Below, one piece after another: positions 1 through 64,000 of a DNA stretch of 64,000 nt (positions are counted from its first letter, which is position 1; each line of letters starts with the position of its first letter). Source of the stretch: Leptolyngbya sp. Heron Island J (GTDB lineage: Bacteria; Cyanobacteriota; Cyanobacteriia; Phormidesmidales; Phormidesmidaceae); NCBI RefSeq assembly GCF_000482245.1, contig NZ_AWNH01000115.1:124001-188000 (forward strand), given 5' to 3'. Both the position numbers and the translations under genes were made by a program. The notes under the pieces are model-generated. The model was not told the DNA's origin. It did not search any database and saw only the letters and a program-made list of their open reading frames with translations.

Positions 1-1
1 C

Positions 2-898
2 ATCAGCCAAGAAAAGCGGATGAAGACCACTTTGTATCGCTACATGACCCCCAGTGTGGCCGAGCAGGTGATGGCCCTTGGGGAAGATTCTCTGATGGTG
101 GGCAAGCGTCGAGATGTCACGGTATTGTTCTCCGACATTCGCGGCTACACCACGCTGACCGAGAGGCTAGAGGCTTCCCAGGTGGTGTCAATGCTCAATG
201 AATATTTTGAGACCATGGTGGAAGCGGTTTTTAACCATCAAGGCACTCTAGATAAATTTATTGGCGATGCCCTGATGGCTGTATTTGGTGCGCCGTTACC
301 GCTCGAAAACCATGGCTGGTCAGCGGTGGAAGCGGCCTTAGATATGCGAGAACGGCTGATTCATTTCAATCGCTCGCGCCAGGCCAACCGTCAGCCCAAG
401 ATCAACATTGGGATCGGGTTGAGTTCTGGGGAGGTAGTTTCCGGCAACATTGGCTCTCGCCGCAAAATGGAATACACGGTGATTGGGGATGGTGTTAACC
501 TCAGCTCCCGGTTAGAGGGGGTCACAAAGCAGTACGGCTGTGACATTGTCATGAGTGAGCATACCTATGAGCGCTGCCGTGATTTGGTCTGGGTTAGAGA
601 GTTAGACCTGACGCGGGTAAAGGGTAAGACAAGACCCGTCAAAATTTATGAGCTGATCGGCAGTCGGCAAAATCATCAGTTAGATCCCAAAACTCAAGAC
701 TTTTTGGATCTCTATCATCAAGGTCGTAAGGCCTATACCTCTCAGAAGTTTACGCGGGCCTTGGAGATATTTACGCGGGCAAAAGTGATGCGTCCCCAGG
801 ATAAAGCTGTGGATGTACACATTGGTCGTATCCATTCCTATTTGGCGAATCCACCAGCGGCGGATTGGGATGGCGTCTATGTGATGACCACCAAATAA
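2..898 (+). CDS. Adenylate cyclase, C-terminal part (cut by left edge)
   Basis: Class III nucleotide cyclase catalytic domain making cyclic AMP. The frame is open to the window edge, so the ATG at 20 is probably internal. Numbered from that ATG, the metal-binding aspartates lie in VLFSDIRGY (D39) and FIGDAL (D83), and the lysine before the second (K79) is the residue that favours ATP over GTP in this family. The cyclase domain covers about residues 30-215, followed by a short TPR-like tail (about 220-292). The missing N-terminus probably carries sensor domains (GAF, PAS or CHASE), which cannot be seen here. Confident as a cyclase; the ATP preference is inferred from one residue. Confidence 0.9.
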   Translation: MSQEKRMKTTLYRYMTPSVAEQVMALGEDSLMVGKRRDVTVLFSDIRGYTTLTERLEASQVVSMLNEYFETMVEAVFNHQGTLDKFIGDALMAVFGAPLPLENHGWSAVEAALDMRERLIHFNRSRQANRQPKINIGIGLSSGEVVSGNIGSRRKMEYTVIGDGVNLSSRLEGVTKQYGCDIVMSEHTYERCRDLVWVRELDLTRVKGKTRPVKIYELIGSRQNHQLDPKTQDFLDLYHQGRKAYTSQKFTRALEIFTRAKVMRPQDKAVDVHIGRIHSYLANPPAADWDGVYVMTTK

Positions 899-907
899 TT
901 GATTGAA

Positions 908-943
908 ATTTGTAGAGGCGTTCCATGGAACGCCTCTACAAAT
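908..943. repeat. 36-bp perfect palindrome, dispersed intergenic type
   Basis: Two 18-nt arms meet with no spacer around the core TTCCATGGAA. It lies between the cyclase stop and purC. Related, less perfect copies occur at 34628-34667 and 44175-44206, with a fragment near 33067-33085. It could work as a terminator for the cyclase gene, but no T-run follows. It more likely belongs to a repeat family. Confidence 0.8.
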
Positions 944-996
944 CCCCACCCTACCCACGCTAAAATAGGCGATGCAAATTTTCCCTGGGAGGCCCC

Positions 997-1725
997 ATGG
1001 CTGAGCGACAGAAGCTCTATGAAGGTAAGGCAAAAATTCTCTATGCCACTGAGGACCCGGCGGTATTAATCACCTATTTCAAGGATGATGCTACGGCCTT
1101 TAATGCTCAGAAACGGGGGACGATTGCCAACAAGGGACGGATTAATAATGCAGTATCCACTCACCTGTTTAAGCTGCTAGAAGCCCAGGGGATTCCCACC
1201 CATTGGATCGATTCTCCCAATGAGCGGGAGATGTGGGTGAAGCCGGTGACGATTGTGCCACTGGAAGTGGTGGTACGAAATCTGGCGGCGGGTAGTTTGT
1301 GTCGGCAAACGGGTCTAAAGTTGGGGACACTGCTGCTGCCGCCTTTGGTGGAGTTTTATTATAAAAATGATGACCTGGGTGATCCGTTACTGACTCGCGA
1401 TCGCATCCGAGCCATGGCCATTGCCAGCGATGACACCGTGACTCAGCTAGAGCAAATGGCCCGCAGCATCAACCAAATGCTCCAAGACTTCTTCAACAGC
1501 TGCAGCATTACCCTGGTGGATTTCAAGCTAGAATTTGGCACCCTGGCCGACGGTACTTTGGTGCTAGCTGACGAAATCAGCCCTGACACCTGTCGTCTAT
1601 GGAATCAAAATGAAACCGATGAAGCTCGTCGAGTGATGGATAAAGACCGATTCCGTCAGGATTTAGGGAATGTGGAATCAGGCTATCAGCAGGTGTTGGA
1701 TCGAATTCTGGCACACACAAAATGA
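997..1725 (+). CDS. purC: Phosphoribosylaminoimidazole-succinocarboxamide synthase (SAICAR synthase)
   Basis: Purine biosynthesis: joins aspartate to CAIR with ATP to give SAICAR, in the cytoplasm. At 242 aa it has the normal bacterial length. It opens with the family start KLYEGKAKILY and contains VVVRNLAAGS (about residues 92-101), LVDFKLEFG (about 173-181) and LADEISPDTCRLW (about 189-201), the ATP- and substrate-binding segments of PurC. A GGGAGG ribosome site at 987-992 fixes the ATG at 997. It runs in the same direction as bamA, 204 bp upstream of it. Confidence 0.97.
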   Translation: MAERQKLYEGKAKILYATEDPAVLITYFKDDATAFNAQKRGTIANKGRINNAVSTHLFKLLEAQGIPTHWIDSPNEREMWVKPVTIVPLEVVVRNLAAGSLCRQTGLKLGTLLLPPLVEFYYKNDDLGDPLLTRDRIRAMAIASDDTVTQLEQMARSINQMLQDFFNSCSITLVDFKLEFGTLADGTLVLADEISPDTCRLWNQNETDEARRVMDKDRFRQDLGNVESGYQQVLDRILAHTK

Positions 1726-1929
1726 GCACTGAGGGAAACGGTGCGGTAGAATTTTCCAGAAAATATTAAATTCCGTTCACATTTTTCTAGACGCGGCTTG
1801 TATGGTGCTAGAAAAATGCAGGTTTTGCTTGAGTATGAGCTATAGACCTCTAAGCCGGATTTAGTGTATGTCATTAACAGCGGTTCTAGCTGCTGTTTCC
1901 ATGTGGTGTAAGGAGTACGTTTTCCGCCT

Positions 1930-4197
1930 ATGCGCTTTTCGCCGACTCTATTGGCCTGTTGCACCGTTGCAACATTGTTTGGGTTGCCCGTACTCTCAGT
2001 AGATGCGGCTGACGTGGTGGAGTCTTCAACAACTGATGCTTGGACAGATGATGCCGTGTTGGCGGCTGGGCAGTCCAGCCAGCCAGTGCCTGAGACCGAT
2101 ACTTTAGAGACCGATACTTTAGAGACAGTCAGTGTTGAGGAATCAGTTGAGCTATCAGCAACCGATACTGAGCCAGCGCTCGATGACGACACACTGCTGG
2201 CTCAAGATACTACTACGGATACTGCCGAAGAGACCCCGCAGGAAGCCCTTGAGCGTCTTCTAGAGGGCATTGGCCAACCGTCTGAGCCGACGACACCGAC
2301 TGAGCCAGTGGAAACGCCTGAACCAGCGCCGGAGACCCCCGCCTCTGAAAGTCCAGCTGACGATGATGAACCCGCTGACGATGAGGTGGTCGAGGAGGAA
2401 CCGCAAGAAGTTCAGGTGCAGGTGGCAGAGCTTGAGGTGGTAACTCTAGATGGTAGTGTCCTTGATCCAGAATTAGAGGATATTGTTTACCAAGCCATCA
2501 TGCTGCGCCCCGGTCGACCGGCCACCCGCAGTGAGCTACAAGAAGACATCAACAATGTTTTTGCTACCGGCTTTTTTGCTAATGTTCGCGCTCAACCCGA
2601 AGATACAGATCTAGGGGTGCGGGTGACGTTTTTAGTGCAGCCTAACCCCATTCTAACTGGCGTTACTATTCGCACTGATGGTGTATCAGAAAGCGTTCTG
2701 CCGGACGAAATCGTAGACGAAATTTTTAGCGATCAGTACGGAAAAATCCTCAATCTGATTGACTTCCAAGACGGTATTTTAGAGCTGAACGATTGGTACC
2801 GTGAACAAGGCTATGTATTGGCCCAGGTGACTGCCGCGCCTCAGGTTTCAGACGAGGGTGTTGCCACCTTGATCGTAGCCGAGGGGGTGATTGAGTCCAT
2901 TGAAGTGCGCTACATCGACGAGGATGGCAATAGCGTTGATGAAGATGGAGAGCCCATTGACGGTAGAACCCGCCCCTTCATTGTCACGCGAGAATTTGAG
3001 ACTCAGCCTGGGGATGTTTTTCAGCAGGAAAGAATTCAGCAAGACCTGCAGCGAGTCTTTGGCCTGGGCATTTTTGATGATGTCCGTCTTTCTCTGGACC
3101 CCGGCGAGGAAGATCCTCGTAAGGTTAAGGTTGTAGTCAACGTTGACGAGGGAAATACTGGCTCTGTGGGGGCTGCAGTTGGTTTTAACCTCAGTGGTGA
3201 CGTGTTTGGTAGCGTCAGCTATCAGCAGGATAACCTGGGTGGGAACAACCAGACCCTGCGTACCGAGGTGCAGCTGAGCGAGCGGGAACTGCTGTTTGAT
3301 GTGAGCTTCACTGATCCCTGGATTGCTGGCGATCCAAATCGGACATCCTACACAGTGAATGGCTTTAACCGTCGTTCGATTTCTCTTATCTTTGATGGCG
3401 GCGATACCGATATTGACTTGCCCAATGGTGATACTCCTCGGGTTAATCGCCTCGGAGGAGGGGTGACCTTTGGCCGACCCCTGGATAACGGCTGGAGTGG
3501 TTCGGCTGGTCTTGAGTATCAGCGAGTTTCAATTCGTGATAGTGATGGTGATCTCTCACCTGAAGATCAGCTAGGTAACGATTTGAGCTTTAGCGGTGAT
3601 GGCCGAGACGATCTCCTGAGCATTCCGATCAATTTTGTCTGGGATCAGCGCAATGATTCGTTTGCGCCAACGAGCGGTAGTCTGTTGCGATTGGGGACAG
3701 AACAAACTATCCCTGTCGGTCAGGGGACAATTTTCTTTAATCGAGTACGGGCCAGCTACAGTCGTTATTTACCAGTGAATTTCCTCCGCTTTGGTGACGG
3801 GCCTCAAACCATCGCTCTAAATGTACAGGGGGGAACGGTCATTGGAGATTTACCTCCCTATGAGGCGTTCTCTCTTGGTGGTACTAACTCGGTACGTGGT
3901 TTTGATGAGGGAGATCTCGGTAGTGGTCGTTCCTTTGTGCAGGCCACCGCTGAATATCGCTTCCCGCTATTTACCTCATTCTTGGGTGGGGCGTTGTTTG
4001 TTGACTACGGAACTGATTTAGGCTCCGGTGATAATGTGCCAGGGGATCCGGCGATCATTCGTGATAAGCCCGGTGATGGTTTTGGTTATGGTGCCGGTAT
4101 CCGGGTACAGACACCGTTAGGAGCCCTGCGTCTCGATTATGGCTTGGGTGATGGTGGCGATGGCCGCATTCACTTTGGCATCGGGGAACGATTCTGA
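1930..4197 (+). CDS. bamA: Outer membrane assembly protein Omp85/BamA
   Basis: Inserts beta-barrel proteins into the outer membrane. A signal peptide (residues 1-27, ending VDAA) is followed by an acidic Pro/Thr/Glu-rich linker (about 45-160), three POTRA-like domains (about 165-410) and a C-terminal 16-strand barrel (about 415-755) ending in phenylalanine (GERF), as outer membrane proteins do. The barrel has the [14 protein letters not shown] segment, holding the conserved VRGF loop. The linker contains a short tandem repeat (TDTLE twice). Its stop TGA shares one base with the lpxC start (TGATG), so the two are probably translationally coupled. Heads the lipid A precursor gene block. Confidence 0.95.
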
Positions 4198-5063
4198 TGG
4201 ATGACGAAGCAGACGTTCAACATACCCTGGCTGCCCCTGTCTCATGTACAGGGGTGGGGCTCCACCTGGGGCAGACAACGCAAGTCACTTTGCTCCCTGC
4301 GCCTATCAACAGTGGTCGCCATTTTGTTCGTACAGACTCGGGGCCTAATCTTATTCCAGCCAGTGTGGCAGCGGTGAGCCAGACTCGTCTTTCGACCCAG
4401 CTGGGTGTAGAAGAAGGGCCACAGGTGCGTACGGTGGAGCATTTGCTGGCGGCGCTGTGGGCCGCTGGTGTAGACAATGCTCGCATCGAGATCGATGGCC
4501 CAGAAGTCCCTTTGCTGGATGGCTCTTCCCGTGATTGGACTGGCCTGATCCAGTCGGTCGGCATAGCGGCGCAGTCTGCGCCACGTCGTCCCTGCATAGC
4601 GCTCAAGGAGCCAATCATTGTCAGGGATGGGGATGCCTATGTGATGGCGCTACCTGCCTCAGAGTTGCGGTTTAGCTATGGTATTGACTTTCCTATAGCG
4701 GCGATTGGTAATCAATGGCATAGCTGGTCTCCGGCCGCTGGAGACTTTGCCGAGGTGGTGGCACCGGCACGAACATTTGCGATGGCGCACCAAATTGACG
4801 GGTTGCGATCGCAAGGTTTAATCAAAGGTGGCAGTCTGGAAAATGCTTTAGTTTGCGATCAAGAGGGTTGGCTTAATCCCCCGCTGCGATTTGCAAATGA
4901 ACCGGCACGTCATAAACTTTTAGACTTAGTAGGGGATCTCAGTTTATTAGGTGTTCTCCCTACGATGCATGTGACCGCTTATCGAGCCAGTCACAGTCTG
5001 CACGTGCAGTTAGCTCGTCAGTTAACTGCCCTTTGCGTTGCAGAAACATCGGCTTCCGCTTAG
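4197..5063 (+). CDS. lpxC: UDP-3-O-acyl-N-acetylglucosamine deacetylase
   Basis: Zinc enzyme for the first committed step of lipid A synthesis, removing acetate from UDP-3-O-acyl-GlcNAc. Zinc ligands are visible as H82 in VEHLLAAL and in [10 protein letters not shown] near residue 240 (His and Asp). The motif [12 protein letters not shown] is also typical. At 288 aa it is close to the usual ~300. The start overlaps the bamA stop by one base; fabZ follows 37 bp downstream. Confidence 0.96.
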
Positions 5064-5100
5064 CCGAGAACACCTACGCCGTTGCTGTCATAAAACGTCT

Positions 5101-5604
5101 ATGGCCACCGTTATTCAAGATAAAGCTCACACCAATCAGGAGTCTCAACCGGCCACCGCCGAGAGTTCTACCCCTATTACCTTTAATCTAGAGCAGATTC
5201 AGGCGTTGTTACCCCATCGCTATCCATTTGCCCTGGTTGATCGCATCATTGACTATGTTCCTGGTAAACAGGCAGTTGGTCTAAAAAATGTCACGTTCAA
5301 TGAACCCCACTTTCAAGGACACTTTCCGGGGCGTCCCATCATGCCAGGGGTGTTGATTGTTGAAGCCATGGCCCAGGTGGGTGGCATTGTGCTGACCCAA
5401 ATGCCTGGTGTTAATGGGCTATGTATGTTTGCTGGTATCGACAAAGTACGATTTCGTCGACCAGTTGTGCCAGGCGACCAGCTGGTTATCACAACAGAGT
5501 TGCTCAGCGTACGCGGGCTAAAATTCGGCAAAATGCAAGCCAAGGCTGAAGTTGATGATCAATTGGTGTGTGAAGGCACCCTGATGTTTTCTGTGGTTGA
5601 GTAA
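5101..5604 (+). CDS. fabZ: 3-hydroxyacyl-[acyl-carrier-protein] dehydratase
   Basis: Dehydrates 3-hydroxyacyl-ACP in fatty acid elongation. Active-site His and Glu are seen in [20 protein letters not shown], and [14 protein letters not shown] is the usual N-terminal signature. The reading frame is open back to 5038, inside lpxC, but the ATG at 5101 gives the normal 167-aa length with a short polar N-terminus and no overlap, so it is preferred. It sits between lpxC and lpxA, where FabZ and LpxA draw on the same 3-hydroxyacyl-ACP pool. Confidence 0.95.
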
Positions 5605-5614
5605 AACGTAACCA

Positions 5615-6439
5615 ATGCTTCCCACTGCTCTGATTCATCCCACAGCGGTCATTCATCCGAGGGCCCATGTCCACCCCAGTGTGAAAGTGGGACCCTATGC
5701 TGTGATTGGGGAAAAGGTCAGCGTTGGTAAAGACACCGAAATTGGTCCCCACGTGGTGTTAGATGGTCACACTGAAATTGGCCAGCGCAATCGTATCTTT
5801 GCCGGAGCCGCCATTGGTCTAGAGCCCCAAGATCTCAAATATGATGGTTCCGAAAGCTTGCTATCCATCGGCGATGACAACAACATTCGGGAATATGTCA
5901 CCATTAATCGACCTACTCGATTTGGTGAGATTACCCGTTTAGGGAATGGCAATCTCCTGATGGCCTATGCTCACGTCGCTCATAACTGTGTTATTCAAGA
6001 TAGCGTTATCATTGCGAACTCAGTTGCCTTAGCCGGTCATGTCCATATTGAGTCCAACGTCCGCATCAGTGGTTTGGTTGGCATTCATCAGTTTGTTCAT
6101 ATCGGTCGCCATGCCATGGTCGGTGGCATGAGTCGAATTGAGCGCGATGTTCCTCCTTACATGATGGTGGAGGGAAATCCATCACGGGTACGGGGTCTCA
6201 ACCAGGTGGGCTTAAAACGCTCCGGTATTGGTGATTTAGAAGCGGGTCGTGTATACGATGGTTTGAAGCAGGCTTATCGCTTGCTCTATCGTTCAGGACT
6301 CACATTTAGCGAGGCTCTCAATAAGTTAGACTCTGTTGCCAATAACGAATATGTGCAACACCTCCATCGATTTTTGGTAGCTTCCCAAAAAGAAGGTCGA
6401 CGGGGTGTGATTCCAGGGCGGCATATTTCTCGGTCTTAG
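5615..6439 (+). CDS. lpxA: UDP-N-acetylglucosamine acyltransferase
   Basis: Transfers a 3-hydroxyacyl chain from ACP to UDP-GlcNAc, the first reaction of lipid A synthesis. The first ~190 residues are left-handed beta-helix hexapeptide repeats (for example IHPRAHVHPSVKVGP). The catalytic histidine lies in LLMAYAHVAHNC (about residues 113-124). A helical C-terminal domain follows. The length of 274 aa is slightly longer than the E. coli enzyme (262). Starts 10 bp after fabZ. Confidence 0.96.
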   Translation: MLPTALIHPTAVIHPRAHVHPSVKVGPYAVIGEKVSVGKDTEIGPHVVLDGHTEIGQRNRIFAGAAIGLEPQDLKYDGSESLLSIGDDNNIREYVTINRPTRFGEITRLGNGNLLMAYAHVAHNCVIQDSVIIANSVALAGHVHIESNVRISGLVGIHQFVHIGRHAMVGGMSRIERDVPPYMMVEGNPSRVRGLNQVGLKRSGIGDLEAGRVYDGLKQAYRLLYRSGLTFSEALNKLDSVANNEYVQHLHRFLVASQKEGRRGVIPGRHISRS

Positions 6440-6475
6440 TGCTCAGTTTTTCTAGCTCTAGAGGCCGTTTTTACT

Positions 6476-7714
6476 ATGCAGTGTAACGATATCAGTACTC
6501 ACAATTTGCCTAAACGCCCCTTGCGGATATTTGTTCATACTGGAGAAGTCTCTGGTGATATGCAGGGTAGTCTGCTGGTGGCAGCTTTAGAGCGGCAAGG
6601 GGCGCAGCAGAAAATTGCGGTTGAAATTAGTGCCATGGGGGGGAGTCGCATGGCGGCGGCTGGGGCTAAGCTGATTGGCGATACAGTGTCGATCAGTTCC
6701 ATTGGTTTCTTTGAGGCACTACCCCATGTCAGGAAGGCTCTCAAGCTCAATCGACAAGCCAGGCAACATCTAAAAGCTGCACCTCCCGATGTGGTCGTCC
6801 TGATTGACTACATGGGGCCTAACGTGGCCATTGGTAACTTTATCCGTCGCCAGTTTCCAAAGGTGCCCATTGCATACTACATTGCGCCCCACCTTTGGGT
6901 TTGGGCGACGATTCCAGGCGATACGGCTAAAGTACTCTCGATTGCTGATCGCATCCTGGCAATTTTTCCAGAGGAAGCTCGCTATTACCAATCTAAGGGG
7001 GGACAGGTTTCCTGGGTGGGGCATCCTCTGTTGGATCGATTTGCTGACTATCGGCCAGAGTTGGCTAAACGAGAGGCGCGGCAGCGGCTGGGGTTGGCCC
7101 CAAGCGATCGCGTTATCACCCTACTGCCGGCCTCTCGCCAGCAAGAGCTGACCTATGTCTTGCCAATTATGTTTACGGCGGCCCAACAGCTCCAGACCCA
7201 GATACCTGAGCTTAAGTTTTTGGTGCCCTTAGCCCGTGAAGCTTTTCGCGAAACCATAGAAACAGCGTTCAAACAATATGGTTTAACCGGGCAGGCGGTG
7301 GCTAAGGATGAGCAGATGTTGGCGATTTCAGCAGCGGATCTGGCCATTGCTAAATCCGGAACTACCAATCTAGAAATCGCTCTGATGGAAGTGCCTCAGG
7401 TGGTCATGTACCGACTCAATCGGTTAACGGCCTGGGTTGCTGAGTTTGTGCTGAAATTTTCAGCCCCCTACGTTTCGCCAGTAAATCTGGTTAATATGGA
7501 GCCGATTGTGCCGGAGTTTGTGCAGTGGGAGGCCACTCCTGAGGCCATTAGCCAAATGGCCCTAAATCTGCTGAACAATCCGGATCAGCGGCAAAAAATG
7601 GTGGAGGGCTACAGAGCGATGCGAGGGCATTTAGGCTCTGTGGGTGTTTGCGATCGCGCCGCTAATGAAATTCTAGAGTTGGCCATCAGCAACGCCGTTT
7701 GTGCGGAAAGATAG
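6476..7714 (+). CDS. lpxB: Lipid-A-disaccharide synthase
   Basis: Glycosyltransferase (GT19) joining two acylated glucosamine units into the lipid A disaccharide. The N-terminal motif FVHTGEVSGDMQG (about residues 19-31) and the C-terminal segment ISAADLAIAKSGTTNLEIAL (about 284-303), which binds the nucleotide sugar, are both clear. Length 412 aa. A GAGG site precedes the ATG by about 10 bases. Last gene of the bamA-lpx block; exbB begins 62 bp downstream. Confidence 0.95.
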   Translation: MQCNDISTHNLPKRPLRIFVHTGEVSGDMQGSLLVAALERQGAQQKIAVEISAMGGSRMAAAGAKLIGDTVSISSIGFFEALPHVRKALKLNRQARQHLKAAPPDVVVLIDYMGPNVAIGNFIRRQFPKVPIAYYIAPHLWVWATIPGDTAKVLSIADRILAIFPEEARYYQSKGGQVSWVGHPLLDRFADYRPELAKREARQRLGLAPSDRVITLLPASRQQELTYVLPIMFTAAQQLQTQIPELKFLVPLAREAFRETIETAFKQYGLTGQAVAKDEQMLAISAADLAIAKSGTTNLEIALMEVPQVVMYRLNRLTAWVAEFVLKFSAPYVSPVNLVNMEPIVPEFVQWEATPEAISQMALNLLNNPDQRQKMVEGYRAMRGHLGSVGVCDRAANEILELAISNAVCAER

Positions 7715-7776
7715 TGGCCGATCTAGGACCCGAGCAGGGTAACATGCGTCTGAGAAAGCGTACGGGAGAATAACGA

Positions 7777-8442
7777 GTGAACATTACTGAATTATTTGCC
7801 AGAGGTGGGGTGGCCATGTGGCCCCTGCTAGTTTTATCAGTAATTGCCCTCGGCACAATTATTGAGCGGATTTGGTTTTGGTCTCGCATCATTACCCGTG
7901 AGCGTGAGGTGGCAGGTCGCGTCCTAGAAGCTGCCCGACGTGAATGGACCGCCGCCACCGACATTGCCCAGCGAGCCCACCGTTTACCCATGGGGCGTTT
8001 TCTCTATGCTGCCCTCAAGCTCAAAGACCAAGAACCTGAAGTTTTTCGACTGGCTCTAGAGACCGCCGCCAACGAAGAACTTGCCGCCATGCGTCGAGGT
8101 GACAAGGTGTTAGAACTCGTGATAGCCGTGTCACCGATGTTAGGGCTGTTGGGAACTGTCCTGGGTCTGATGAGTTCCCTGGGTTCCCTTGATCTCAACG
8201 ATTTAGCCATTGGTAGCGCCACCAGTGGTGCCGCCGCTGGTATTGGACAGTCCCTGATTACCACGGCGACTGGCTTGATTATCGCCATTGTTAGCCTGAT
8301 GTTTTATCGTCTCTTCCAGGGCTTGGTCTTTGGTCAAGCTAAAGTTTTTCGTCAGTCCGGCAGTGAGCTAGAGCTACTCTACCGCCAAGCTTGGTCCCTA
8401 ACCGATGGTAAACCTAGCCAGCTCGGTGCTTCTGTCAACTAA
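7777..8442 (+). CDS. exbB: ExbB/TolQ/MotA-type proton channel subunit
   Basis: Inner-membrane proton channel that, with ExbD, couples the proton gradient to outer-membrane transport or cell-envelope work. Three hydrophobic segments (about residues 12-34, 108-130 and 160-182) match the ExbB fold, and the conserved glycine/proline-rich run VSPMLGLLGTVLGLMSS precedes the pore helices. Starts with GTG, supported by GGGAGA at 7764-7769. No TonB gene is visible nearby, so the partner receptor is unknown. Confidence 0.92.
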   Translation: MNITELFARGGVAMWPLLVLSVIALGTIIERIWFWSRIITREREVAGRVLEAARREWTAATDIAQRAHRLPMGRFLYAALKLKDQEPEVFRLALETAANEELAAMRRGDKVLELVIAVSPMLGLLGTVLGLMSSLGSLDLNDLAIGSATSGAAAGIGQSLITTATGLIIAIVSLMFYRLFQGLVFGQAKVFRQSGSELELLYRQAWSLTDGKPSQLGASVN

Positions 8443-8450
8443 TTTCTAAG

Positions 8451-8520
8451 GGAGTTCTGAATGACCGGTTGTTTTAAGTTAATGGCTGCTTAACGGCGAC
8501 AAGGAACTCCAAACTTAAAA
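8451..8520 (+). other. exbB-exbD spacer with two overlapping inverted repeats
   Basis: GGAGTTC (8451-8457) can pair with GAACTCC (8504-8510), and TTTTAAGTT (8472-8480) with AACTTAAAA (8512-8520). The pairs interlock, so they form either a pseudoknot or two alternative hairpins. The stretch holds a 10-codon reading frame (8461-8493) behind AAGGGAG. The function is unknown; it could tune exbD expression relative to exbB. Confidence 0.4.
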
Positions 8521-8590
8521 CTCTCCCTTCTCCTGTTTCTCTAAACGATCTACGACCTCCATCCTCTGATCCCCCACCCTCAGTATCGTC

Positions 8591-9229
8591 ATGAAGTTAG
8601 ACCTAGACGAGCAACAAAACGGCATTGTCATCGAACTGCTACCTCTGGTCGATGTCGTTTTTTGTATTCTCACCTTCTTTATTCTGGCGGCAGTCGGTAG
8701 TCGGCAGCAGGCGATCAGTTTAGATTTGCCCAATGCTAGTACAGGGTCGGCATTGCCCCCAGCGGCACTGACTACTGGTCGCGATCGCCTTTACATCAGC
8801 GTTGATCCCATTGGTCGCATTTATCTAGACCAAGATCCCATTCTGGAGCAAAACCTATTGGGTCTGGTCGGCGACTTTTATACCGGTAATCCCAATGGCA
8901 TTGTGGTGCTGTATGCGGCTAAGGATGCTCGCTATGACGATGTTGTCAGAGTGCTGGATATCTTACGATCCGTAGGCGGTAATCGGGTTGCCCTGGCGAC
9001 GTTACCGGCAGGCACCCAGGCACCCACCTCACAGGATGCCGTACCGGGTGAGCTTCCCGCTGATATTCAAGATCTGCTCAACAACTCTGGCTCGGGTTTG
9101 CCAGGGGGGGACTTACCACAACTGAACGATCCGTTGAATCCATCGACAACGACTCCTATTCCAACGACACCGAATAACCCAGACACTCAGGCTTCGCCCT
9201 CGCCAACATCATCCACCGACGACAATTAA
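8591..9229 (+). CDS. exbD: ExbD/TolR biopolymer transport protein
   Basis: Partner of ExbB. One transmembrane helix near the N-terminus (about residues 12-36) carries the essential aspartate in LLPLVDVVFCILTFFIL (D18). A periplasmic domain follows to about residue 140. The C-terminal ~65 residues are an unusual Pro/Ser/Thr/Asn-rich tail not found in short ExbD proteins (~140 aa), perhaps a flexible link to peptidoglycan. Separated from exbB by 148 bp. Confidence 0.92.
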   Translation: MKLDLDEQQNGIVIELLPLVDVVFCILTFFILAAVGSRQQAISLDLPNASTGSALPPAALTTGRDRLYISVDPIGRIYLDQDPILEQNLLGLVGDFYTGNPNGIVVLYAAKDARYDDVVRVLDILRSVGGNRVALATLPAGTQAPTSQDAVPGELPADIQDLLNNSGSGLPGGDLPQLNDPLNPSTTTPIPTTPNNPDTQASPSPTSSTDDN

Positions 9230-9236
9230 TCTAATC

Positions 9237-9259
9237 GGGGCACTCCTGGCGGGTGCCCC
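9237..9259. terminator. Hairpin between convergent exbD and eno
   Basis: GGGGCAC (9237-9243) and GTGCCCC (9253-9259) form a 7-bp stem with a 9-base loop, 8 bases after exbD and 18 bases from the eno stop. It could end transcription from either side. There is no clear T-run on either strand. Confidence 0.55.
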
Positions 9260-9277
9260 TGGTGTTAGGTGATTGCC

Positions 9278-10591
<1,314 letters not shown>

Positions 10592-10826
10592 TTAACTAAG
10601 AGTAAACAACGGGGCTGTGTCGGACTCACTGGTCGCTATGGCAATTGTTTTGCATAGCGATCGCACGATAACCCAGCATACGGTGCTATCTTGCATCAAC
10701 GATAGGGTTACAAAGTAAAAATGTAAGGAAAAGCACATCAATGGGCCAAATACCCACGTCTAGGCCATCATAGAGACTGGACCAACGCTAGGATGATTAC
10801 CAGCAGAGCTTAAGGAAGAAAAAACA

Positions 10827-11255
10827 ATGCGTTTACTGCACACCATGTTGCGGGTTGGCAATCTAGAAAAATCCCTCCAGTTTTATTGCGACGTTCTAGG
10901 TATGACCCTGCTACGTCAAAAAGATTATCCCGGAGGTAAGTTTACCCTAGCGTTTGTGGGTTACGGCGATGAAAGCGATCACACGGTGCTAGAGCTAACC
11001 TATAACTGGGGTGTTGATGCCTATGACCTGGGCGCAGGCTATGGCCATATTGCCATTGGAGTAGATGACATTTACCAGACCTGCGAAGCAATCAAAGCAC
11101 GGGGTGGTAAAGTTGTGCGAGAACCAGGGCCCATGAAGCATGGGTCTACAGTAATTGCATTTGTCAGCGATCCCGACGGTTACAAAGTGGAGTTAATTCA
11201 GCTAAAAAATCAGACCAACGCTGATGAAACTCCAGCGGCAACAGCTAAGGTTTAA
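10827..11255 (+). CDS. gloA: Lactoylglutathione lyase (glyoxalase I)
   Basis: Converts the methylglyoxal-glutathione hemithioacetal to S-lactoylglutathione. All four metal ligands of the nickel-type enzyme are in place: H5 in LLHTMLRV, a Glu in [10 protein letters not shown], a His in [11 protein letters not shown] and a Glu in GYKVELIQL. 142 aa. An AAGGAAG site lies about 8 bases before the ATG. Divergent from eno across a 253-bp gap that holds promoters but no gene. Confidence 0.95.
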
Positions 11256-11439
11256 GGTCGTAGGGGAGTGGAGTAACCCGATCGTTAGCCGGAACCGATG
11301 ATGGTTCGCCTCACCCAGCATCCCAGGGTCTTTAAGCTACCATTTCCCATTGCAGCGAACCCCCTACTCCCTAGCGAACTCCCCACTCCCCCAATTGATA
11401 TACTGATTAATCGTTCTCTGCCAGACCCACTCAGACCCC

Positions 11440-14076
11440 ATGCAGCCATCTAATCCCGATAAGTTTACCGCCAAGGCATGGGATGCCATTGTTGAAGCTC
11501 AGGACGTAGCCCGGCGTTTTCGCCAGCAGTACCTTGAAGTTGAGCACGTGATGGTGGCACTGATTGAGCAGCAAGGGCTGGCAGATACGATTTTAACCAA
11601 GGCCAATCTAGACCCAGAGCTGCTGTTGCAGGAATTAGAAACCTTTGCGCAGCGTCAGTCGCGGTCAAGGGCTTCGGCGGATAGCAGTTTGTACTTGGGG
11701 CAAAGCCTGGACCGCATGCTTGATCAGTCCGAGGCGGCTCGCCAGTTGCTACAGGATGACATTATTTCTGTTGAGCATTTACTCCTTGGGTTTGCCGAAG
11801 ACGAACGCATTGGTCGACGATTGCTGCGTGGGTTTGAATTGGATGTTTCCCATGTGAGAGCAGCCATTAATCAGGTGCGTGGTAAGCAAAAAGCTACGGG
11901 GCAAAATCCAGAGGAATCCTACGAAGCACTTGAAAAATACGGTCGCGACCTCACTGAAGAGGCCAAGCACGGTAAGCTCGACCCGGTGATTGGCCGGGAT
12001 GAAGAAATTCGCCGGATGATTCAGGTAGTGTCACGACGCACCAAAAATAATCCTGTTCTGATCGGTGAACCAGGTGTTGGTAAAACAGCGATCGCAGAAG
12101 GTTTAGCCCAGCGGATCGTCAATGGCGATGTACCTGAATCCCTGAAGGAACGCCAGCTGATTTCTCTAGATATCGGTAGCCTGATTGCTGGCGCTAAATA
12201 TCGGGGTGAATTTGAAGAACGGCTGCGTTCAGTCCTGAAGGAAGTGGCTGAATCAGACGGTCAAGTGGTGCTGTTTATTGATGAGCTGCATACTGTTGTC
12301 GGTGCTGGCGGTGGCAATAGCAATGTTGATGCCGGTAATCTCCTCAAGCCGATTTTGGCCCGAGGGGAGCTGCGGTGTATTGGTGCCACCACATTGGATG
12401 AGTATCGTAAGCACATTGAGAAGGATGCTGCCTTAGAGCGTCGTTTTCAGCAGGTTTATATTGGTCAGCCCAGCGTTGAAGATGCGATTTCGATTTTGCG
12501 GGGCTTGAAAGAACGCTATGAAGCGCATCACGGTGTCAAAATTGTTGACTCAGCACTGGTAGCGGCAGCGACGCTATCGGAACGCTACATTAGCGATCGC
12601 TTTTTACCTGATAAAGCCATCGACCTGATTGACGAGGCCGCCGCTAAGCTCAAAATGGAGATTACTTCCAAGCCGGTAGAGCTAGAAACTATCGATCGGC
12701 GACTACGTCAGCTAGAAATGGAAAAACTCTCTTTACAAGGAGAAGAATCCACATCTCGCACCTCAAAACAGCGACTGTCAAGGATCAGTAAAGAGATTGA
12801 AAAACTCTCGGTAAAACAACAGAAATTTACAGCCCAGTGGCAATCCGAGAAACAGGCTTTAGATGCAATTAAAGCCCTGAAACAAGAAGAGGATCAGCTG
12901 CGGGTTCAGGTAGAACAGGCGGAACGAGCTTATGACCTCAACCGGGCGGCTCAGATCAAATATGGCCGTTTAGAAGCTGTTCAACAAGAGCTAGAAATCT
13001 TAGATGGGCAGCTGCAAGAGATGCAGAATAAAGGCTCTACCCTGTTGCGAGAACAGGTGAGTGAAGCCGATATTGCTGAGATTGTAGCTAACTGGACCGG
13101 GATCCCCGTAAATCGGCTGATGGAGACTGAGCGACAAAAGTTGCTGCAGTTAGAGGGGTATTTACATCAGCGCGTAGTCGGTCAAAGTGAAGCCGTAACG
13201 GCTGTAGCGGCTGCGATTCGCCGAGCAAGGGCGGGCATGAAAGACCCCGGGAGACCGATTGGCTCATTCTTGTTTATGGGGCCAACTGGTGTCGGTAAAA
13301 CAGAATTGGCGCGGGCTTTGGCTGACTGTTTGTTTGACACCGAAGAAGCGCTGGTGCGGGTGGACATGTCGGAATACATGGAGAAGCATTCTGTCGCTCG
13401 CCTAATTGGTGCACCTCCTGGCTATGTCGGTTATGAAGAAGGGGGGCAGCTGTCTGAGGCAGTGCGCCGTCATCCCTATTCTGTGGTGCTGCTAGATGAG
13501 GTGGAGAAAGCTCACCCAGATGTATTTAATATTTTGTTGCAGGTGCTAGATGATGGCCGCATCACTGACTCCCAAGGGCGCACGGTGGACTTCCGCAATA
13601 CGGTGATTGTGATGACCAGCAACATTGGCAGCGATCACATTCTCGATGTAGCCGGTGATGAATCACAGTTTACTGAAATGCAGGAGCGGGTTCTAGGAGC
13701 TTTACGCGGGCATTTTCGCCCAGAGTTTCTCAATCGGGTGGATGATTTAATTATCTTCCATCCCCTGAGTAAGGATGAACTGCGTTCTATCGTGTCGATT
13801 CAGCTGAAGCGTTTGTATAAGCTGCTGGCGGATCAAAAAATTGCTCTCCACATTTCAGAGTCAGCCATTGATTATGTTGCAGATAAAGGGTATGACCCTG
13901 TCTACGGAGCTCGCCCTCTAAAGCGGGCCATTCAAAGAGAATTAGAAAATCCGATTGCAACCAAGATTTTAGAAAATACCTTTGTGGAAGGTAGCCAAGT
14001 TGTCATTGACTACATTGAAGATCGTCTCAAATTTCAGGTCAAAAAAGCGGATGCCACAGACGATAAGGCTGCTTAG
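11440..14076 (+). CDS. clpB: ATP-dependent disaggregase ClpB
   Basis: Hexameric chaperone that rescues aggregated proteins with DnaK. In order: Clp N-domain (about residues 1-145), AAA+ domain 1 with Walker A GEPGVGKT, a coiled-coil middle domain (about 410-520), AAA+ domain 2 with Walker A GPTGVGKT, and the C-terminal small domain. 878 aa is full length. No CIRCE-type heat-shock operator (TTAGCACTC inverted) was seen upstream. Confidence 0.97.
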
Positions 14077-14097
14077 GCCAAAATTACCCTGACTCAA

Positions 14098-14132
14098 CAA
14101 AGCCCTAGTATCTGTAAGACGCCAGGGCTTTG
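14098..14132 (+). terminator. Hairpin after clpB
   Basis: CAAAGCCCT (14098-14106) pairs with AGGGCTTTG (14124-14132), 22 bases after the clpB stop. The loop of 17 bases is long and only a weak AT-rich stretch follows. Confidence 0.55.
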
Positions 14133-14215
14133 CAATTATTGAAGATTGGTAGAACCATTGATCGAGTGGTAAATGCAGCGCTTTGAACGATCCTTGATTT
14201 TGATTGAGTGTTGAT

Positions 14216-14416
14216 TTAAGAGGTACGAGCGCCTTCAACCACACACACATCGATGGCACCCTCTAGCCCTGGCTGTGCTTGACTTAAACGTTCCAACATA
14301 GTCAGAACAAATCCCTGGGGAGGCAAGTAGTTTGGACGCTTAGCTTTCATAGTCATCGCTTTGGTAATGGCTTCTTCAATGCTGCCGCCTTGCAAGATCG
14401 TGTCGATTATCCACAT
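14216..14416 (-). CDS. Small protein of unknown function (66 aa)
   Basis: Not recognised. A 66-residue soluble, slightly acidic protein with a helical N-terminal half (IEEAITKAMTMKAKRPNYL) and a C-terminal half containing VLTMLERLSQAQPGLEGAI. It has no signal peptide, Cys pair or repeat. It lies convergent to clpB beyond the clpB hairpin. No strong ribosome site precedes the ATG. The composition looks protein-like, but a gene remnant is possible. Confidence 0.5.
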   Translation of the reverse strand: MWIIDTILQGGSIEEAITKAMTMKAKRPNYLPPQGFVLTMLERLSQAQPGLEGAIDVCVVEGARTS

Positions 14417-15031
14417 GTAAATGTAATCTAGGGAACATATTCACATAATCTTTGTGAAAGAAGTAAAAAACATCAGCCAATTTAACTAGATTCTTATCCG
14501 GAAATTTAAACTAAATGTTTACTCATGTGTTTAATGTCAGGCCCTACGGACATTACAGCCCAGATTGGCTAAGCAGCCAATTTGAGAACTACAGAAAGAT
14601 CTTAGATTTTCCGGCTGTAATCAGTCGTTTGCCAGGGATGGAAATGATATTTGAGTCAGGAAAAGAATGTGCCACTTATTTAAGTTGATATCGGGTGGCT
14701 TAATCAGCGAGATCGCAATGCTATGCACTATACCCGGTGCTGCAAATGACAGTCTGATCAAGGACGTGCCGGGATTTTTGGTGATCGGTGTATGAGCATC
14801 CCCTAGGTAATTGTAAAGTTGATGCAAAGGAATCCAGTGTGCCACTTAAACCAATACCCCAAAGGTGGCCCATTGACGCCTGGAGGTGTTGATACGTTAA
14901 TGGGGCGTTCACAATCACGGGGCTAAGGTTTTACACCTGTTCTAAGATCAGCTTGACTCCGTTGAAACGCTAATCATTGAGGGGGCCTATCAACCAAGAC
15001 TTAAGTTCTATAGACAAGGAATTTCAAGCAA
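14417..15031. other. 615-bp intergenic stretch with structured segments
   Basis: No credible reading frame. It contains nested inverted repeats at 14552-14621 (listed separately) and two related short segments beginning GTGCCACTT (from 14669 and from 14838), each followed 15-20 bases later by GGTGGC. Both could be parts of a repeat or of small RNAs. The rest shows nothing. Confidence 0.4.
14552..14621. ncRNA. Candidate structured RNA: nested inverted repeats
   Basis: An outer 9-bp stem, ATTACAGCC (14552-14560) with GGCTGTAAT (14613-14621), encloses a 7-bp hairpin, ATTGGCT with AGCCAAT (about 14564-14581), and a short self-complementary AAGATCTT (about 14596-14603). The layout is like a small multi-branched RNA fold. 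Strand is unknown: on the minus strand it lies about 135 bases upstream of the 66-aa gene. No known RNA family was recognised. Confidence 0.35.
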
Positions 15032-15208
15032 ATGATAACGACAGTAGCTTCACCCTCAACTCAAGATCAAATGCTTGTTGTAGTCGATCAGCCTCAGCTC
15101 CAGCGGCAACCTAGCCCCTGGCGGCGATGGGTGGTACGGGTCGTTCTACAGCCTTTCTTATGGGCAGCTTGGGTACGCTCAAAGGTTATTCTGCGTGAAG
15201 AATGGTAG
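15032..15208 (+). CDS. Small basic, tryptophan-rich protein (58 aa)
   Basis: Short frame, MITTVASPST to the C-terminus LREEW, not recognised. Residues 1-27 are polar (Gln, Pro, Ser). Residues 28-58 are rich in Trp, Arg and Val (SPWRRWVVRVVLQPFLWAAW) and would form an amphipathic or membrane-surface helix. AAGGA at 15016-15020 gives an acceptable ribosome site 11 bases before the ATG. A long hairpin (15279-15326) lies downstream. Evidence is limited to frame, ribosome site and composition. Confidence 0.5.
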   Translation: MITTVASPSTQDQMLVVVDQPQLQRQPSPWRRWVVRVVLQPFLWAAWVRSKVILREEW

Positions 15209-15278
15209 GCGGTTGGTGCGCCAAGGATAAGCGTTAAAAAGCTTTGTTGGTATAGGTATAGTGCAGCTGAGCTGCGAG

Positions 15279-15326
15279 TCAAAACGGTCTGGGGGCTTTA
15301 CGATAAAGGCTCTAAGGCCGTTTTGA
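15279..15326 (+). terminator. Long hairpin downstream of the 58-aa gene
   Basis: TCAAAACGGTC (15279-15289) pairs with GGCCGTTTTGA (15316-15326), 11 bp with one G-U pair, and further partial pairing inside the loop. It lies between the 58-aa gene and the GIY-YIG gene. A terminator is the simplest reading; the T-run lies inside the 3' arm rather than after it. Confidence 0.5.
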
Positions 15327-15372
15327 TTGAGGATATTACAATGATGACGATACACCTATTCCCACCTGCTGC

Positions 15373-15804
15373 ATGAGGGAGCGTCATCACCCCAGTCGTT
15401 GGGTCTCCGTTCCGCTTGACGATCGACGCCAACTGCCCCAAAAGCCGGGGGTTTATGCAGTTATTAAACGCAAGAAAATTTACTATATCGGGGTTTCAAT
15501 TAATCTCAATCGTAGATGGCAGGGCAAGGGCCATCATCGATTTGCCCAGGCTGAGAAACTAGGGCGTTCTCGTTTGCACTACGTATTATTGCCCAAGCAC
15601 GATGCAAAAACCTTGGAGAAGCAATTAATCACTCAGTACAGCCCACCCTGGAACTATTCAAAGGTACCTGTCGCATTGAAGGTGAATTGGTGGCAAAGAG
15701 TGTTGATGGCAGCAACCTGTGTGTGGGTGCTGTTTATTTCAAGCCGTAGTTTGATTTTAGGGATGGTAGCTGCGGTAGTTGCGATCGCGCTATTTCGAGT
15801 CTAA
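15373..15804 (+). CDS. GIY-YIG nuclease-fold protein with a C-terminal membrane tail
   Basis: The nuclease core is complete: PGVYAVI (Y28), KIYYIGVS (Y38), the arginine in NLNRRW (R47/R48), E82 in TLEKQLI, and PPWN (N94). After residue ~105 come two hydrophobic segments (about 108-123 and 126-142), which is unusual, since most GIY-YIG proteins of this size are soluble. The pair implies membrane anchoring of a DNA-cutting or DNA-binding domain. An 11-codon frame (15341-15376) ends on the start codon (ATGA overlap), so translation may be coupled. Biological role unknown. Confidence 0.8.
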   Translation: MRERHHPSRWVSVPLDDRRQLPQKPGVYAVIKRKKIYYIGVSINLNRRWQGKGHHRFAQAEKLGRSRLHYVLLPKHDAKTLEKQLITQYSPPWNYSKVPVALKVNWWQRVLMAATCVWVLFISSRSLILGMVAAVVAIALFRV

Positions 15805-16009
15805 ATCTATCTAAATATCGCTGATGGCTGAGTGAATTTGTTAGAAAGTGCCTTAAGAGTCATATTCAGCACTGGATAAACCTCCCTTTAGCCCGCTCAT
15901 ACATCCTTTAGACAAATATTATTTGTTATCAAAACCGAAGAGTGTGCTGAAGGGAACGTTTAGGCTTGTAAGTCTGTAAATACAGTTTAGATGTCAACAA
16001 TAGGTACTA

Positions 16010-16450
16010 ATGCAGCCTGATAGTCATCTCTCTAGTATTCTGATTGTTGAAGATAGCCAGGGACGCAGAAAAATAGTCCTGGAAAATCCTATTTATTCCA
16101 TGGGGCGTGATGCGAAATGTGATATTCGCGTAGCCTCATTATTTATGAGCAGGCACCACGCTACATTGATACAGATTTCTCAAGACGATGGCACATCTCA
16201 CTACCGGATTTTAGATGGCAATCTCGAAGGCAAGGCTAGCTCGAACGGTATACTCATCAACGGTCGTAAGCTTAAAACTCACCACGATCTGACCAACGAA
16301 GATGAAATTGTCTTTGGTCCTCAGGCACGGGCTATTTACTATCAGCTTCAGCGAGCCTCTGGTGCAAATACACCCCGTAATCCCCGTCCAGTTGACCCTG
16401 AGCTTGGCACCAAGGCTATTTCAGACGACGAAATTAGGGGTCTTCCGTAG
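16010..16450 (+). CDS. FHA domain protein
   Basis: A forkhead-associated domain, which binds phosphothreonine peptides made by Ser/Thr kinases. Core features: YSMGRDAKCDIRV (GR loop), FMSRHHATLI (SRxH), and SSNGILINGRKL (NG loop), spanning about residues 20-115. A short tail with PRNPRPVDPELGTKAI follows and ends in DDEIRGLP. 146 aa, no membrane segment. No kinase gene lies next to it. Confidence 0.9.
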   Translation: MQPDSHLSSILIVEDSQGRRKIVLENPIYSMGRDAKCDIRVASLFMSRHHATLIQISQDDGTSHYRILDGNLEGKASSNGILINGRKLKTHHDLTNEDEIVFGPQARAIYYQLQRASGANTPRNPRPVDPELGTKAISDDEIRGLP

Positions 16451-16538
16451 ACCGTTGCAAAGGATACTATCCCAATCCGTAAAAACCCCTATGAATAGAG
16501 ACTAAACCACCTTCACGCTTTACCGGTGAGGTCACTGA

Positions 16539-17804
16539 ATGTCTCTATCCACAGAACCCAATGTATTAGAAACCTCGGTTACCGAGGACTATCCCCTGAG
16601 TGCGGTGCCGAAAATGGCCCGTAAACCCTTTTGGTCCCTATGCTTATTATTGATGGGGTTTGCTCTGACATCCACCACCCTGTTTGCAGGCGGTGCCCTG
16701 GGGCCTGCATTTAGCGTTCCGCAGCTGATGACCATTATTGTCATCGGTAACTTCATTCTCGGCTGCTATTGTGCGGCATTGGGCTACATTGCTTCCCAAA
16801 GCGGTTTGACCACAGTACTCATGGCCCGTTTTAGCTTTGGCAATGTGGGCTCTCGCTGGGTCGATTTCATTATGGGCTTTACCCAAATTGGCTGGTATGC
16901 CTTTACCACTGCCATTGTGGTGCAGGTTCTGCTGGAGCTGTTGGGTGTTCCTAGTCAAGGCTTGATCTATGTGGTACTGGTACTGTTTTTTAACTATGCC
17001 TTTTGCGCTACAGCTTACATTGGCTATCGAGCAATCGACTGGCTCAGTCGATTAGCGGTACCGGCCATGCTGATTTTGGTGGCCATTAGTCTGTTTCTAG
17101 CCTTTAGAGACTTTAATGGAGCCTTACCAGAACCCACCGGGGGGATGAATATGGGAGCAGCCTTAGCTGTGGTGATTGGCACCTTTATCTCCGGGGGAAC
17201 CCAGGCAACCAACTGGAGTCGTTTTGCGGACTCAGGCAAGAGTGCGGTCATTGCTACCCTCAGCGCCTTTATGTTGGTCAACGGTATTCTGGTATTTGCT
17301 GGAGCCTTTTGTACCTTGGTCTACGGTTCTGAAGACTTGATCAAAGCGATGGCGACCCAAGGGATTCTGGCTGGTGGCGTTATCCTCTTGATCCTCAACG
17401 TTTGGACAACGCAAGACAATACGATCTACGCGTTCTCCGTAGCAGGGGCCAATATGTTTCGTACCCGCAAACGGCATGCGTTTGTTCTGGGTGGGGCCAC
17501 CCTAGCCTTGGTCTTTACCCTGTCAGGTATCTACGAGCTGTTGCCTCAGTACTTGATTTTTTTGGGCACCGTCATTCCACCCGTGGGCGGTATCATCATG
17601 GTGGACTTTTGGTTGCGTCATGGGGGACGTTTCCCGAAGCTATCATCCAAACTGCCTGCGTTTAACTGGGCAGGTGTGATTGCCTACTTAATTGGTTCTG
17701 TGGTGGCCTACACCACTGGCAATGCGGGTTTGGGGATTGGACCCGTCAATGGTATTGCGACAGCGGCCATTATATATGGCATCTTTTGCCGGGTGCTGCG
17801 ATAG
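16539..17804 (+). CDS. codB: Cytosine permease-like transporter (NCS1 family)
   Basis: About twelve hydrophobic helices across 421 aa. MARKPFWSLCLLLMGFALT and the Gly-rich first helices match the NCS1 (CodB-type) proton or sodium symporters for cytosine and related bases. A GGTGAGG site lies 7 bases before the ATG. No cytosine deaminase is adjacent, so the substrate (cytosine, allantoin, hydantoin or another base) is open. The symbol reflects family resemblance. Confidence 0.75.
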   Translation: MSLSTEPNVLETSVTEDYPLSAVPKMARKPFWSLCLLLMGFALTSTTLFAGGALGPAFSVPQLMTIIVIGNFILGCYCAALGYIASQSGLTTVLMARFSFGNVGSRWVDFIMGFTQIGWYAFTTAIVVQVLLELLGVPSQGLIYVVLVLFFNYAFCATAYIGYRAIDWLSRLAVPAMLILVAISLFLAFRDFNGALPEPTGGMNMGAALAVVIGTFISGGTQATNWSRFADSGKSAVIATLSAFMLVNGILVFAGAFCTLVYGSEDLIKAMATQGILAGGVILLILNVWTTQDNTIYAFSVAGANMFRTRKRHAFVLGGATLALVFTLSGIYELLPQYLIFLGTVIPPVGGIIMVDFWLRHGGRFPKLSSKLPAFNWAGVIAYLIGSVVAYTTGNAGLGIGPVNGIATAAIIYGIFCRVLR

Positions 17805-17821
17805 AGAGCAGCCAACACATC

Positions 17822-17844
17822 AGGGCAGGCACAAGGCCTGCCCT
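17822..17844. terminator. Palindrome between convergent codB and hlyD
   Basis: AGGGCAGGC (17822-17830) and GCCTGCCCT (17836-17844) form a 9-bp stem with a 5-base loop. It sits between two converging genes and could stop both. GGGCAGGC with GCCTGCCC hairpins are a common dispersed intergenic element in cyanobacteria (general knowledge), so it may be a repeat rather than a dedicated terminator. Confidence 0.55.
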
Positions 17845-17897
17845 ACAGAATGCTCCCTTTTGCACTGGGTTTACTAGAGAGGCCCTACCTCATGCTC

Positions 17898-19418
17898 TTA
17901 TCTAGAGAAGAAGTTATCCTTCTTGCGCACAAACAGGTCTGTAAAGAATGAGATGACCGTACGCTTTTCGGTCTTGATGTTGGCATTGATCGACATCCCA
18001 GACCGCAGCGTATAGGTTTCACCTCTAGATTCGAGCACCTGAGATGTTAGCTGAATCTCGGCGGGGAATCGGTAGAACGGATAAATCTCATCTGGGGGCA
18101 AGGCATCGTCCCCAATATGGACTAAATACCCATCAATATCACCGTATTCACTGTAGGTAAAGGCATCGATCCGCACATCAACTTGTTGACACTCGGCTTC
18201 AATCCCTGCCTGGTTATCGTTCTGGACGGCAACCTGACAATCATCAGTCAGCTGTACAAAACCAATATCCTGGTTGGGAATAAAGACGCGGGCAATGAGA
18301 TTGTCTTGGGGGACAATTTCTAAAATCGGTTCGGTGGAGTTAGCGGCATAGCCAGGTTGGTTGGCCCTGAGGTTAAAGACGGCCCCGCGGACTGGGGCCG
18401 TTAACTCGCGAAATCGTAGCTGTTCTTCAAGCTGGGCAATGCGACTACCCAGTTCTTGCCGCTGGGTTTCATTTTGTAAGACGGTTTGTCCCAGGGTGCT
18501 GTCGATGGCGGAAATGCGTTCCCGATTGTTGCGAATTTGATCGCGACGGGTACGTTCAAATTCGAGTTCAGCCCGCTCAATTTCAGCTTCAGCCTGGTTG
18601 ATTTGAGCATTGAGACGGCTAATTTCATCCTTTAAGGTGTTGACCCGCGTTAATCGAGTGCTGACTTCTTGTTCTTGTTGTAATCGGCTCAGCTCTGCAA
18701 CGGCTCCTTCGGTTTCTAGCCACTCTAATCGGCTCAGAATTTCTTCGTTAGTTCTTAAATCATTTTCGGCATTAAGCAGTTCAGAGCGGGCCTGGCTCAG
18801 ACGACCCTCCAAGTCTTTAATTTGCTCACGGTTTTGGATTTGTCGTGTTTGGATTTCTCCCCTGGCAATGGTGACATCGGCTGCGGCCTCAGCGGATAAG
18901 TCCGCCGTATCACCATTAATTTGGGCCTGATAGATGCGATTGCTCGCTTCTAACTGATTCCTTTCTTCTAGCCGCTGTTGCAGATCGGCGGCGGTTATCT
19001 CGCTAACAGCATTGCCATCGCCGTTGCCATTTTGGGCGCGATAGATTTCAGTTTGCTCTGAGAGATATTCTCGAATCTGCAGTAATGACTCTAGTTCAGC
19101 GTTGGCGGCTGACTGATTGAAGGTGATGAGGACGTCACCTTTTTCGACTAAATCGCCCTCTCTGACATGGATTTTTTCGATCACGCCACCGCTGGGGGTT
19201 TGGACCGGCTGTACTACATCTACGGGTTCTAATTTGCCCTGGGCTGGGATGGTTTCTTCGACTCTGGCGAGAAATGCCCAGAGAATACTGATACTGGTAA
19301 CACCCAGAATTGCCCAAACAATGGCCCGTGACCACACGGGAGACTGCCGCAAGATAACGGGTTGATCAAAGGGTTGGGGTTGGCTGGCACCGCTACCTTG
19401 TACTTGTTGAGATGTCAT
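17898..19418 (-). CDS. HlyD-family membrane fusion protein (type I secretion adaptor)
   Basis: Periplasmic adaptor linking the ABC exporter to an outer-membrane channel. One N-terminal transmembrane helix (RAIVWAILGVTSISILWAFLA), a lipoyl-like half-motif (VQTPSGGVIEKIHVREGDLV), a long Gln/Glu-rich coiled coil (about residues 110-330) and a C-terminal beta domain with the second half-motif (FRELTAPVRGAVFNL). The frame runs back to 19595 inside the ABC gene, but the ATG at 19418 follows the ABC stop by 2 bases and gives a normal 506 aa. Third gene of the operon. Confidence 0.93.
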   Translation of the reverse strand: MTSQQVQGSGASQPQPFDQPVILRQSPVWSRAIVWAILGVTSISILWAFLARVEETIPAQGKLEPVDVVQPVQTPSGGVIEKIHVREGDLVEKGDVLITFNQSAANAELESLLQIREYLSEQTEIYRAQNGNGDGNAVSEITAADLQQRLEERNQLEASNRIYQAQINGDTADLSAEAAADVTIARGEIQTRQIQNREQIKDLEGRLSQARSELLNAENDLRTNEEILSRLEWLETEGAVAELSRLQQEQEVSTRLTRVNTLKDEISRLNAQINQAEAEIERAELEFERTRRDQIRNNRERISAIDSTLGQTVLQNETQRQELGSRIAQLEEQLRFRELTAPVRGAVFNLRANQPGYAANSTEPILEIVPQDNLIARVFIPNQDIGFVQLTDDCQVAVQNDNQAGIEAECQQVDVRIDAFTYSEYGDIDGYLVHIGDDALPPDEIYPFYRFPAEIQLTSQVLESRGETYTLRSGMSINANIKTEKRTVISFFTDLFVRKKDNFFSR

Positions 19419-19420
19419 GA

Positions 19421-22405
19421 CTAACCGTTCCCTTGTTGCTGATTTAGACAGTAGTAACGTCCCCGGAGGGCTAGGAGTTGATCGTGGGTGCCTGCTTCGA
19501 CAATCGATCCTTGGTCCATGACTAGGATGTGATCGGCTGTACGTAAGGCTCCAAGTCGATGGGTGATAAAGAAAACTGTGCGGCCTTTGGCCCACTTCAT
19601 CAGGTTGTTGGATACTTGAGCCTCGGTGTCGTAGTCGAGGGCGCTGGTGGCCTCGTCCAAGATTAGTAGACGGGGATTTTGTAAAATGGTGCGTGCGATC
19701 GCAATTCGTTGTCGCTGACCTCCCGATAAGGACGACCCCCGCTCGCCCACCCGAGTGTTGTATCCCACTGGTAACCCCATAATGAACTCATGACAGCAGG
19801 CAATTTGAGCAGCCTGAATCACTTCATCAGTCGTAGCCTCGGGGTTAGTCAGGGCAATATTTTCTTGAATCGTCCCCTCAAACAACAGACTATCCTGGGG
19901 CACAATTCCCACCTGTCGCCGCAGGGAATATAGTTCAACCTTATTAATATCGTAGTTATCGATCAGGATGCGACCTGAATTGGGCTCGTACAGCCTCGGC
20001 AGCAGTTTCATCATGGTACTTTTACCCGAGCCGCTCTGACCCACCAGCCCCACAAACTGCCCCACTGGAAACTCAACGTTGATGTTGGAGAGCTGCAACG
20101 GACCGGAGGCCCCAAACCGGAAGGAAACATTTTCATAACGCACATGGCCTTTGATATCCGGCATCGGAATCTGGCTGCGCTGCTCTTCTTCTTGTTCCTG
20201 GGGATGGTCGATGATGTCGCTGAGTCGCTCCAAGGACAGCGCCGTCTCTTGGAAGTTCTGCCACAGCTGGGTCAGACGCAGCAGTGGCTGGGTGACATAG
20301 CCCGCAATAATGCGGAAGGCGATGAGCTCACCTAGGGTGAGTTCACCTTCGAGCACTAAGAAGGCTCCGAACCACAGCACCAGCAGACCAGAAATCTTAT
20401 TTAAGAAATTACTGGCAGAACTAGCTGTTGTGGACGTTAGTACGGTCTTAAAGCCATCGCTGACATAGCGGCTATAACGGTCCTGCCATTTCCAGCGGGT
20501 ATTAAGTTCAATGTTTTGGGCCTTAACCGTTTGAATACCCGATAGGGCTTCCACCAAAAATGATTGAGTCTTCGCGTTTTGCTCGGCTTTGGCCCGCAGC
20601 TGACGGCGAACAATCGGCGAAACAAAAAAGGTTAGTCCTAAAAACAGAGGAATGGTCGCCAGAGAAACCACCGTCAGTTTGACGCTATAGATCAACATGA
20701 CGATGATGTACACCACCGAGAAAACAGCGTCCAGCACAACGGTGAGGGCCGTACCGGTGAGAAACTGACGGATGTTTTCTAACTCGTTCACACGGCTGGA
20801 CAGTTCACCCACCGGACGCCGGTCAAAATACTTAAGCGGCAGTCGCAGCAGATGGTCGATGGTCTGGGAGGCCAGGGTCATGTCGATCCGATTGGTGGTA
20901 TCGACAAACAGATAGGTGCGCAGGCTGCCGAGAATTGCTTCGAAGACGGCCACAATCACCAGGAAAATACCAAGCACATGTAGCGTATCTACGCTCTGCT
21001 GCACAATTACTCGGTCAATAATCACCTGAATCATCAGGGGATTGGCCAGACCAAAGATTTGGTAGAAAAACGATGCGGCCAGTACCTCGACTAGCACCCA
21101 CTTATATTTTTGTAGGGAAGGCACAAACCATGACAGCCCAAATCGCTGCTGGGGTGTCTGCGCTGTGGTCTCTAGCAGCAGTACTTCACCGTCAGAGCCC
21201 CAGATTTCCTCGAAGGCCTGGGGGGAATGGCGCACAATTTCGCGATCTTCCGGACAGCCGATGATATATTGTCGAGCTGAGGTTTCATATAGCAGGGCGT
21301 AGCTATCACGCCACCTGATCAGGGCCAACTTTGGTAACCGACCAATGGCACTAGCAGGGACTTTGGCCAGTTGGGGTTTTAGCCCTAGCATGTCCGCCAC
21401 GGCTCCGCAGGATGCCAGGGAGACTTGCCCCAAACGTGCTTTTTGGTTGGTTAACACTCGTCGGACGACGTCGCGTTTAAAGGGCATGTTGAAGTGCTTG
21501 GCCAGCATCTCAAAACAAGCCACCAGGGTATCCATTTCACCGCGAGCCCGGATATGGGGATAGTCTACGTTACTGCTTTGCTGCTCAGAATCGCGGTCGA
21601 AGCCTTGGGGAATGGCATCTGCGTAGGGAATTTCGGGGGCGGATGCTGTGGAAGTGTCTTCCCAGAGGTCGGCATCGAGAGCCTCGGCGGCCTTAGTTTC
21701 TACCTGGGCTGCCAGGGTAACGTGGGGAATCCCGACTAGACGAGCACCGTTAGCGCTCAGTACTTCTGTGGAGGCGGCAGTGGGACTTAGCTGACTGCCT
21801 TGTTCATGAAAGGCGATGTTACCACGGCTGATAAACCATAGATGCCGTTGATCCAGGTCGCTGTGCTTGAGGGGGCCAGCGGGTACTTCTTGAATGGCAA
21901 TCCCTTCATTGCGAATGGTGGTAGTGATTTCGGCAATGTCTCCGATATTATGGGCCTGCTTTTCGAAGTATTGGCTCAGAATTTCAAAAAGCTCGGCTAA
22001 GTAGCCTTGATTTTGGACGGCGTTGGCAAACTGAGGATGGTTGGGAATCAGCTGCTTGATGGTCGTGATGGGGATGGCAACTGCAACGATTTCAGTGGAT
22101 GCGATCGCACTTTCACACGCCACTCCCCGCGCTGGCCCTGCTAGACCCAAGATATCCCCAGGCCCTAATAAATCCAGAGTGATCGGATTTTTGGTGTAAG
22201 GGTCATAGCCCAGCAACCGCACCTGACCTTCTTTAATCAATATCACCTGGTGCGGCATGGTTTCACGCCTGAGGATAGGCTGACCCATGCGATATCTCAG
22301 CAGCTGGCTCGTATCAGCCAAACTCTGCAATACCTCCGTTGGCAAGCAGTTAAAGGGCTCGGTATCGCTTAGCTGTTGCTGTATAGGATTAACGGTATAA
22401 GTCAT
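19421..22405 (-). CDS. Type I secretion ABC exporter with CRP-like and inactive C39-like N-terminal domains
   Basis: Domains in order: cyclic-nucleotide-binding-like domain (about residues 15-165), a linker, C39-peptidase-like domain (about 285-415), ABC membrane domain (about 430-720) and ATPase (about 755-990; Walker A GQSGSGKST at 789-797, signature LSGGQ 893-897, Walker B LLILDEAT 913-920, H949). In the C39-like domain the catalytic Cys position is T293 (MDTLVACFEML; only the second conserved Cys, C297, remains), the His position is S368 (RDSYALL) and the Asp position is C384 (IIGCPE). So it should not cleave leaders and resembles the HlyB docking domain. Between the parvulin and hlyD genes. 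Confidence 0.93.
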   Translation of the reverse strand: MTYTVNPIQQQLSDTEPFNCLPTEVLQSLADTSQLLRYRMGQPILRRETMPHQVILIKEGQVRLLGYDPYTKNPITLDLLGPGDILGLAGPARGVACESAIASTEIVAVAIPITTIKQLIPNHPQFANAVQNQGYLAELFEILSQYFEKQAHNIGDIAEITTTIRNEGIAIQEVPAGPLKHSDLDQRHLWFISRGNIAFHEQGSQLSPTAASTEVLSANGARLVGIPHVTLAAQVETKAAEALDADLWEDTSTASAPEIPYADAIPQGFDRDSEQQSSNVDYPHIRARGEMDTLVACFEMLAKHFNMPFKRDVVRRVLTNQKARLGQVSLASCGAVADMLGLKPQLAKVPASAIGRLPKLALIRWRDSYALLYETSARQYIIGCPEDREIVRHSPQAFEEIWGSDGEVLLLETTAQTPQQRFGLSWFVPSLQKYKWVLVEVLAASFFYQIFGLANPLMIQVIIDRVIVQQSVDTLHVLGIFLVIVAVFEAILGSLRTYLFVDTTNRIDMTLASQTIDHLLRLPLKYFDRRPVGELSSRVNELENIRQFLTGTALTVVLDAVFSVVYIIVMLIYSVKLTVVSLATIPLFLGLTFFVSPIVRRQLRAKAEQNAKTQSFLVEALSGIQTVKAQNIELNTRWKWQDRYSRYVSDGFKTVLTSTTASSASNFLNKISGLLVLWFGAFLVLEGELTLGELIAFRIIAGYVTQPLLRLTQLWQNFQETALSLERLSDIIDHPQEQEEEQRSQIPMPDIKGHVRYENVSFRFGASGPLQLSNINVEFPVGQFVGLVGQSGSGKSTMMKLLPRLYEPNSGRILIDNYDINKVELYSLRRQVGIVPQDSLLFEGTIQENIALTNPEATTDEVIQAAQIACCHEFIMGLPVGYNTRVGERGSSLSGGQRQRIAIARTILQNPRLLILDEATSALDYDTEAQVSNNLMKWAKGRTVFFITHRLGALRTADHILVMDQGSIVEAGTHDQLLALRGRYYCLNQQQGNG

Positions 22406-22446
22406 AAGTTATAAGAGCTATGCGTGCATAAGCGCTAATGCCTTGA

Positions 22447-23169
22447 TCAAGACACAAGGGGTTGGACCGCTGTCGCCTGCGTTGTTTCTTTAAGCCATGT
22501 TTTAAAGAGTTCATCCATGAGACGCTGACGCATGGATTCATCAAACTGTGCCGGTACGAACTTTTCTAGACGAGTAATTACGTACCACTCACCGATAGGA
22601 GTGGGGGACCACAGCTGTCCCGGCTGACTAACTGAAAGCATCCGGCCAATCATCGGATGAGGCACACTCAGTTCAACCGGGCCAATCAATCCGCCTGTTT
22701 GAGCCTCTTGCCCTTCAGAATATCGTCGGGCCAGGTCGGCAAATGACTCACCATCGTCGTTCAAACGAAAATAGAGTTCCTGGGCCAAGCTCGGATCTTT
22801 AGTCCGAATCAGCGAATAGAGCACCCGATCTAAACTAACCTTGCGTTCCAAGAAATATGATTCTATTTGATGTCCCCAGGTCTCTTGCTTAAACTTGGCG
22901 ATTTTAGCCTCTCTCAGGGCCATCATATACATCTGGTCTTGGGTTAGCTTGTTTTGCGCCTGCCACGCCTGCTGCTGCTGCTCAGTCACAAGGTTACGCT
23001 GATGGCAAAACGTTTTGTAGGCCTCCTCGAGATCGCAGTTAATGGATGCGATGGCTTGGTCCACGACGATTTCCTGCACCAGCCTGGGCAAAAGCTGGTG
23101 CTGCTGTAATCGCTCTAGCAATGTGCGAATATCAAGTTCTGAATCGCCAATTTTCAAAACTGCTGACAT
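22447..23169 (-). CDS. Parvulin-type peptidyl-prolyl isomerase
   Basis: PpiC/SurA-like foldase of 240 aa. The N-terminal ~120 residues are helical and chaperone-like. The rotamase domain (about 118-215) shows FADLARRYSEG, GGLIGPVELS and PGQLWSPTPIGEWYVITRLE. There is no signal peptide, so it probably works in the cytoplasm, perhaps holding the substrate ready for the exporter encoded 41 bp downstream. Parvulin genes are frequent companions of such ABC/HlyD pairs in cyanobacteria (general knowledge). Confidence 0.88.
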   Translation of the reverse strand: MSAVLKIGDSELDIRTLLERLQQHQLLPRLVQEIVVDQAIASINCDLEEAYKTFCHQRNLVTEQQQQAWQAQNKLTQDQMYMMALREAKIAKFKQETWGHQIESYFLERKVSLDRVLYSLIRTKDPSLAQELYFRLNDDGESFADLARRYSEGQEAQTGGLIGPVELSVPHPMIGRMLSVSQPGQLWSPTPIGEWYVITRLEKFVPAQFDESMRQRLMDELFKTWLKETTQATAVQPLVS

Positions 23170-23482
23170 AAGGAAAACCCTGATGGACTGAATGCTGTAG
23201 CGTTTTTTCTAACGGAAGTAACTAAGGGATCAGTGCCTGTTTGAGCCTGCTGATCTGAACGGCAGGGCGCTCAAACTCAGCCTCAGATAGTAATCACCAT
23301 TACTCAAACAATTCCAAACTAGCATCAGGAAAATTCGTCATAGTTTTTATATTTTATATATTTGAGATAATTTTACAGACTCATAAAACGGCGGCGGCTT
23401 AAGCTTTCTCGTTTAAATTTCACACTCAAGGACATTGATCAGCAGGTGTGCCCAGGTAGGTCAGTAAATGTATCGATAACAG
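23170..23482. other. Intergenic region upstream of the secretion operon
   Basis: AT-rich, with a long A/T run near 23340-23375. Minus-strand frames are only 13-20 codons long and lack convincing ribosome sites. Apart from the hairpin at 23239-23276, nothing gene-like is seen. It presumably holds the operon promoter. Confidence 0.4.
23239..23276 (-). promoter_or_regulatory. Hairpin in the leader of the secretion operon
   Basis: GTTTGAGC (23239-23246) pairs with GCTCAAAC (23269-23276), with an extra CTGC/GCAG pairing inside. It lies about 70 bases upstream of the parvulin ATG. No T-run follows on the minus strand, so it may be a leader structure or the end of an upstream small transcript. Confidence 0.4.
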
Positions 23483-23669
23483 CTAAAAATCAATGGTAAG
23501 TATAGTTAAACCTTGCTGACAGGCTGGGTCAGTGGCTCTAACTAATTCTTCGTAACTAGCTTGACTGTTCCGGTTGGTTTTCCGTACATTTATGCCGATG
23601 GTTGCGCGGGCTTCTCCACCACTGGCGTAGACTAAAGTTTCAATAAATTTTGAATTTATTAAAACTCAT
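23483..23669 (-). pseudogene. Small gene interrupted by UGA, readable by +1 shift (61 aa)
   Basis: An ATG at 23669 with AGGAA seven bases upstream starts MSFNKFKIY and meets TGA at 23640-23642. Skipping one T there continues as ETLVYASGGEARATIGINVR and on to the end LTILTIDF (stop at 23483): 61 residues of protein-like composition, with one Cys. The downstream frame alone has no ATG, GTG or TTG start. It precedes the parvulin-ABC-HlyD operon on the same strand by about 310 bp. It may be a decayed gene, a sequencing slip or programmed frameshifting at UGA (as in prfB). Family not recognised. Confidence 0.5.
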
Positions 23670-23747
23670 TATAGATTTCCTGATGGTGGCTACTTCAGGG
23701 GCACCGTCGAGGTATCACGGCTGTCAGTCAACATATTTACTATCGCT

Positions 23748-24794
23748 ATGCAGCAACAGCAAACTAAAACGCTTATGGTAATTACCCTGGCCGGTCTGGG
23801 GCTAGTTGGTGGGGTATTTGGCTTACTCACATGGGTGGTTGGGGGTGGGGGTGGCTCAGCGCCAGTGGCAACCTCTGATAGTGACAACACCAGCATCCCT
23901 GCGCCGACAAATCAATTAAAAGACATTCAAAATGTGCCGCAGGGGCTATTTAACTACGGAGGCAGCACCACCTGGATTCCGGTACATAATCCTGTGAACG
24001 AGGTTATTGCCAGTACATTTCCCGAGTTTCAATTACGATATACACTGCCGGCTACAGAGGCACCTGGCTCAGGCACTGGGATTCAGATGCTTTTAGATGG
24101 CCAGCTGTCTTTTTCCGAATCGTCTCGATCGGTCAAAGATGATGAATATCAGGTGGCCCAGCAACGTGGTTATAGCCTGGAGCAAATTCCAGTGGCCATT
24201 GATGGCATTGCTTTAGCAGTTCATCCAGACTTGGGCATGGAGGGGCTGACGGTTGAGCAAGTGCAGGCAATTTACAGAGGGGAGGTGTCCAATTGGTTAG
24301 AACTGGGTGGTCCTGATCTGCCAATTAGTGCCTATAGTCGTTCGCCTGAGGCCGCTGGTACAGCCCAGTACTTTTTGGAAGCGATTATTGATGCACCTGC
24401 CTATGGAGAAAACGTAACCTTTGTCGGTGATACCACTACAGGATTGCGTCAGGTGTTGAGCAATCGAGGTGGAATTTACTACGCTTCGGCTCCTGAAATC
24501 GTCAATCAATGTTCCATTTATGCTATCCCTCTCGCATCCCAAAATCAACCTGATAATTTTGTTCCACCGTTTACAGCTCCCTGGCGCACTGGCAGTGAGT
24601 GTCTAGATAACGAAAACACTGTGAATGAGACTGGGTTTCGTGGTGGTGAATACCCATTGACTCGGCGACTGTTTGTGATTGTGAAAGCAGATGGCGATAC
24701 GGATGAGATGGCTGGGCGAGCCTATGCCAATATGCTGCTATCGCCGGAAGGGCAATCATTGATCGAACAGTCTGGTTTTATTGGTGTGCGTTGA
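23748..24794 (+). CDS. PstS-like phosphate-type substrate-binding protein
   Basis: Periplasmic binding protein of the phosphate/phosphonate fold. An N-terminal membrane anchor (about residues 9-31, then a glycine run) is followed by a binding domain with GSGTGIQMLLDGQLSFSESS, IDGIALAVHPD and VQAIYRGEVSNWLELGGPD, the typical PstS/SphX-class segments. 348 aa. No PstCAB genes follow, so it is an orphan binding protein or a sensor component. Confidence 0.82.
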   Translation: MQQQQTKTLMVITLAGLGLVGGVFGLLTWVVGGGGGSAPVATSDSDNTSIPAPTNQLKDIQNVPQGLFNYGGSTTWIPVHNPVNEVIASTFPEFQLRYTLPATEAPGSGTGIQMLLDGQLSFSESSRSVKDDEYQVAQQRGYSLEQIPVAIDGIALAVHPDLGMEGLTVEQVQAIYRGEVSNWLELGGPDLPISAYSRSPEAAGTAQYFLEAIIDAPAYGENVTFVGDTTTGLRQVLSNRGGIYYASAPEIVNQCSIYAIPLASQNQPDNFVPPFTAPWRTGSECLDNENTVNETGFRGGEYPLTRRLFVIVKADGDTDEMAGRAYANMLLSPEGQSLIEQSGFIGVR

Positions 24795-24851
24795 CCCTGA
24801 TCCGACTTAAACTCTTGATTAGTTTAGTGGGGAGCAGCTCAAAATTAGCGA

Positions 24852-25574
24852 ATGCAGCGCATTACCATTAGTTCAAGCCAACGGGTGGCCGACACGTTGC
24901 AACTGACCAGCGAGCAAATTCATTATCTGCGCCGGGTGCTACGGTTAAAACCCGGCGATGTGTTTATTGCCCAGGATGGTCAGGGGCAACAGTGGCAGAG
25001 TCAACTAACGCAAACCTCAGACTGTGCGCAAATCCTTTCTACGCTGGTGCCGTCGGTGCGCCCGGTGACCTTGGAGTTGGCGGCAGCCTTGCCTAAAACT
25101 GGATTTGATGACGTGGTCCGTCAGGCGACTGAGCTGGGGGTGACGGATGTGCAACCTTTGCTGAGTGAGCGTACGCTTTTGAACCCAAGTGCCAAAAAGT
25201 TGGATCGGTGGCAGCGGATTGCCCAGGAAGCTTCGGAGCAATGTGAGCGGGGCTATGTGCCGACGATCAAATCGCCACTAAAATTTGCGGATTGGATCGC
25301 ATCAGAGTCTGTCTCTGCAGGGAACTATTTCTGTGTTGCCAGGGTCAAGGCACCTGGGCTATTGCCTTGTGCACAAGCACTTTTGAATGATTCTCCTCAG
25401 CAATCGATTCGAGTGGTGATTGGTCCGGAAGGGGGCTGGACGTCTGGGGAAATCGCGGTTGCGATCGCACATGGCTACCAAGAAACCTCTCTTGGTTCCG
25501 GAATATTACGCGCAACAACAGCTGCGCTGATTGCCTTAGCGATTATCTCATCAATTAGAGAACAGTTGATGTAA
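24852..25574 (+). CDS. rsmE: 16S rRNA (uracil1498-N3)-methyltransferase
   Basis: SPOUT-class methyltransferase. Seen: the N-terminal PUA-like HYLRRVLRLKPGD, the middle KTGFDDVVRQATELGVTDVQPLLSERT, and the C-terminal trefoil-knot motif VVIGPEGGWTSGEI with LGSGILRATTAAL. 240 aa, normal length. The frame ends just after the last motif, as expected. Confidence 0.95.
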   Translation: MQRITISSSQRVADTLQLTSEQIHYLRRVLRLKPGDVFIAQDGQGQQWQSQLTQTSDCAQILSTLVPSVRPVTLELAAALPKTGFDDVVRQATELGVTDVQPLLSERTLLNPSAKKLDRWQRIAQEASEQCERGYVPTIKSPLKFADWIASESVSAGNYFCVARVKAPGLLPCAQALLNDSPQQSIRVVIGPEGGWTSGEIAVAIAHGYQETSLGSGILRATTAALIALAIISSIREQLM

Positions 25575-25713
25575 ACAAATCTCGCGTATTTGTCCGGATG
25601 GCCTGCTGTCGACACCTTAGCTAATTTGGAAAAAAATTCAAATGATTTAGGTAAGTGTTATTCAGCCTACCAACATTTGAATACGGGGTTTAGTTTTTAT
25701 TCAATCGATCACC

Positions 25714-25989
25714 ATGCACAGTTCAGTTAATCAGGAACACGTATTTTCAGGATTTCATGCGCTATCAGAACCCATTCGCATTCAAGTATTAGAACTTCTG
25801 CGCGAAGGAGAGTTTTGTGTTGGCGATATGTGTGAACGTCTAAGTATTGCTCAGTCAAAACTGTCTTTCCATCTCAAAACACTTAAGCAAGCGGGCCTAG
25901 TGACGGCTCGGCAACAGGGACGTTGGATGTATTACAGCCTCAACCCTGAGCAGTTCAGTATTTTGGAAACCTATCTCTCTAACTATTAG
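25714..25989 (+). CDS. ArsR/SmtB-family transcriptional regulator
   Basis: Winged-helix repressor of 91 aa. LSEPIRIQVLELL begins the fold, EFCVGDMCERLSIAQSKLSFHLKTL contains the recognition helix, and GRWMYYSLNP is the wing. The metal-site helix of ArsR (typically CVCDL) reads FCVGDMC here: two cysteines but with different spacing, so arsenic sensing is uncertain. No arsenic or metal genes are adjacent. A strong palindrome follows the gene. Confidence 0.9.
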   Translation: MHSSVNQEHVFSGFHALSEPIRIQVLELLREGEFCVGDMCERLSIAQSKLSFHLKTLKQAGLVTARQQGRWMYYSLNPEQFSILETYLSNY

Positions 25990-26063
25990 TTGACCACACC
26001 AGCTACGTGCCGGGAGAATAACGATACTCAGGATAAGTAGTCTGCGTGCGTGTTTCTCCTAAG

Positions 26064-26101
26064 ACAAAACCGTCGTGTCAAGCTTGACACGACGGTTTTG
26101 T
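26064..26101 (+). terminator. 38-bp perfect palindrome after the ArsR-family gene
   Basis: Two 19-nt arms meet without spacer around AAGCTT (centre 26082/26083). The 3' arm ends in GGTTTTGT followed by TGTA, giving a short U-rich tail, so it is a likely strong terminator about 75 bases past the stop. A dimeric-regulator operator is an alternative because the symmetry is complete. Confidence 0.75.
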
Positions 26102-26324
26102 TGTATCGATTAGCTTTACTCTAGATGGCGGTGGTGAGGACAATCTAGAATCCTGAAATTGGCTACTGCCAGTATGTTTCTCATGCCTCCGTGCTCATTC
26201 CTTTGTCTATGCATCCAATGAAAAAGATGCTTCTACGCCTGACCAGTTCTAGTGTGTTAGCGGGACGTCTACGTTTAATGACACCGTAGCAAATGAGAGC
26301 TTGATTTCTATGGTAAAGCTGTGC

Positions 26325-26534
26325 TCAGCCTTGCTGCTGTAGTCGATAGCAGTAGCGCCACAGACGAATACCCCAATACGCAATAGTAATGACCAACAGA
26401 ATAGTGCTGATCCAATGCAACCAAGGCCAGTGCAAGCCGAACCGGGTTAATGTGAAGATTGCCAACTCATCGATAAAGTTTAACGCTAGTAGAACGCTTT
26501 TTTGAATCAGGTCAGTGAGGTTATCAAGTTGCAT
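26325..26534 (-). CDS. Small membrane protein of unknown function (69 aa)
   Basis: Not recognised. MQLDNLTDLIQKSVLLALNF begins a possible amphipathic segment and residues ~35-58 form one clear transmembrane helix (WLHWISTILLVITIAYWGIR), ending in a basic tail (RLWRYCYRLQQQG). A weak AAGAG site precedes the ATG. It is flanked on both sides by ~220-290 bp without genes. Confidence 0.5.
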   Translation of the reverse strand: MQLDNLTDLIQKSVLLALNFIDELAIFTLTRFGLHWPWLHWISTILLVITIAYWGIRLWRYCYRLQQQG

Positions 26535-26823
26535 GGTGTCAAGCTCTTTTGCAGGTTTGACTTTACTGTAAGAAAGTTGTCAGTTTTATACAGCCATGAA
26601 ACCAGCCAAATGAGCTACGGAAAATACTAAATTTGATTGCAGAAACATGCAAAAGAGCGTTGGCACTATCCCATTATGGGGCTGCCGTAGAGATGTATCA
26701 GATACCACTGTCCACCCATGCACTCAACAGCACCTAAATTTTAAGTTGATTTAGAACAGAGATGGCTGGTAGTGAAACATTATCTCTTAGGGCTCAAGCG
26801 TTGTTTGCCGTAATGACGTTTTA

Positions 26824-29202
26824 TCAAAAATCACGATAACAATTTAGTCGAGTCATTACTTGTTCTCGAGTCGTACTATCCTGTAGTGCCTGAACAACGG
26901 CCAGTCCCCGATCAAAGGCCCCGATTCTACCATAGGCAATGGCAATCTCTTCATAGAAACTGCCCCGATCTTGGTTGTCGTCAATTGCGAGATCTTCCCG
27001 CACGTAGATTATCTGTGATTCTTCACCAGGAATCGTTTGCGCGATCTCAAATGCACGATCTAAAACTGATGAAACAGACTCTACCTGTCCTATATGAGAA
27101 TATAATTCACCTATGCGTAACAGCTGATTTACACTGACATCAGAAGTAGTGTAGATGCGGTTTAAAAGCCGTGATGCCAGGTTAGGTTGTCCTGCTTTTA
27201 AGTAGAGTTCCGCAATGCGTATTATTTCTTCAGCCTGAATGGTAGATGGAGCACGGGATTCAATAATGTCTAACGCAGTGGCATAGTCTCCTTGATTAAT
27301 TAATCGATCAACTAGCAGTGTTTTCCAGAGAGGATTTTCAGGTTGGACTTCTGCAATTGCATCCATTACCCTCAATGCTACTTGCTCCTCTCCTATCTCA
27401 ATCCACTTCTCGGCAACCATCTGAAATGTAAAGGAATCAAAGGAATCAGCTGAATCGACCGATTGCTGGATCAGGATCAATACCTGGTCTAACAATTTAT
27501 TGGCGGGTTCACTCAAGCCAGCCTGATACTGTTCTACGGCAATGGTATTAATTGCTGCCAAACGATCTGCTGTGTACTCTAAAGTCTCTGCTACCTGAAT
27601 CGCTTGATTAATTGTTGTCGCTGATGCTTCCGATAGACCAGCCTGTTGCTGCTGTAGTCCAATTCTCACCAAGACTCGGGCATACTCAGGTGAGTAGGGA
27701 GATTCTGTCTTCTCTGCCATGGTAAAAGCGGTATCAAAGTTCCCAGCCATAGATTCGGCTACCGCGATCTCACCCCAGACTCGCCGCTTATTGGCCGTAT
27801 AACTCGGGTCAATGCGCTCGGTAACTTTGAGGGCCAAATCAGTTTGCCCCGATTTGGCGGCAGCAACAGCAATTTTGGTGTAGTCCGATATTTGGTTAAA
27901 TGTTATGCCTCTGGCCACCAGGGTTTCAACGGTCGAGAGTGCTAATTCATAATCCTCTAGCTGAATAGCATGTCGAAGAATCGTCTCCCACAGTTCTTGC
28001 TGGGCATAGTCTTGTTCTACCTCAAGCGTCGCTGTCATTGCCTGATGCAACACATCCCTGGCTGCAGTTGTGTTACCCCCATTGGCGTAGTGGTTGAAAA
28101 GATCCATCAGACCATCTGCCCTAATCCGCCCCGGTGGCGCAACTTCTAAGGCTTTGAGGGCAGTGTCAGCCAACCCTGCGTCAAGCATGGTTTGAGTAAA
28201 GCTGGGTCCTGGATAACCGTAGGTTTCAATTGCTGCAATGGTCTGGTCAAAATATAGCTGGGCCTGTTGTTCATCTCCACGGTTGGCTAGATATATACTA
28301 ATCTCTTTCAGAGTTTGAACGGTTGGCTGATCGAGGGTTAACTGCTGGACTAAACTGGCTGTCTGCTCCATCTGTCCTGCCTTGGCGGCTGATAGGGCTG
28401 CTCTGCCGATTACGTTTTCTCGAAAGTAAGGGTATTCAATGGATTGAGCCAGCTGTAGAGCCTGGTCCAGCCTGTTTGCTTGAGTATAAACAATAGCAAT
28501 AGCCTCCAGGGCTCTATCCCGTCTGATTGTGTCTGGATAGTTAACGGTCTCAGCCTGTTGTAATGCCTGGCTGGCAGTTGCGATCGCATCAGCATCTTCT
28601 CCCATGGTCCCATAGGCTTGGGCAATGGCTATCAGAGCGTTGGCTTTAAATTCTGATCCCTGCACGGTAGTCTCAAGCTGCCGGGCCTGGGAAAGCAGCT
28701 CAAGGGCAGCAGCTTGCTCACCAATGGCTGCATAATCTCTGGCGATTGTGGTTAAGGCTCGAATCTTTAAAGCACTGTAGCCATTAGGCATGCCCTGGAC
28801 CACCTGACTGGCTGTTGTGAGCACAGTGCGGACGGCGTCTGTTTCTCCCAGGGCAATCAGCTGATCTACTTCATGGATCAGCCAACCGGTACTGGCACTG
28901 TTTGCCTCAATAAAGTGTTCCAAACTGGTTGCCCTGAAGCCGACATCGAGGGTGCCGGTCATTTCTAAGCTCTTTGTAAGATGTTCGACGGCTGGTTGGA
29001 TGTACCCGTTTTTGAGGGCAGTGCGTCCCCACTCTGCTCGTTCGCTAATGGTTCGTAGGTAAAAGCTGGTCTCATCAATGCACATTTGCTGGGTTTGCGC
29101 TCTGGCTGGTGGTGGAACTAGCCCCAACCAGCCCAGGCTGCCCAAGCAAGCGATAGCCAACCAGCGTTGACCCCACAGTCTAATTTTCCGTCGAGTATCC
29201 AT
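26824..29202 (-). CDS. Exported TPR-repeat protein (~792 aa)
   Basis: A signal peptide (about residues 10-36 of the product from this start, ending ARAQ) leads into an almost continuous array of ~34-residue helical TPR-like repeats, many with ALEIA/ALRVA-type cores (for example IARDYAAIGEQAAALELLSQ). No catalytic domain is present. Such proteins usually scaffold protein complexes. The frame opens 21 bases earlier, but the ATG at 29202 places the basic MDTRRKIRLWGQ segment at the front of the signal peptide. No operon partners. Confidence 0.85.
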   Translation of the reverse strand: MDTRRKIRLWGQRWLAIACLGSLGWLGLVPPPARAQTQQMCIDETSFYLRTISERAEWGRTALKNGYIQPAVEHLTKSLEMTGTLDVGFRATSLEHFIEANSASTGWLIHEVDQLIALGETDAVRTVLTTASQVVQGMPNGYSALKIRALTTIARDYAAIGEQAAALELLSQARQLETTVQGSEFKANALIAIAQAYGTMGEDADAIATASQALQQAETVNYPDTIRRDRALEAIAIVYTQANRLDQALQLAQSIEYPYFRENVIGRAALSAAKAGQMEQTASLVQQLTLDQPTVQTLKEISIYLANRGDEQQAQLYFDQTIAAIETYGYPGPSFTQTMLDAGLADTALKALEVAPPGRIRADGLMDLFNHYANGGNTTAARDVLHQAMTATLEVEQDYAQQELWETILRHAIQLEDYELALSTVETLVARGITFNQISDYTKIAVAAAKSGQTDLALKVTERIDPSYTANKRRVWGEIAVAESMAGNFDTAFTMAEKTESPYSPEYARVLVRIGLQQQQAGLSEASATTINQAIQVAETLEYTADRLAAINTIAVEQYQAGLSEPANKLLDQVLILIQQSVDSADSFDSFTFQMVAEKWIEIGEEQVALRVMDAIAEVQPENPLWKTLLVDRLINQGDYATALDIIESRAPSTIQAEEIIRIAELYLKAGQPNLASRLLNRIYTTSDVSVNQLLRIGELYSHIGQVESVSSVLDRAFEIAQTIPGEESQIIYVREDLAIDDNQDRGSFYEEIAIAYGRIGAFDRGLAVVQALQDSTTREQVMTRLNCYRDF

Positions 29203-29452
29203 GTTTAAACCTCTTTCAGGCAAGTCACTACCCCATCAGCCTGTTAGGGGAGACGCCATTGTCTACAGTCGTTTTGCACGCTGATTGGGTGATGGCGTGT
29301 GTAGTGTCTACATTGGGGCCAAGTGTCTTTTCGAGCGCAGTTGCGTTCTGATTTTATGCTTTGCCCATAGAGGAGACTCTATACGCAGTGGTCAGGGCTT
29401 TGTGGTACTAAACACTCAGCTTTTCTGACCACTGTGCGTTTCTCTAATTTAC

Positions 29453-30181
29453 TTATCCACCGATCGCTAAGTTTGTGGATGCAGGACTCAGTAAATAGTC
29501 TGTTAATGCTGAATGACTGTTTACTTGGATCAACGCCATCGCCGCATGGGGGGCATGGTTGCTATCAACCAACAGGCTTTGGATATCTGGCTCTCTGCTC
29601 CAAGGCTCCAGACGATAGTGCATTGAGTCACCCAATTCTACTGTCCCCTCGTCGGTCAAGGTTAGAACCCTGACTACTAAATTATCTTCATTGTTTTCTA
29701 GGGCACGGGGCGTTACCGCAATGGCGTCCTCTTCCTCCAAGGCTCCAGTAGCGGTTAGATTACCACTGCCAAATAGCTGGGTCCAATAGTGGCCATAGTT
29801 TACTTGGCCAGGATCGTCTTCGAGGGCAAAGTATCCGACTCCCAGCTCCGTATAGTCGGGGTTCAACAAATTCTGACGATGACTGTCACTCCTTATCCAT
29901 TCCCGCACTACTTCTGCGGGTGTATCCTGGCCAGCGGCAATATTCTCCCCCACAGCTCTGGCTGTGTAGCCTTGGGCGGCTGCTCGATCCCATGGGGCAG
30001 AACCATCTGTGCCGATGTGGCTAAAAAAATCCTGCTCAGCCATCAGTTGAGCATAATTTTGAGCCGTGATAGTGAGCTCTTGACTCATCGTCAACGGTGA
30101 TAAACCGTGCTCAGCTCTAAATTCATTGGTTAGACTTAAAACTTCCTGCGCAAATTCAGATGATGTTGAAGTTCGATTCAT
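29453..30181 (-). CDS. CAP/SCP domain protein
   Basis: CAP superfamily (cysteine-rich secretory/antigen 5/PR-1) domain over residues ~10-140: VLSLTNEFRAEHGLSPL, HIGTDGSAPWDRAAAQGYTARAVGENIAAG, SDSHRQNLLNPDYTELGVG and YWTQLFG. The putative metal-site His and Glu residues are kept (SHIG and GENIAAG). The C-terminal ~100 residues are Asp/Glu-rich and unrecognised. No signal peptide is visible, which is unusual for the family. Confidence 0.9.
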   Translation of the reverse strand: MNRTSTSSEFAQEVLSLTNEFRAEHGLSPLTMSQELTITAQNYAQLMAEQDFFSHIGTDGSAPWDRAAAQGYTARAVGENIAAGQDTPAEVVREWIRSDSHRQNLLNPDYTELGVGYFALEDDPGQVNYGHYWTQLFGSGNLTATGALEEEDAIAVTPRALENNEDNLVVRVLTLTDEGTVELGDSMHYRLEPWSREPDIQSLLVDSNHAPHAAMALIQVNSHSALTDYLLSPASTNLAIGG

Positions 30182-30594
30182 CAGTGCGTTTTTTTAGTGC
30201 ATTTTCTTTTAGAAATCGGCTGCACCCTTTGATACCGATGATTGACGGTACGGTAGATTAATTCCGTGGCCACAAAATAGCCTAGAGTAGAGTGCCCAGC
30301 TCAAAGCTCATATTCATACCGCCCGCCTGATTGTCACACCACTCTTTAGCTGGCTTTATCAGTGCATCAGAGACGACTGCTGACGGGAAAACAAGATTTA
30401 TACACTGGCGATATGCTTGCTCTTCAGGGGATGTGAGTGCCGCCAGGCCCAATAATTTGAGGCATCCTACCCATGTGTTACGGACGATAGTCAGTTTGTG
30501 GATTGGTCCATTGTGATGGCCGGTATGTTTTAAGTTGCCACGTTTAGACGAACGCGTAAAAATAAAAAGATAACTTTGCAATGATTGAGCTATT
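30182..30594. other. 413-bp intergenic region, one doubtful minus-strand frame
   Basis: A 99-codon minus-strand frame (30282-30581) lacks a convincing ribosome site. Its second half (LGLAALTSPEEQAYRQCINL) is somewhat protein-like, its first half is not. It may be the remnant of a gene. Otherwise the region holds the divergent promoters of the CAP gene and the hydroxylase gene. Confidence 0.3.
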
Positions 30595-31839
30595 TTGAAC
30601 GCTTCTACCGCTAGCTATCTGAACGAAACTCCCATTCAGCAACAGCGAATTTCTCACACAGACGTTGCGATTGTGGGAGCTGGTGTGGTGGGTTTGACCC
30701 TGGCCTGTGCTTTGCGTAACAGTGGTCTGACTGTGACGATTGTTGAGGTCAACAGTCGGGCAAAGACTATAGCTCGCGATCGCGCCTATGCGTTTTCTCT
30801 GATGTCGGCGCGTATTTTCCAGCAGCTGGGGCTCTGGGAACAGGTGGGGCCTTACATTACCCATTTTCAGCGCGTACGCATGTCTGATGCAGACTATGGT
30901 AAAACCGTTAACTTTTATCCAACCGATAGCCCTGCTGCCGCTGTTTGTTATGGTGCAGAGCATCACGTGTTACTCGGGGCGCTCCAGGGACTCGCTACGA
31001 ATATCCATCGGCTTACTCTCTATTACGAAACCACTCTGGTGGATGTACAGGCCACATCAACAGGCACACAGCTGACCCTGGAGCGTGACGGTCAGCGGCA
31101 GATATTACATACCCGGCTATTGGTGGGTGCTGACGGAGCCCGATCTACAATCCGGGACTATGCTGGCATTCAAACCTCAGGCTGGGCTTACTGGCAATCG
31201 TGCATTACGACAGTGCTAGCCCCAGCGAGATCGCACCAAAACACCGCTTATGAAAGATTTTGGCCCAGTGGTCCCTTTGCTATTTTGCCGCTTCCAGGTA
31301 ATCGCTGTCAGGTCGTGTGGACGGCTCCCCATGAAGAAGCTAAGGCTTTGCTAGCTCTCCCCGAGCATGAGTTTATGGCAGAACTCCGCCGCCGGTATGG
31401 CAACGACATGGGTGAGTTGCAGATGCTGAGACCGCCGATGATGTTTCCGGTAAGGCTGATGCAGAGCCATCGCTATGTCCAGCCTGGTATTGCCCTGGTG
31501 GGTGATGCGGCCCACTGCTGCCACCCGGTGGGTGGTCAGGGCCTCAATATGGGCATTCGGGATGCAGCTGCCCTGGCAAAAATTTTGCAGACGGCCCACA
31601 CTCGCAGAGAATCCATTGGCGACATACGTGTACTTAAGCGTTACGAACGCTGGCGACGGACTGAAAACTGGCTGATTTTAGCCATGACCGACTTGCTAAA
31701 TCGGGTTTTTTCCAATCGTCTGCTACCGCTTGTGTGGTTACGTCGTACAGGCTTGTGGCTAATTGAACATACGATCCCCCTTAAGCGGATGATTTTACGG
31801 GTGATGACCGGCTTTTTTGGGCGACAACCCATCGTCTAG
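30595..31839 (+). CDS. FAD-dependent hydroxylase, UbiH/UbiF/COQ6 family
   Basis: Aromatic-ring monooxygenase of the quinone-biosynthesis class, in cyanobacteria probably acting on plastoquinone precursors (family knowledge, not proved here). FAD motifs: DVAIVGAGVVGLTLACAL (GxGxxG, about residues 24-41), LVGADGARSTIRDY (about 178-191) and ALVGDAAHCCHPVGGQGLNMG (about 300-320). 414 aa. No ATG is available: the frame follows an in-frame TGA at 30586, and TTG at 30595 is the best start. Confidence 0.9.
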   Translation: MNASTASYLNETPIQQQRISHTDVAIVGAGVVGLTLACALRNSGLTVTIVEVNSRAKTIARDRAYAFSLMSARIFQQLGLWEQVGPYITHFQRVRMSDADYGKTVNFYPTDSPAAAVCYGAEHHVLLGALQGLATNIHRLTLYYETTLVDVQATSTGTQLTLERDGQRQILHTRLLVGADGARSTIRDYAGIQTSGWAYWQSCITTVLAPARSHQNTAYERFWPSGPFAILPLPGNRCQVVWTAPHEEAKALLALPEHEFMAELRRRYGNDMGELQMLRPPMMFPVRLMQSHRYVQPGIALVGDAAHCCHPVGGQGLNMGIRDAAALAKILQTAHTRRESIGDIRVLKRYERWRRTENWLILAMTDLLNRVFSNRLLPLVWLRRTGLWLIEHTIPLKRMILRVMTGFFGRQPIV

Positions 31840-32129
31840 CCCTGGGGAGTCCATCCCTGATTAAGTGACTGAGGATGGATGTCTCCATCGTAACTATGTT
31901 GGTTTTGCCGTAGTCTAGAACGCCTATTCCGCTTTTTGGCGTAGACGTTTACTAGGATTGCTGATGGTCTTGTGTGCGCGATTTTTTTATTCTTCTAATA
32001 AGGGTGTTGAAAACAACAGTGTGAGTTAGCTAGCTCATCTTTGGCCACAGATGGACATCATTAAAGCTGCTGACTTGCTCGGTCTGAATCTACACATTAA
32101 CTGCCACACCTGTTTAAGAGCGTCACATC

Positions 32130-32402
32130 ATGCAGTCTTTGTCTCTACCCACTCCTGTTCAGCCTCAGTCCAACAGTTATCCAATGCCAACGGTTAAAGC
32201 CGCGAATATGCAGCGAATGGGGGCTCGCTGTTGGCAACGTTTGGTAAACCAAGGAGTGCCCTTTAAAGATGCTAGAGAGCTGGCGATCGCAATTATTCAT
32301 TTTATTTATTTAGACAGCAGCCCATCACCAACTCAGAAGTATTTGATTAGTCAATACCATGAGCATATCTGTGCTGCCCGCCTGTCCTCGCTGCAGCTTT
32401 AG
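32130..32402 (+). CDS. Small protein, first of a tandem paralogous pair (90 aa)
   Basis: Family not recognised. Residues ~28-88 match the gene at 32732-33013 along their length: RMGARCWQRLVNQGVP versus RLGARYWCQLMRVGVP, then AIAIIHFIYLD versus AIAVVRYSHLD, and LISQYHEHICAARL versus LIGRYCQHLCAVGL. The N-terminus is polar and Pro/Ser-rich. No membrane helix. A terminator begins at its stop codon, so it is transcribed separately from the second copy. Confidence 0.7.
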   Translation: MQSLSLPTPVQPQSNSYPMPTVKAANMQRMGARCWQRLVNQGVPFKDARELAIAIIHFIYLDSSPSPTQKYLISQYHEHICAARLSSLQL

Positions 32403-32424
32403 GCAGGAAATCCTACCTTTTTTT
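32401..32424 (+). terminator. Intrinsic terminator overlapping the stop of the first paralogue
   Basis: AGGCAGGA pairs with TCCTACCT (32401-32418, one mismatch), then a run of seven T to 32424. The hairpin begins within the TAG stop codon. Confidence 0.8.
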
Positions 32425-32731
32425 CAAAGGTTTTAGGCATAAATTGATGAAGTGCACATCGCAGGTGTGATCAAACAAACAAAGGAGTAGGGAGCAAATC
32501 ACACCTAATCCCTCATAACTTGAATACAGTTGAAATAGTCTCCTCACTGTCTGTAGAGACTTTACATAGGGTCAGCATATTCACCAAGGGGATTGATGGT
32601 TTTACTAATGCAGTTGTTTTTGTAAACTGCTGTTCTTGGGTCGAACATCGTCATCAACAGATTGGCCATGTTCGATAAGATTTGTTGCTTCCTGAGTCAC
32701 ATTAACCCGCTTATATGGAGGGGGGATTACT
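32425..32731. other. Intergenic region between the paired small genes
   Basis: It contains AGGTGTGAT (32463-32471) and ATCACACCT (32498-32506), a 9-bp inverted repeat that encloses AAAGGAG, a ribosome-site-like stretch. No start codon follows close enough to make a gene. The rest shows nothing beyond the likely promoter of the second paralogue. Confidence 0.4.
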
Positions 32732-33013
32732 ATGCAGTCATCCGCAACTGTTTTGCTAGAGAGAAACCCATCATCAACTCCTAGGAAAATCTCCAAAAGA
32801 GAAAAGCTTAAGCGCCTTGGTGCCAGGTATTGGTGTCAGCTTATGAGAGTTGGGGTACCCCAGGATCATGCTAAAGAAATCGCGATCGCAGTCGTTCGCT
32901 ATAGCCATCTCGACTGTCGTCCATCCGGTAAAGAAAAGCGCCTGATTGGCCGCTACTGTCAGCATCTCTGTGCTGTTGGGCTATGGCGTTTAGAACTGTT
33001 GCTGGGTGGCTAG
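32732..33013 (+). CDS. Small protein, second of a tandem paralogous pair (93 aa)
   Basis: Paralogue of the gene at 32130-32402, with the same core (GARYW, GVP, AIAVVRYSHLD, LIGRYCQHLCA) and a more basic N-terminus (PRKISKREKLKRLGARY). A strong GGAGGGGGG site lies about 8 bases before the ATG. Both products begin MQS. The mixed basic and hydrophobic helices suggest a small regulatory or nucleic-acid-binding protein, which is only a guess. Followed by a very long hairpin. Confidence 0.7.
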   Translation: MQSSATVLLERNPSSTPRKISKREKLKRLGARYWCQLMRVGVPQDHAKEIAIAVVRYSHLDCRPSGKEKRLIGRYCQHLCAVGLWRLELLLGG

Positions 33014-33017
33014 AATG

Positions 33018-33065
33018 TTGATTTTTGTGGGAGGTATTGTATACAATGCCCCCCACAAAAATCAA
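33018..33065. terminator. 48-base near-perfect hairpin after the second paralogue
   Basis: 24-nt arms centred on GTATAC, with one mismatch and one G-U pair. The outer part TTGATTTTTGTGGG pairs with CCCACAAAAATCAA. It starts 4 bases after the paralogue stop and lies 43 bases before the convergent glutaredoxin stop, so it may terminate both. On the minus strand it ends in CACAAAAATC, so a T-run is present in one arm on each strand. Confidence 0.6.
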
Positions 33066-33107
33066 AGACGTTCCAGGGAACGTTCCTGCAAATGTTGTTA
33101 CTAATTG

Positions 33108-33374
33108 TTACGCTGATACCGCTAGCAGCTCATCCAGTTTCTGACTAGCATCCAGCGCATGCAGCGCGTCACAGCCACCAACATGTTCATCATTAATAAA
33201 AATTTGGGGGACGGACCGTTTACCATCGGAGCCGCGGGCAGCCATAGCATCCCGTGCATCCTCGTCGCCATCAATCACGAGCTCGGTATATTCAACACCC
33301 TTGCTGTCCAACAGTCGTTTGGCACGAATACAGAAGGGACAGGTCGTCCAAGTGTAGATTTCAACCTTTGCCAT
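33108..33374 (-). CDS. grxC: Glutaredoxin 3
   Basis: 88-aa thiol oxidoreductase using glutathione. Active site TTCPFCIRAK (CPFC), then KRSVPQIFINDEHVGGCDAL with the cis-proline and the glutathione-binding GGCD. Cytoplasmic. The start is preceded by a short AT-rich leader; next to the corrinoid adenosyltransferase-like gene on the same strand, but 71 bp apart. Confidence 0.97.
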   Translation of the reverse strand: MAKVEIYTWTTCPFCIRAKRLLDSKGVEYTELVIDGDEDARDAMAARGSDGKRSVPQIFINDEHVGGCDALHALDASQKLDELLAVSA

Positions 33375-33445
33375 TATGTTTAGAGACCTAAAGTAAAACT
33401 GCTGGTGCGATCCTAACGCATCTATATGGCAGAAAGTGGCCAGGA

Positions 33446-34579
33446 TTAAAAGTCTACGCCGCGCTTTAGCTCTACACCGCGTTCAGCATAGTGTTTATGG
33501 TTAAAAACTTCCGAATGGGCGCTGGCCAGTTGGAAATATGCCGGGGGATTTTTGCAGCGTCCAGTAATGATCACTTCTGTATCCTTGGGCTTCCGCAATA
33601 GCGCCTGCACAATCGGTTCTTCTGGCAGCAGCTCCAGATCGACAGTGGGGTTAAGCTCATCAAGAATAATCGTTTTATATAGCCCGGACGCAATCGCCGT
33701 ACGAGCGATCTCCCAGCCGCGCTCAGCTTCAACATAGTCAATGGTTTGCTGTTGCCCTCGCCAGACAATGGCATCGCGACCGCAGCGTTGATGGTCTACC
33801 AGGTTAGGATAGCTCTGTCGCAGAGCTGCAATGGCTGAGTCTTCGGTATAGCCCTTACCGCCCTTGAGCCACTGAATGATCATGACCCGATGAGACTTGT
33901 CTTGGCTGATGCCGATGCCGATGGCTTGGAGCGCTTTACCCAGGGCGCTGGTGGATTTACCCTTACCGTCTCCTGTGTAAATTTCAATGCCGCTCAATCC
34001 TGGAATTTCGGAGGTGGCATAATGCTGGGGTTTCATCTCCGAGTGCAAGTCGGCCACCTCTAGCAAGGCGGTGGGGGCACTACGCCCGGTGGCAATGATT
34101 TCTAGGTAGTCGGGTTTACGGCGCAGGGTACGGACCACGTCGTCAATGTCCAGTAGGCCCAAATCAAGCACCGGGTTTAACTCGTCTAGCACCACTACGG
34201 AATAGAGGCCAGATGCGATCGCACCTTTAGCCACATCCCACCCTCGCTGAGCTTCTTGTTTATCAAATTTGGTGATTTCATTGGCCCCAAAATACTCGGC
34301 TCGGCCTGTGCGCACCTGGTCAATCAGGTGGGGAAAGCCGCGCTGCAGTGCTTCAATCGCCGCATCTTCGTCATAGGTGCGCCCTGGTCCCTTCAGAAAC
34401 CGCAGCAGTAGCACCCGACTTTCCAGAAAGTTTTGGATACCTAACCCGATGGAGCGCAGCACCACCCCTAGCGCTACCTGGGATTTTCCCTTACCCTCAC
34501 CGTCGTATACATGAATTTGCCCCACCATACGTTCTGATGTTTTTTGAGCGGTACGAATACCGATGCCGGAACGAACCAT
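33446..34579 (-). CDS. Tandem-duplicated CobO/BtuR-like corrinoid adenosyltransferase
   Basis: Two CobO-type domains in one 377-aa chain, each with its own P-loop (GEGKGKSQ at 27-34 and GDGKGKST at 203-210), a YDEDAAIEAL or YTEDSAIAAL helix, and VLDELNP or ILDELNP. Single-domain CobO (~200 aa) adds the adenosyl group to cob(I)yrinate in B12 synthesis. In the first repeat the usual Thr after KS is Gln, so it may bind nucleotide differently. The frame starts at 34579; a start at residue 18 (MVGQIHVYDGEG) is also possible. Confidence 0.85.
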   Translation of the reverse strand: MVRSGIGIRTAQKTSERMVGQIHVYDGEGKGKSQVALGVVLRSIGLGIQNFLESRVLLLRFLKGPGRTYDEDAAIEALQRGFPHLIDQVRTGRAEYFGANEITKFDKQEAQRGWDVAKGAIASGLYSVVVLDELNPVLDLGLLDIDDVVRTLRRKPDYLEIIATGRSAPTALLEVADLHSEMKPQHYATSEIPGLSGIEIYTGDGKGKSTSALGKALQAIGIGISQDKSHRVMIIQWLKGGKGYTEDSAIAALRQSYPNLVDHQRCGRDAIVWRGQQQTIDYVEAERGWEIARTAIASGLYKTIILDELNPTVDLELLPEEPIVQALLRKPKDTEVIITGRCKNPPAYFQLASAHSEVFNHKHYAERGVELKRGVDF

Positions 34580-34627
34580 GGGAGGGTTTGGGGTATAGGT
34601 GGACCGTGTTTAATTGTAGCGTTAGGC

Positions 34628-34667
34628 ATCTCCGTAGGGATGGTCCGTGGAATGTCCCTACGGAGAT
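34628..34667. repeat. Palindromic intergenic repeat
   Basis: 13-nt arms, ATCTCCGTAGGGA (34628-34640) and TCCCTACGGAGAT (34655-34667), around a degenerate GGTCCGTGGAATG core. Its core resembles the TTCCATGGAA centre of the 908-943 palindrome. Confidence 0.65.
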
Positions 34668-34767
34668 ATCCCAAAATCGCCAAAATTAAATACGGCATTC
34701 ATAGTATTTAGATGTTCTTCTTTCCAAATTAGGTATACCCTAATGTCTGAGATTCTCGGACAGGCCT

Positions 34768-35337
34768 ATGGGCGAACTTGAACCGGTGTTTCCGCTCAAA
34801 GCGGTAATCTTTCAACTTTTATTTTTATTGGTTGCCATTGCCTTAGAAGCTATGGTGCTACGTCAGAGGCTGCGTCTTGGCTATAGACCTAGCATTCGCT
34901 ACGCGGCGGCTGTTAACCTGCTGGCGGTGGTGGTGGGCTGGTTTGCCTTCTTGGCCATCGAGCCGTTATTTGAACCTCGCCTGCAGGCCCAGGTGATTAG
35001 CTATGTGCTGTTTGATAATTTGATCAACAATAGCCTCAAACCTCAAATGGGATGGATCATTTTAGTGATCGGGCTGGTTGCTTTTTTTATGACCCTGATT
35101 ATCAAGCTCAAAGGCCTGGAACTAATTATGAGAGCCCTGGGTACCTGGAATTTGCCGGATAAGCCGAAGGATTTAAGCCGGAAAGAACGCTATAGCCGCT
35201 CTCGGACCGGCACCACACTATATAAAGAAGCGGCGTCCCAATTTGCGATCGCAGTACTGCAGGCCAATGCGCTGAGCTTTAGTGCCATCCTGCTGCTGTT
35301 GATAATGCGGTCTTACATTCTCGGGAGTGTCGCATGA
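34768..35337 (+). CDS. fraC: Filament integrity protein FraC
   Basis: Membrane protein needed for filament integrity and cell-to-cell molecular transfer in filamentous cyanobacteria, located at septa (known from Anabaena). 189 aa with about four hydrophobic segments (about residues 10-30, 45-65, 90-113 and 165-185). The loop FDNLINNSLKPQMGWI and the basic stretch DLSRKERYSRSRTGTTLYKEAA are FraC-like. It overlaps fraD by ATGA, and fraE follows, which is the Anabaena gene order and makes the call firm. Confidence 0.9.
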   Translation: MGELEPVFPLKAVIFQLLFLLVAIALEAMVLRQRLRLGYRPSIRYAAAVNLLAVVVGWFAFLAIEPLFEPRLQAQVISYVLFDNLINNSLKPQMGWIILVIGLVAFFMTLIIKLKGLELIMRALGTWNLPDKPKDLSRKERYSRSRTGTTLYKEAASQFAIAVLQANALSFSAILLLLIMRSYILGSVA

Positions 35338-36329
35338 TTGACGTACTCAAGGATGCCATTAATAATCTGCGTGGGTTAATCACTCCCCCTCGCTATTTAT
35401 CCTGGCAAACATTGTTGCTCCTCAGTTTGTTTTCCTGGGGAATGGCCACCCTGGCTGAAGCCAGTGAAGCCACGCCGGTTACCGTTGGCATCCTCAGTAC
35501 GGGCAGCTGGCTATTTTTGACCATTGCCATTTGGTGGGGGCTGACTGACAATCCGGTCAGGCTGGGCTATATTTCCATCAGCCCCTGGATTACAGCCGCC
35601 GTTATCTGTGTATTTATATTTCGTCCCTGGACCACCGAACGATTGCAGTTAGCGATGGCCAGCTGGCCAATTGTGGCCACAATTCTGGTGGCTATTCCTA
35701 AGTTTTGTAACTGGAAACTGGATTTATCATTACCTAAACCGGCTGTCCGCCAGGATCTGATTGTTCTGTTGCTGATCAATTTATTACTCAGCAGCTGGAT
35801 TATGTTTTACTTTCGGGTCCAGAATTGGTTTCTTGAATATCCTAGCCTGCTGGCTGAAAATTTAGACAATAGTGCCTTTGTCTATCGGTTTGGCAACAAT
35901 GGTAATGTTAATTCCCAGGCCGATGCCCTGTTGACCAGCGCGGCGGATAATCTGGTTAAACAGCTTGATAATACTCCCTGGCCTCGGGTGGAGCGGTGGC
36001 TGCTAAACCTGGATAACAGCATTAATTCTGTGGCTGAGGGTATTATTCTCAATGCTATTAATGAAAGCGTATTCTGGAGCCTGGATGCCCCCCGCCCTCA
36101 ATCCATGTCCAATGGCTATCAGATTAGGTTACGGGCCAATTGGCTAGGACCCACTGCTAAGCAAAATGGCTACTACGTTGAAAAAGTGTGTACCATTTTG
36201 CCCCGGACATTGCAGCCGCGTACGGGTGAAGAACCCTCCCAGGATCTAACCCCGGTTGCTCAGGTTAACTGTTCCGATCAAACCACCGAGGTTGAACGTC
36301 CCGTCACCCTAGAGGAATCGGCAACGTAG
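35334..36329 (+). CDS. fraD: Septal junction/filament integrity protein FraD
   Basis: FraD is a structural part of septal junctions in Anabaena (family knowledge). 331 aa with about five N-terminal membrane segments (residues ~22-170), then a periplasmic C-terminal half beginning RVQNWFLEYPSLLAENLDNSAFVYRFGNN. The C-terminal ~30 residues are Thr/Glu/Gln-rich. Its start overlaps the fraC stop by 4 bases, implying coupled translation. Length is close to the ~340-aa family norm. Confidence 0.88.
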   Translation: MIDVLKDAINNLRGLITPPRYLSWQTLLLLSLFSWGMATLAEASEATPVTVGILSTGSWLFLTIAIWWGLTDNPVRLGYISISPWITAAVICVFIFRPWTTERLQLAMASWPIVATILVAIPKFCNWKLDLSLPKPAVRQDLIVLLLINLLLSSWIMFYFRVQNWFLEYPSLLAENLDNSAFVYRFGNNGNVNSQADALLTSAADNLVKQLDNTPWPRVERWLLNLDNSINSVAEGIILNAINESVFWSLDAPRPQSMSNGYQIRLRANWLGPTAKQNGYYVEKVCTILPRTLQPRTGEEPSQDLTPVAQVNCSDQTTEVERPVTLEESAT

Positions 36330-36351
36330 TTTGAAGTTTGAATTATCGCCT

Positions 36352-37134
36352 ATGCTAAATCTCACTCGCCTGATCGTGGTGGCTCGTAATGTCTTTTTAG
36401 AAGTCATTCGCGATCGCATTCTATACCTGGCTGGGTTGTTTGCACTATTTATGGTTTTGGCTGCGGTGATGCTGCCGCAGGTAGCTGTGAGTGCCAGCAA
36501 CAAGATTTTTTTAGATGTGGGACTGGCCGCCATTAATCTTTTTACCCTGGTAGTGGCCATTTTTGTCGGTACCGGGCTAGTTAATAAAGAGATTGAGAAA
36601 AAGACGGTACTAGTGCTGATTGCTAAACCCGTCAGCCGCTTTGAAATTATTCTGGGCAAATATCTGGGACTGGCCGCTGTGATTGGTCTCCTAATGCTGG
36701 TCCAGACCGGTATTTTTATCATTTTGCTCACTATCCGGTCGTTTGAGTTTCCTGCCGGGAGCATGCTGGTTGCGATCGCATTTATGTACCTCGAAATGCT
36801 GCTGATCATCGCCATTACTATTCTGTTTGGCGTCTTTACTAGCTCTCTACTAGCCACACTGCTCTCATTTGGTACCTATCTCGTCGGGCACCTCAGCACC
36901 GATCTGCTCAAGCTCAGTCAGCTCGCTGACTCCGAAGGATTCCAACGGACTGTAGAAGCCATGTATTTGGTTCTCCCCAACTTAGAACGCTTCAATCTGA
37001 AAAACGAAGCCGTCTATGGCGCTGCGCTGTTACCCAGCCCTGGCACCCTGGCCCTAAACGCTTTGTACGGGCTGATCTACGCTGCCCTACTATTAGTCAT
37101 TGCAGGCAATATTTTTAGCCGCCGTCAGTTTTAA
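36352..37134 (+). CDS. fraE: ABC-2 type permease, FraE
   Basis: Six hydrophobic segments in 260 aa: RNVFLEVIRDRILYLAGLFALFMVL, FTLVVAIFVGTGLVNKEIEKKTVLVLIAKPVSR and others match ABC-2 (ABC transporter) permeases. Third gene of fraCDE, needed in Anabaena for filament stability and heterocyst maturation. The frame also opens with TTG at 36331, but the ATG at 36352 fits the family N-terminus. No ATPase gene is adjacent. Confidence 0.85.
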   Translation: MLNLTRLIVVARNVFLEVIRDRILYLAGLFALFMVLAAVMLPQVAVSASNKIFLDVGLAAINLFTLVVAIFVGTGLVNKEIEKKTVLVLIAKPVSRFEIILGKYLGLAAVIGLLMLVQTGIFIILLTIRSFEFPAGSMLVAIAFMYLEMLLIIAITILFGVFTSSLLATLLSFGTYLVGHLSTDLLKLSQLADSEGFQRTVEAMYLVLPNLERFNLKNEAVYGAALLPSPGTLALNALYGLIYAALLLVIAGNIFSRRQF

Positions 37135-37136
37135 GC

Positions 37137-38540
37137 ATGAAGCACCTCAACCCTTGGGTCGTTGTCACCGCCGTCCTATCGCTATTCCTCTCTCCTACCC
37201 GCGCCACTGCCTACTGCCGTGCCGATCTCGCCAGACAAATCGACACCATTGCAGAACAACCCTCACTCCAAAAAGCCCGCCTCGGTGTGCTGATCGAAAC
37301 CCAATCTGGGCAAGTCATCTATAGCCGTGACGCCGATCGCTATTTCGTGCCAGCCTCCAACGTTAAACTGTTAACCACCGCTGCCGCTCTCTCTAGCCTG
37401 GGACCCAACTTCACCATCCGCACCTCAGTCTATGGCCAGCAGCAAAACGGACAGAATACCCTCCAAGTCTTCGGTCGCGGCGATCCTACCTTGAGTGACG
37501 ACCAGCTCAACAGTTTAACCAGCCAGCTCAAAACTCAGGGCATCACTACTATTAGTAATCTGCTGGGCAATGACACCCACTTTACTGGCCCTATCGTTAA
37601 CCCTAATTGGGAGTGGGAAGATGTCCAAGCCGGGTATGGAGCCCCTGCCAATAGCCTGATTATCAATGCCAATGAGTTAGGGTTTACCCTGTATCCCCAG
37701 GCCGTCGGTCAACCCTTGCGGGTCGAATGGGATGACCCAACTCTCCAACGCCAGTGGCAAATCGAAAACTTTTCCCGTTCAGTCGCTGCTGGGCAACCAG
37801 AATATGTCGATATTGGTCGCGATCTTAGTCGTCCTATTCTTAGAGTCTACGGTCAGCTGATGGCTGGTGCGGCTCCCGACACCGCTTCAGTCGCCGTGCC
37901 AAATCCAGCCGAGTATTTTGTTAGTCGCTTTCGCCAAACTCTTAACCGCCAGGGCATTACTGTTACCCAGAGTGGTCTCACCACCGCCGCTCCCAGTGGT
38001 CCAGAGCTAGCGGCTGTCACCTCCCCACCCCTGGCCGAATGGATGGTGCGCACCAACCGCAATAGCAAAAATATCTACGCCGAAGCCATGCTCAAATCCC
38101 TGGCCGGGCAAAATACTGAGAATGCTACTGCTGCCGGTATTGTGGCGGTAGAAACTATTCTCCAACGAGCAGGGGTTAACCCAGAACTCTACAAAATCGT
38201 TGATGGCTCCGGTCTATCACGGCATAACCTAGCTACACCTCAGGCTTTTGTTAATACCCTACAATCCATGGCCCAATCTCCCCATGCTGCCATTTACCGT
38301 AACTCTTTGGCCGTGGCGGGTGCCAGCGGCACTCTCCGCAATCGTTTAAGCGGTATTCGCTTTGTCGGCAAAACCGGAGCCGTTAGCCACAATGCCTCTC
38401 TCTCTGGCTATCTCACTCCTGTTAGCGGCCAGCCTTTAATCTTAAGCATCATCATCAATAATCTGGACCAGCGTGGTAGCGTTTTACGGCACAACATAGA
38501 CAATATCGTCCAATCTGTCGCTCAGTTAAATGACTGCTAG
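37137..38540 (+). CDS. dacB: D-alanyl-D-alanine carboxypeptidase/endopeptidase (PBP4-type)
   Basis: Class C penicillin-binding protein acting on peptidoglycan in the periplasm. A signal peptide (residues 1-25) is followed by the catalytic SxxK in PASNVKLL (S74, K77), the SxN-equivalent motif DGSGLSRHN and the KTG motif FVGKTGAVSHN. 467 aa. It begins 2 bases after fraE, so the wall enzyme may be transcribed with the septal genes, which fits a role in remodelling the septal wall (inference). Confidence 0.93.
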   Translation: MKHLNPWVVVTAVLSLFLSPTRATAYCRADLARQIDTIAEQPSLQKARLGVLIETQSGQVIYSRDADRYFVPASNVKLLTTAAALSSLGPNFTIRTSVYGQQQNGQNTLQVFGRGDPTLSDDQLNSLTSQLKTQGITTISNLLGNDTHFTGPIVNPNWEWEDVQAGYGAPANSLIINANELGFTLYPQAVGQPLRVEWDDPTLQRQWQIENFSRSVAAGQPEYVDIGRDLSRPILRVYGQLMAGAAPDTASVAVPNPAEYFVSRFRQTLNRQGITVTQSGLTTAAPSGPELAAVTSPPLAEWMVRTNRNSKNIYAEAMLKSLAGQNTENATAAGIVAVETILQRAGVNPELYKIVDGSGLSRHNLATPQAFVNTLQSMAQSPHAAIYRNSLAVAGASGTLRNRLSGIRFVGKTGAVSHNASLSGYLTPVSGQPLILSIIINNLDQRGSVLRHNIDNIVQSVAQLNDC

Positions 38541-38566
38541 TCAAATGGTTTTGGGCTCACCTCACC

Positions 38567-40070
38567 CTGACTTTTCCTACTAAGTCTGGTTCGCTAGTTG
38601 CCACCCTTCAACCAGGTCCTGTAACTTTGCCCATCCTTTCCAAAGGACTTGAATCCCGATAGGAGTTTTCCGTCGATGTTCTAAATAGCCGCCCAAACGC
38701 GCAATCGATTCAATAGCCCATTGGACAGTCAATGTCTTGGGTAGGCGAGTGGCCTTCGCTTTGAGGACCTGAATTTGAACGGGTGAGAGAACAGTTTCAG
38801 CCGGTAGCTTTGGCTGAGTGCGTTTTAAGTAAGTCAATCGCAACAAATCAGCAGCAATGATACACAAAAAGCCCAGTCAGGGTTTCATCCCTTCAGCAGC
38901 GAGGCGATAGCGTTCCACTTGACAGCCCGATTTCAAGAGTTTGTGAAACTCTTCTACGTGCCACCGATAGCCATACCATCTCAGAATGGTCAGTGCCTGT
39001 TCAACGGTGGTCACCGGTTCACTGGTAAGTAACATCCAGGAAACCGAGTCTTCTCCCTCGGGACAATCGACTTCATCAGCATAGACCGCATAAACCTGAA
39101 GTTGGCTATCCGTGCCTAAGCGGACTGGAGACCGTAACTGAACCCGACAGAATCGCACGGCCAGGTTAGCGGTACGGGCCTTTCGAGTTTTGGTGGCCGG
39201 TCAGTCAACTGCATGATAGGCCGCTATTGGCTGAATCTCCAGCTTGTCCCATAACCGATTGGGAGCATGTTCAAGACTGCGATTGTGAGCGGCCCGCACC
39301 ACGACACCGGTATGGCTCAACTCGTTGACTTGGTCGAACACTTCAGCAATATCTCCTTCTCGGTCAAAGACATGGATAACGCGCGTTGAGGCAGCGACTT
39401 CTTGCTCCAGTGTCATCATCGCTTCGACCCAGCGATACGATTCTTTTTCTTCAAAAGGCCGAGCGCGCTTCGCCTTGCGGGCTTCAGCCCGACGTTGTTT
39501 TTTCTGTTGTGGTGTTTCGTTGGCTGGAGGCTTGGCACGATGCTCACGGTTCCAGAGCTTTTGCCACAACAATCCCAAGGGTTGACCTTGGTCTGGCTCA
39601 ACCGCAAGCGCACTGTGGAGTAGTAATCCATTGCCACCATTGCCTTGGGGGTCATAGCCTTCTCGTTTTTCTAGAATCGAGCCATAGTCCAAATAGGTGG
39701 TGTCTCCAACGCTCAATACTATGGATTGGCAACTCACAAGCTCGGTTTTCATCTGGCAATGAGGCTGAATGATCTTTTCAAAGCGGGTTTTCGGATTGGC
39801 GAAAACGCATACGCCCGTTTCAGTTCCTTTGCACTCTCAAAGACACTCGATAGGCCCTGTCCAAATTTTTCACTCAGCGCTTGACCGATACTCAACGCGC
39901 GACGGGTCAAACGGCGATCTCCTCATGCGCACGTTCCAAAATTCTGCTCATAACGCTCTGTACTCATCGGTAACTTCCTGGATATCGGTGCACTCACTTT
40001 AACGGATGTTGAGGTTATGAGCTAGAAGCAATGTCTATCAAGGGTTTGAGCACTTAGTAGGAAAAGTCAG
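38567..40070. mobile_element. Decayed IS4-like insertion sequence, 1504 bp
   Basis: Bounded by perfect 19-bp terminal inverted repeats, CTGACTTTTCCTACTAAGT (38567-38585) and its complement (40052-40070). The inside encodes a broken IS4-type transposase on the minus strand. No matching direct target duplication is obvious in the 9-11 bases beside each end, so the flanks have changed or the element is old. It sits between dacB and tRNA-Val. Confidence 0.85.
38580..39992 (-). pseudogene. IS4/Tn5-type transposase, inactivated
   Basis: One frame from 39752 down to 38580 is interrupted by two in-frame TGA codons: one after YHAVD (39201-39203) and one after EGMKP (38874-38876), where the next residues LGFLCIIAADLLRL suggest that a Trp codon became TGA. 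Catalytic-type segments remain: LSVGDTTYLDYG, HVFDREGDIAEVFD (Asp) and the YGYRWHVEEFHKLLKSG block (YREK-like, Glu). The N-terminal part (39753-39992) is shifted and holds further stops. Confidence 0.85.
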
Positions 40071-40201
40071 CTTCAGAATGGATGATGCATTTTTCGAATC
40101 AAAATGCTAATAAATGAGACGCTGGTGCCGAAAGCGTTCAAAACTTCTAAATCCATATCCAGATTCACAGTGAATGACTATTTGTCACTATGAATCATAA
40201 A

Positions 40202-40275
40202 TGGACGTACGCCGACTCGAACGGCGGACCTCATCGATGTCAACGATGCGCTCTAACCAACTGAGCTATACGTCC
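40202..40275 (-). tRNA. tRNA-Val(GAC)
   Basis: Complete cloverleaf on the minus strand: acceptor GGACGTA with TACGTCC, D-stem GCTC/GAGC, anticodon stem CATCG/CGATG around loop TTGACAT (anticodon GAC at 40239-40241), variable loop of 5, T-stem CGCCG/CGGCG with TTCGAGT. The discriminator base is A. The CCA end is not encoded. Confidence 0.95.
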
Positions 40276-40642
40276 TCAACCTTCCCACTCTTTAAGGGTA
40301 TTGCTTCAGATCCAGTTATATAAGGACTTGAAGCAAATTAACTTACCCTGAACGGGTGCTGTAATACTATAGCTCAAAAATGCAGCTGACTCCCCTAATT
40401 CACTAAAAAGTGTAGGGGAAACGCGTGGCATAATCTGACGATTATTGATGGTGATGTTTCACATCCCTATGCGATCGCAGTAAGAAAGTTTCATATTAAA
40501 CTCCAGGCCATTCATCAGGGCAAGCTCGATAATAAGTTTCTAGGCCGGGTGGGTTTATCCATCCGCTTTTTGTATTGGCCGCTTGGGGTGTGGCTCCGGT
40601 TCAAGCAGATTGCGATCGCACACGGCAAATGCAGATTCTTGG
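40276..40642. other. 367-bp stretch with a startless open frame
   Basis: On the plus strand a frame runs from about 40410 to 40690 without stop but also without an ATG or GTG start. Its translation (for example VRKFHIKLQAIHQGKLDNKF and RFLYWPLGVWLRFKQ) is somewhat protein-like and overlaps the end of the ABC ATPase gene on the other strand. It may be a gene remnant or chance. No other signal is seen. Confidence 0.3.
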
Positions 40643-41419
40643 TTATGCCGTCACCAACCCCACGTCTTGCTTGCCTCTTAACAGGTCGGTGATTTCGTGT
40701 TTATAGGCTTGAAATTGATCGCCGCGTTTCATGGTGTAGGTCCGTTCTTCAGGTAGATCCACAATAATCTCTCGCTGGATTGTGCCTGGACGGGCTGTCA
40801 TGACATAGACCCTTTGGGAGAGAAAAACGGCCTCTTCGACGTCGTGGGTGATCATTAAAATGGTGCAGCGGGTACGTTTCCAGAGGTCTAACAGAAATAA
40901 CTGCATAGCTTCTTTAGTTTGTACGTCCAGGGCTCCAAAGGGTTCATCCATAAGTAGGATTTTGGGATGACAGGCCAGGGCACGTGCGATCGCAACCCGT
41001 TGTTTCATCCCCCCCGACAGCTCCTTAGGTAACGACTTAGCAAAATTAGCTAGCCCCACCACATCCAAATAATAGCTCGCTCGTTCACGCCGCAGCTTTT
41101 TAGCCATGCCCTGAAGTTTTAGACCAAATTCAACATTGCGCTGCACCGTCATCCAGGGATAAAGCGTGTACTTCTGGAACACCATGCCCCGATCCGCACC
41201 TGGGCCGGTAACCGGCGCAAAATCCACCGTAATCTCACCGCCTGTGGGCATATCCAATCCGGCCACTAAGCGCAATAGCGTCGACTTACCTGAACCAGAA
41301 GCACCGACGGCACACACCAGTTCTCCAGTTTCAACATGCATGTTGATGTCTTTGAGCGCCAGCAACGGCCCTTGCTTGGTTTGAAATTGTTTATAAAGGT
41401 TAGAAATTTCAAGATGCAT
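40643..41419 (-). CDS. ABC importer ATPase, guanidine gene cluster
   Basis: ATPase of the nitrate/sulfonate/taurine (SsuB/TauB-like) class, 258 aa: Walker A GASGSGKST, signature LSGGMKQR, Walker B ILLMDEPFGALD, H-loop ITHDVEEA. Three bases downstream of the permease gene. Last gene of the riboswitch-led unit. Together with the permease and binding protein it is likely to import guanidine; this is from operon context, not sequence. Confidence 0.9.
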   Translation of the reverse strand: MHLEISNLYKQFQTKQGPLLALKDINMHVETGELVCAVGASGSGKSTLLRLVAGLDMPTGGEITVDFAPVTGPGADRGMVFQKYTLYPWMTVQRNVEFGLKLQGMAKKLRRERASYYLDVVGLANFAKSLPKELSGGMKQRVAIARALACHPKILLMDEPFGALDVQTKEAMQLFLLDLWKRTRCTILMITHDVEEAVFLSQRVYVMTARPGTIQREIIVDLPEERTYTMKRGDQFQAYKHEITDLLRGKQDVGLVTA

Positions 41420-41421
41420 AA

Positions 41422-42267
41422 TTAATCAAAGGCCCATCTACAGCGTGTCTTGAGCACCCAACGAAAAAGTAGGTCAAAGGCAAAGCCAATCACCCCCAAC
41501 ATAATTAAACAAGCAAAAATCTCATCGGTTTTGAAGAAGCGTTGGGCTAACAAAATCCGCCGTCCTAAGCCCTCTTCTGCAGCTACTAGCTCAGCAATGA
41601 CTACCAGATTCCAGGACACCGCCACATTAATGCGAAACGTATCGATAATGCTAGGGACGATATAAGGAGTGATCACTGATAGCAACACCTGCCAGCGCTT
41701 TCCCCCTAACGTATATGTAGTCTCAATCAGGTCTTTCGGAACAAACTTAACCGCATCCATAATCATCAGAGTGTTATAAAACACTGTGCCGATAAAAATC
41801 AGCGCAATTTTAGGCTCTTCATTAAGACCTAAATAGATGATTAGTAGCGGAATAAAGGCAGGCGCAGGCATGTATCGCAGAATGCCAATAATCGGCTCCA
41901 TCATGGCACGAACACTGGCAAAAGCGCCCATGCTAATACCCAGCGGTATGGAAAGCACCGCAGCTAGCGCAAATCCACTCGCCACTCGCCCAAAACTTGC
42001 CATGATGTCTCGGGTGACAAATCCCTGTGCCCAAAGACGCTGAAAGGCATTGATAACAGCCTGAGGGCTGGGTAAAAAATTAGGATTGACATTCGTATAG
42101 TTAGACAGCAGCCACCAAATTGTCAAAGGTACTACGACTGAAGCTACCATCAACGCCCAGTTGAGAGCATCGGGAATATCTTCTGCAATGCGCCAAAACA
42201 CCGTGGGTCTTAAGCTCTGAGGTGCTGGCTCAAAATCATCTTTAAATGGTTCCGATGCCTGGGTCAT
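41422..42267 (-). CDS. ABC importer permease, guanidine gene cluster
   Basis: Permease of the SsuC/TauC/NrtB type, 281 aa with about six membrane helices. The ATPase-contact (EAA) region is PKDLIETTYTLGGKRWQVLLSVITPYIVP (about residues 177-205). The N-terminal ~30 residues are cytoplasmic and acidic. Gene spacing of 2 bases to the ATPase indicates one transcript. Substrate inferred as guanidine from the hydrolase and riboswitch upstream. Confidence 0.9.
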   Translation of the reverse strand: MTQASEPFKDDFEPAPQSLRPTVFWRIAEDIPDALNWALMVASVVVPLTIWWLLSNYTNVNPNFLPSPQAVINAFQRLWAQGFVTRDIMASFGRVASGFALAAVLSIPLGISMGAFASVRAMMEPIIGILRYMPAPAFIPLLIIYLGLNEEPKIALIFIGTVFYNTLMIMDAVKFVPKDLIETTYTLGGKRWQVLLSVITPYIVPSIIDTFRINVAVSWNLVVIAELVAAEEGLGRRILLAQRFFKTDEIFACLIMLGVIGFAFDLLFRWVLKTRCRWAFD

Positions 42268-42337
42268 GAATTGATTGTATAAAAACGAATGTTAAAAAAT
42301 AATCAGGGGCGCATAGCCATGCACCCCCACGGTTGCT

Positions 42338-43375
42338 CTAAAGGCCCTCGGCGTAGGCTTTGACAAAACTGTCATCTAAGATGGCCCCTAAATCATCAGG
42401 GCCAGCCTCAATAAAGCCCACATCGACCATAAAATCATTCATCTTCTGCGCAGCAAACGGCATATGCTTCATGCCATTGCCTTCAGTAAATGCTTCCAAA
42501 TTCTCTTCAATTGTAAAAATTCGAGTCCCCGCTTGAAACTCCTCGTATTCCTCCACAGAAACACCAGAGCGAGCGGCCATAATTTTATTGGACTCCTCTG
42601 GATTTTTAGCAATGTAGTCGAGGGTGGCAAACCATGTGTTGACTAGCGCCTGTACCTGATCAGGCTGCTCATCAATGACTTTTTGGCTAACGACTAATAG
42701 GTCAGGAATGATGCCGGGATACTCTTTGGAGGACAGGAGTTCCTTGCTACCTGGCCGTTCCAGAGCAACTCCCCAGAAAGGGGGCCAACCGGCAAATGCA
42801 TCAACCTGCCCCGAGGCAAAGGCCGCTGCTGCCGCGCCAGTTTCCAAGTTCTTAATGGTGATATCCGAACGGGACATGCCTGCTTGTTCCAGGGCCTGGG
42901 TCAACATAAAGTCACCCACCACACCTTCTTCTAAGGCAATGGTTTTATCCTTTAAATCTTCAATACTGTTGATGCCTTCAGCCACAACAACTTTGTCATT
43001 GCCTGCCGAATTGTCATTGACTAAAACAGCTACTTCACCATTAACAGCATCCGCCGCAAATGAAATCGTATCGTTGAGAGTTTGACTGTTGCCATCCAGT
43101 TGGCCAGCGGCAAATGCCTCCATGGAGGCGAGATAACCGTCAAACCATTTAAGTTCTACGTTAGCTCCATTGGCCGCAAATAAGCCCTTCTCTTCGGCCA
43201 CCGCCCAGGGTAACCAACCGGGCCAGTTGCTATACCCAATCACCAAAGGAGCACTAGAAGCCGCTGGTGCTGCTGACTCGCTCACTGTTTCTGGTGTATT
43301 GTTTGCGCAGCCAACGGCAACCACCAAACCGAAGACAAATGCTAAACATGTCGATAAAAATTGTTGTCGTCGCAT
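42338..43375 (-). CDS. ABC substrate-binding lipoprotein, guanidine gene cluster
   Basis: NrtA/SsuA-fold binding protein with a lipoprotein signal (VVAVGCANN, Cys about residue 23). IGYSNWPGWLPWAVAEEKGLF and FDGYLASMEAFAAGQLD are the N-terminal binding segments; GAAAAAFASGQVDAFAGWPPFWG follows in the hinge area. 345 aa from the ATG at 43375, preceded by GAGG at suitable distance; an ATG 12 bases earlier is possible. Aromatic and acidic residues near the site would suit a cation such as guanidinium, but this is inference. Confidence 0.88.
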   Translation of the reverse strand: MRRQQFLSTCLAFVFGLVVAVGCANNTPETVSESAAPAASSAPLVIGYSNWPGWLPWAVAEEKGLFAANGANVELKWFDGYLASMEAFAAGQLDGNSQTLNDTISFAADAVNGEVAVLVNDNSAGNDKVVVAEGINSIEDLKDKTIALEEGVVGDFMLTQALEQAGMSRSDITIKNLETGAAAAAFASGQVDAFAGWPPFWGVALERPGSKELLSSKEYPGIIPDLLVVSQKVIDEQPDQVQALVNTWFATLDYIAKNPEESNKIMAARSGVSVEEYEEFQAGTRIFTIEENLEAFTEGNGMKHMPFAAQKMNDFMVDVGFIEAGPDDLGAILDDSFVKAYAEGL

Positions 43376-43446
43376 CACGTACCTCATTCAATTGGAGAAC
43401 TCTTCGAAGTTAGTAGTTACCCTGTTTTATACAAGACCCTGCAGCG

Positions 43447-44142
43447 TCATACTGTGAGCTGTAAACGGTTTGGCCGATTAGTAACGGTCTGAGCAACCCA
43501 TTCAAACCAGGCTGCCAGTCCCTCACCAGTTTTGGCCGATACTCGAAATATGGTGACGTGAGGATTAATTTGTCTGACATTGGCTTCAATCTGCTCAAGG
43601 TCGACGTCCACATAGGGAGCCAAATCTGTTTTGGTAATCAGTAAACAATCGGCTTCTCGAAACATGACTGGATATTTCAGCGGTTTGTCCTCTCCTTCAG
43701 TCACGCTAAGCAGGGCCACCTTGGCATGTTCGCCCACCTCAAATTCGGCGGGACAAACCAGGTTGCCTACGTTCTCAACAATGACTAAATCTAGATTCTC
43801 TGGGTCATGCTGGTGCTGCAGCTGATGAATGCCGCCAGCCACCATTTGTGAGTCGAGATGGCAGGAACGACCGGTATTGATAGCGACGACTGGGACACCG
43901 TACTGACGTAGCCGATTGGCATCTAGTTCAGTGGTCATGTCACCTTCAATGACGGCAATCTTGAGGGTTTGTAACCCTTTGAGGGTACTTTCAAGCAGCT
44001 GGGTTTTACCCGCCCCAGGGCTACTCATCAGGTTGATGCAGGTAATTCCCCACTGATCAAAATGGGCGCGGTTATGGTCTGCGCCCTGCTGATTGGCATG
44101 GAGCAGATTCATTTCTAAAGCGGCGTCAAAGGTTTGGTGCAT
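43447..44142 (-). CDS. hypB: HypB-type nickel GTPase chaperone
   Basis: GTPase delivering nickel to metalloenzymes. Walker [12 protein letters not shown], the metal-site segment [11 protein letters not shown] (Cys-His) and the G4 motif ITKTDL are present. The His-rich N-terminal tail of some HypBs is absent. The frame opens at 44169, but the ATG at 44142 begins [18 protein letters not shown], the usual cyanobacterial HypB start. With no hydrogenase genes nearby, the target is most likely the nickel guanidine hydrolase of the same operon. Confidence 0.92.
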
Positions 44143-44174
44143 TGTTATTAGGCGGTGAGCAATGGGCAATGATT

Positions 44175-44206
44175 GTGTAGGGGCATTGCATGGAAGGCTC
44201 CTACAC
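44175..44206. repeat. Imperfect 32-bp palindrome between hypA and hypB
   Basis: GTGTAGGGGC pairs with GCTCCTACAC around a core TTGCATGGAA, with two mismatches and one G-U pair. It resembles the palindromes at 908-943 and 34628-34667. Inside the operon it might trim or stabilise the transcript. Confidence 0.6.
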
Positions 44207-44216
44207 GGGCTGGTTT

Positions 44217-44570
44217 TTAGGCATTAACGCATTCAAACCGGTCAATTTTTAATTCCCGACCAGAGCGAATATCCTCCATCGGGCTATGACATGTGGGGCA
44301 ACCATATTGGTTACCAAAGTCAGGCCGATAATCAGCCTGGCAGGTATGGCAGTGGGCCACCAGGGGCACATCCTTAATTACTAACTGGGCACCGTCCAGA
44401 AACGTGCCTTGGGTCTGGGCATCAAAGGCAAACTGTAGGCTAGCGGGCTCGACACAGGTAAACGCGCCAACAATTAGATGCACCTTTTGAATGGTGGGCT
44501 GCTCTGGCTGAGAATCCCACCATTCTCGAATGGTGCCAATTAAGGCTTTGGTCATATCGGTTTCGTGCAT
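44217..44570 (-). CDS. hypA: HypA-type nickel/zinc chaperone
   Basis: Partner of HypB in nickel insertion. Nickel ligand His2 ([10 protein letters not shown]) and the structural zinc site, two CxxC motifs (CHTCQAD and CPTCHSP, about residues 74-95), are intact. 117 aa, normal size. Starts 13 bases after gdmH. Its companionship with a ureohydrolase instead of a hydrogenase is the hallmark of the guanidine hydrolase operon. Confidence 0.94.
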
Positions 44571-44583
44571 GGGTGGATATGGT

Positions 44584-45762
44584 TTATTGCCAGTCGCTAC
44601 CGACGTCTATATTGGCCTCGGTGTGAATATAGTCGGGGGTGCTGGTGCGGGGCAGCTGGCCTGATTGCACTAAATGGGCCATGGCATCACAAATCACGCG
44701 GGTGGCCATCAGGGAGGTCATATCGCTGATGTCGTAGGGGGGAGACACTTCGACGACTTCTAAACCGCAGACGGGCGCATTACGGATAATTTTGCCTAAT
44801 AGATATAAGGCCTCACGCGGTAAGAGCCCTCCTGGTTCTGGCCAGCCTGTGCCAGGGACAAATCCGGCGTCAATGCAGTCAATATCGAAGCTAATGTAAA
44901 CGCAGTCGGTGCCGTCAAGGGCGCGTTCCAGGGCAAAATCAGCCGCTGCATCCAGCCCCATTTCAGTAATATCGGTGACTGTGAGAATGTTGGTGGCCCG
45001 CTCGCGACAGACTTTCACGCCCTGGCGAGGTACCTGCCAGCCGCCAATCCCCAGCTGTACGAGGTTGTTGGCGGGGGCGTTTTTCATGTTGGTGGCATGA
45101 AACCAGGGACAGGTATGCATGCGTTCGTCTAAATCCGTTTCTTGGGTGTCGACATGGCGATCAAAGTGGATAATGCCGACTTTTTTGTCGCCTAGGTGAC
45201 GACAGACGCCGCGCACAGTGGGGAACCCAATGGAGTGGTCACCGCCAAGAATAATCGGAAAGGCACCAGAGCTAAAAATATGGGCAATCCCTTTGGAAAT
45301 TTGGTCAAAGGATTTTTCGTTGTTGGCTGGAATGGTAAAAATATCGCCTACATCACAAAGGGTAATCTGCTCTCGCAGGTCAATCCCCATTTCAAAGTTG
45401 TAAGGCGTGTAGAGCGCAGAAATACGCCGGATACCCTGGGGACCAAACCGGGTACCGGGGCGATAGGTGGTGCCAGAATCATGGGGTACCCCGACAATGG
45501 CAACGTCATAGTTACCAACCTTGCGGACATCCTCTATATAGGGAGCTTTGAGAAAGGTATTAATCCCGGCGTAGTGGGGGAGTTCGCCGCGAGAGAAGGT
45601 GGGAATGGTGCGATCGCGAATACTAGCCGCCGCCTCTAAACCATATTCCAACCCCTGGTCCACTTCCTGTTGCCACCCTGTCAGCGGCAATTGCGCCTCA
45701 CGCTCCAAAGCACGACTAGCTTCTGAATCAGCTGGGTTACGAAAGGTAGGTGTATCACTCAT
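44584..45762 (-). CDS. gdmH: Guanidine hydrolase, nickel-dependent ureohydrolase
   Basis: Splits guanidine into urea and ammonia. Ureohydrolase fold, 392 aa, with an N-terminal extension of ~80 residues compared with agmatinases. Metal ligands are in GGDHS (H176), the block DRHVD (D201, H203, D205) and DIDCID (D293, D295). The block reads DRHVD where arginase/agmatinase usually have DAHxD. The context, a guanidine-I riboswitch upstream and hypA-hypB-ABC downstream, matches the Synechocystis sll1077-sll1082 arrangement, where the enzyme was shown to hydrolyse guanidine (from memory). Agmatinase activity is the alternative, but the context argues against it. Confidence 0.92.
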   Translation of the reverse strand: MSDTPTFRNPADSEASRALEREAQLPLTGWQQEVDQGLEYGLEAAASIRDRTIPTFSRGELPHYAGINTFLKAPYIEDVRKVGNYDVAIVGVPHDSGTTYRPGTRFGPQGIRRISALYTPYNFEMGIDLREQITLCDVGDIFTIPANNEKSFDQISKGIAHIFSSGAFPIILGGDHSIGFPTVRGVCRHLGDKKVGIIHFDRHVDTQETDLDERMHTCPWFHATNMKNAPANNLVQLGIGGWQVPRQGVKVCRERATNILTVTDITEMGLDAAADFALERALDGTDCVYISFDIDCIDAGFVPGTGWPEPGGLLPREALYLLGKIIRNAPVCGLEVVEVSPPYDISDMTSLMATRVICDAMAHLVQSGQLPRTSTPDYIHTEANIDVGSDWQ

Positions 45763-45829
45763 GTTTTTGGTGCATAACGCTAACGAGGCGGGAAGATTGA
45801 ATCACTATTGACCTAAAAGAAGATTACAA

Positions 45830-45887
45830 AATCGAAAACCCGAGAGAATGTTGAGCAGACAGAGACTGCTGAACGACTTCTCCCGGG
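45830..45887 (-). terminator. Riboswitch-controlled terminator of the gdmH operon
   Basis: On the minus strand CCCGGGAGAA (from 45887) pairs with TTCTCTCGGG (ending 45839), a 10-bp stem with one G-U pair and an inner CAGCAG/CTGCTG-like hairpin, followed by TTTT CGATTTTGT. The 5' arm overlaps the 3' end of the riboswitch core (AAGCCCGGGAGA), so guanidine binding would prevent terminator formation and switch the operon on. Confidence 0.85.
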
Positions 45888-45985
45888 CTTTTATCCCGCC
45901 GTGTACCAGAAAACTGGCGGTTTCTCTCGGTCCAGACGTTCAACCTCAAAACATCTCGAATGTTAAACCGGAACCCTAGAAACCT
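45879..45985 (-). promoter_or_regulatory. Guanidine-I riboswitch (ykkC class)
   Basis: Minus-strand sequence carries the three conserved blocks in order: CTAGGGTTCCGG (45979-45968), GGACCGAGAGA (45933-45923) and ACACGGCGGGATAAAAGCCC (45904-45885), ending CGGGAGA. These are the diagnostic segments of the ykkC guanidine-I aptamer. It lies ~117 bases upstream of the gdmH start and is followed by an overlapping terminator, so it is expected to turn expression on when guanidine is bound. Confidence 0.95.
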
Positions 45986-46184
45986 GTATTGATTGGGTCT
46001 AGTATTCAAGCTCAGCAACCAGGAGGGAGTATCTTGTGTTACCAAATTTCGGATTCAATTGTGACGTATTATTTTTGGCAAGAAGAGAAATAAAGATTAT
46101 ATGTAAAAAGTCCAAAACGTAGTCGATGGATAAAATACGGTTTGAAGATTAAAACGTGTGTCCTAGAGTCTGAAAAAGAGGGCG

Positions 46185-46532
46185 ATGGTCGGGTTAATTA
46201 AGTCAGTTTTGGTGGGTTTGCTGATTAGTGTATGGCTGACCATACCGGTTGCGATCGCTGATCAATCCTTCGATGTACGCTCCTCCGTTCAGACCCACGG
46301 TGAAGACGCTTCCTCAGCCTTGACCATTGCACCGGAACTCACCAATCCGGCTGAAATTCCGCTGACTGAGGTTCAGTCTGAACCCATTTCTCTATTTACC
46401 GGGTTTGATAGTTATGCATTGACGCCAGCTGAACGGGCTAAGCCCTCTACACCTGACGCGTCCGAAAATACTATAGAAACCACCCTGGAGCACTGGCTCT
46501 CTTCATTTAAACGCTTGATTGAGGGCAACTAG
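46185..46532 (+). CDS. Small exported protein of unknown function (115 aa)
   Basis: Signal peptide at residues 1-25 (LIKSVLVGLLISVWLTIPVAIA), then a polar, acidic mature part rich in Ser, Thr, Glu and Pro with an amphipathic C-terminal helix (TTLEHWLSSFKRLIEGN). No motif recognised. Divergent from the gdmH operon: the two start codons are 423 bp apart, with the riboswitch between. Confidence 0.7.
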   Translation: MVGLIKSVLVGLLISVWLTIPVAIADQSFDVRSSVQTHGEDASSALTIAPELTNPAEIPLTEVQSEPISLFTGFDSYALTPAERAKPSTPDASENTIETTLEHWLSSFKRLIEGN

Positions 46533-46630
46533 CGGGTTTTACGATTTCTCCTCTGCCCCCAAAGTTGAGCGTGATGTCATGCTAGCCTTGCCATTGTGCC
46601 AGCGCTGACTTATCAGGCGTCAGTCGTGTC

Positions 46631-47200
46631 ATGAACTATTTCATTCGGTTAGCGCAATCCTCTGATGTTGAGTATCTACCAGCTATTGAAAAAGCAGCTG
46701 CTCAACGTTACCTGGCCTATTTACCCCAGCTGGGACTGACGCCAAATCAGCTACAAGACATTGTCTCGGTCGATTTTCTATACCAGGCGCTGCGTCAGCA
46801 CCATTTGTGGGTTGCCGTGTGGCCAACAGTGCCACCTACCATCGTCGGCTTTATTGTCGTTGACCGTCTACCCGACGGCTATTTCATCATCGAGCTGGAT
46901 GTTCTACCTACCTATGGTCGTCGGGGTATTGGCTCCGCCCTGATCCGACAAGTGTTGCAGAGTGCCTGGGTCCAAGGGTTAACCACGGTCACCTTAACCA
47001 CTTTCCGCCATGTGCCCTGGACCATGCCCTTTTATCAGCGGTTAGGATTTGAAATTGTTGTTCCAGAAGATTACACTCCAAACATCCGCACCATTGTTGA
47101 CCATGAAGAACGTCATGGCTTTAGTCGTCAGGTGCGGGCAGTGATGCAGTGTCAAATTCTACGTCTCGGTCCATCGCTACCCCCCTGCTCACAGAGCTAA
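46631..47200 (+). CDS. GNAT-family N-acetyltransferase
   Basis: Acetyl-CoA-dependent acetyltransferase fold, 189 aa. The pyrophosphate loop is [13 protein letters not shown] (about residues 97-109), preceded by ELDVLPTYG and followed by [12 protein letters not shown]. Substrate unknown. Its last 52 bases overlap the queG start, so the genes are coupled. Confidence 0.9.
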
Positions 47201-48132
47201 AACACCAAGCTCGGGCAGTGGGCTTCCATCGGCTTGGCATTGTGGCTATACCTGCTGAGCCCACTTCCCAAGAACAGATCATGCAGGCCCGGTTGCAGCA
47301 TTGGCTGAACCAGGGCTATCAGGCAGACATGGCCTGGATGGCTAATCCTAAACGCCAGGATATTCGCCAGGTGATGCCAGATGTCCGGTCAATTATCTGT
47401 GTGGTGCTGAATTATTACACGCCCCATCAGCGGCCTGAAGGCGCGGAGTATGGAAAAATTGCCCGCTACGGATGGGGACGCGACTACCACCGGGTGATGC
47501 ACAAAAAACTAAAGCAGCTATCCCTATGGTTGCAGACCCAAACCTCTCCTCAGGGAGAGCCGATCTTGACTCGTTACTATGCGGATACTGGACCAGTGCA
47601 GGATAAGTTTTGGGCTCAGGAAGCTGGGCTGGGTTGGGTCGCTAAAAATGGCAATGTCATCACCCGTGACTATGGTTCCTGGATATTTCTGGGAGAAATT
47701 TTGACCAACGTAGCGCTGCCCGGATCTCGTCCCCATACAAACCACTGCGGTACCTGTACTCGCTGTATTGAGGCCTGCCCCACCACAGCAATTCGCGCTC
47801 CTGGTGTCGTTGATGCTAATCGCTGTATTGCCTATCACACCATTGAAAATCGAGACGAACAGCTGCCTGCACCCGTTGCTCACCATTTGCATAACTGGGT
47901 AGCGGGCTGTGATATCTGTCAGGATGTATGTCCCTGGAATCAACGCTTTGCCCAACCCACCGATGTGGAGGAATTTGCCCCCTATCCAGGAAATGTTGCT
48001 CCCAGGTTAAAAGAGCTGGCTAACCTGAGTGAACAAGACTGGGATCAGCGATTTCCCGCATCGGCCCTTAGACGGATTAAACCGGCTATGTGGCGACGGA
48101 ATGCGGCAGCGGCAGCAAACCAGGGTGAATGA
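47149..48132 (+). CDS. queG: Epoxyqueuosine reductase
   Basis: Last step of queuosine synthesis in tRNA: reduces epoxyqueuosine, using cobalamin and two [4Fe-4S] clusters. Cluster motifs [12 protein letters not shown] and [11 protein letters not shown] with an upstream Cys pair pattern are present; [22 protein letters not shown] is the family signature. 327 aa. Begins with GTG at 47149 inside the 3' end of the GNAT gene; no ATG is available near the family N-terminus. Confidence 0.94.
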
Positions 48133-48240
48133 ATAATTCTTTGGCATTGCTGATCCTCGGGATGACTTAAGTTGTGAGATACCGTTAGATGGCCATGGCT
48201 TTAGATCGGTTCATTCCCTAAATCAGCAATCGCAATCCGT

Positions 48241-49020
48241 TTAAACTACTAACTTTGCTGTGGCCTCATTTAAAACATAGGCATAGTCCGAGTGTTCCAG
48301 TGTGGAGCGCACTTCATCGTAGTTGGCGATGAGATCGGAAATTCTCTGATGCACTAGCTTTATGGAAGATGTAACCCGCTGATGCTTGAGGGCTAAAAAG
48401 CTACACAGACGCTGGGCGGTCGCATCGTGGACGTTAGGATCGATCAGGTCAGTTTCGTAGGTAATGGTTAAGTGGGGCACCTGGGAGACAATGGCGGCTT
48501 CGGCAATTCGTTGTTCATCCAGGTGTTTGAGGGTGGCAATCAGGTCTGATGGGTTGAGATGGCGGCTGTGGGGTTGACGGGCTTTGAGCACTGCGATCGC
48601 ATGGCGCATCAAATCACGACGCTGCAGGTGGATCACCCGATAGCCTTGCCCATGGAGAATGGCTATAAAGCGCGACGGTTCACTCATTCTGTGGGTTGTC
48701 ATCAGATCCGTCGCCGATAGTTTGAATCCAAATACACATTCTGAACTGGCCATCTCCTGGCGCTGTATATGTCGCAGTGGAAAAAAATGACGCTGTTCTA
48801 ACAGGGAGGCTACTGCCCAGGTGGATGACAACGGACTTTGCTGCGCATCAACCGCCACCCTACGTAGTAACTCGGTGACTAGTCGAGCTCCCGTAAACTC
48901 AGCACCAAATAAAACAAATCGATGGGTAGGATGCGACAGGGGCATATGACTGCGATCGCCACGACTTATCAGCCCCTGAAACTGATGGGTAAACCAAGAA
49001 GAATAGTATGTAGATGGCAT
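48241..49020 (-). CDS. Sulfotransferase-like protein
   Basis: Resembles Stf0/NodH-type sulfotransferases that use PAPS: a P-loop-like start FVLFGAEFTGARLVTELLRR (about residues 35-54), GFKLSATDLM, and YRVIHLQRRDLMRHAIAVLKA, where R and the following helix would contact the 3'-phosphate. The usual Ser/Thr-Gly-Thr/Ser loop is changed (GAEFTGAR), so activity is not assured. No cofactor-forming genes nearby. Confidence 0.6.
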   Translation of the reverse strand: MPSTYYSSWFTHQFQGLISRGDRSHMPLSHPTHRFVLFGAEFTGARLVTELLRRVAVDAQQSPLSSTWAVASLLEQRHFFPLRHIQRQEMASSECVFGFKLSATDLMTTHRMSEPSRFIAILHGQGYRVIHLQRRDLMRHAIAVLKARQPHSRHLNPSDLIATLKHLDEQRIAEAAIVSQVPHLTITYETDLIDPNVHDATAQRLCSFLALKHQRVTSSIKLVHQRISDLIANYDEVRSTLEHSDYAYVLNEATAKLVV

Positions 49021-49218
49021 AGACTGATCGCTAACCTTAAGAGCTTCCAGTATTCCCTAGAGATCTATCGCAATCAATTGCCGTGAAGTCACTTCAAGTA
49101 AACAATATGATCGCCACTTCATAGAGTAAGCCATTCTGTATTCATAGACACTTCTTGATGGATGAATAATCAAGGTAAAGGAGAGAGTAGGATTATCTAT
49201 ATTGTCTCTTCGTTTGTC

Positions 49219-50295
49219 ATGAGTCTGCTACGTACCCCGCTCTACGATTTATGTGTTCAAAATAAGGCCCGCATGACCGCATTTTCTGGGTGGGAAATGC
49301 CAGTGCAGTTTAGTGGCATCAAACAAGAACATGCCGCTGTTCGTACCGCAGTGGGGATTTTTGATATCTCCCACATGGGAAAATTTATTTTGAGAGGAGA
49401 TAATGTGTTGCGATCGCTTCAGCAGCTGGTCCCCTCTGATCTAGGCAAACTCTCCCCCGGCAAAGCCCAGTACACCGTATTGCTCAATCCCCAAGGCGGT
49501 ATCATTGATGACCTGATTATTTATGACGAAGGCGACCAGGTGAGCTTAATTGTCAATGCCGCCACCACCGATAAAGACAAATCCTGGCTGCTCAAACACT
49601 TAACCAACATTGAACTTGAGGATCTCTCCCAAACCCATGGTCTCATCGCAGTCCAAGGCCCTCAGGCCGTGGCCACCCTACAGCTGCTCACAGACATCGA
49701 TCTCAAAACCATTCCTCGCTACAACCATACCTACGGCAATGTACTTGACCATCAAGCTTTCCTTGCTCGCACAGGATACACTGGCGAGGATGGCTTTGAA
49801 GTGATGGTAGAGGCTGCCGCCGCACCTGAGATTTGGCAGGCATTGCAAGAACATGGTGCCCAACCCTGTGGTCTGGGAGCCCGAGATACCCTCAGGCTTG
49901 AAGCTGCCATGGCCCTCTATGGTCAGGACATTAATGATGAAACCACGCCATTAGAAGGTGGCCTGAGCTGGTTGGTACATTTAGACAAGGTGCCAGATTT
50001 TATCGGTCGAGATGTTCTGGCCCAACAAAAAGCAAATGGTCTTCCCCGTCGCCTGGTGGGTCTACAGCTAGAAGGCCGCAACATCGCTCGCCATGATTAT
50101 CCAATTGTCCAAAACGGTGAATCTATCGGCATTGTCACCAGTGGCACCCTATCACCTACATTGGGATATCCAGTGGCGTTGGCCTACGTACCGGTTGAAC
50201 TGGCGAAAGTTGGCACAGTAGTCAATGTTCAAATCCGTCAAAAAACCGTGCCTGCTACGGTGGTTAAAAAGCCATTTTACAAGGCATCAACCTAA
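49219..50295 (+). CDS. gcvT: Aminomethyltransferase (glycine cleavage T protein)
   Basis: Transfers the aminomethyl carbon of glycine to tetrahydrofolate; in cyanobacteria this belongs to photorespiration. 358 aa from the ATG at 49219 (MSLLRTPLYDLCVQ), which matches the family N-terminus; an upstream ATG at 49162 would add 19 poorly fitting residues. Seen: FSGWEMPVQFSGIKQEHAAVR, GIFDISHMGKF, ARTGYTGEDGFEV and LGARDTLRLEAAMALYGQDI. The other gcv genes are elsewhere. Confidence 0.95.
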   Translation: MSLLRTPLYDLCVQNKARMTAFSGWEMPVQFSGIKQEHAAVRTAVGIFDISHMGKFILRGDNVLRSLQQLVPSDLGKLSPGKAQYTVLLNPQGGIIDDLIIYDEGDQVSLIVNAATTDKDKSWLLKHLTNIELEDLSQTHGLIAVQGPQAVATLQLLTDIDLKTIPRYNHTYGNVLDHQAFLARTGYTGEDGFEVMVEAAAAPEIWQALQEHGAQPCGLGARDTLRLEAAMALYGQDINDETTPLEGGLSWLVHLDKVPDFIGRDVLAQQKANGLPRRLVGLQLEGRNIARHDYPIVQNGESIGIVTSGTLSPTLGYPVALAYVPVELAKVGTVVNVQIRQKTVPATVVKKPFYKAST

Positions 50296-50400
50296 GAAAA
50301 CGCTGCCAAAACGCATTTAACCGCCTAACGCCTTGAAGTTTCGGGGCGTTAGACGGCTATCTAGCACCTGATAGGGATTTTCAGCCGCTCTAAATCAACC

Positions 50401-50808
50401 TCATTCCTGCTGATCTCTAAGATCCGGCAAAACACAATCAATCAACAAAGGAGCTAGCTCAACAGAATACTCTGCAGCCACAATCGGTATCCATTTCAAT
50501 TCGACAATTTCATTAGAGGCCACCGGTCTACCCAGCAGGTCACCTTGAAAAACAGTGGCTACCAGCTGAGTATTTGCTTCATTAGCCGCAGTAGTGACAT
50601 ATTTTCCCAGCATTTTCATCGAACCAGGGGCAACCTCACAGCTGAGTTCCTCCCTAACCTCCCGCTGAATAGCTGCTTCTGCATTTTCACCCGGTTGGAA
50701 CTTACCACCAGGAAACATAAACTTATGGGTATTTTTCTTGCGGACGGTCAGCAATTGCTGACTGTCCACAACCGCATAGGCAACAACATGGAGCACCGAT
50801 TCAGACAC
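50401..50808 (-). CDS. Nudix hydrolase
   Basis: 135-aa Nudix protein. The box GKFQPGENAEAAIQREVREE has the REVREE metal-binding core, but the family glycine after it is Ser (ELSCEV). Size and the N-terminus VVAYAVVDSQQLLTVRKKNTHKF suggest a MutT-like or small nucleotide-sugar substrate. Divergent to gcvT's hairpin side. Confidence 0.9.
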   Translation of the reverse strand: MSESVLHVVAYAVVDSQQLLTVRKKNTHKFMFPGGKFQPGENAEAAIQREVREELSCEVAPGSMKMLGKYVTTAANEANTQLVATVFQGDLLGRPVASNEIVELKWIPIVAAEYSVELAPLLIDCVLPDLRDQQE

Positions 50809-50928
50809 GGCTTAAAACCCGATAGACATTGAGGTCATCCTAGCGTCTCAAATCCTTTGATTGTCAAGACTTGAGCCTACTGCCTGAATCAAGGAACTTT
50901 TCTGGCACTGGCCTAGACGTTTTACGCA

Positions 50929-53367
50929 ATGCCTTTGTCCAACCCCCTTCGTATTCAGATGCTAGAAAATCTTCTATCTTTTCTGCTTAGTTGGACGAGT
51001 GCTGGCCAGTGCAATGCTAGACTCTCCTTTTTTCAGCTTCCAGCGATCATCAACATGGGTGCCAGCAAAAATGTTGATACATTGAACATACCGGTTACCC
51101 ACATCTACACGGTCAGTGAAAATATAGTGGCGTTGCAGATTAAGACTGGTGATGTTGTTCGCGGTCGACAAGTGACCTATGCAGCGCAACCCGATGATGT
51201 CGTGAAAGAAGATGGCTGGGTCTATCGTGATGGTAAAGCCCTGGGTCAGCGGCTACCCAAACAACCTGATTTGATTTGGCTGGTAGACGAATATGTTGGT
51301 CCCAGGCTCGATACGAAATGTGCTGATACCCTAGACTATTACCAAATCACCACCAGCGACGGCACTCAGATTAAACCCACCCAAATCTATCGCAAAAGCA
51401 AAATTGATAGCGTCGTCCAAACTGACAGCTGGGCATTTGATTGGCCGATGGTCCATACCGTATTTCTAGAGCTGCCCGCAGCGCTAACCGTCGGTGAAAC
51501 CTATCAATTTGACTTTGCCAAGGATTTTCTCCAGGATGCTGAGTTTGTCTACCAACCTGAGCAGACCCGTAGTGAGGCCGTACAAATATCCCATGTGGGG
51601 TTTGAGCCTGATGATGTCGCCAAAGTAGCGTTTCTATCAACTTGGATGGGTAGTGGTGGCAGTTTGAGCTATGGGGCAGGGAAACCGTTTTGGCTAATTG
51701 ATACAGCAACGGGGGAGAAAGTCTATCAAGGGGTGACAGCACTTTCCCAATCAAAGGATGATAAAAATCAGCGGGGGAGAAATCATAATCAAACCGATGT
51801 TTACATCATGGAATTTAGTGATTTCTCACCACCGGGTAGCTATAAAGTTTACGTCGACGGTGTGGGAACATCTTATGAATTTGCAATTGGCGAAAACACC
51901 TGGCGCGATGCGTTCTATGTTTCGGCCCGTGGGATGTATCACCAACGTAGCGGCATTGCCCTAGAACAACCCTACACCGATTATGAACGCCCCCGTTCCT
52001 TCCATCCTGATGATGGTGTAGTCGTTTATCGTTCCACCGTGCCCTTAATGGACACCAGTATGGGGTTTAACTACGCTAGTGAGGTAGATGCCTTTGCTGC
52101 TCTAGTCGCCACTCGCACTGAGGAGGAAGTACCCAACGCCTGGGGAGGCTGGATGGACGCAGGGGACTGGGACCGCCGGATTTCACACCTGCAAATTACC
52201 CGCTCATTTCTAGAGCTAATTGAGCTCTACCCAGAGTACTTTGCCACCATTGACCTGAACATTCCTGAATCCAACAACAGTCTGCCCGACATCATAGACG
52301 AGGCCCTATGGGGTTTAGATTTTTTCCGGCGTCTACAAACCGCAGAGGGTGGAATTCCAGGGGGCGTTGAATCCGCAGGACACCCAATTCGCCCTGAAGG
52401 TAGCTGGCAAGAATCTCAAACCGTAATGGCATACGGCCCAGGCATTTGGTCTAGCTATTACTATGCCAATGTGGCCGCTCGCGCCGCCTACGTGCTGGCT
52501 GACTATGACCAGACTTTAGCTCAAACCTATCAAGACACGGCAATTCGAGCTATGAACTGGGCCAATGCAGAACTTGCCAAAAAGCCAGAGGGGTTTAACT
52601 CTTTTTTGTCATCGGCTATCTACGATCAACAAAACCTGGCCGCCGCAGAACTCTATCGTCTAACCGGTGATGAGCAGTGGCATCAGCTCTTTTTAGATAC
52701 CACCATTTTTAAAGATGCCAACGCGCCTCTAATGGCATGGGACCAACACAACCATAGCCATGCCGCCTTTGTCTATGGGCGTACTCAGCGGCCAACGGTT
52801 GACCGCACGATCCAGCAGAATGCTATCAATACTATCCTGCGAACAGCGAAGGCCGATATTGAAAATATCGAACGCACTGGCTTTAAGTGGAATCCTGATC
52901 CCAGCGAATTAGTGGGCTGGGGAGCGATGACAACACCTAAAACCCAAACCCTTTTCCATGCCCACACCCTGACCCAGGACGAAGCCTATTTGAGAGCTGG
53001 ACTGCTGGCCACCCAGTTTGCCGCTGGAGCGAATCCCAGCAATATCTCCTACACCATCGGCATCGGTCATAATAATCCCCAAATGCCTTTAATTGCCGAC
53101 GCTCGTGCCTTGGGGCAAGAACCCCCACCAGGAATTACCATCTATGGTCCGGTGGACGTCCAAGACCCCGAAGGTCATATCAAAGGATGGGAATGGGCCG
53201 TGAACATGTTTGCTAAAGAAATGACTCCATCTCCCTGGCAATGGCCCACGTCTGAAGCCTACTTCGATTTTTATTACTATGTGCCTGCCACCGAATTTAC
53301 GGTACATCAGTCCATTGGTCCTACGGCATACTCCTGGGGGTACATAGCCGCAAGCGATCAAAATTAG
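50929..53367 (+). CDS. Glycoside hydrolase family 9 protein (cellulase-like)
   Basis: An N-terminal CelD-like Ig domain (about residues 215-320: ISHVGFEPDDVAKVAFLS to GVGTSYEFAIGENTW) is followed by a GH9 (alpha/alpha)6 barrel. The catalytic Asp pair is in GGWMDAGDWDRR (D410/D413); NPSNISYTIGIGHNNP (about 700) is the GH9 substrate loop, and TSEAYFDFYYYVPATE (about 775-790) likely carries the catalytic Glu. Residues ~45-210 are an extra beta-rich domain not recognised. No clear signal peptide is visible; the start could also be at MLENLLSFLL or MGASKN. Substrate (cellulose, other beta-glucan or glucosaminide) is open. Confidence 0.85.
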   Translation: MPLSNPLRIQMLENLLSFLLSWTSAGQCNARLSFFQLPAIINMGASKNVDTLNIPVTHIYTVSENIVALQIKTGDVVRGRQVTYAAQPDDVVKEDGWVYRDGKALGQRLPKQPDLIWLVDEYVGPRLDTKCADTLDYYQITTSDGTQIKPTQIYRKSKIDSVVQTDSWAFDWPMVHTVFLELPAALTVGETYQFDFAKDFLQDAEFVYQPEQTRSEAVQISHVGFEPDDVAKVAFLSTWMGSGGSLSYGAGKPFWLIDTATGEKVYQGVTALSQSKDDKNQRGRNHNQTDVYIMEFSDFSPPGSYKVYVDGVGTSYEFAIGENTWRDAFYVSARGMYHQRSGIALEQPYTDYERPRSFHPDDGVVVYRSTVPLMDTSMGFNYASEVDAFAALVATRTEEEVPNAWGGWMDAGDWDRRISHLQITRSFLELIELYPEYFATIDLNIPESNNSLPDIIDEALWGLDFFRRLQTAEGGIPGGVESAGHPIRPEGSWQESQTVMAYGPGIWSSYYYANVAARAAYVLADYDQTLAQTYQDTAIRAMNWANAELAKKPEGFNSFLSSAIYDQQNLAAAELYRLTGDEQWHQLFLDTTIFKDANAPLMAWDQHNHSHAAFVYGRTQRPTVDRTIQQNAINTILRTAKADIENIERTGFKWNPDPSELVGWGAMTTPKTQTLFHAHTLTQDEAYLRAGLLATQFAAGANPSNISYTIGIGHNNPQMPLIADARALGQEPPPGITIYGPVDVQDPEGHIKGWEWAVNMFAKEMTPSPWQWPTSEAYFDFYYYVPATEFTVHQSIGPTAYSWGYIAASDQN

Positions 53368-53444
53368 GAGCGGTTGTCTCCAGTGGCTTGAGTTTCCTGC
53401 ACGGTAACACTACAGTTCTGGAGTTAAATATCTTTTGCCCCATG

Positions 53445-54191
53445 ATGCTGCCAACCTGTCGGATCAAAATTATCAATGGTAATACTTGCCAACCGATGAC
53501 GGCTAATATCAATGCCTCAGCCCAGGCGGTTAAGTTCCCTCACACTGAAATCGTGACAGTACACCCTCAAACAGGGCCAGAATCCATTGAGAGTTTTTAT
53601 GATGAGTATCTGGCCATTCCTGGGATTCTAGAACAGATTATTCTTGATGCCGACTCTGACGCGTTTATTTTGGCCTGTTGGGGCGATCCTGGGCTGGAAG
53701 CCGCCCGTGAAATTACATCTAAACCTGTTGTTGGTATTGCTGAGGCCAGTCTCTACATGGCGAATATGCTGGCGGCTAAATGGAGTGTGGTAACAACATT
53801 GCACCGGGTACGTGACATGGTCGAAAAAACAATCCAAAAAACAGGACTAACAGAGCGATGTGCATCGGTTCGCACTACCACCCTCGCCGTGCTGGACACA
53901 GAACAGGATCGGACAGCCACGCTCAAGGTGTTGATAGAGGCCAGTCAATTAGCAATCAAAGCAGATGGTGCTGAGGCGATTTGTTTGGGCTGTGCTGGCA
54001 TGAGTGGCCTGGAACAACAGTTAGAAGATCATCTGGGTGTGCCTGTGATTGATGCGGTTGCAGCGGCTGTGAAAATGGCGGAATCTCTGGTGAGTTTAGG
54101 AAAAACAACTAGCAAACGGTTAACCTATCGCTTCCCGGAGCTTAAGACTATTAAAGGCTATAAGCCCCATTTTCAGGCTAAGAATTTTTGA
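53445..54191 (+). CDS. Aspartate/glutamate/hydantoin racemase family protein
   Basis: Two-base racemase fold: IKIINGNTCQPMT at the N-terminus, and the two catalytic cysteines in ILACWGDPG (about residue 78) and ICLGCAGMSG (about 180). Resembles Dcg1/HyuE (hydantoin, allantoin) racemases. The frame runs from 53388, but MLPTCRIKIINGN at 53445 starts right before the first strand and is preferred; a Met at 53442 is equivalent. Starts 78 bp after the GH9 gene. Confidence 0.88.
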   Translation: MLPTCRIKIINGNTCQPMTANINASAQAVKFPHTEIVTVHPQTGPESIESFYDEYLAIPGILEQIILDADSDAFILACWGDPGLEAAREITSKPVVGIAEASLYMANMLAAKWSVVTTLHRVRDMVEKTIQKTGLTERCASVRTTTLAVLDTEQDRTATLKVLIEASQLAIKADGAEAICLGCAGMSGLEQQLEDHLGVPVIDAVAAAVKMAESLVSLGKTTSKRLTYRFPELKTIKGYKPHFQAKNF

Positions 54192-54457
54192 ATTTAAGAT
54201 AGGATTGTTAATTTTTTCCTGATTATTTGTGGTCTGTACCAATAACAAAAAGCGTCATCATAGCGGTCTCCGGTCTGGGTAAAAGAGATATTGTAAAAGT
54301 GTAAGGACGCTAGAAATAACTAGCTATGGCATCCCATGGATTAGGACATCAGTAATTTAGGTTCTGATCGATCGGATGCGCAACGTCCTAACCGTCCCAG
54401 GATGGTTGCTAGAAGCCTGTTATGGGCGTTTTCCTTGTGTGCTCCTGAGGTGTGATT

Positions 54458-54943
54458 ATGTTCAAGTCAACACGCTTTAAATCAACAGCTAAATCAACAA
54501 TATTGAAACTGACCGGTATCGTTGCTCTACCCTTACTATTGGTAACGGCGGCCCAAGCTTCGAGTGAGATGAGACTGGCCCTGGGCTTTGCGTCGACTCA
54601 GGCTGGCGGCGAAACGGTTGGTTCCTATAGCCTATCCAACATTGCGAGTCGCGACAGCAGTGGTGAATTTTGTCTGGGCTATGGCGATCGCACGCCAGAT
54701 CATGTTTTAACCCTAGAACAAGACTTTACTCAGCTGACCATCGCCGTAGATAGCGGCGGCGAGGATACAACCCTGCTGATTCAAGGCCCCGATAACACGA
54801 CTGTGCGCTGTAACGATAACGCCAGCCGTCGCGATCGCGATCCTGAAATTCAAGACACGTTTGCTAAAGGGACTTATCGAGTTTGGGTCGGTGCCTTTGA
54901 GCAAGAAGGCCGTCACCGTTACAACCTGACGATTACAGAATAG
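54458..54943 (+). CDS. Small exported protein with PPC-like domain
   Basis: Signal peptide (residues ~18-34, ending AAQA), mature region ~125 aa. GYGDRTPDHVLTLEQDFTQLTI with DTTLLIQGPDNTTVRCNDN and YRVWVGAFEQ resembles the bacterial pre-peptidase C-terminal (PPC) beta domain. It has no protease domain. GAGG at 54447-54450 favours the ATG at 54458 over the GTG at 54452. Confidence 0.75.
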   Translation: MFKSTRFKSTAKSTILKLTGIVALPLLLVTAAQASSEMRLALGFASTQAGGETVGSYSLSNIASRDSSGEFCLGYGDRTPDHVLTLEQDFTQLTIAVDSGGEDTTLLIQGPDNTTVRCNDNASRRDRDPEIQDTFAKGTYRVWVGAFEQEGRHRYNLTITE

Positions 54944-54987
54944 AGAAGAGAGGCGATCTCACTCTCAAAAACGCGCTTGTAAGCAGG

Positions 54988-55644
54988 TTATGCCTTGATA
55001 AACAAGGCCCTGTATACGGGTTTTCCCTGGTCCAGGGTGACTCGTTCGCGATCGGTTTGGGCGGGGAGGGGATTGTCTGCTAGCCAGGGGCCTGTAGCCC
55101 CAGATGGAGCTGGATTGAGCGGTGCAAAGGACCGCTGAAATGAGGCATTGGCGGCAAACACCTCAACCATATCCTCAGCTACAGTCTCGACATCGGACTG
55201 GAGCCATATCCAGGCCCCTGGCCGCATATGGTCTGCCAGGTCTGCCACCAGCTGTGGTTGAACGACTCGCCGTTTTTGGTGACGCTTTTTGAACCAGGGA
55301 TCGGGAAACTGGATACTGACTCGCTGGGGAGGATTGGGCAGACTGGCGAGTAGCGCTTGCAAGGAGTTATTGGCATTGCAAAAGAGCATATGCAAGTTGT
55401 TTAACCCCAGCTGGTCGCGACGTTTCAGACATTGTTCCACCAGGGGTTCTCGAATCTCAAGGCCAAGAAAATTCCAATCTGGGCAGATTTGAGCCATATC
55501 GCTGATGAAATAGCCCTTGGCGCAGCCAATATCAATGTGTAAAGGCTGTTCAGGCTGAGCATATACGTCAGCCCAACAGGGCGGTGTCGCTGGAGTTGCG
55601 TAGCGAATATTTAAAGGATTAACGTGCTGGCGCACACGGGACAT
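54988..55644 (-). CDS. trmB: tRNA (guanine-N7)-methyltransferase
   Basis: Makes m7G46 in tRNA. SAM-binding HIDIGCAKGYF and the signature QFPDPWFKKRHQKRRVV (about residues 117-133 of the longer frame) are present. The frame continues upstream to 55734, overlapping the divergent phosphatase gene; ATG at 55644 (MSRVRQHVNPL) gives a normal 218 aa. Confidence 0.94.
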   Translation of the reverse strand: MSRVRQHVNPLNIRYATPATPPCWADVYAQPEQPLHIDIGCAKGYFISDMAQICPDWNFLGLEIREPLVEQCLKRRDQLGLNNLHMLFCNANNSLQALLASLPNPPQRVSIQFPDPWFKKRHQKRRVVQPQLVADLADHMRPGAWIWLQSDVETVAEDMVEVFAANASFQRSFAPLNPAPSGATGPWLADNPLPAQTDRERVTLDQGKPVYRALFIKA

Positions 55645-55690
55645 GGTTGAAAAAGGAGATGATAGAAGCCTATCTACCCTATCAACTCCT

Positions 55691-56803
55691 ATGGCTCTTT
55701 TGGCGCGTTTTGCGGTGGTTAGCGACCTCCACATTGCTTTACCCCATACCGTGTGGGATTCCCCCAGCCGTTTTCATTTGGTGGAGGTGAGTATTCCTGC
55801 CTTTGAACAGATTTTGGATCACCTGGAGCAGGTGGGTATCGACTTTTTGTTGCTGCCTGGGGATCTGGTCCAACATGGTGAGCGGGAAAACCATGAATGG
55901 CTGATTCGTCGGCTGGAGCAGCTGTCGTACCCGGTGTATGTGGTGCCGGGTAATCACGATGTGATCCGGCAGGGAGGATGCGATCGCACCATTTCCCTAG
56001 ATGAATTTATTCTCATGTACCAAAACTTCGGCTATAGCGACCCTAGCCGTCCATATTATCACCACAAAATTTTAGACGGTCTCCATTTGATCGGGCTCAA
56101 CTCCAACGGCTTTGAACCTAACGGCGATCCCCTTTACACCGGCTGGCTGGACCCAGAGCAGCTAGATTGGCTGGACCAGCAGCTGGCCCAGCTAACAGAC
56201 CAGTTAACCCTGGTTATGCTGCACCATAATGCCCTAGAACATTTACCACGCCAGGCCAGCAGTCCTATGGGACAGCGGTATATGGTGAAAAACGCCTCTG
56301 ACCTGACCCAGCGTCTGCAGACAGCCAATTTACCCGTGATGTTTACTGGCCATTTGCATGTACAGGACATTGCCCAGGCTGATCAGCTCTACGAGGTCAC
56401 CACTGGGTCTTTAGTCAGTTATCCCCATCCCTATCGCATCTGTGAACTAACCACAGCCAATGACGCCCACTGCCTGGATATTACCTCTCACCGGATTGAG
56501 GCAGTCCCAGACTGGCCTACATTACAAGCCACTTCCCAGCAATGGATGGGCGATCGCTCCTTCCCCTTTATGATGAAGCTGCTCACCAGTTCACCGCTGT
56601 ATTTATCCCCAGTGGAAGCCGAGCAGTATGCCCCAGCCCTACGGGACTTTTGGGCCACCATTGCCGCTGGCGATGCCCGATTTGATTTTTCCGAACTGCC
56701 CCCGCAGCTGCAGCGCTATCTCCATAGCTTTAGCGCTCTTGATACCGATGGGCAACCCCGCTACATCGACAACGATGCCACCCTATGGCTGCAAACACAC
56801 TAA
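55691..56803 (+). CDS. Calcineurin-like metallophosphoesterase
   Basis: All five metal-binding motifs: VVSDLHIALP, LPGDLVQHGE, VPGNHDVIR, MLHHNALEHL and TGHLHVQD. 370 aa. The C-terminal ~110 residues (SSPLYLSPVEAEQYAPALRD) are helical and unrecognised. Similar to bacterial cyclic-nucleotide phosphodiesterases (CpdA) but longer. An ATG at 55643 also opens the frame and exactly overlaps the trmB start on the other strand; 55691 leaves room for divergent promoters. Confidence 0.85.
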   Translation: MALLARFAVVSDLHIALPHTVWDSPSRFHLVEVSIPAFEQILDHLEQVGIDFLLLPGDLVQHGERENHEWLIRRLEQLSYPVYVVPGNHDVIRQGGCDRTISLDEFILMYQNFGYSDPSRPYYHHKILDGLHLIGLNSNGFEPNGDPLYTGWLDPEQLDWLDQQLAQLTDQLTLVMLHHNALEHLPRQASSPMGQRYMVKNASDLTQRLQTANLPVMFTGHLHVQDIAQADQLYEVTTGSLVSYPHPYRICELTTANDAHCLDITSHRIEAVPDWPTLQATSQQWMGDRSFPFMMKLLTSSPLYLSPVEAEQYAPALRDFWATIAAGDARFDFSELPPQLQRYLHSFSALDTDGQPRYIDNDATLWLQTH

Positions 56804-56833
56804 ACTACCTAGCGTTGCCCCCTAAAAGTGAAA

Positions 56834-56856
56834 CCCCGACCTGAATCAGGTCGGGG
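56834..56856. terminator. Hairpin after the metallophosphoesterase gene
   Basis: CCCCGACCTG and CAGGTCGGGG (56834-56843, 56847-56856) with a 3-base loop, 31 bases past the stop. Very stable, but no T-run follows on the plus strand. Confidence 0.6.
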
Positions 56857-56991
56857 CGATTGCCAAGTTAGTTGTAATCGATTAAATGCGCCAAGCATTT
56901 CTTAAGCCATCTTTAAATTACCAAGGGACTCCCAAAAAAATCATGAGAATTCCCACAAGAAAACCGTAAATAAACGGATCTTCGACTACTT

Positions 56992-57375
56992 ATGCACATT
57001 AAAGCCATTCACCACATTGCCATCATTTGCTCAGACTACGCGCGATCAAAGCAGTTTTATGTTGATGTTTTAGGCGCTGACATTATTTGTGAAACCTGGC
57101 GCGAGCAGCGGCAGTCCTACAAGCTCGATTTGCGCTTAGGTAACGGGCAGCTAGAGTTATTTTCCTTCCCAGGGCCACCGCCTCGACCCACCCGTCCTGA
57201 AGCCTGCGGTTTGCGGCACTTAGCCCTGGCTGTTGAAAATCTGGAGACACAGATCACCCATCTGCAAAATCATCATATTGACGTTGAACCTATTCGTCTA
57301 GATGAACTAACTGGCAAACGCTTTACCTTTTTCCAAGACCCCGATGGCTTACCCCTAGAACTTTACGAAGCTTAG
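56992..57375 (+). CDS. VOC family protein (glyoxalase/bleomycin-resistance fold)
   Basis: 127-aa single VOC domain with HHIAIICSDYARSKQFYVDVLG, LRHLALAVENLE and FFQDPDGLPLELYEA. Metal-type residues: H7/H8, Glu in GNGQLELFSF, His in GLRHLALAV and Glu at LPLELYEA. Resembles the E. coli YaeR group of small VOC proteins. Substrate unknown. Confidence 0.9.
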   Translation: MHIKAIHHIAIICSDYARSKQFYVDVLGADIICETWREQRQSYKLDLRLGNGQLELFSFPGPPPRPTRPEACGLRHLALAVENLETQITHLQNHHIDVEPIRLDELTGKRFTFFQDPDGLPLELYEA

Positions 57376-57727
57376 CCAGCCCAGCGTTGATTCACCCGAT
57401 CTCACAATCGGTTCAGCGATTGAGCCTTGCTAGTCTCTGCTGAACCACATTTTTTCTGCGCTATTACTTCAGGCTGACGTACGTCTCTACCAGGGTTTGC
57501 AGCTTCAGTGTGACACAAAACTTAAAACTATGTGATCTCACGCACAGTTGAGGGGTCTGATACCGGAGTACAGTTAGGACATATACGAAAGCAATCTAAA
57601 CCGTAAGGGTTTGGTCCTATGATTGGCAGAGCCACCTAAGGCTGACGCTATAACTATGGCAAAGGGGCGATGACGTTACGTCATTGCCCCTTTGCTGTTG
57701 GGCTGCTTCAGATTTCAGACAGGATGC
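57376..57727. other. Intergenic region between the VOC gene and rpsU
   Basis: It holds a strong hairpin: 18-bp arms from 57659 to 57695 (GCAAAGGGG...CCCCTTTGC around ATGACGT-T-ACGTCAT, one G-U pair), 33 bases past the rpsU stop and thus a likely rpsU terminator. Between 57570 and 57655 further short inverted repeats (AGGAC/GTCCT, AGCC/GGCT) hint at a small structured transcript. Nothing else is recognised. Confidence 0.5.
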
Positions 57728-57928
57728 CTAGCTGCTGGCATTGGCGTTGGCTTTAAAGCGGCGCTTACGACGACGGGAAATAGCTTTGCGCTTGGCCTTT
57801 TCAATAGGAGTTTCAAAATAACGTTTCTTTTTTATATCTGAAAAGATATCAGCCCTTGATACCTGACGCTTAAAACGCCGTAACGCGGACTCGATACCTT
57901 CATTTTCACCAACAATGACCTGGGCCAT
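57728..57928 (-). CDS. rpsU: 30S ribosomal protein S21
   Basis: Small basic ribosomal protein of 66 aa. [23 protein letters not shown] is the S21 N-terminus; [24 protein letters not shown] is the basic helix. The frame opens at 57955, but the ATG at 57928 gives the conserved start. Confidence 0.96.
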
Positions 57929-58305
57929 CTGATCTAACACTCCTTGAATAATCACTAGATGTAAGCGTTGTATAAATACGTGCGTCGACGGTAAGGCAGA
58001 ATCGCTAAAAGTAGGCTGAGTTGGTTTCAGCCCCGATTAAAGTACAACCCATTGACAGCTAGAGAGTCGTAGGAATGGACGCAGCCCAAGGCACCCTATC
58101 TCTAATCGACTGGTAAATCACCGTGTCTAACTAACTGCCCTACACAATGTTCAAGAGTTTATGACATCAAAAAAATTGTTCGAAGACGACGTTCCAAACA
58201 GCTTTGAATATTAATATATTTCAACTGATGCGACAAATTTAGGTTGGTAAAGCAACCGACATAATTGCGTGGGTGGCTACTCATGCAAACCGCATCTTAA
58301 TTTGT
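57929..58305. other. Intergenic region upstream of rpsU
   Basis: 377 bp between the rpsU start and the 3' end of the TPR gene, both on the minus strand. No coding frame, repeat or clear hairpin was seen; presumably it carries the rpsU promoter and leader. Confidence 0.4.
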
Positions 58306-59754
58306 CTATTCTGGGGTTTCTGTTTCCTCAGTGGCGGTCTCTTCAGCAGCAGCTTCAGCAGCGGCCTCTGCTTCTGCTTGTAGGGCAGCGGCTTCAGCGG
58401 CGTACTCTTCTGCCTGTTGCGGATCATCCTGGGCTTGATGCACCTCAGCCAACAAACTTAGCAGTCCGAATTCGGCTTCGAGGTCGCCCATTTCTTTCGC
58501 GATCACCAGGGCTTGTTCCAGATGGCCTTGGGCCGCAGGGTAGTTTTCTAGCTGTACGTTAGCAAAGCCCAGCCCAGACAGACTGAGACTTTGAAATAGC
58601 GGCTGGTTACGCGCCTCTGAGAGAGCTAGCAGATCATCAAACGCTGCGATCGCATCCTCATACTGACCGCTATCCAAATAGGTTGAACTCAACCCCAACA
58701 GCGATTGCAATTCAGCCCCCACTGCATTCGACTCACGGCTTAGTTCCAGACGTTGTTGATACAAATCAACCGCCGTCTCCAGGTCTCCCTGGTCATAGTA
58801 GGCCAGCGCCAGTACATACAATGCCGTAAACTGCACATCCAACGCGCCGATCTCCTCAGCCAGTTCCAGAGCCTCAGTCTGAGTCTCGATGGTCTCATCC
58901 AAATTCTCTAGCCGGTAGTGGGCCACCCCCACATTACTCAGTGCCAAGGCCCGCCCTGGCTGACTATCCAATTCAGTAGCAACCGTGAGCGCATCTTGAG
59001 CCGCCGTCAGGGCTGTTTCATACTCTTCTAGAGCCAGCAACGAAGAACTGGCCACATTCAGCGCACTCAGCAAAGCCTGACCATTACGCTCCGATTGAGC
59101 CAGGGGCAATAGTAATTGAGTCGCCTCTAAGGCCAGGGGATATTCACCCAGGGTTCGATAGCTGGTCGCCAAAATACTCAGAGAGTTGAGCTTACCGGAG
59201 TCAAACTCAATCGTTTCTGCTAGTCTGAGAGCCTCCTGTCCATAGCGAATCGCATTGGGAAAATCACCCTGGGATTGGGTAGCCAGGGCCAGCACATTCA
59301 AGGCCACCACCTTGGATTCAGGATCATCCACATCTTCAAGCACAGCCAGCGCTTGCTGACTGTAGGCAGAGGCCGACCCATAGTCCCCTTGGTTCACCGT
59401 CACTAGCCCCAGCGTCGTCAAGGCAAAGGACTCCTGGGCAGGATTTTCATTTGCTCGGGCCGCTGCCAGTGCTTGTTCTAGCGTCGTTCTTGCCGCTGCC
59501 AGGTCGTTCTGTTCATAAAGGGTTAGCCCTTCAAGAATCAGCTGATCCACCTCGTCTAGAGGCAGTGACTCCTCTGCATCAGATGCTTCAGGGGTTGGTT
59601 CAGAATCAGCATCAGAACTTTCGTTCCTATCCTCAGTATTTGCAGGCTCGGCATCAGCCTGGGCAACTAAGTCAGGTGTATTGGCCCAAGCTAGCTGGCT
59701 GGGGTAAGTAAACAGCAGAGCGGCAGTACCGAAAGTCAACAAGCGAAGCAGCAT
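58306..59754 (-). CDS. Exported TPR protein (482 aa)
   Basis: A signal peptide (residues 1-24, ending AWA) and an acidic Ser/Asp/Glu linker (about 30-65) lead into about nine TPR units of ~40 residues (for example NVLALATQSQGDFPNAIRYG, LLGLSSTYLDSGQYEDAIAA), of the Kinesin-light-chain-like type. A Glu/Ala-rich C-terminal tail (about 450-482) follows. Scaffold function is likely; partners unknown. Confidence 0.85.
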   Translation of the reverse strand: MLLRLLTFGTAALLFTYPSQLAWANTPDLVAQADAEPANTEDRNESSDADSEPTPEASDAEESLPLDEVDQLILEGLTLYEQNDLAAARTTLEQALAAARANENPAQESFALTTLGLVTVNQGDYGSASAYSQQALAVLEDVDDPESKVVALNVLALATQSQGDFPNAIRYGQEALRLAETIEFDSGKLNSLSILATSYRTLGEYPLALEATQLLLPLAQSERNGQALLSALNVASSSLLALEEYETALTAAQDALTVATELDSQPGRALALSNVGVAHYRLENLDETIETQTEALELAEEIGALDVQFTALYVLALAYYDQGDLETAVDLYQQRLELSRESNAVGAELQSLLGLSSTYLDSGQYEDAIAAFDDLLALSEARNQPLFQSLSLSGLGFANVQLENYPAAQGHLEQALVIAKEMGDLEAEFGLLSLLAEVHQAQDDPQQAEEYAAEAAALQAEAEAAAEAAAEETATEETETPE

Positions 59755-59834
59755 AGTGTGGCACTAATCAGAGCAAGAGTCTATCCACCCTAGCAGCAAA
59801 TGTTAGAGACGTCGCCGTGGGCTAGGCCAAATTT

Positions 59835-60593
59835 TTACCCTAGCCACTGCAGCACCGTTGCCTTGAGCTGACCCAAATCTCTGTAAAATTCTTGTTTCAC
59901 AAACTGCCCGAGGGCATCAAAGGGCGTAAACGATTTGCCTGGCTGCCAACGAACATCCTGTGCAACGGGCGTAGTGTGGGTGCCTTGAAGAATTTGAATG
60001 GCTGTGAACTGGGGAAAACGCTGAAACAGAACGTCGCTGAGATCGTAGGTTTGGTCGATAGTGTCTTTGCGAAACTTGATCAATAGGTTGCGACCCACGG
60101 TGTAGCGATCGCGAACTAAATCCAGGGTCTGGCCAGGGCTGGGAGTAAATTCGATATCAAAGTCGGGGGCAAACTGGACAAATTGTTCTAGCAGTGGAAT
60201 CGACTTACGGGCGGGATAATTATTAAACGAGATCAAAATATTGCCTGCGCGATCAACATTGTAAAGACTGGCGATCAGTAAATGGACTTTGCACCCCATG
60301 CTGTGGCCCATGCCATAGATCGGCAAATAGCGATCGCCAATCACCTGACGCCGCAGATAGATCATGGCCTGGTCAAAGGTGGTGAGTACTTCTGCTGCGA
60401 TCGCGTCGTGATCAAACGTATTAATAAACGGCGTCGCCACAATGATGTAGCCCTGCTGCGACAAATTTTCCAAAAGCCAGCCATAGGTCAGGTTAGGCGC
60501 AGCTGCAATAAAAGCTCCCCCTAAAAAATGAATAATCGCCCTAGGCCGGTCAGGAACGAGAAGCCAGTTACCAGAGACTTCTTGCCAGATCAT
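59835..60593 (-). CDS. DUF1350 alpha/beta-hydrolase-like protein
   Basis: Cyanobacterial and plastid DUF1350 family. The nucleophile elbow GMGHSMGCKVH is intact; ISFNNYPARKSIPLLEQ and GTHTTPVAQDV (His region) follow. 252 aa from the ATG at 60593 (MIWQEVSGNWLLVPDRPRAI); the frame goes on to 60701 but with non-homologous sequence. No substrate known. Confidence 0.88.
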   Translation of the reverse strand: MIWQEVSGNWLLVPDRPRAIIHFLGGAFIAAAPNLTYGWLLENLSQQGYIIVATPFINTFDHDAIAAEVLTTFDQAMIYLRRQVIGDRYLPIYGMGHSMGCKVHLLIASLYNVDRAGNILISFNNYPARKSIPLLEQFVQFAPDFDIEFTPSPGQTLDLVRDRYTVGRNLLIKFRKDTIDQTYDLSDVLFQRFPQFTAIQILQGTHTTPVAQDVRWQPGKSFTPFDALGQFVKQEFYRDLGQLKATVLQWLG

Positions 60594-60982
60594 AAATACG
60601 GTACGGATGGAAAACTGCTGTTTTATCGTAACGGTCTGACGGATACACTGCAGCCTTGAAGGTTTAGACAGCGACCTGACCAAGGCTAAATCGTCAAACA
60701 CCCAACCGGGAATAAGGACAAAAATGACTTGCTTCTATGTGTTTTGGCAAACATACATTTGTCGGTCGAAAAGGGTATTGTCGCTTTATATTTAGACAGA
60801 ATTTCTGAATCTCCTTAACCTGCCTGTGTTTCTTTTTAGAAGCAACTTCTGTTGAGGGTAATGCCTTTACAGCCATCGTTTGGGTGACTCCAACAGATAG
60901 TTCAGAAGAATCTTCTCTAAAGCCACATCATCGGTTTTCTCTTAAGAGATTAAGTAATGTTTAAACGCTGGGAGCTTATGGC
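60594..60982. other. Intergenic region between divergent DUF1350 and PEP-CTERM genes
   Basis: 389 bp with no supported gene. A 60-codon minus-strand frame (60694-60876) has the composition of noncoding DNA. GGGAG lies 6-8 bases before the PEP-CTERM start. Confidence 0.4.
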
Positions 60983-61537
60983 ATGAAAAGGGCCGTTTTG
61001 ATAGCTGCGATCGCAACAATTAGCTCAGGTTTTCTACGGACTGCCTCCGCTAATGCGGCACAATTTCAGACTAACTTTCTGGTGGGTATCATCAACGGTG
61101 ACTTTCTGGTGGGCGATACCTTTACTGGACAGGTTATCTACGATGATGACTTACTGAGTGGCACAGGTCTGGAGCTAATTGATCCCAATTCGGGACTGCT
61201 CTCGCTGACATTTGACTATGTTGCAGCCGATTTAAGCACCCCAGTTACCTATACAGAAAACGACGACGACATCGACAGTGGCTTTCCCCTAGCAATCTTT
61301 CAAGACGGTGCGCTAGTGGGTCTCGATTATGCTGTCGCCATTGCCTCAGGCTTAAGCTTTCAGTTCCGTGAAGAGCCTCTAGGTAGCGGCGAGTTTGGCT
61401 TTTTCACCGATAATTTCTCCACATTTGAACTCAACACTGGCACGGTTGCATTTGCTGAGCCGACAGCTGTGCCTGAACCAGCAGCACTCGCAGGATTGAT
61501 TGCGATCGCGGGTCTGGCGCTACGCCGTCGTCAATAA
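60983..61537 (+). CDS. PEP-CTERM sorting-domain protein
   Basis: Signal peptide (residues 1-25), a beta-rich central part (FLVGDTFTGQVIYDDDLLSG, DYVAADLSTPVTYTENDDD), and a C-terminal sorting signal: VPEPAALAGLIAIAGLAL followed by RRRQ. The signal directs processing and surface export by an exosortase, which is not in this window. 184 aa. Confidence 0.92.
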   Translation: MKRAVLIAAIATISSGFLRTASANAAQFQTNFLVGIINGDFLVGDTFTGQVIYDDDLLSGTGLELIDPNSGLLSLTFDYVAADLSTPVTYTENDDDIDSGFPLAIFQDGALVGLDYAVAIASGLSFQFREEPLGSGEFGFFTDNFSTFELNTGTVAFAEPTAVPEPAALAGLIAIAGLALRRRQ

Positions 61538-61667
61538 CTCAACAGACATTTGCCAATTTAGGGGATGGGCTGAGCCATCGCTATTTAACAGCCTCTCACC
61601 CATGAAACCATCCCGAAGATTAGCAATGCCACATCTTCAAACTTAAGCATCTACCAGGGATATCCGC

Positions 61668-63251
61668 ATGAAACGCTCATCCATTGACCGTCTAATGTAT
61701 AGCCAGTTAAATCGACGTGGACTGTTAGCAGGCATGGGCGCGTTTACCGGTCTCATGCTCGCGGGACAACACACCAGCGTGCTAGCTCAGACTCGGTTTT
61801 CCAGCTATCCCTTTACGTTGGGTGTTGCCTCTGGCGACCCACTCCCAGACGGTTTTGTCTTGTGGACACGGCTAGCTCCCGACCCCCTTAACGGTGGCGG
61901 CATGCCCCCTGGCAATGTGACGGTCACCTGTACCATCGCCACTGACGAGGCCCTACGCAATGTAGTCAGGCGAGAGTCTACCGTAGCTCGTGCAGCGATG
62001 GGCCACTCAGTTCATCTAGAAGTATCTGGTCTAGAGCCCGATCGAGTTTACTGGTATCGCTTTGAAGCAGGTGGTGAGGAGAGTCCGGTGGGCCGGACGC
62101 GCACTGCACCCGCACCAGGAGCACCCCTCAATCAGTTTCGGTTTGCCTTTGCCTCCTGTCAGGAATACCAAAATGGCTTCTACACGGCCTACCAAAATAT
62201 GGCCAGAGAAGACCTCGATTTAGTGATCCATCTGGGCGATTACATCTACGAAGGTGGGATTAGCTCGAATGCAGTGCGTCAGCACAACAGCGACGAGGTG
62301 ATTACCCTGGAAGAGTATCGTAATCGCTATGCCCTTTATCGCCTAGATCCAAATCTACAGGCTACCCATGCGGCCTTTCCATGGACCTTTACCTGGGATG
62401 ATCACGAAATCGACAACAACTACGCCAACTTTGTCCCTGAGGATGAACAGAGCGCCAGAGATTTTGCCATTCGGCGTGCTGTTGCTTACCAGGTTTACTA
62501 TGAGCATATGCCGCTGCGGCGACTGTCTGCCTCGCGCGGTGCTTTTCTCCAGTTATATCGCCGATTAAGCTTTGGTAACCTGGTGACCTTTAACATTCTC
62601 GATACCCGGCAGTACCGCACCGACCAGCCCTGCGGCGACCAGTTTGGTCCCCGCTGTGTAGAAGCCTTTAACGAGACCGCTACGATGACCGGCCAACGTC
62701 AAGAAGACTGGCTATTTTCCGGGTTAAATCGCTCAAACACCCGCTGGAATGTGCTAGCCCAGCAAACTATCTTCTCTCAATTTAACTTTGGTAATACCCA
62801 GGTTTTACCAGGTGATTTCTTTAACCCGGATCAGTGGGATGGATATGTAGCCCAGCGCGATCGCGTTATCCAATTTTTGCAGGCTCGCAGACCGTCCAAC
62901 CCCATCGTGATTACAGGTGATATCCACTCGAGCTGGGTCCACGACATTAAAGCCGATTTTGACAATCCGGCCTCTGCAACTATTGGGACCGAATTTGTGG
63001 GTACGTCAATTTCGTCGAGCTTTGGCGATGGGGCAGAAACAAACGCGGTTGTGTCGCTGGCAGTACCTGGCAACCCACACACCAAGTTTTTTGATGGCCT
63101 GAATCGAGGATATGTGCGCTGTACTGTTACACCAAACACCTGGCAAACGGACTATCGCACGGTAGACACTATTGAGTCACCAACATCTGCGGTACAAACG
63201 CTAGCTTCCTTTGTGGTTGAAAATGGACGACCTGGAGTTCAGCCTGCATAG
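61668..63251 (+). CDS. phoD: Alkaline phosphatase D
   Basis: PhoD-type phosphatase/phosphodiesterase exported by the Tat pathway. Twin-arginine signal in NRRGLLAGMGAFTGLML with cleavage after VLAQ. Metal motifs: FASCQEYQNG, LGDYIYEGG, FTWDDHEIDNNYAN, VLAQQTIFSQ and TGDIHSSWV. 527 aa. It probably acts under phosphate limitation; no Pho box was clearly seen upstream. Confidence 0.95.
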   Translation: MKRSSIDRLMYSQLNRRGLLAGMGAFTGLMLAGQHTSVLAQTRFSSYPFTLGVASGDPLPDGFVLWTRLAPDPLNGGGMPPGNVTVTCTIATDEALRNVVRRESTVARAAMGHSVHLEVSGLEPDRVYWYRFEAGGEESPVGRTRTAPAPGAPLNQFRFAFASCQEYQNGFYTAYQNMAREDLDLVIHLGDYIYEGGISSNAVRQHNSDEVITLEEYRNRYALYRLDPNLQATHAAFPWTFTWDDHEIDNNYANFVPEDEQSARDFAIRRAVAYQVYYEHMPLRRLSASRGAFLQLYRRLSFGNLVTFNILDTRQYRTDQPCGDQFGPRCVEAFNETATMTGQRQEDWLFSGLNRSNTRWNVLAQQTIFSQFNFGNTQVLPGDFFNPDQWDGYVAQRDRVIQFLQARRPSNPIVITGDIHSSWVHDIKADFDNPASATIGTEFVGTSISSSFGDGAETNAVVSLAVPGNPHTKFFDGLNRGYVRCTVTPNTWQTDYRTVDTIESPTSAVQTLASFVVENGRPGVQPA

Positions 63252-63315
63252 AGGGGTGGTGCTCATACCCTATGACTGAATTTTTCTAGAGCAACGACAG
63301 CGTACTTAAGGTTGC

Positions 63316-63720
63316 TCAATAGCGCCCGTTGAATTCGCGGAATACGTACATGTTAATAGCGGCCACTACGAAGCAGATGATGAAGATCAATAGGCGAATG
63401 CCGTAGATGGGCTCATTCATCAGCTGCCCGTCAGCAAAGATGGGGGTAAATGACGGTTCTATTTTGGCCAAAATGAACCCGGCGACAAAGGCAGTAATGG
63501 TAGATGTGGCCTGGGAGAGATTTTTGAGTTCATGACTGGTATTAGGAGCCACTAAGAACCCGACCAGCCAACCGCCTGCCCAACCGGCAACGGCAATTAG
63601 TATTGTCTGAGCAAAACCCGGATCGTTTAACTCACCATGGACTCGGTTCGCCAACCAAATCACCATGCCAAAGATAATAAACCCGACCAGTAGACCGCTG
63701 TAAGACCTAAACGGCTGCAT
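63316..63720 (-). CDS. Small integral membrane protein of unknown function (134 aa)
   Basis: Four hydrophobic segments (about residues 8-25, 38-58, 73-90 and 108-128). Segments GWAGGWLVGFLVAPN and ATSTITAFVAGFILAKI contain small-residue packing motifs. Not recognised. It shares the minus strand with the permease gene that ends 4 bases before it, so it may be cotranscribed downstream. Confidence 0.7.
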   Translation of the reverse strand: MQPFRSYSGLLVGFIIFGMVIWLANRVHGELNDPGFAQTILIAVAGWAGGWLVGFLVAPNTSHELKNLSQATSTITAFVAGFILAKIEPSFTPIFADGQLMNEPIYGIRLLIFIICFVVAAINMYVFREFNGRY

Positions 63721-63723
63721 GGT

Positions 63724-64000
63724 CTAATTCATCTTTGAGAGTTTGATGCGCGGGTCCACAAAGGATAGCGCCAGGTCGGCTAGCAGGTTACCAATGATCA
63801 GCATAGTGGCTCCCATCATTAGACTGGCCATAATTAAATACAGGTCCTGGGACTGCACAGCCTGTAGGGTTAATCGGCCTAACCCTGGCCAACCAAAGAA
63901 ATATTCGGTGATAAAGGCACCGCTCAGTAAGCTGGCAAACTCAAATCCTAGCAGGGTAATCAATGGGTTAACGGCATTGCGCAGAGCATGGGTATAAATC
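63724..64000 (-). CDS. Oligopeptide/dipeptide-type ABC permease, C-terminal part (cut by right edge)
   Basis: The C-terminal ~92 residues of a DppB/OppB-type permease: IYTHALRNAVNPLITLLGFEFASLLSGAFITEYFFGWPGLG, including the EAA-type loop, then LYLIMASLMMGATMLIIGNLLADL and the final DPRIKL. The frame is open to the window edge. The substrate cannot be told. Confidence 0.9.
   Translation of the reverse strand, partial: IYTHALRNAVNPLITLLGFEFASLLSGAFITEYFFGWPGLGRLTLQAVQSQDLYLIMASLMMGATMLIIGNLLADLALSFVDPRIKLSKMN

Follow-up and report, generated by a model that had tools for sequence, protein, structure and literature searches.

The question raised by this locus is which signals decide when a cyanobacterium uses guanidine. 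The window, i.e., the whole analyzed stretch of 64,000 nucleotides (64 kb) from the 8.06 Mb genome of Leptolyngbya sp. Heron Island J, contained on its minus strand (40643–45990) a gdm operon consisting of a guanidine-I riboswitch, gdmH, hypA, hypB, and three genes of an ABC importer. The first-pass annotation had described a guanidine hydrolase operon on a single strand, and the riboswitch and the genes for GdmH, HypA, HypB, binding protein, permease, and ATPase were all confirmed on the minus strand; the end of the operon, placed at 45985, was too short, as the unit reaches upstream to a promoter-like region at 46001–46042 (Table 1).

Identity and Gene Content of the Operon

All six genes in the same order were found in 50 of 80 related loci, and the order gdmH-hypA-hypB was kept in 70 of 80. 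The locus is a further member of the already known cyanobacterial gdm operon. The arrangement is known, as had been pointed out, from Synechocystis sp. PCC 6803, where sll1077–sll1082 (gdmH-ghaA-ghaB-ABC importer) comprise the same six genes with a guanidine-I riboswitch (PMC8390497, PMC10094980, PMC12186494; here and below, papers are cited from the available parts of their text). The identity of the operon, its riboswitch, and the roles of its parts are backed by matches to covariance models and sequences as well as by published experiments with Synechocystis, in which the activity of GdmH and its part in growth on guanidine were demonstrated (PMC8390497, PMC12186494).

Table 1. Features of the gdm operon and its upstream region, given in window coordinates from the promoter-like region onward
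Feature	Position	Strand	Evidence or remark
Putative NtcA consensus site GTAACACAAGATAC (GTAN8TAC)	46029..46042	-	Motif read in sequence, kept in relatives
-10-like hexamer AATACT	46001..46006	-	Exactly 22 nt after NtcA site; adjoins aptamer
Guanidine-I (ykkC) riboswitch aptamer	45878..45990	-	RF00442 83.7 bits, gathering score 63
Intrinsic terminator using aptamer 3′ strand	45839..45887	-	Fold -24.5 kcal/mol, z -4.66
gdmH, predicted Ni-dependent guanidine hydrolase, 392 aa	44584..45762	-	PDB 7esr/7oi1 match, PF00491, motifs
hypA (ghaA), nickel metallochaperone, 117 aa	44217..44570	-	TIGR00100 116.9 bits, cut-off 88.1; PF01155
Dispersed palindromic repeat, hypA-hypB spacer	44175..44206	-	Fold -12.2 kcal/mol; not a conserved operon part
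hypB (ghaB), GTPase, 231 aa	43447..44142	-	TIGR00073 310.5 bits, cut-off 121.2
ABC importer substrate-binding lipoprotein, SsuA-type, 349 aa	42338..43387	-	TIGR01728 268.1 bits, cut-off 163.5
Terminator-like hairpin and T-run, binding protein-permease gap	42304..42329	-	Fold -17.5 kcal/mol; not conserved
ABC importer permease, 281 aa	41422..42267	-	TauC/SaoP-like, all under cut-offs
ABC importer ATPase, 258 aa	40643..41419	-	SaoA/TauB/NrtCD-like among the 25 families listed, all under cut-offs

The product of gdmH matched the PDB entries 7esr/7oi1, deposited under the name "Probable agmatinase 2", with 806.6 bits and 89% sequence identity; we take 7esr to be Sll1077. The following structure-database matches were 9fek (585.9 bits), a GdmH homologue with an FDRHVDTQ block which presumably comes from Nitrospira inopinata, and an entry with 174.9 bits; the protein is closer to characterized GdmH than to other ureohydrolases. 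The structure of a protein with 89% identity has thus already been solved. The DRHVD metal block claimed for the ureohydrolase was found at residue 201, with GGDHS at residue 173 and SFDIDCID at residue 291. GGDHS, DRHVD, and SFDxDCxD are dinuclear metal motifs and were present in 81, 80, and 81 of 81 sequences (the window and 80 loci), respectively. By its likeness to Sll1077, the protein is predicted to be a nickel-dependent guanidine hydrolase.

A NiFe hydrogenase large subunit was encoded elsewhere in the genome, in what appears to be a Hox cluster that carries hypA, hypB, and hypF of its own (apart from HypB and the large subunit, the names come from reading of the open reading frames); the two pairs were 43% (HypB) and 34% (HypA) identical. 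The earlier description of dedicated chaperones "without any hydrogenase" is therefore correct for the 64 kb window but not for the genome, and the missing hydrogenase fails as a reason for dedication. That HypA and HypB of the operon are dedicated to GdmH is nevertheless plausible, and the second, clearly different pair beside the hydrogenase supports it. For hypB, ATG at 44142 was taken as the start, with TTG at 44169, in the same frame, as a possible alternative. Urease alpha was encoded in the genome as well (988.7 bits), offering a fate for the urea from GdmH.

Two other readings of these genes were weighed. That agmatine or some other guanidino compound is the substrate of the ureohydrolase, the operon serving arginine or polyamine breakdown, is hardly credible: agmatinase appears in the names of the deposited structures, agmatinase models were the best among the NCBIfam matches, and the fold is common to guanidinobutyrase and metformin hydrolase, but both agmatinase models stayed below their cut-offs (169.8 versus 174.3 and 206.3 versus 302), the match to Sll1077 was far higher, a guanidine-I aptamer precedes gdmH, and Sll1077 favors guanidine over agmatine (PMC8390497). 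It is also improbable that HypA and HypB of the operon serve the Hox hydrogenase or the urease and only happen to lie next to gdmH. Their names do come from hydrogenase, and the genome encodes both enzymes; however, the hydrogenase locus has its divergent pair, the urease is accompanied by ureE/F/G-like genes (again by reading of open reading frames), the linkage with gdmH recurs in the loci counted above, and a role for gdmH rather than for hydrogenase or urease was already suggested for these proteins in Limnospira (PMC8400943).

As regards the importer, the term lipoprotein for the binding protein is a reading of its N-terminus. This protein matched TIGR03427 (putative urea ABC transporter binding protein) more weakly, with 153.1 bits under the cut-off of 333.9. 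The importer is SsuA-like by family and linked to gdmH, and guanidine may be its substrate.

Riboswitch, Terminator, and Internal Repeats

The covariance-model search confirmed the guanidine-I aptamer with a score above the gathering score of RF00442; this match was the only one reported genome-wide, 150 of 244 first-look candidates having been scored. For comparison among relatives, an initial regex search (68 loci) was superseded by a covariance model, R1, built from 18 aptamers, which match by construction; the aptamer of the window, being one of them, scored 102.1 bits. R1 gave 74 matches, four of which were removed before counting (L025 and L056, opposite strand; L019, weak and opposite strand; L007, before a separate importer), leaving 70 aptamer-bearing loci.

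A terminator on the aptamer 3′ strand, mutually exclusive with the aptamer as in a transcriptional ON switch, was present in the window: its stem is formed by CCCGGGAGAA paired with TTCTCTCGGG and followed by TTTTCGATTTTGT at 45838–45826, and none of 200 shuffles folded as well. The riboswitch is predicted to respond to guanidine. The tight overlap, which the first-pass annotation had put forward as new, thus exists, but it is not a novelty. A terminator sharing the aptamer 3′ strand is the rule in guanidine-I aptamer loci: 62 of 69 had one (L004, lacking the tail motif, was left out of the 70), compared with a mean of 9.4 and a maximum of 17 of 69 in 20 rounds with shuffled downstream sequence.

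The palindrome between hypA and hypB, the other point regarded as new, proved to be a member of a dispersed repeat family. The 79-bp spacer gave 9 matches at 7 genome places, itself included, and the family consensus occurred at 22 other genome places (21 forward and 22 reverse matches; 0 for the reversed-pattern control). The copy in the window is degenerate, and the strict consensus pattern does not match it. The closest named relatives, L001 and L002, have different palindromes in this spacer, and an inverted repeat of at least 8 bp was found in only 4 of 50 hypA-hypB gaps, so that it is no feature of the family; the palindrome was rejected as a regulatory element. The hairpin between the binding-protein and permease genes was likewise rejected as a conserved attenuator, any terminator-like hairpin in this gap being present in 4 of 55 loci, window included.

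Putative NtcA-Type Promoter in the Window and the Genus

An NtcA-type promoter element, absent from the first-pass annotation, was found upstream of the aptamer. Its GTAN8TAC site is one of six in the 64 kb window. In class II promoters of NtcA, a -10 box of the form TAN3T lies about 22 nt downstream; the hexamer AATACT agrees with TATAAT in 4 of 6 positions, the first T being absent. Transcription would start near 45994, about 4 nt before the aptamer. A sigma-70 scan of 40300–46400 revealed no promoter upstream of the aptamer and one promoter-like site, inside the binding-protein gene; the missing match upstream of the aptamer might be expected for an activator-dependent promoter. The genome encodes ntcA (384.1 bits, cut-off 244.95), and NtcA may bind at 46042–46029.

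The site was kept in both closest named relatives, with partly different flanks (three-way mean column identity of 81%). Eight genomes of the genus were examined, and all five with gdmH had the site together with AATACT at the same 22-nt spacing; these represent four distinct promoter sequences, two of them being L001 and L002.

NtcA Consensus Sites across Relatives

The exact site was found in 48 of the 70 aptamer-bearing loci (window included) versus 21 of 592 background 150-nt windows. Windows shifted upstream contained it in 2/69, 2/69, and 2/67 cases, and those shifted downstream in 0/70; after removal of similar upstream regions, 37 of 58 loci retained it. For the earlier regex-anchored set of 68 loci, also with 48 sites, 200 dinucleotide shuffles gave a mean of 1.5 and a maximum of 6 sites, and same-composition palindromes and other spacers gave 0–10. 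"TA" at offset 22 followed 36 of the 48 sites versus 16 of 150 other GTAN8TAC sequences, and strict TAN3T at offsets 21–23 followed 16 of 48 versus 11 of 150; the 12 sites of the 48 that lack this "TA" include those of the window, L001, and L002. One-mismatch sites with TAN3T at 21–23 were present in 3 of the 22 loci devoid of the exact site versus 0 of 43 control windows.

Among the 30 best Sll1077 matches, 9 of 27 aptamer loci had the site (1 in shifted windows), and a third sample, consisting of 30 high-scoring aptamers, had the site in 5 of 25 with gdmH (window included) and in 1 of 5 without gdmH; the samples of 70, 27, and 30 loci overlap and are not independent, and one genus without the site is heavily represented. 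A joint pattern of NtcA site and aptamer, with a spacer of 35–65 (48 in the window), occurred in 38 of 388 genomes of the class, the reversed control giving 8 by our own count. Four places with this combination before other genes were examined: UAAP1 followed in three and a stand-alone importer in one; UAAP2 adjoined UAAP1 in both places tested.

Within operons, sites located up to 200 nt upstream were found for hypB in 0/72, the permease gene in 0/55, the ATPase gene in 3/54, the binding-protein gene in 4/56, and hypA in 8/77 loci. Seven of the eight sites before hypA lie at one position within the gdmH reading frame and seem to be a matter of shared codons.

Proposed Control of the Operon

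We consider it quite probable that the gdm operon is controlled in two layers, by an NtcA promoter and a guanidine-I switch. At high 2-oxoglutarate, NtcA bound at its site would activate the class-II-type promoter, and the transcript would begin just before the aptamer. With guanidine bound, the aptamer would retain the 3′ strand, the terminator could not form, and the operon would be read. The ABC transporter would then import guanidine, and GdmH, loaded with nickel by the operon's own HypA and HypB, would hydrolyze it to urea and ammonia. Such an arrangement would have AND logic—nitrogen limitation and guanidine both being required, NtcA licensing initiation and guanidine licensing elongation.

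It is unlikely, though it deserves some weight, that the operon is under guanidine alone, with a constitutive promoter and an NtcA-like site in the window that is due to chance or vestigial. The available published work emphasizes the riboswitch, many gdm loci lack the exact site (22 of 70, and it is present in only 9 of 27 and 5 of 25), the background rate is about 3.5% per 150-nt window, and the -10 element of the window is without the usual TA; this last point lowered our confidence in two-layer control and raised that in guanidine alone. On the other hand, a promoter irrelevant to NtcA does not readily agree with the site being followed by AATACT at a constant distance in five of five gdmH-bearing genomes of the genus, with the 48 loci having the site, or with the recurrence of the 22-nt spacing across relatives. 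From their locus numbering, MAE 18880–18900 of Microcystis were taken to belong to a gdm operon. At low nitrogen, these importer genes were upregulated 5.3- to 7.5-fold, and MAE 18840, "speB", was downregulated 1.62-fold (PMC3720943); the opposite responses count against one shared promoter. As an explanation of these data, an NtcA site inside the operon, ahead of the importer genes, was sought but not found in the Microcystis loci; the four loci with a site before the binding-protein gene (L014, L021, L037, L044) are not from Microcystis. In Synechocystis, the sll1077–1082 transcripts drop under excess ammonium, and this repression depends on the protease Slr1821; the available text does not show it to act via NtcA (PMC10094980). 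We failed to find a link with NtcA in the literature searched, the coverage of which did not extend to a study of this operon in Synechocystis published in PNAS in 2025.

Comparison with Known Systems

Unlike the window, two Synechocystis-like loci (GdmH 98% identical) had no exact NtcA site but only GTAGCA[A/C]AGAACAC, with one mismatch, followed after 22 nt by TAGGGT according to our own reading; the comparison with Synechocystis rests on these two loci. Limnospira indica PCC 8005 has the same six-gene cassette with a ykkC-yxkD leader and a separate hoxEFUYH locus; in contrast to the window with its putative NtcA-type promoter, the available text mentions no promoter element (PMC8400943). 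The guanidinase operon of Nitrospira inopinata shares riboswitch control, but where the cyanobacterial operon has an ABC importer, an APC-type permease is predicted (PMC12186494). Only cyanobacteria have NtcA, and cyanobacterial gifB likewise combines a nitrogen-metabolite riboswitch with NtcA on one gene; there, however, NtcA acts as a repressor and the riboswitch senses glutamine (PMC6316151), whereas in the window NtcA would activate and the ligand would be guanidine.

Significance for Guanidine Metabolism

It seems reasonably likely that many cyanobacteria make use of guanidine under two keys, an NtcA class-II promoter leading into a guanidine-I terminator switch, placed before genes with unrelated tasks in guanidine metabolism: the GdmH operons, an importer standing on its own, and, in genomes where GdmH found no match, UAAP1/UAAP2. 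The native promoter would then carry nitrogen control, which matters wherever the guanidine switch of cyanobacteria is employed as a tool for gene expression (PMC13226834). Ample ammonium would be predicted to leave little or no induction by guanidine. The physiological purpose served by sensing guanidine has been unclear (PMC12186494); in these lineages, a nitrogen-starvation promoter before such a switch speaks for guanidine as a nutrient, and the compound, if this is true, would be a nitrogen source for emergencies, not a poison for immediate removal.

Organization of the gdm operon

The gdm unit is an ordinary, complete operon (Table), encoded in a genome of 8.06 Mb (119 contigs, 99.26% complete). 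Its identity and parts—aptamer, terminator, GdmH, HypA/HypB, and importer—had been read well in the first-pass annotation, as indicated by the RF00442 (guanidine-I family) match, the GdmH match, and the conserved gene order; the features supposed to be novel were explained away. The operon aptamer was the sole RF00442 match reported in the whole genome. GdmH was 97% identical to each of its nearest named relatives, from Leptothoe kymatousa and Adonisia turfae, and the host probably belongs with them. It scored 806.6 bits with the sequence of PDB 7esr/7oi1, which we take to be Sll1077, and 585.9 bits with 9fek; the next ureohydrolase was far below (174.9 bits). Two more arginase-family matches were found in the genome (G000:C12:71407-72270 and G000:C82:62-487), the second being partial and close to the contig end. 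Past the 3' end of the operon and a tRNA (40275-40202), three neighbouring minus-strand ORFs (38580-39752) read like fragments of one transposase.

Table. Features of the gdm operon and symporter genes at related loci (L-numbers).
Feature	Position	Strand	Basis
Guanidine-I aptamer	45990-45878	minus	RF00442 match
Terminator	45887-45839	minus	fold
gdmH	45762-44584	minus	ORF
hypA	44570-44217	minus	ORF
hypB	44142-43447	minus	ORF
Importer binding protein	43387-42338	minus	ORF
Importer permease	42267-41422	minus	ORF
Importer ATPase	41419-40643	minus	ORF
Symporter	L025 3167-4666	minus	PF00474 (L025 protein tested)
Symporter	L041 7040-8503	minus	near gdmH-hypA-hypB
Symporter	L072 11655-13049	plus	near gdmH-hypA-hypB

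Among 80 related loci collected by GdmH similarity, gdmH-hypA was kept in 75, gdmH-hypA-hypB in 70, and all six genes in the same order on a single strand in 50. At least 4.5 kb 3' of gdmH was available in 68 of the 80 loci, and the six genes were complete in 49 of these. In the Picosynechococcus locus (L014), the gene order was different (hypA-hypB-importer-gdmH), and the model found no aptamer; besides this locus, 10 further loci had no aptamer upstream of gdmH according to the covariance model. In three loci, the ABC importer was missing from the cluster and a sodium:solute symporter, a candidate replacement guanidine importer, was encoded nearby (Table). The symporter of L025 had its own divergent guanidine-I aptamer (4812-4933, minus strand).

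The tight overlap of terminator and aptamer, initially considered new, was common to 62 of the 69 loci with a locatable aptamer end (shuffled control: mean 9.4, maximum 17). The hypA-hypB palindrome, also presented as new, belongs to a dispersed repeat family, of which it is a degenerate member: the 79-bp spacer matched the genome 9 times across 7 places, itself counted, and the consensus GTAGGGGCN5ATGN4GCCCCTAC hit 22 places (21 matches forward and 22 reverse; 0 in the reversed-pattern control). The two closest named relatives carried other palindromes in this spacer. Another copy of the palindrome (G000:C59:46123-46150) lies in the gap separating a ureF-like gene from a ureG-like one, and its end is 48 nt away from the ureG-like match (46198); this placement is probably a coincidence.

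Regarding the chaperones, described earlier as dedicated in the absence of any hydrogenase, the second part of the claim fails: a NiFe hydrogenase large-subunit match was present in the genome, in a cluster that we read from its ORFs as putative hoxEFUYH with hypA, hypB, and hypF. HypB and HypA of this cluster were 43% and 34% identical, respectively, to the operon pair, and the N-terminal MCGHCGC block, kept in the hydrogenase-cluster HypB, was missing from the operon HypB. This divergent second pair supports, but does not prove, the dedication of the operon HypA/HypB to GdmH. Urease alpha was encoded elsewhere in the genome; thus, urea can be used further.

Putative NtcA-type promoter upstream of the riboswitch

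A conserved, putative NtcA-type promoter element before the riboswitch was overlooked in the first reading. Immediately 5' of the aptamer, GTAACACAAGATAC (46042-46029) has the form GTA-N8-TAC, given as the NtcA recognition form in PMC6316151 and PMC12282138. AATACT (46006-46001) was located exactly 22 nt past the predicted NtcA site; an ordinary sigma-70 promoter scan found none upstream of the aptamer. Alignment with the two closest named relatives (L001, L002) showed the predicted site and the -10 conserved between partly different flanks. Five of the eight genus genomes searched had gdmH, and all five carried the predicted site and AATACT at equal spacing, in four distinct promoter sequences, two of them identical to L001 and L002.

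A covariance model of the aptamer (R1, built from 18 aptamers including that of the window) placed an aptamer upstream of gdmH in 70 of 81 sequences (window and 80 loci). GTAN8TAC was found in 48 of these 70, within a 150-nt stretch whose final 10 nt overlap the model match, among loci picked for similarity to the window GdmH. It was present in 21 of 592 windows before other mechanical ORFs of the same loci, in 2/69, 2/69, and 2/67 windows shifted upstream by 150, 300, and 450 nt, and in 0/70 of the 150-nt stretches 3' of the aptamer; removal of similar upstream regions left 37/58. For an earlier regex-anchored set (n = 68), the count averaged 1.5 and never exceeded 6 over 200 dinucleotide shuffles; same-composition palindromes or other spacers gave 0 to 10. 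In the 200 nt before the inner genes, the site was absent for hypB (0/72) and the permease (0/55) and occurred in 8/77 for hypA (7 being one position within gdmH), 4/56 for the binding protein, and 3/54 for the ATPase.

The spacing after GTAN8TAC is informative too. TA at offset 22 was found in 36 of the 48 loci versus 16 of 150 other GTAN8TAC sites of the same loci, and no other offset between 8 and 43 had TA in more than 15 of the 48; TG at offsets 19-20, the extended -10 position, was found in 30/48. The window, L001, and L002, all with AATACT, fall within the 12 loci without TA at offset 22. The stricter TAN3T was found in 15/48 at offset 22 and in 16/48 at offsets 21-23 versus 11/150 at other sites.

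Two samples were chosen otherwise; they overlap, and many members come from one genus without GTAN8TAC. The best 30 Sll1077 matches in 388 class genomes included 27 with the aptamer, 9 of them with the site (1 in shifted windows). Among 30 high-scoring aptamers, the site preceded 5 of 25 with gdmH, the window counted (1 shifted), and 1 of 5 without gdmH. Because of the values 9/27 and 5/25, the predicted NtcA-type element, although common and real, is not universal.

GTAN8TAC followed by an aptamer lead within 35-65 nt was found in 38 of the 388 class genomes versus 8 for the reversed pattern, counted from control columns. At least one of the 38 (contig C6 of genome G182) lies off the gdm locus of its genome (C3) and may be a chance match. 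Part of the 38 precede guanidine-I aptamers not in front of gdmH, and four were inspected. In three genomes (G013, G083, G192; loci L179, L181, L182), the first gene after the site and aptamer was UAAP1, and the next was UAAP2 in both loci tested; no GdmH match was found in these genomes at E 1e-150. UAAP1/UAAP2-type proteins are described as carboxyguanidine deiminase subunits. In the fourth (G037:C12), the site and aptamer preceded an ABC importer 51–66% identical to that of the window, with gdmH on a different contig. That the same putative two-layer arrangement, NtcA-type site and guanidine riboswitch, recurs with unrelated enzymes speaks for a functional role.

Relation to published data

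In Synechocystis, the function of GdmH, the riboswitch, the chaperones, and the importer are already known from PMC8390497, PMC12186494, and PMC12930504, the second of which also covers the carboxyguanidine pathway. Transcripts of sll1077-1082 are lowered by ammonium, with Slr1821 required, according to PMC10094980. In Microcystis at low nitrogen, MAE 18880-18900 rise 5.3- to 7.5-fold and MAE 18840 ('speB') falls 1.62-fold (PMC3720943); from the locus numbers, we infer that these are gdm genes. One simple promoter in Microcystis is disfavoured because MAE 18840, on this reading the first gene, falls while MAE 18880-18900 rise. In the portions of the literature searched, we failed to find a report tying NtcA to the gdm operon; Itzenhauser 2025, the most relevant, was not covered. 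The conserved NtcA-type promoter before the riboswitch is the sole addition worth testing.
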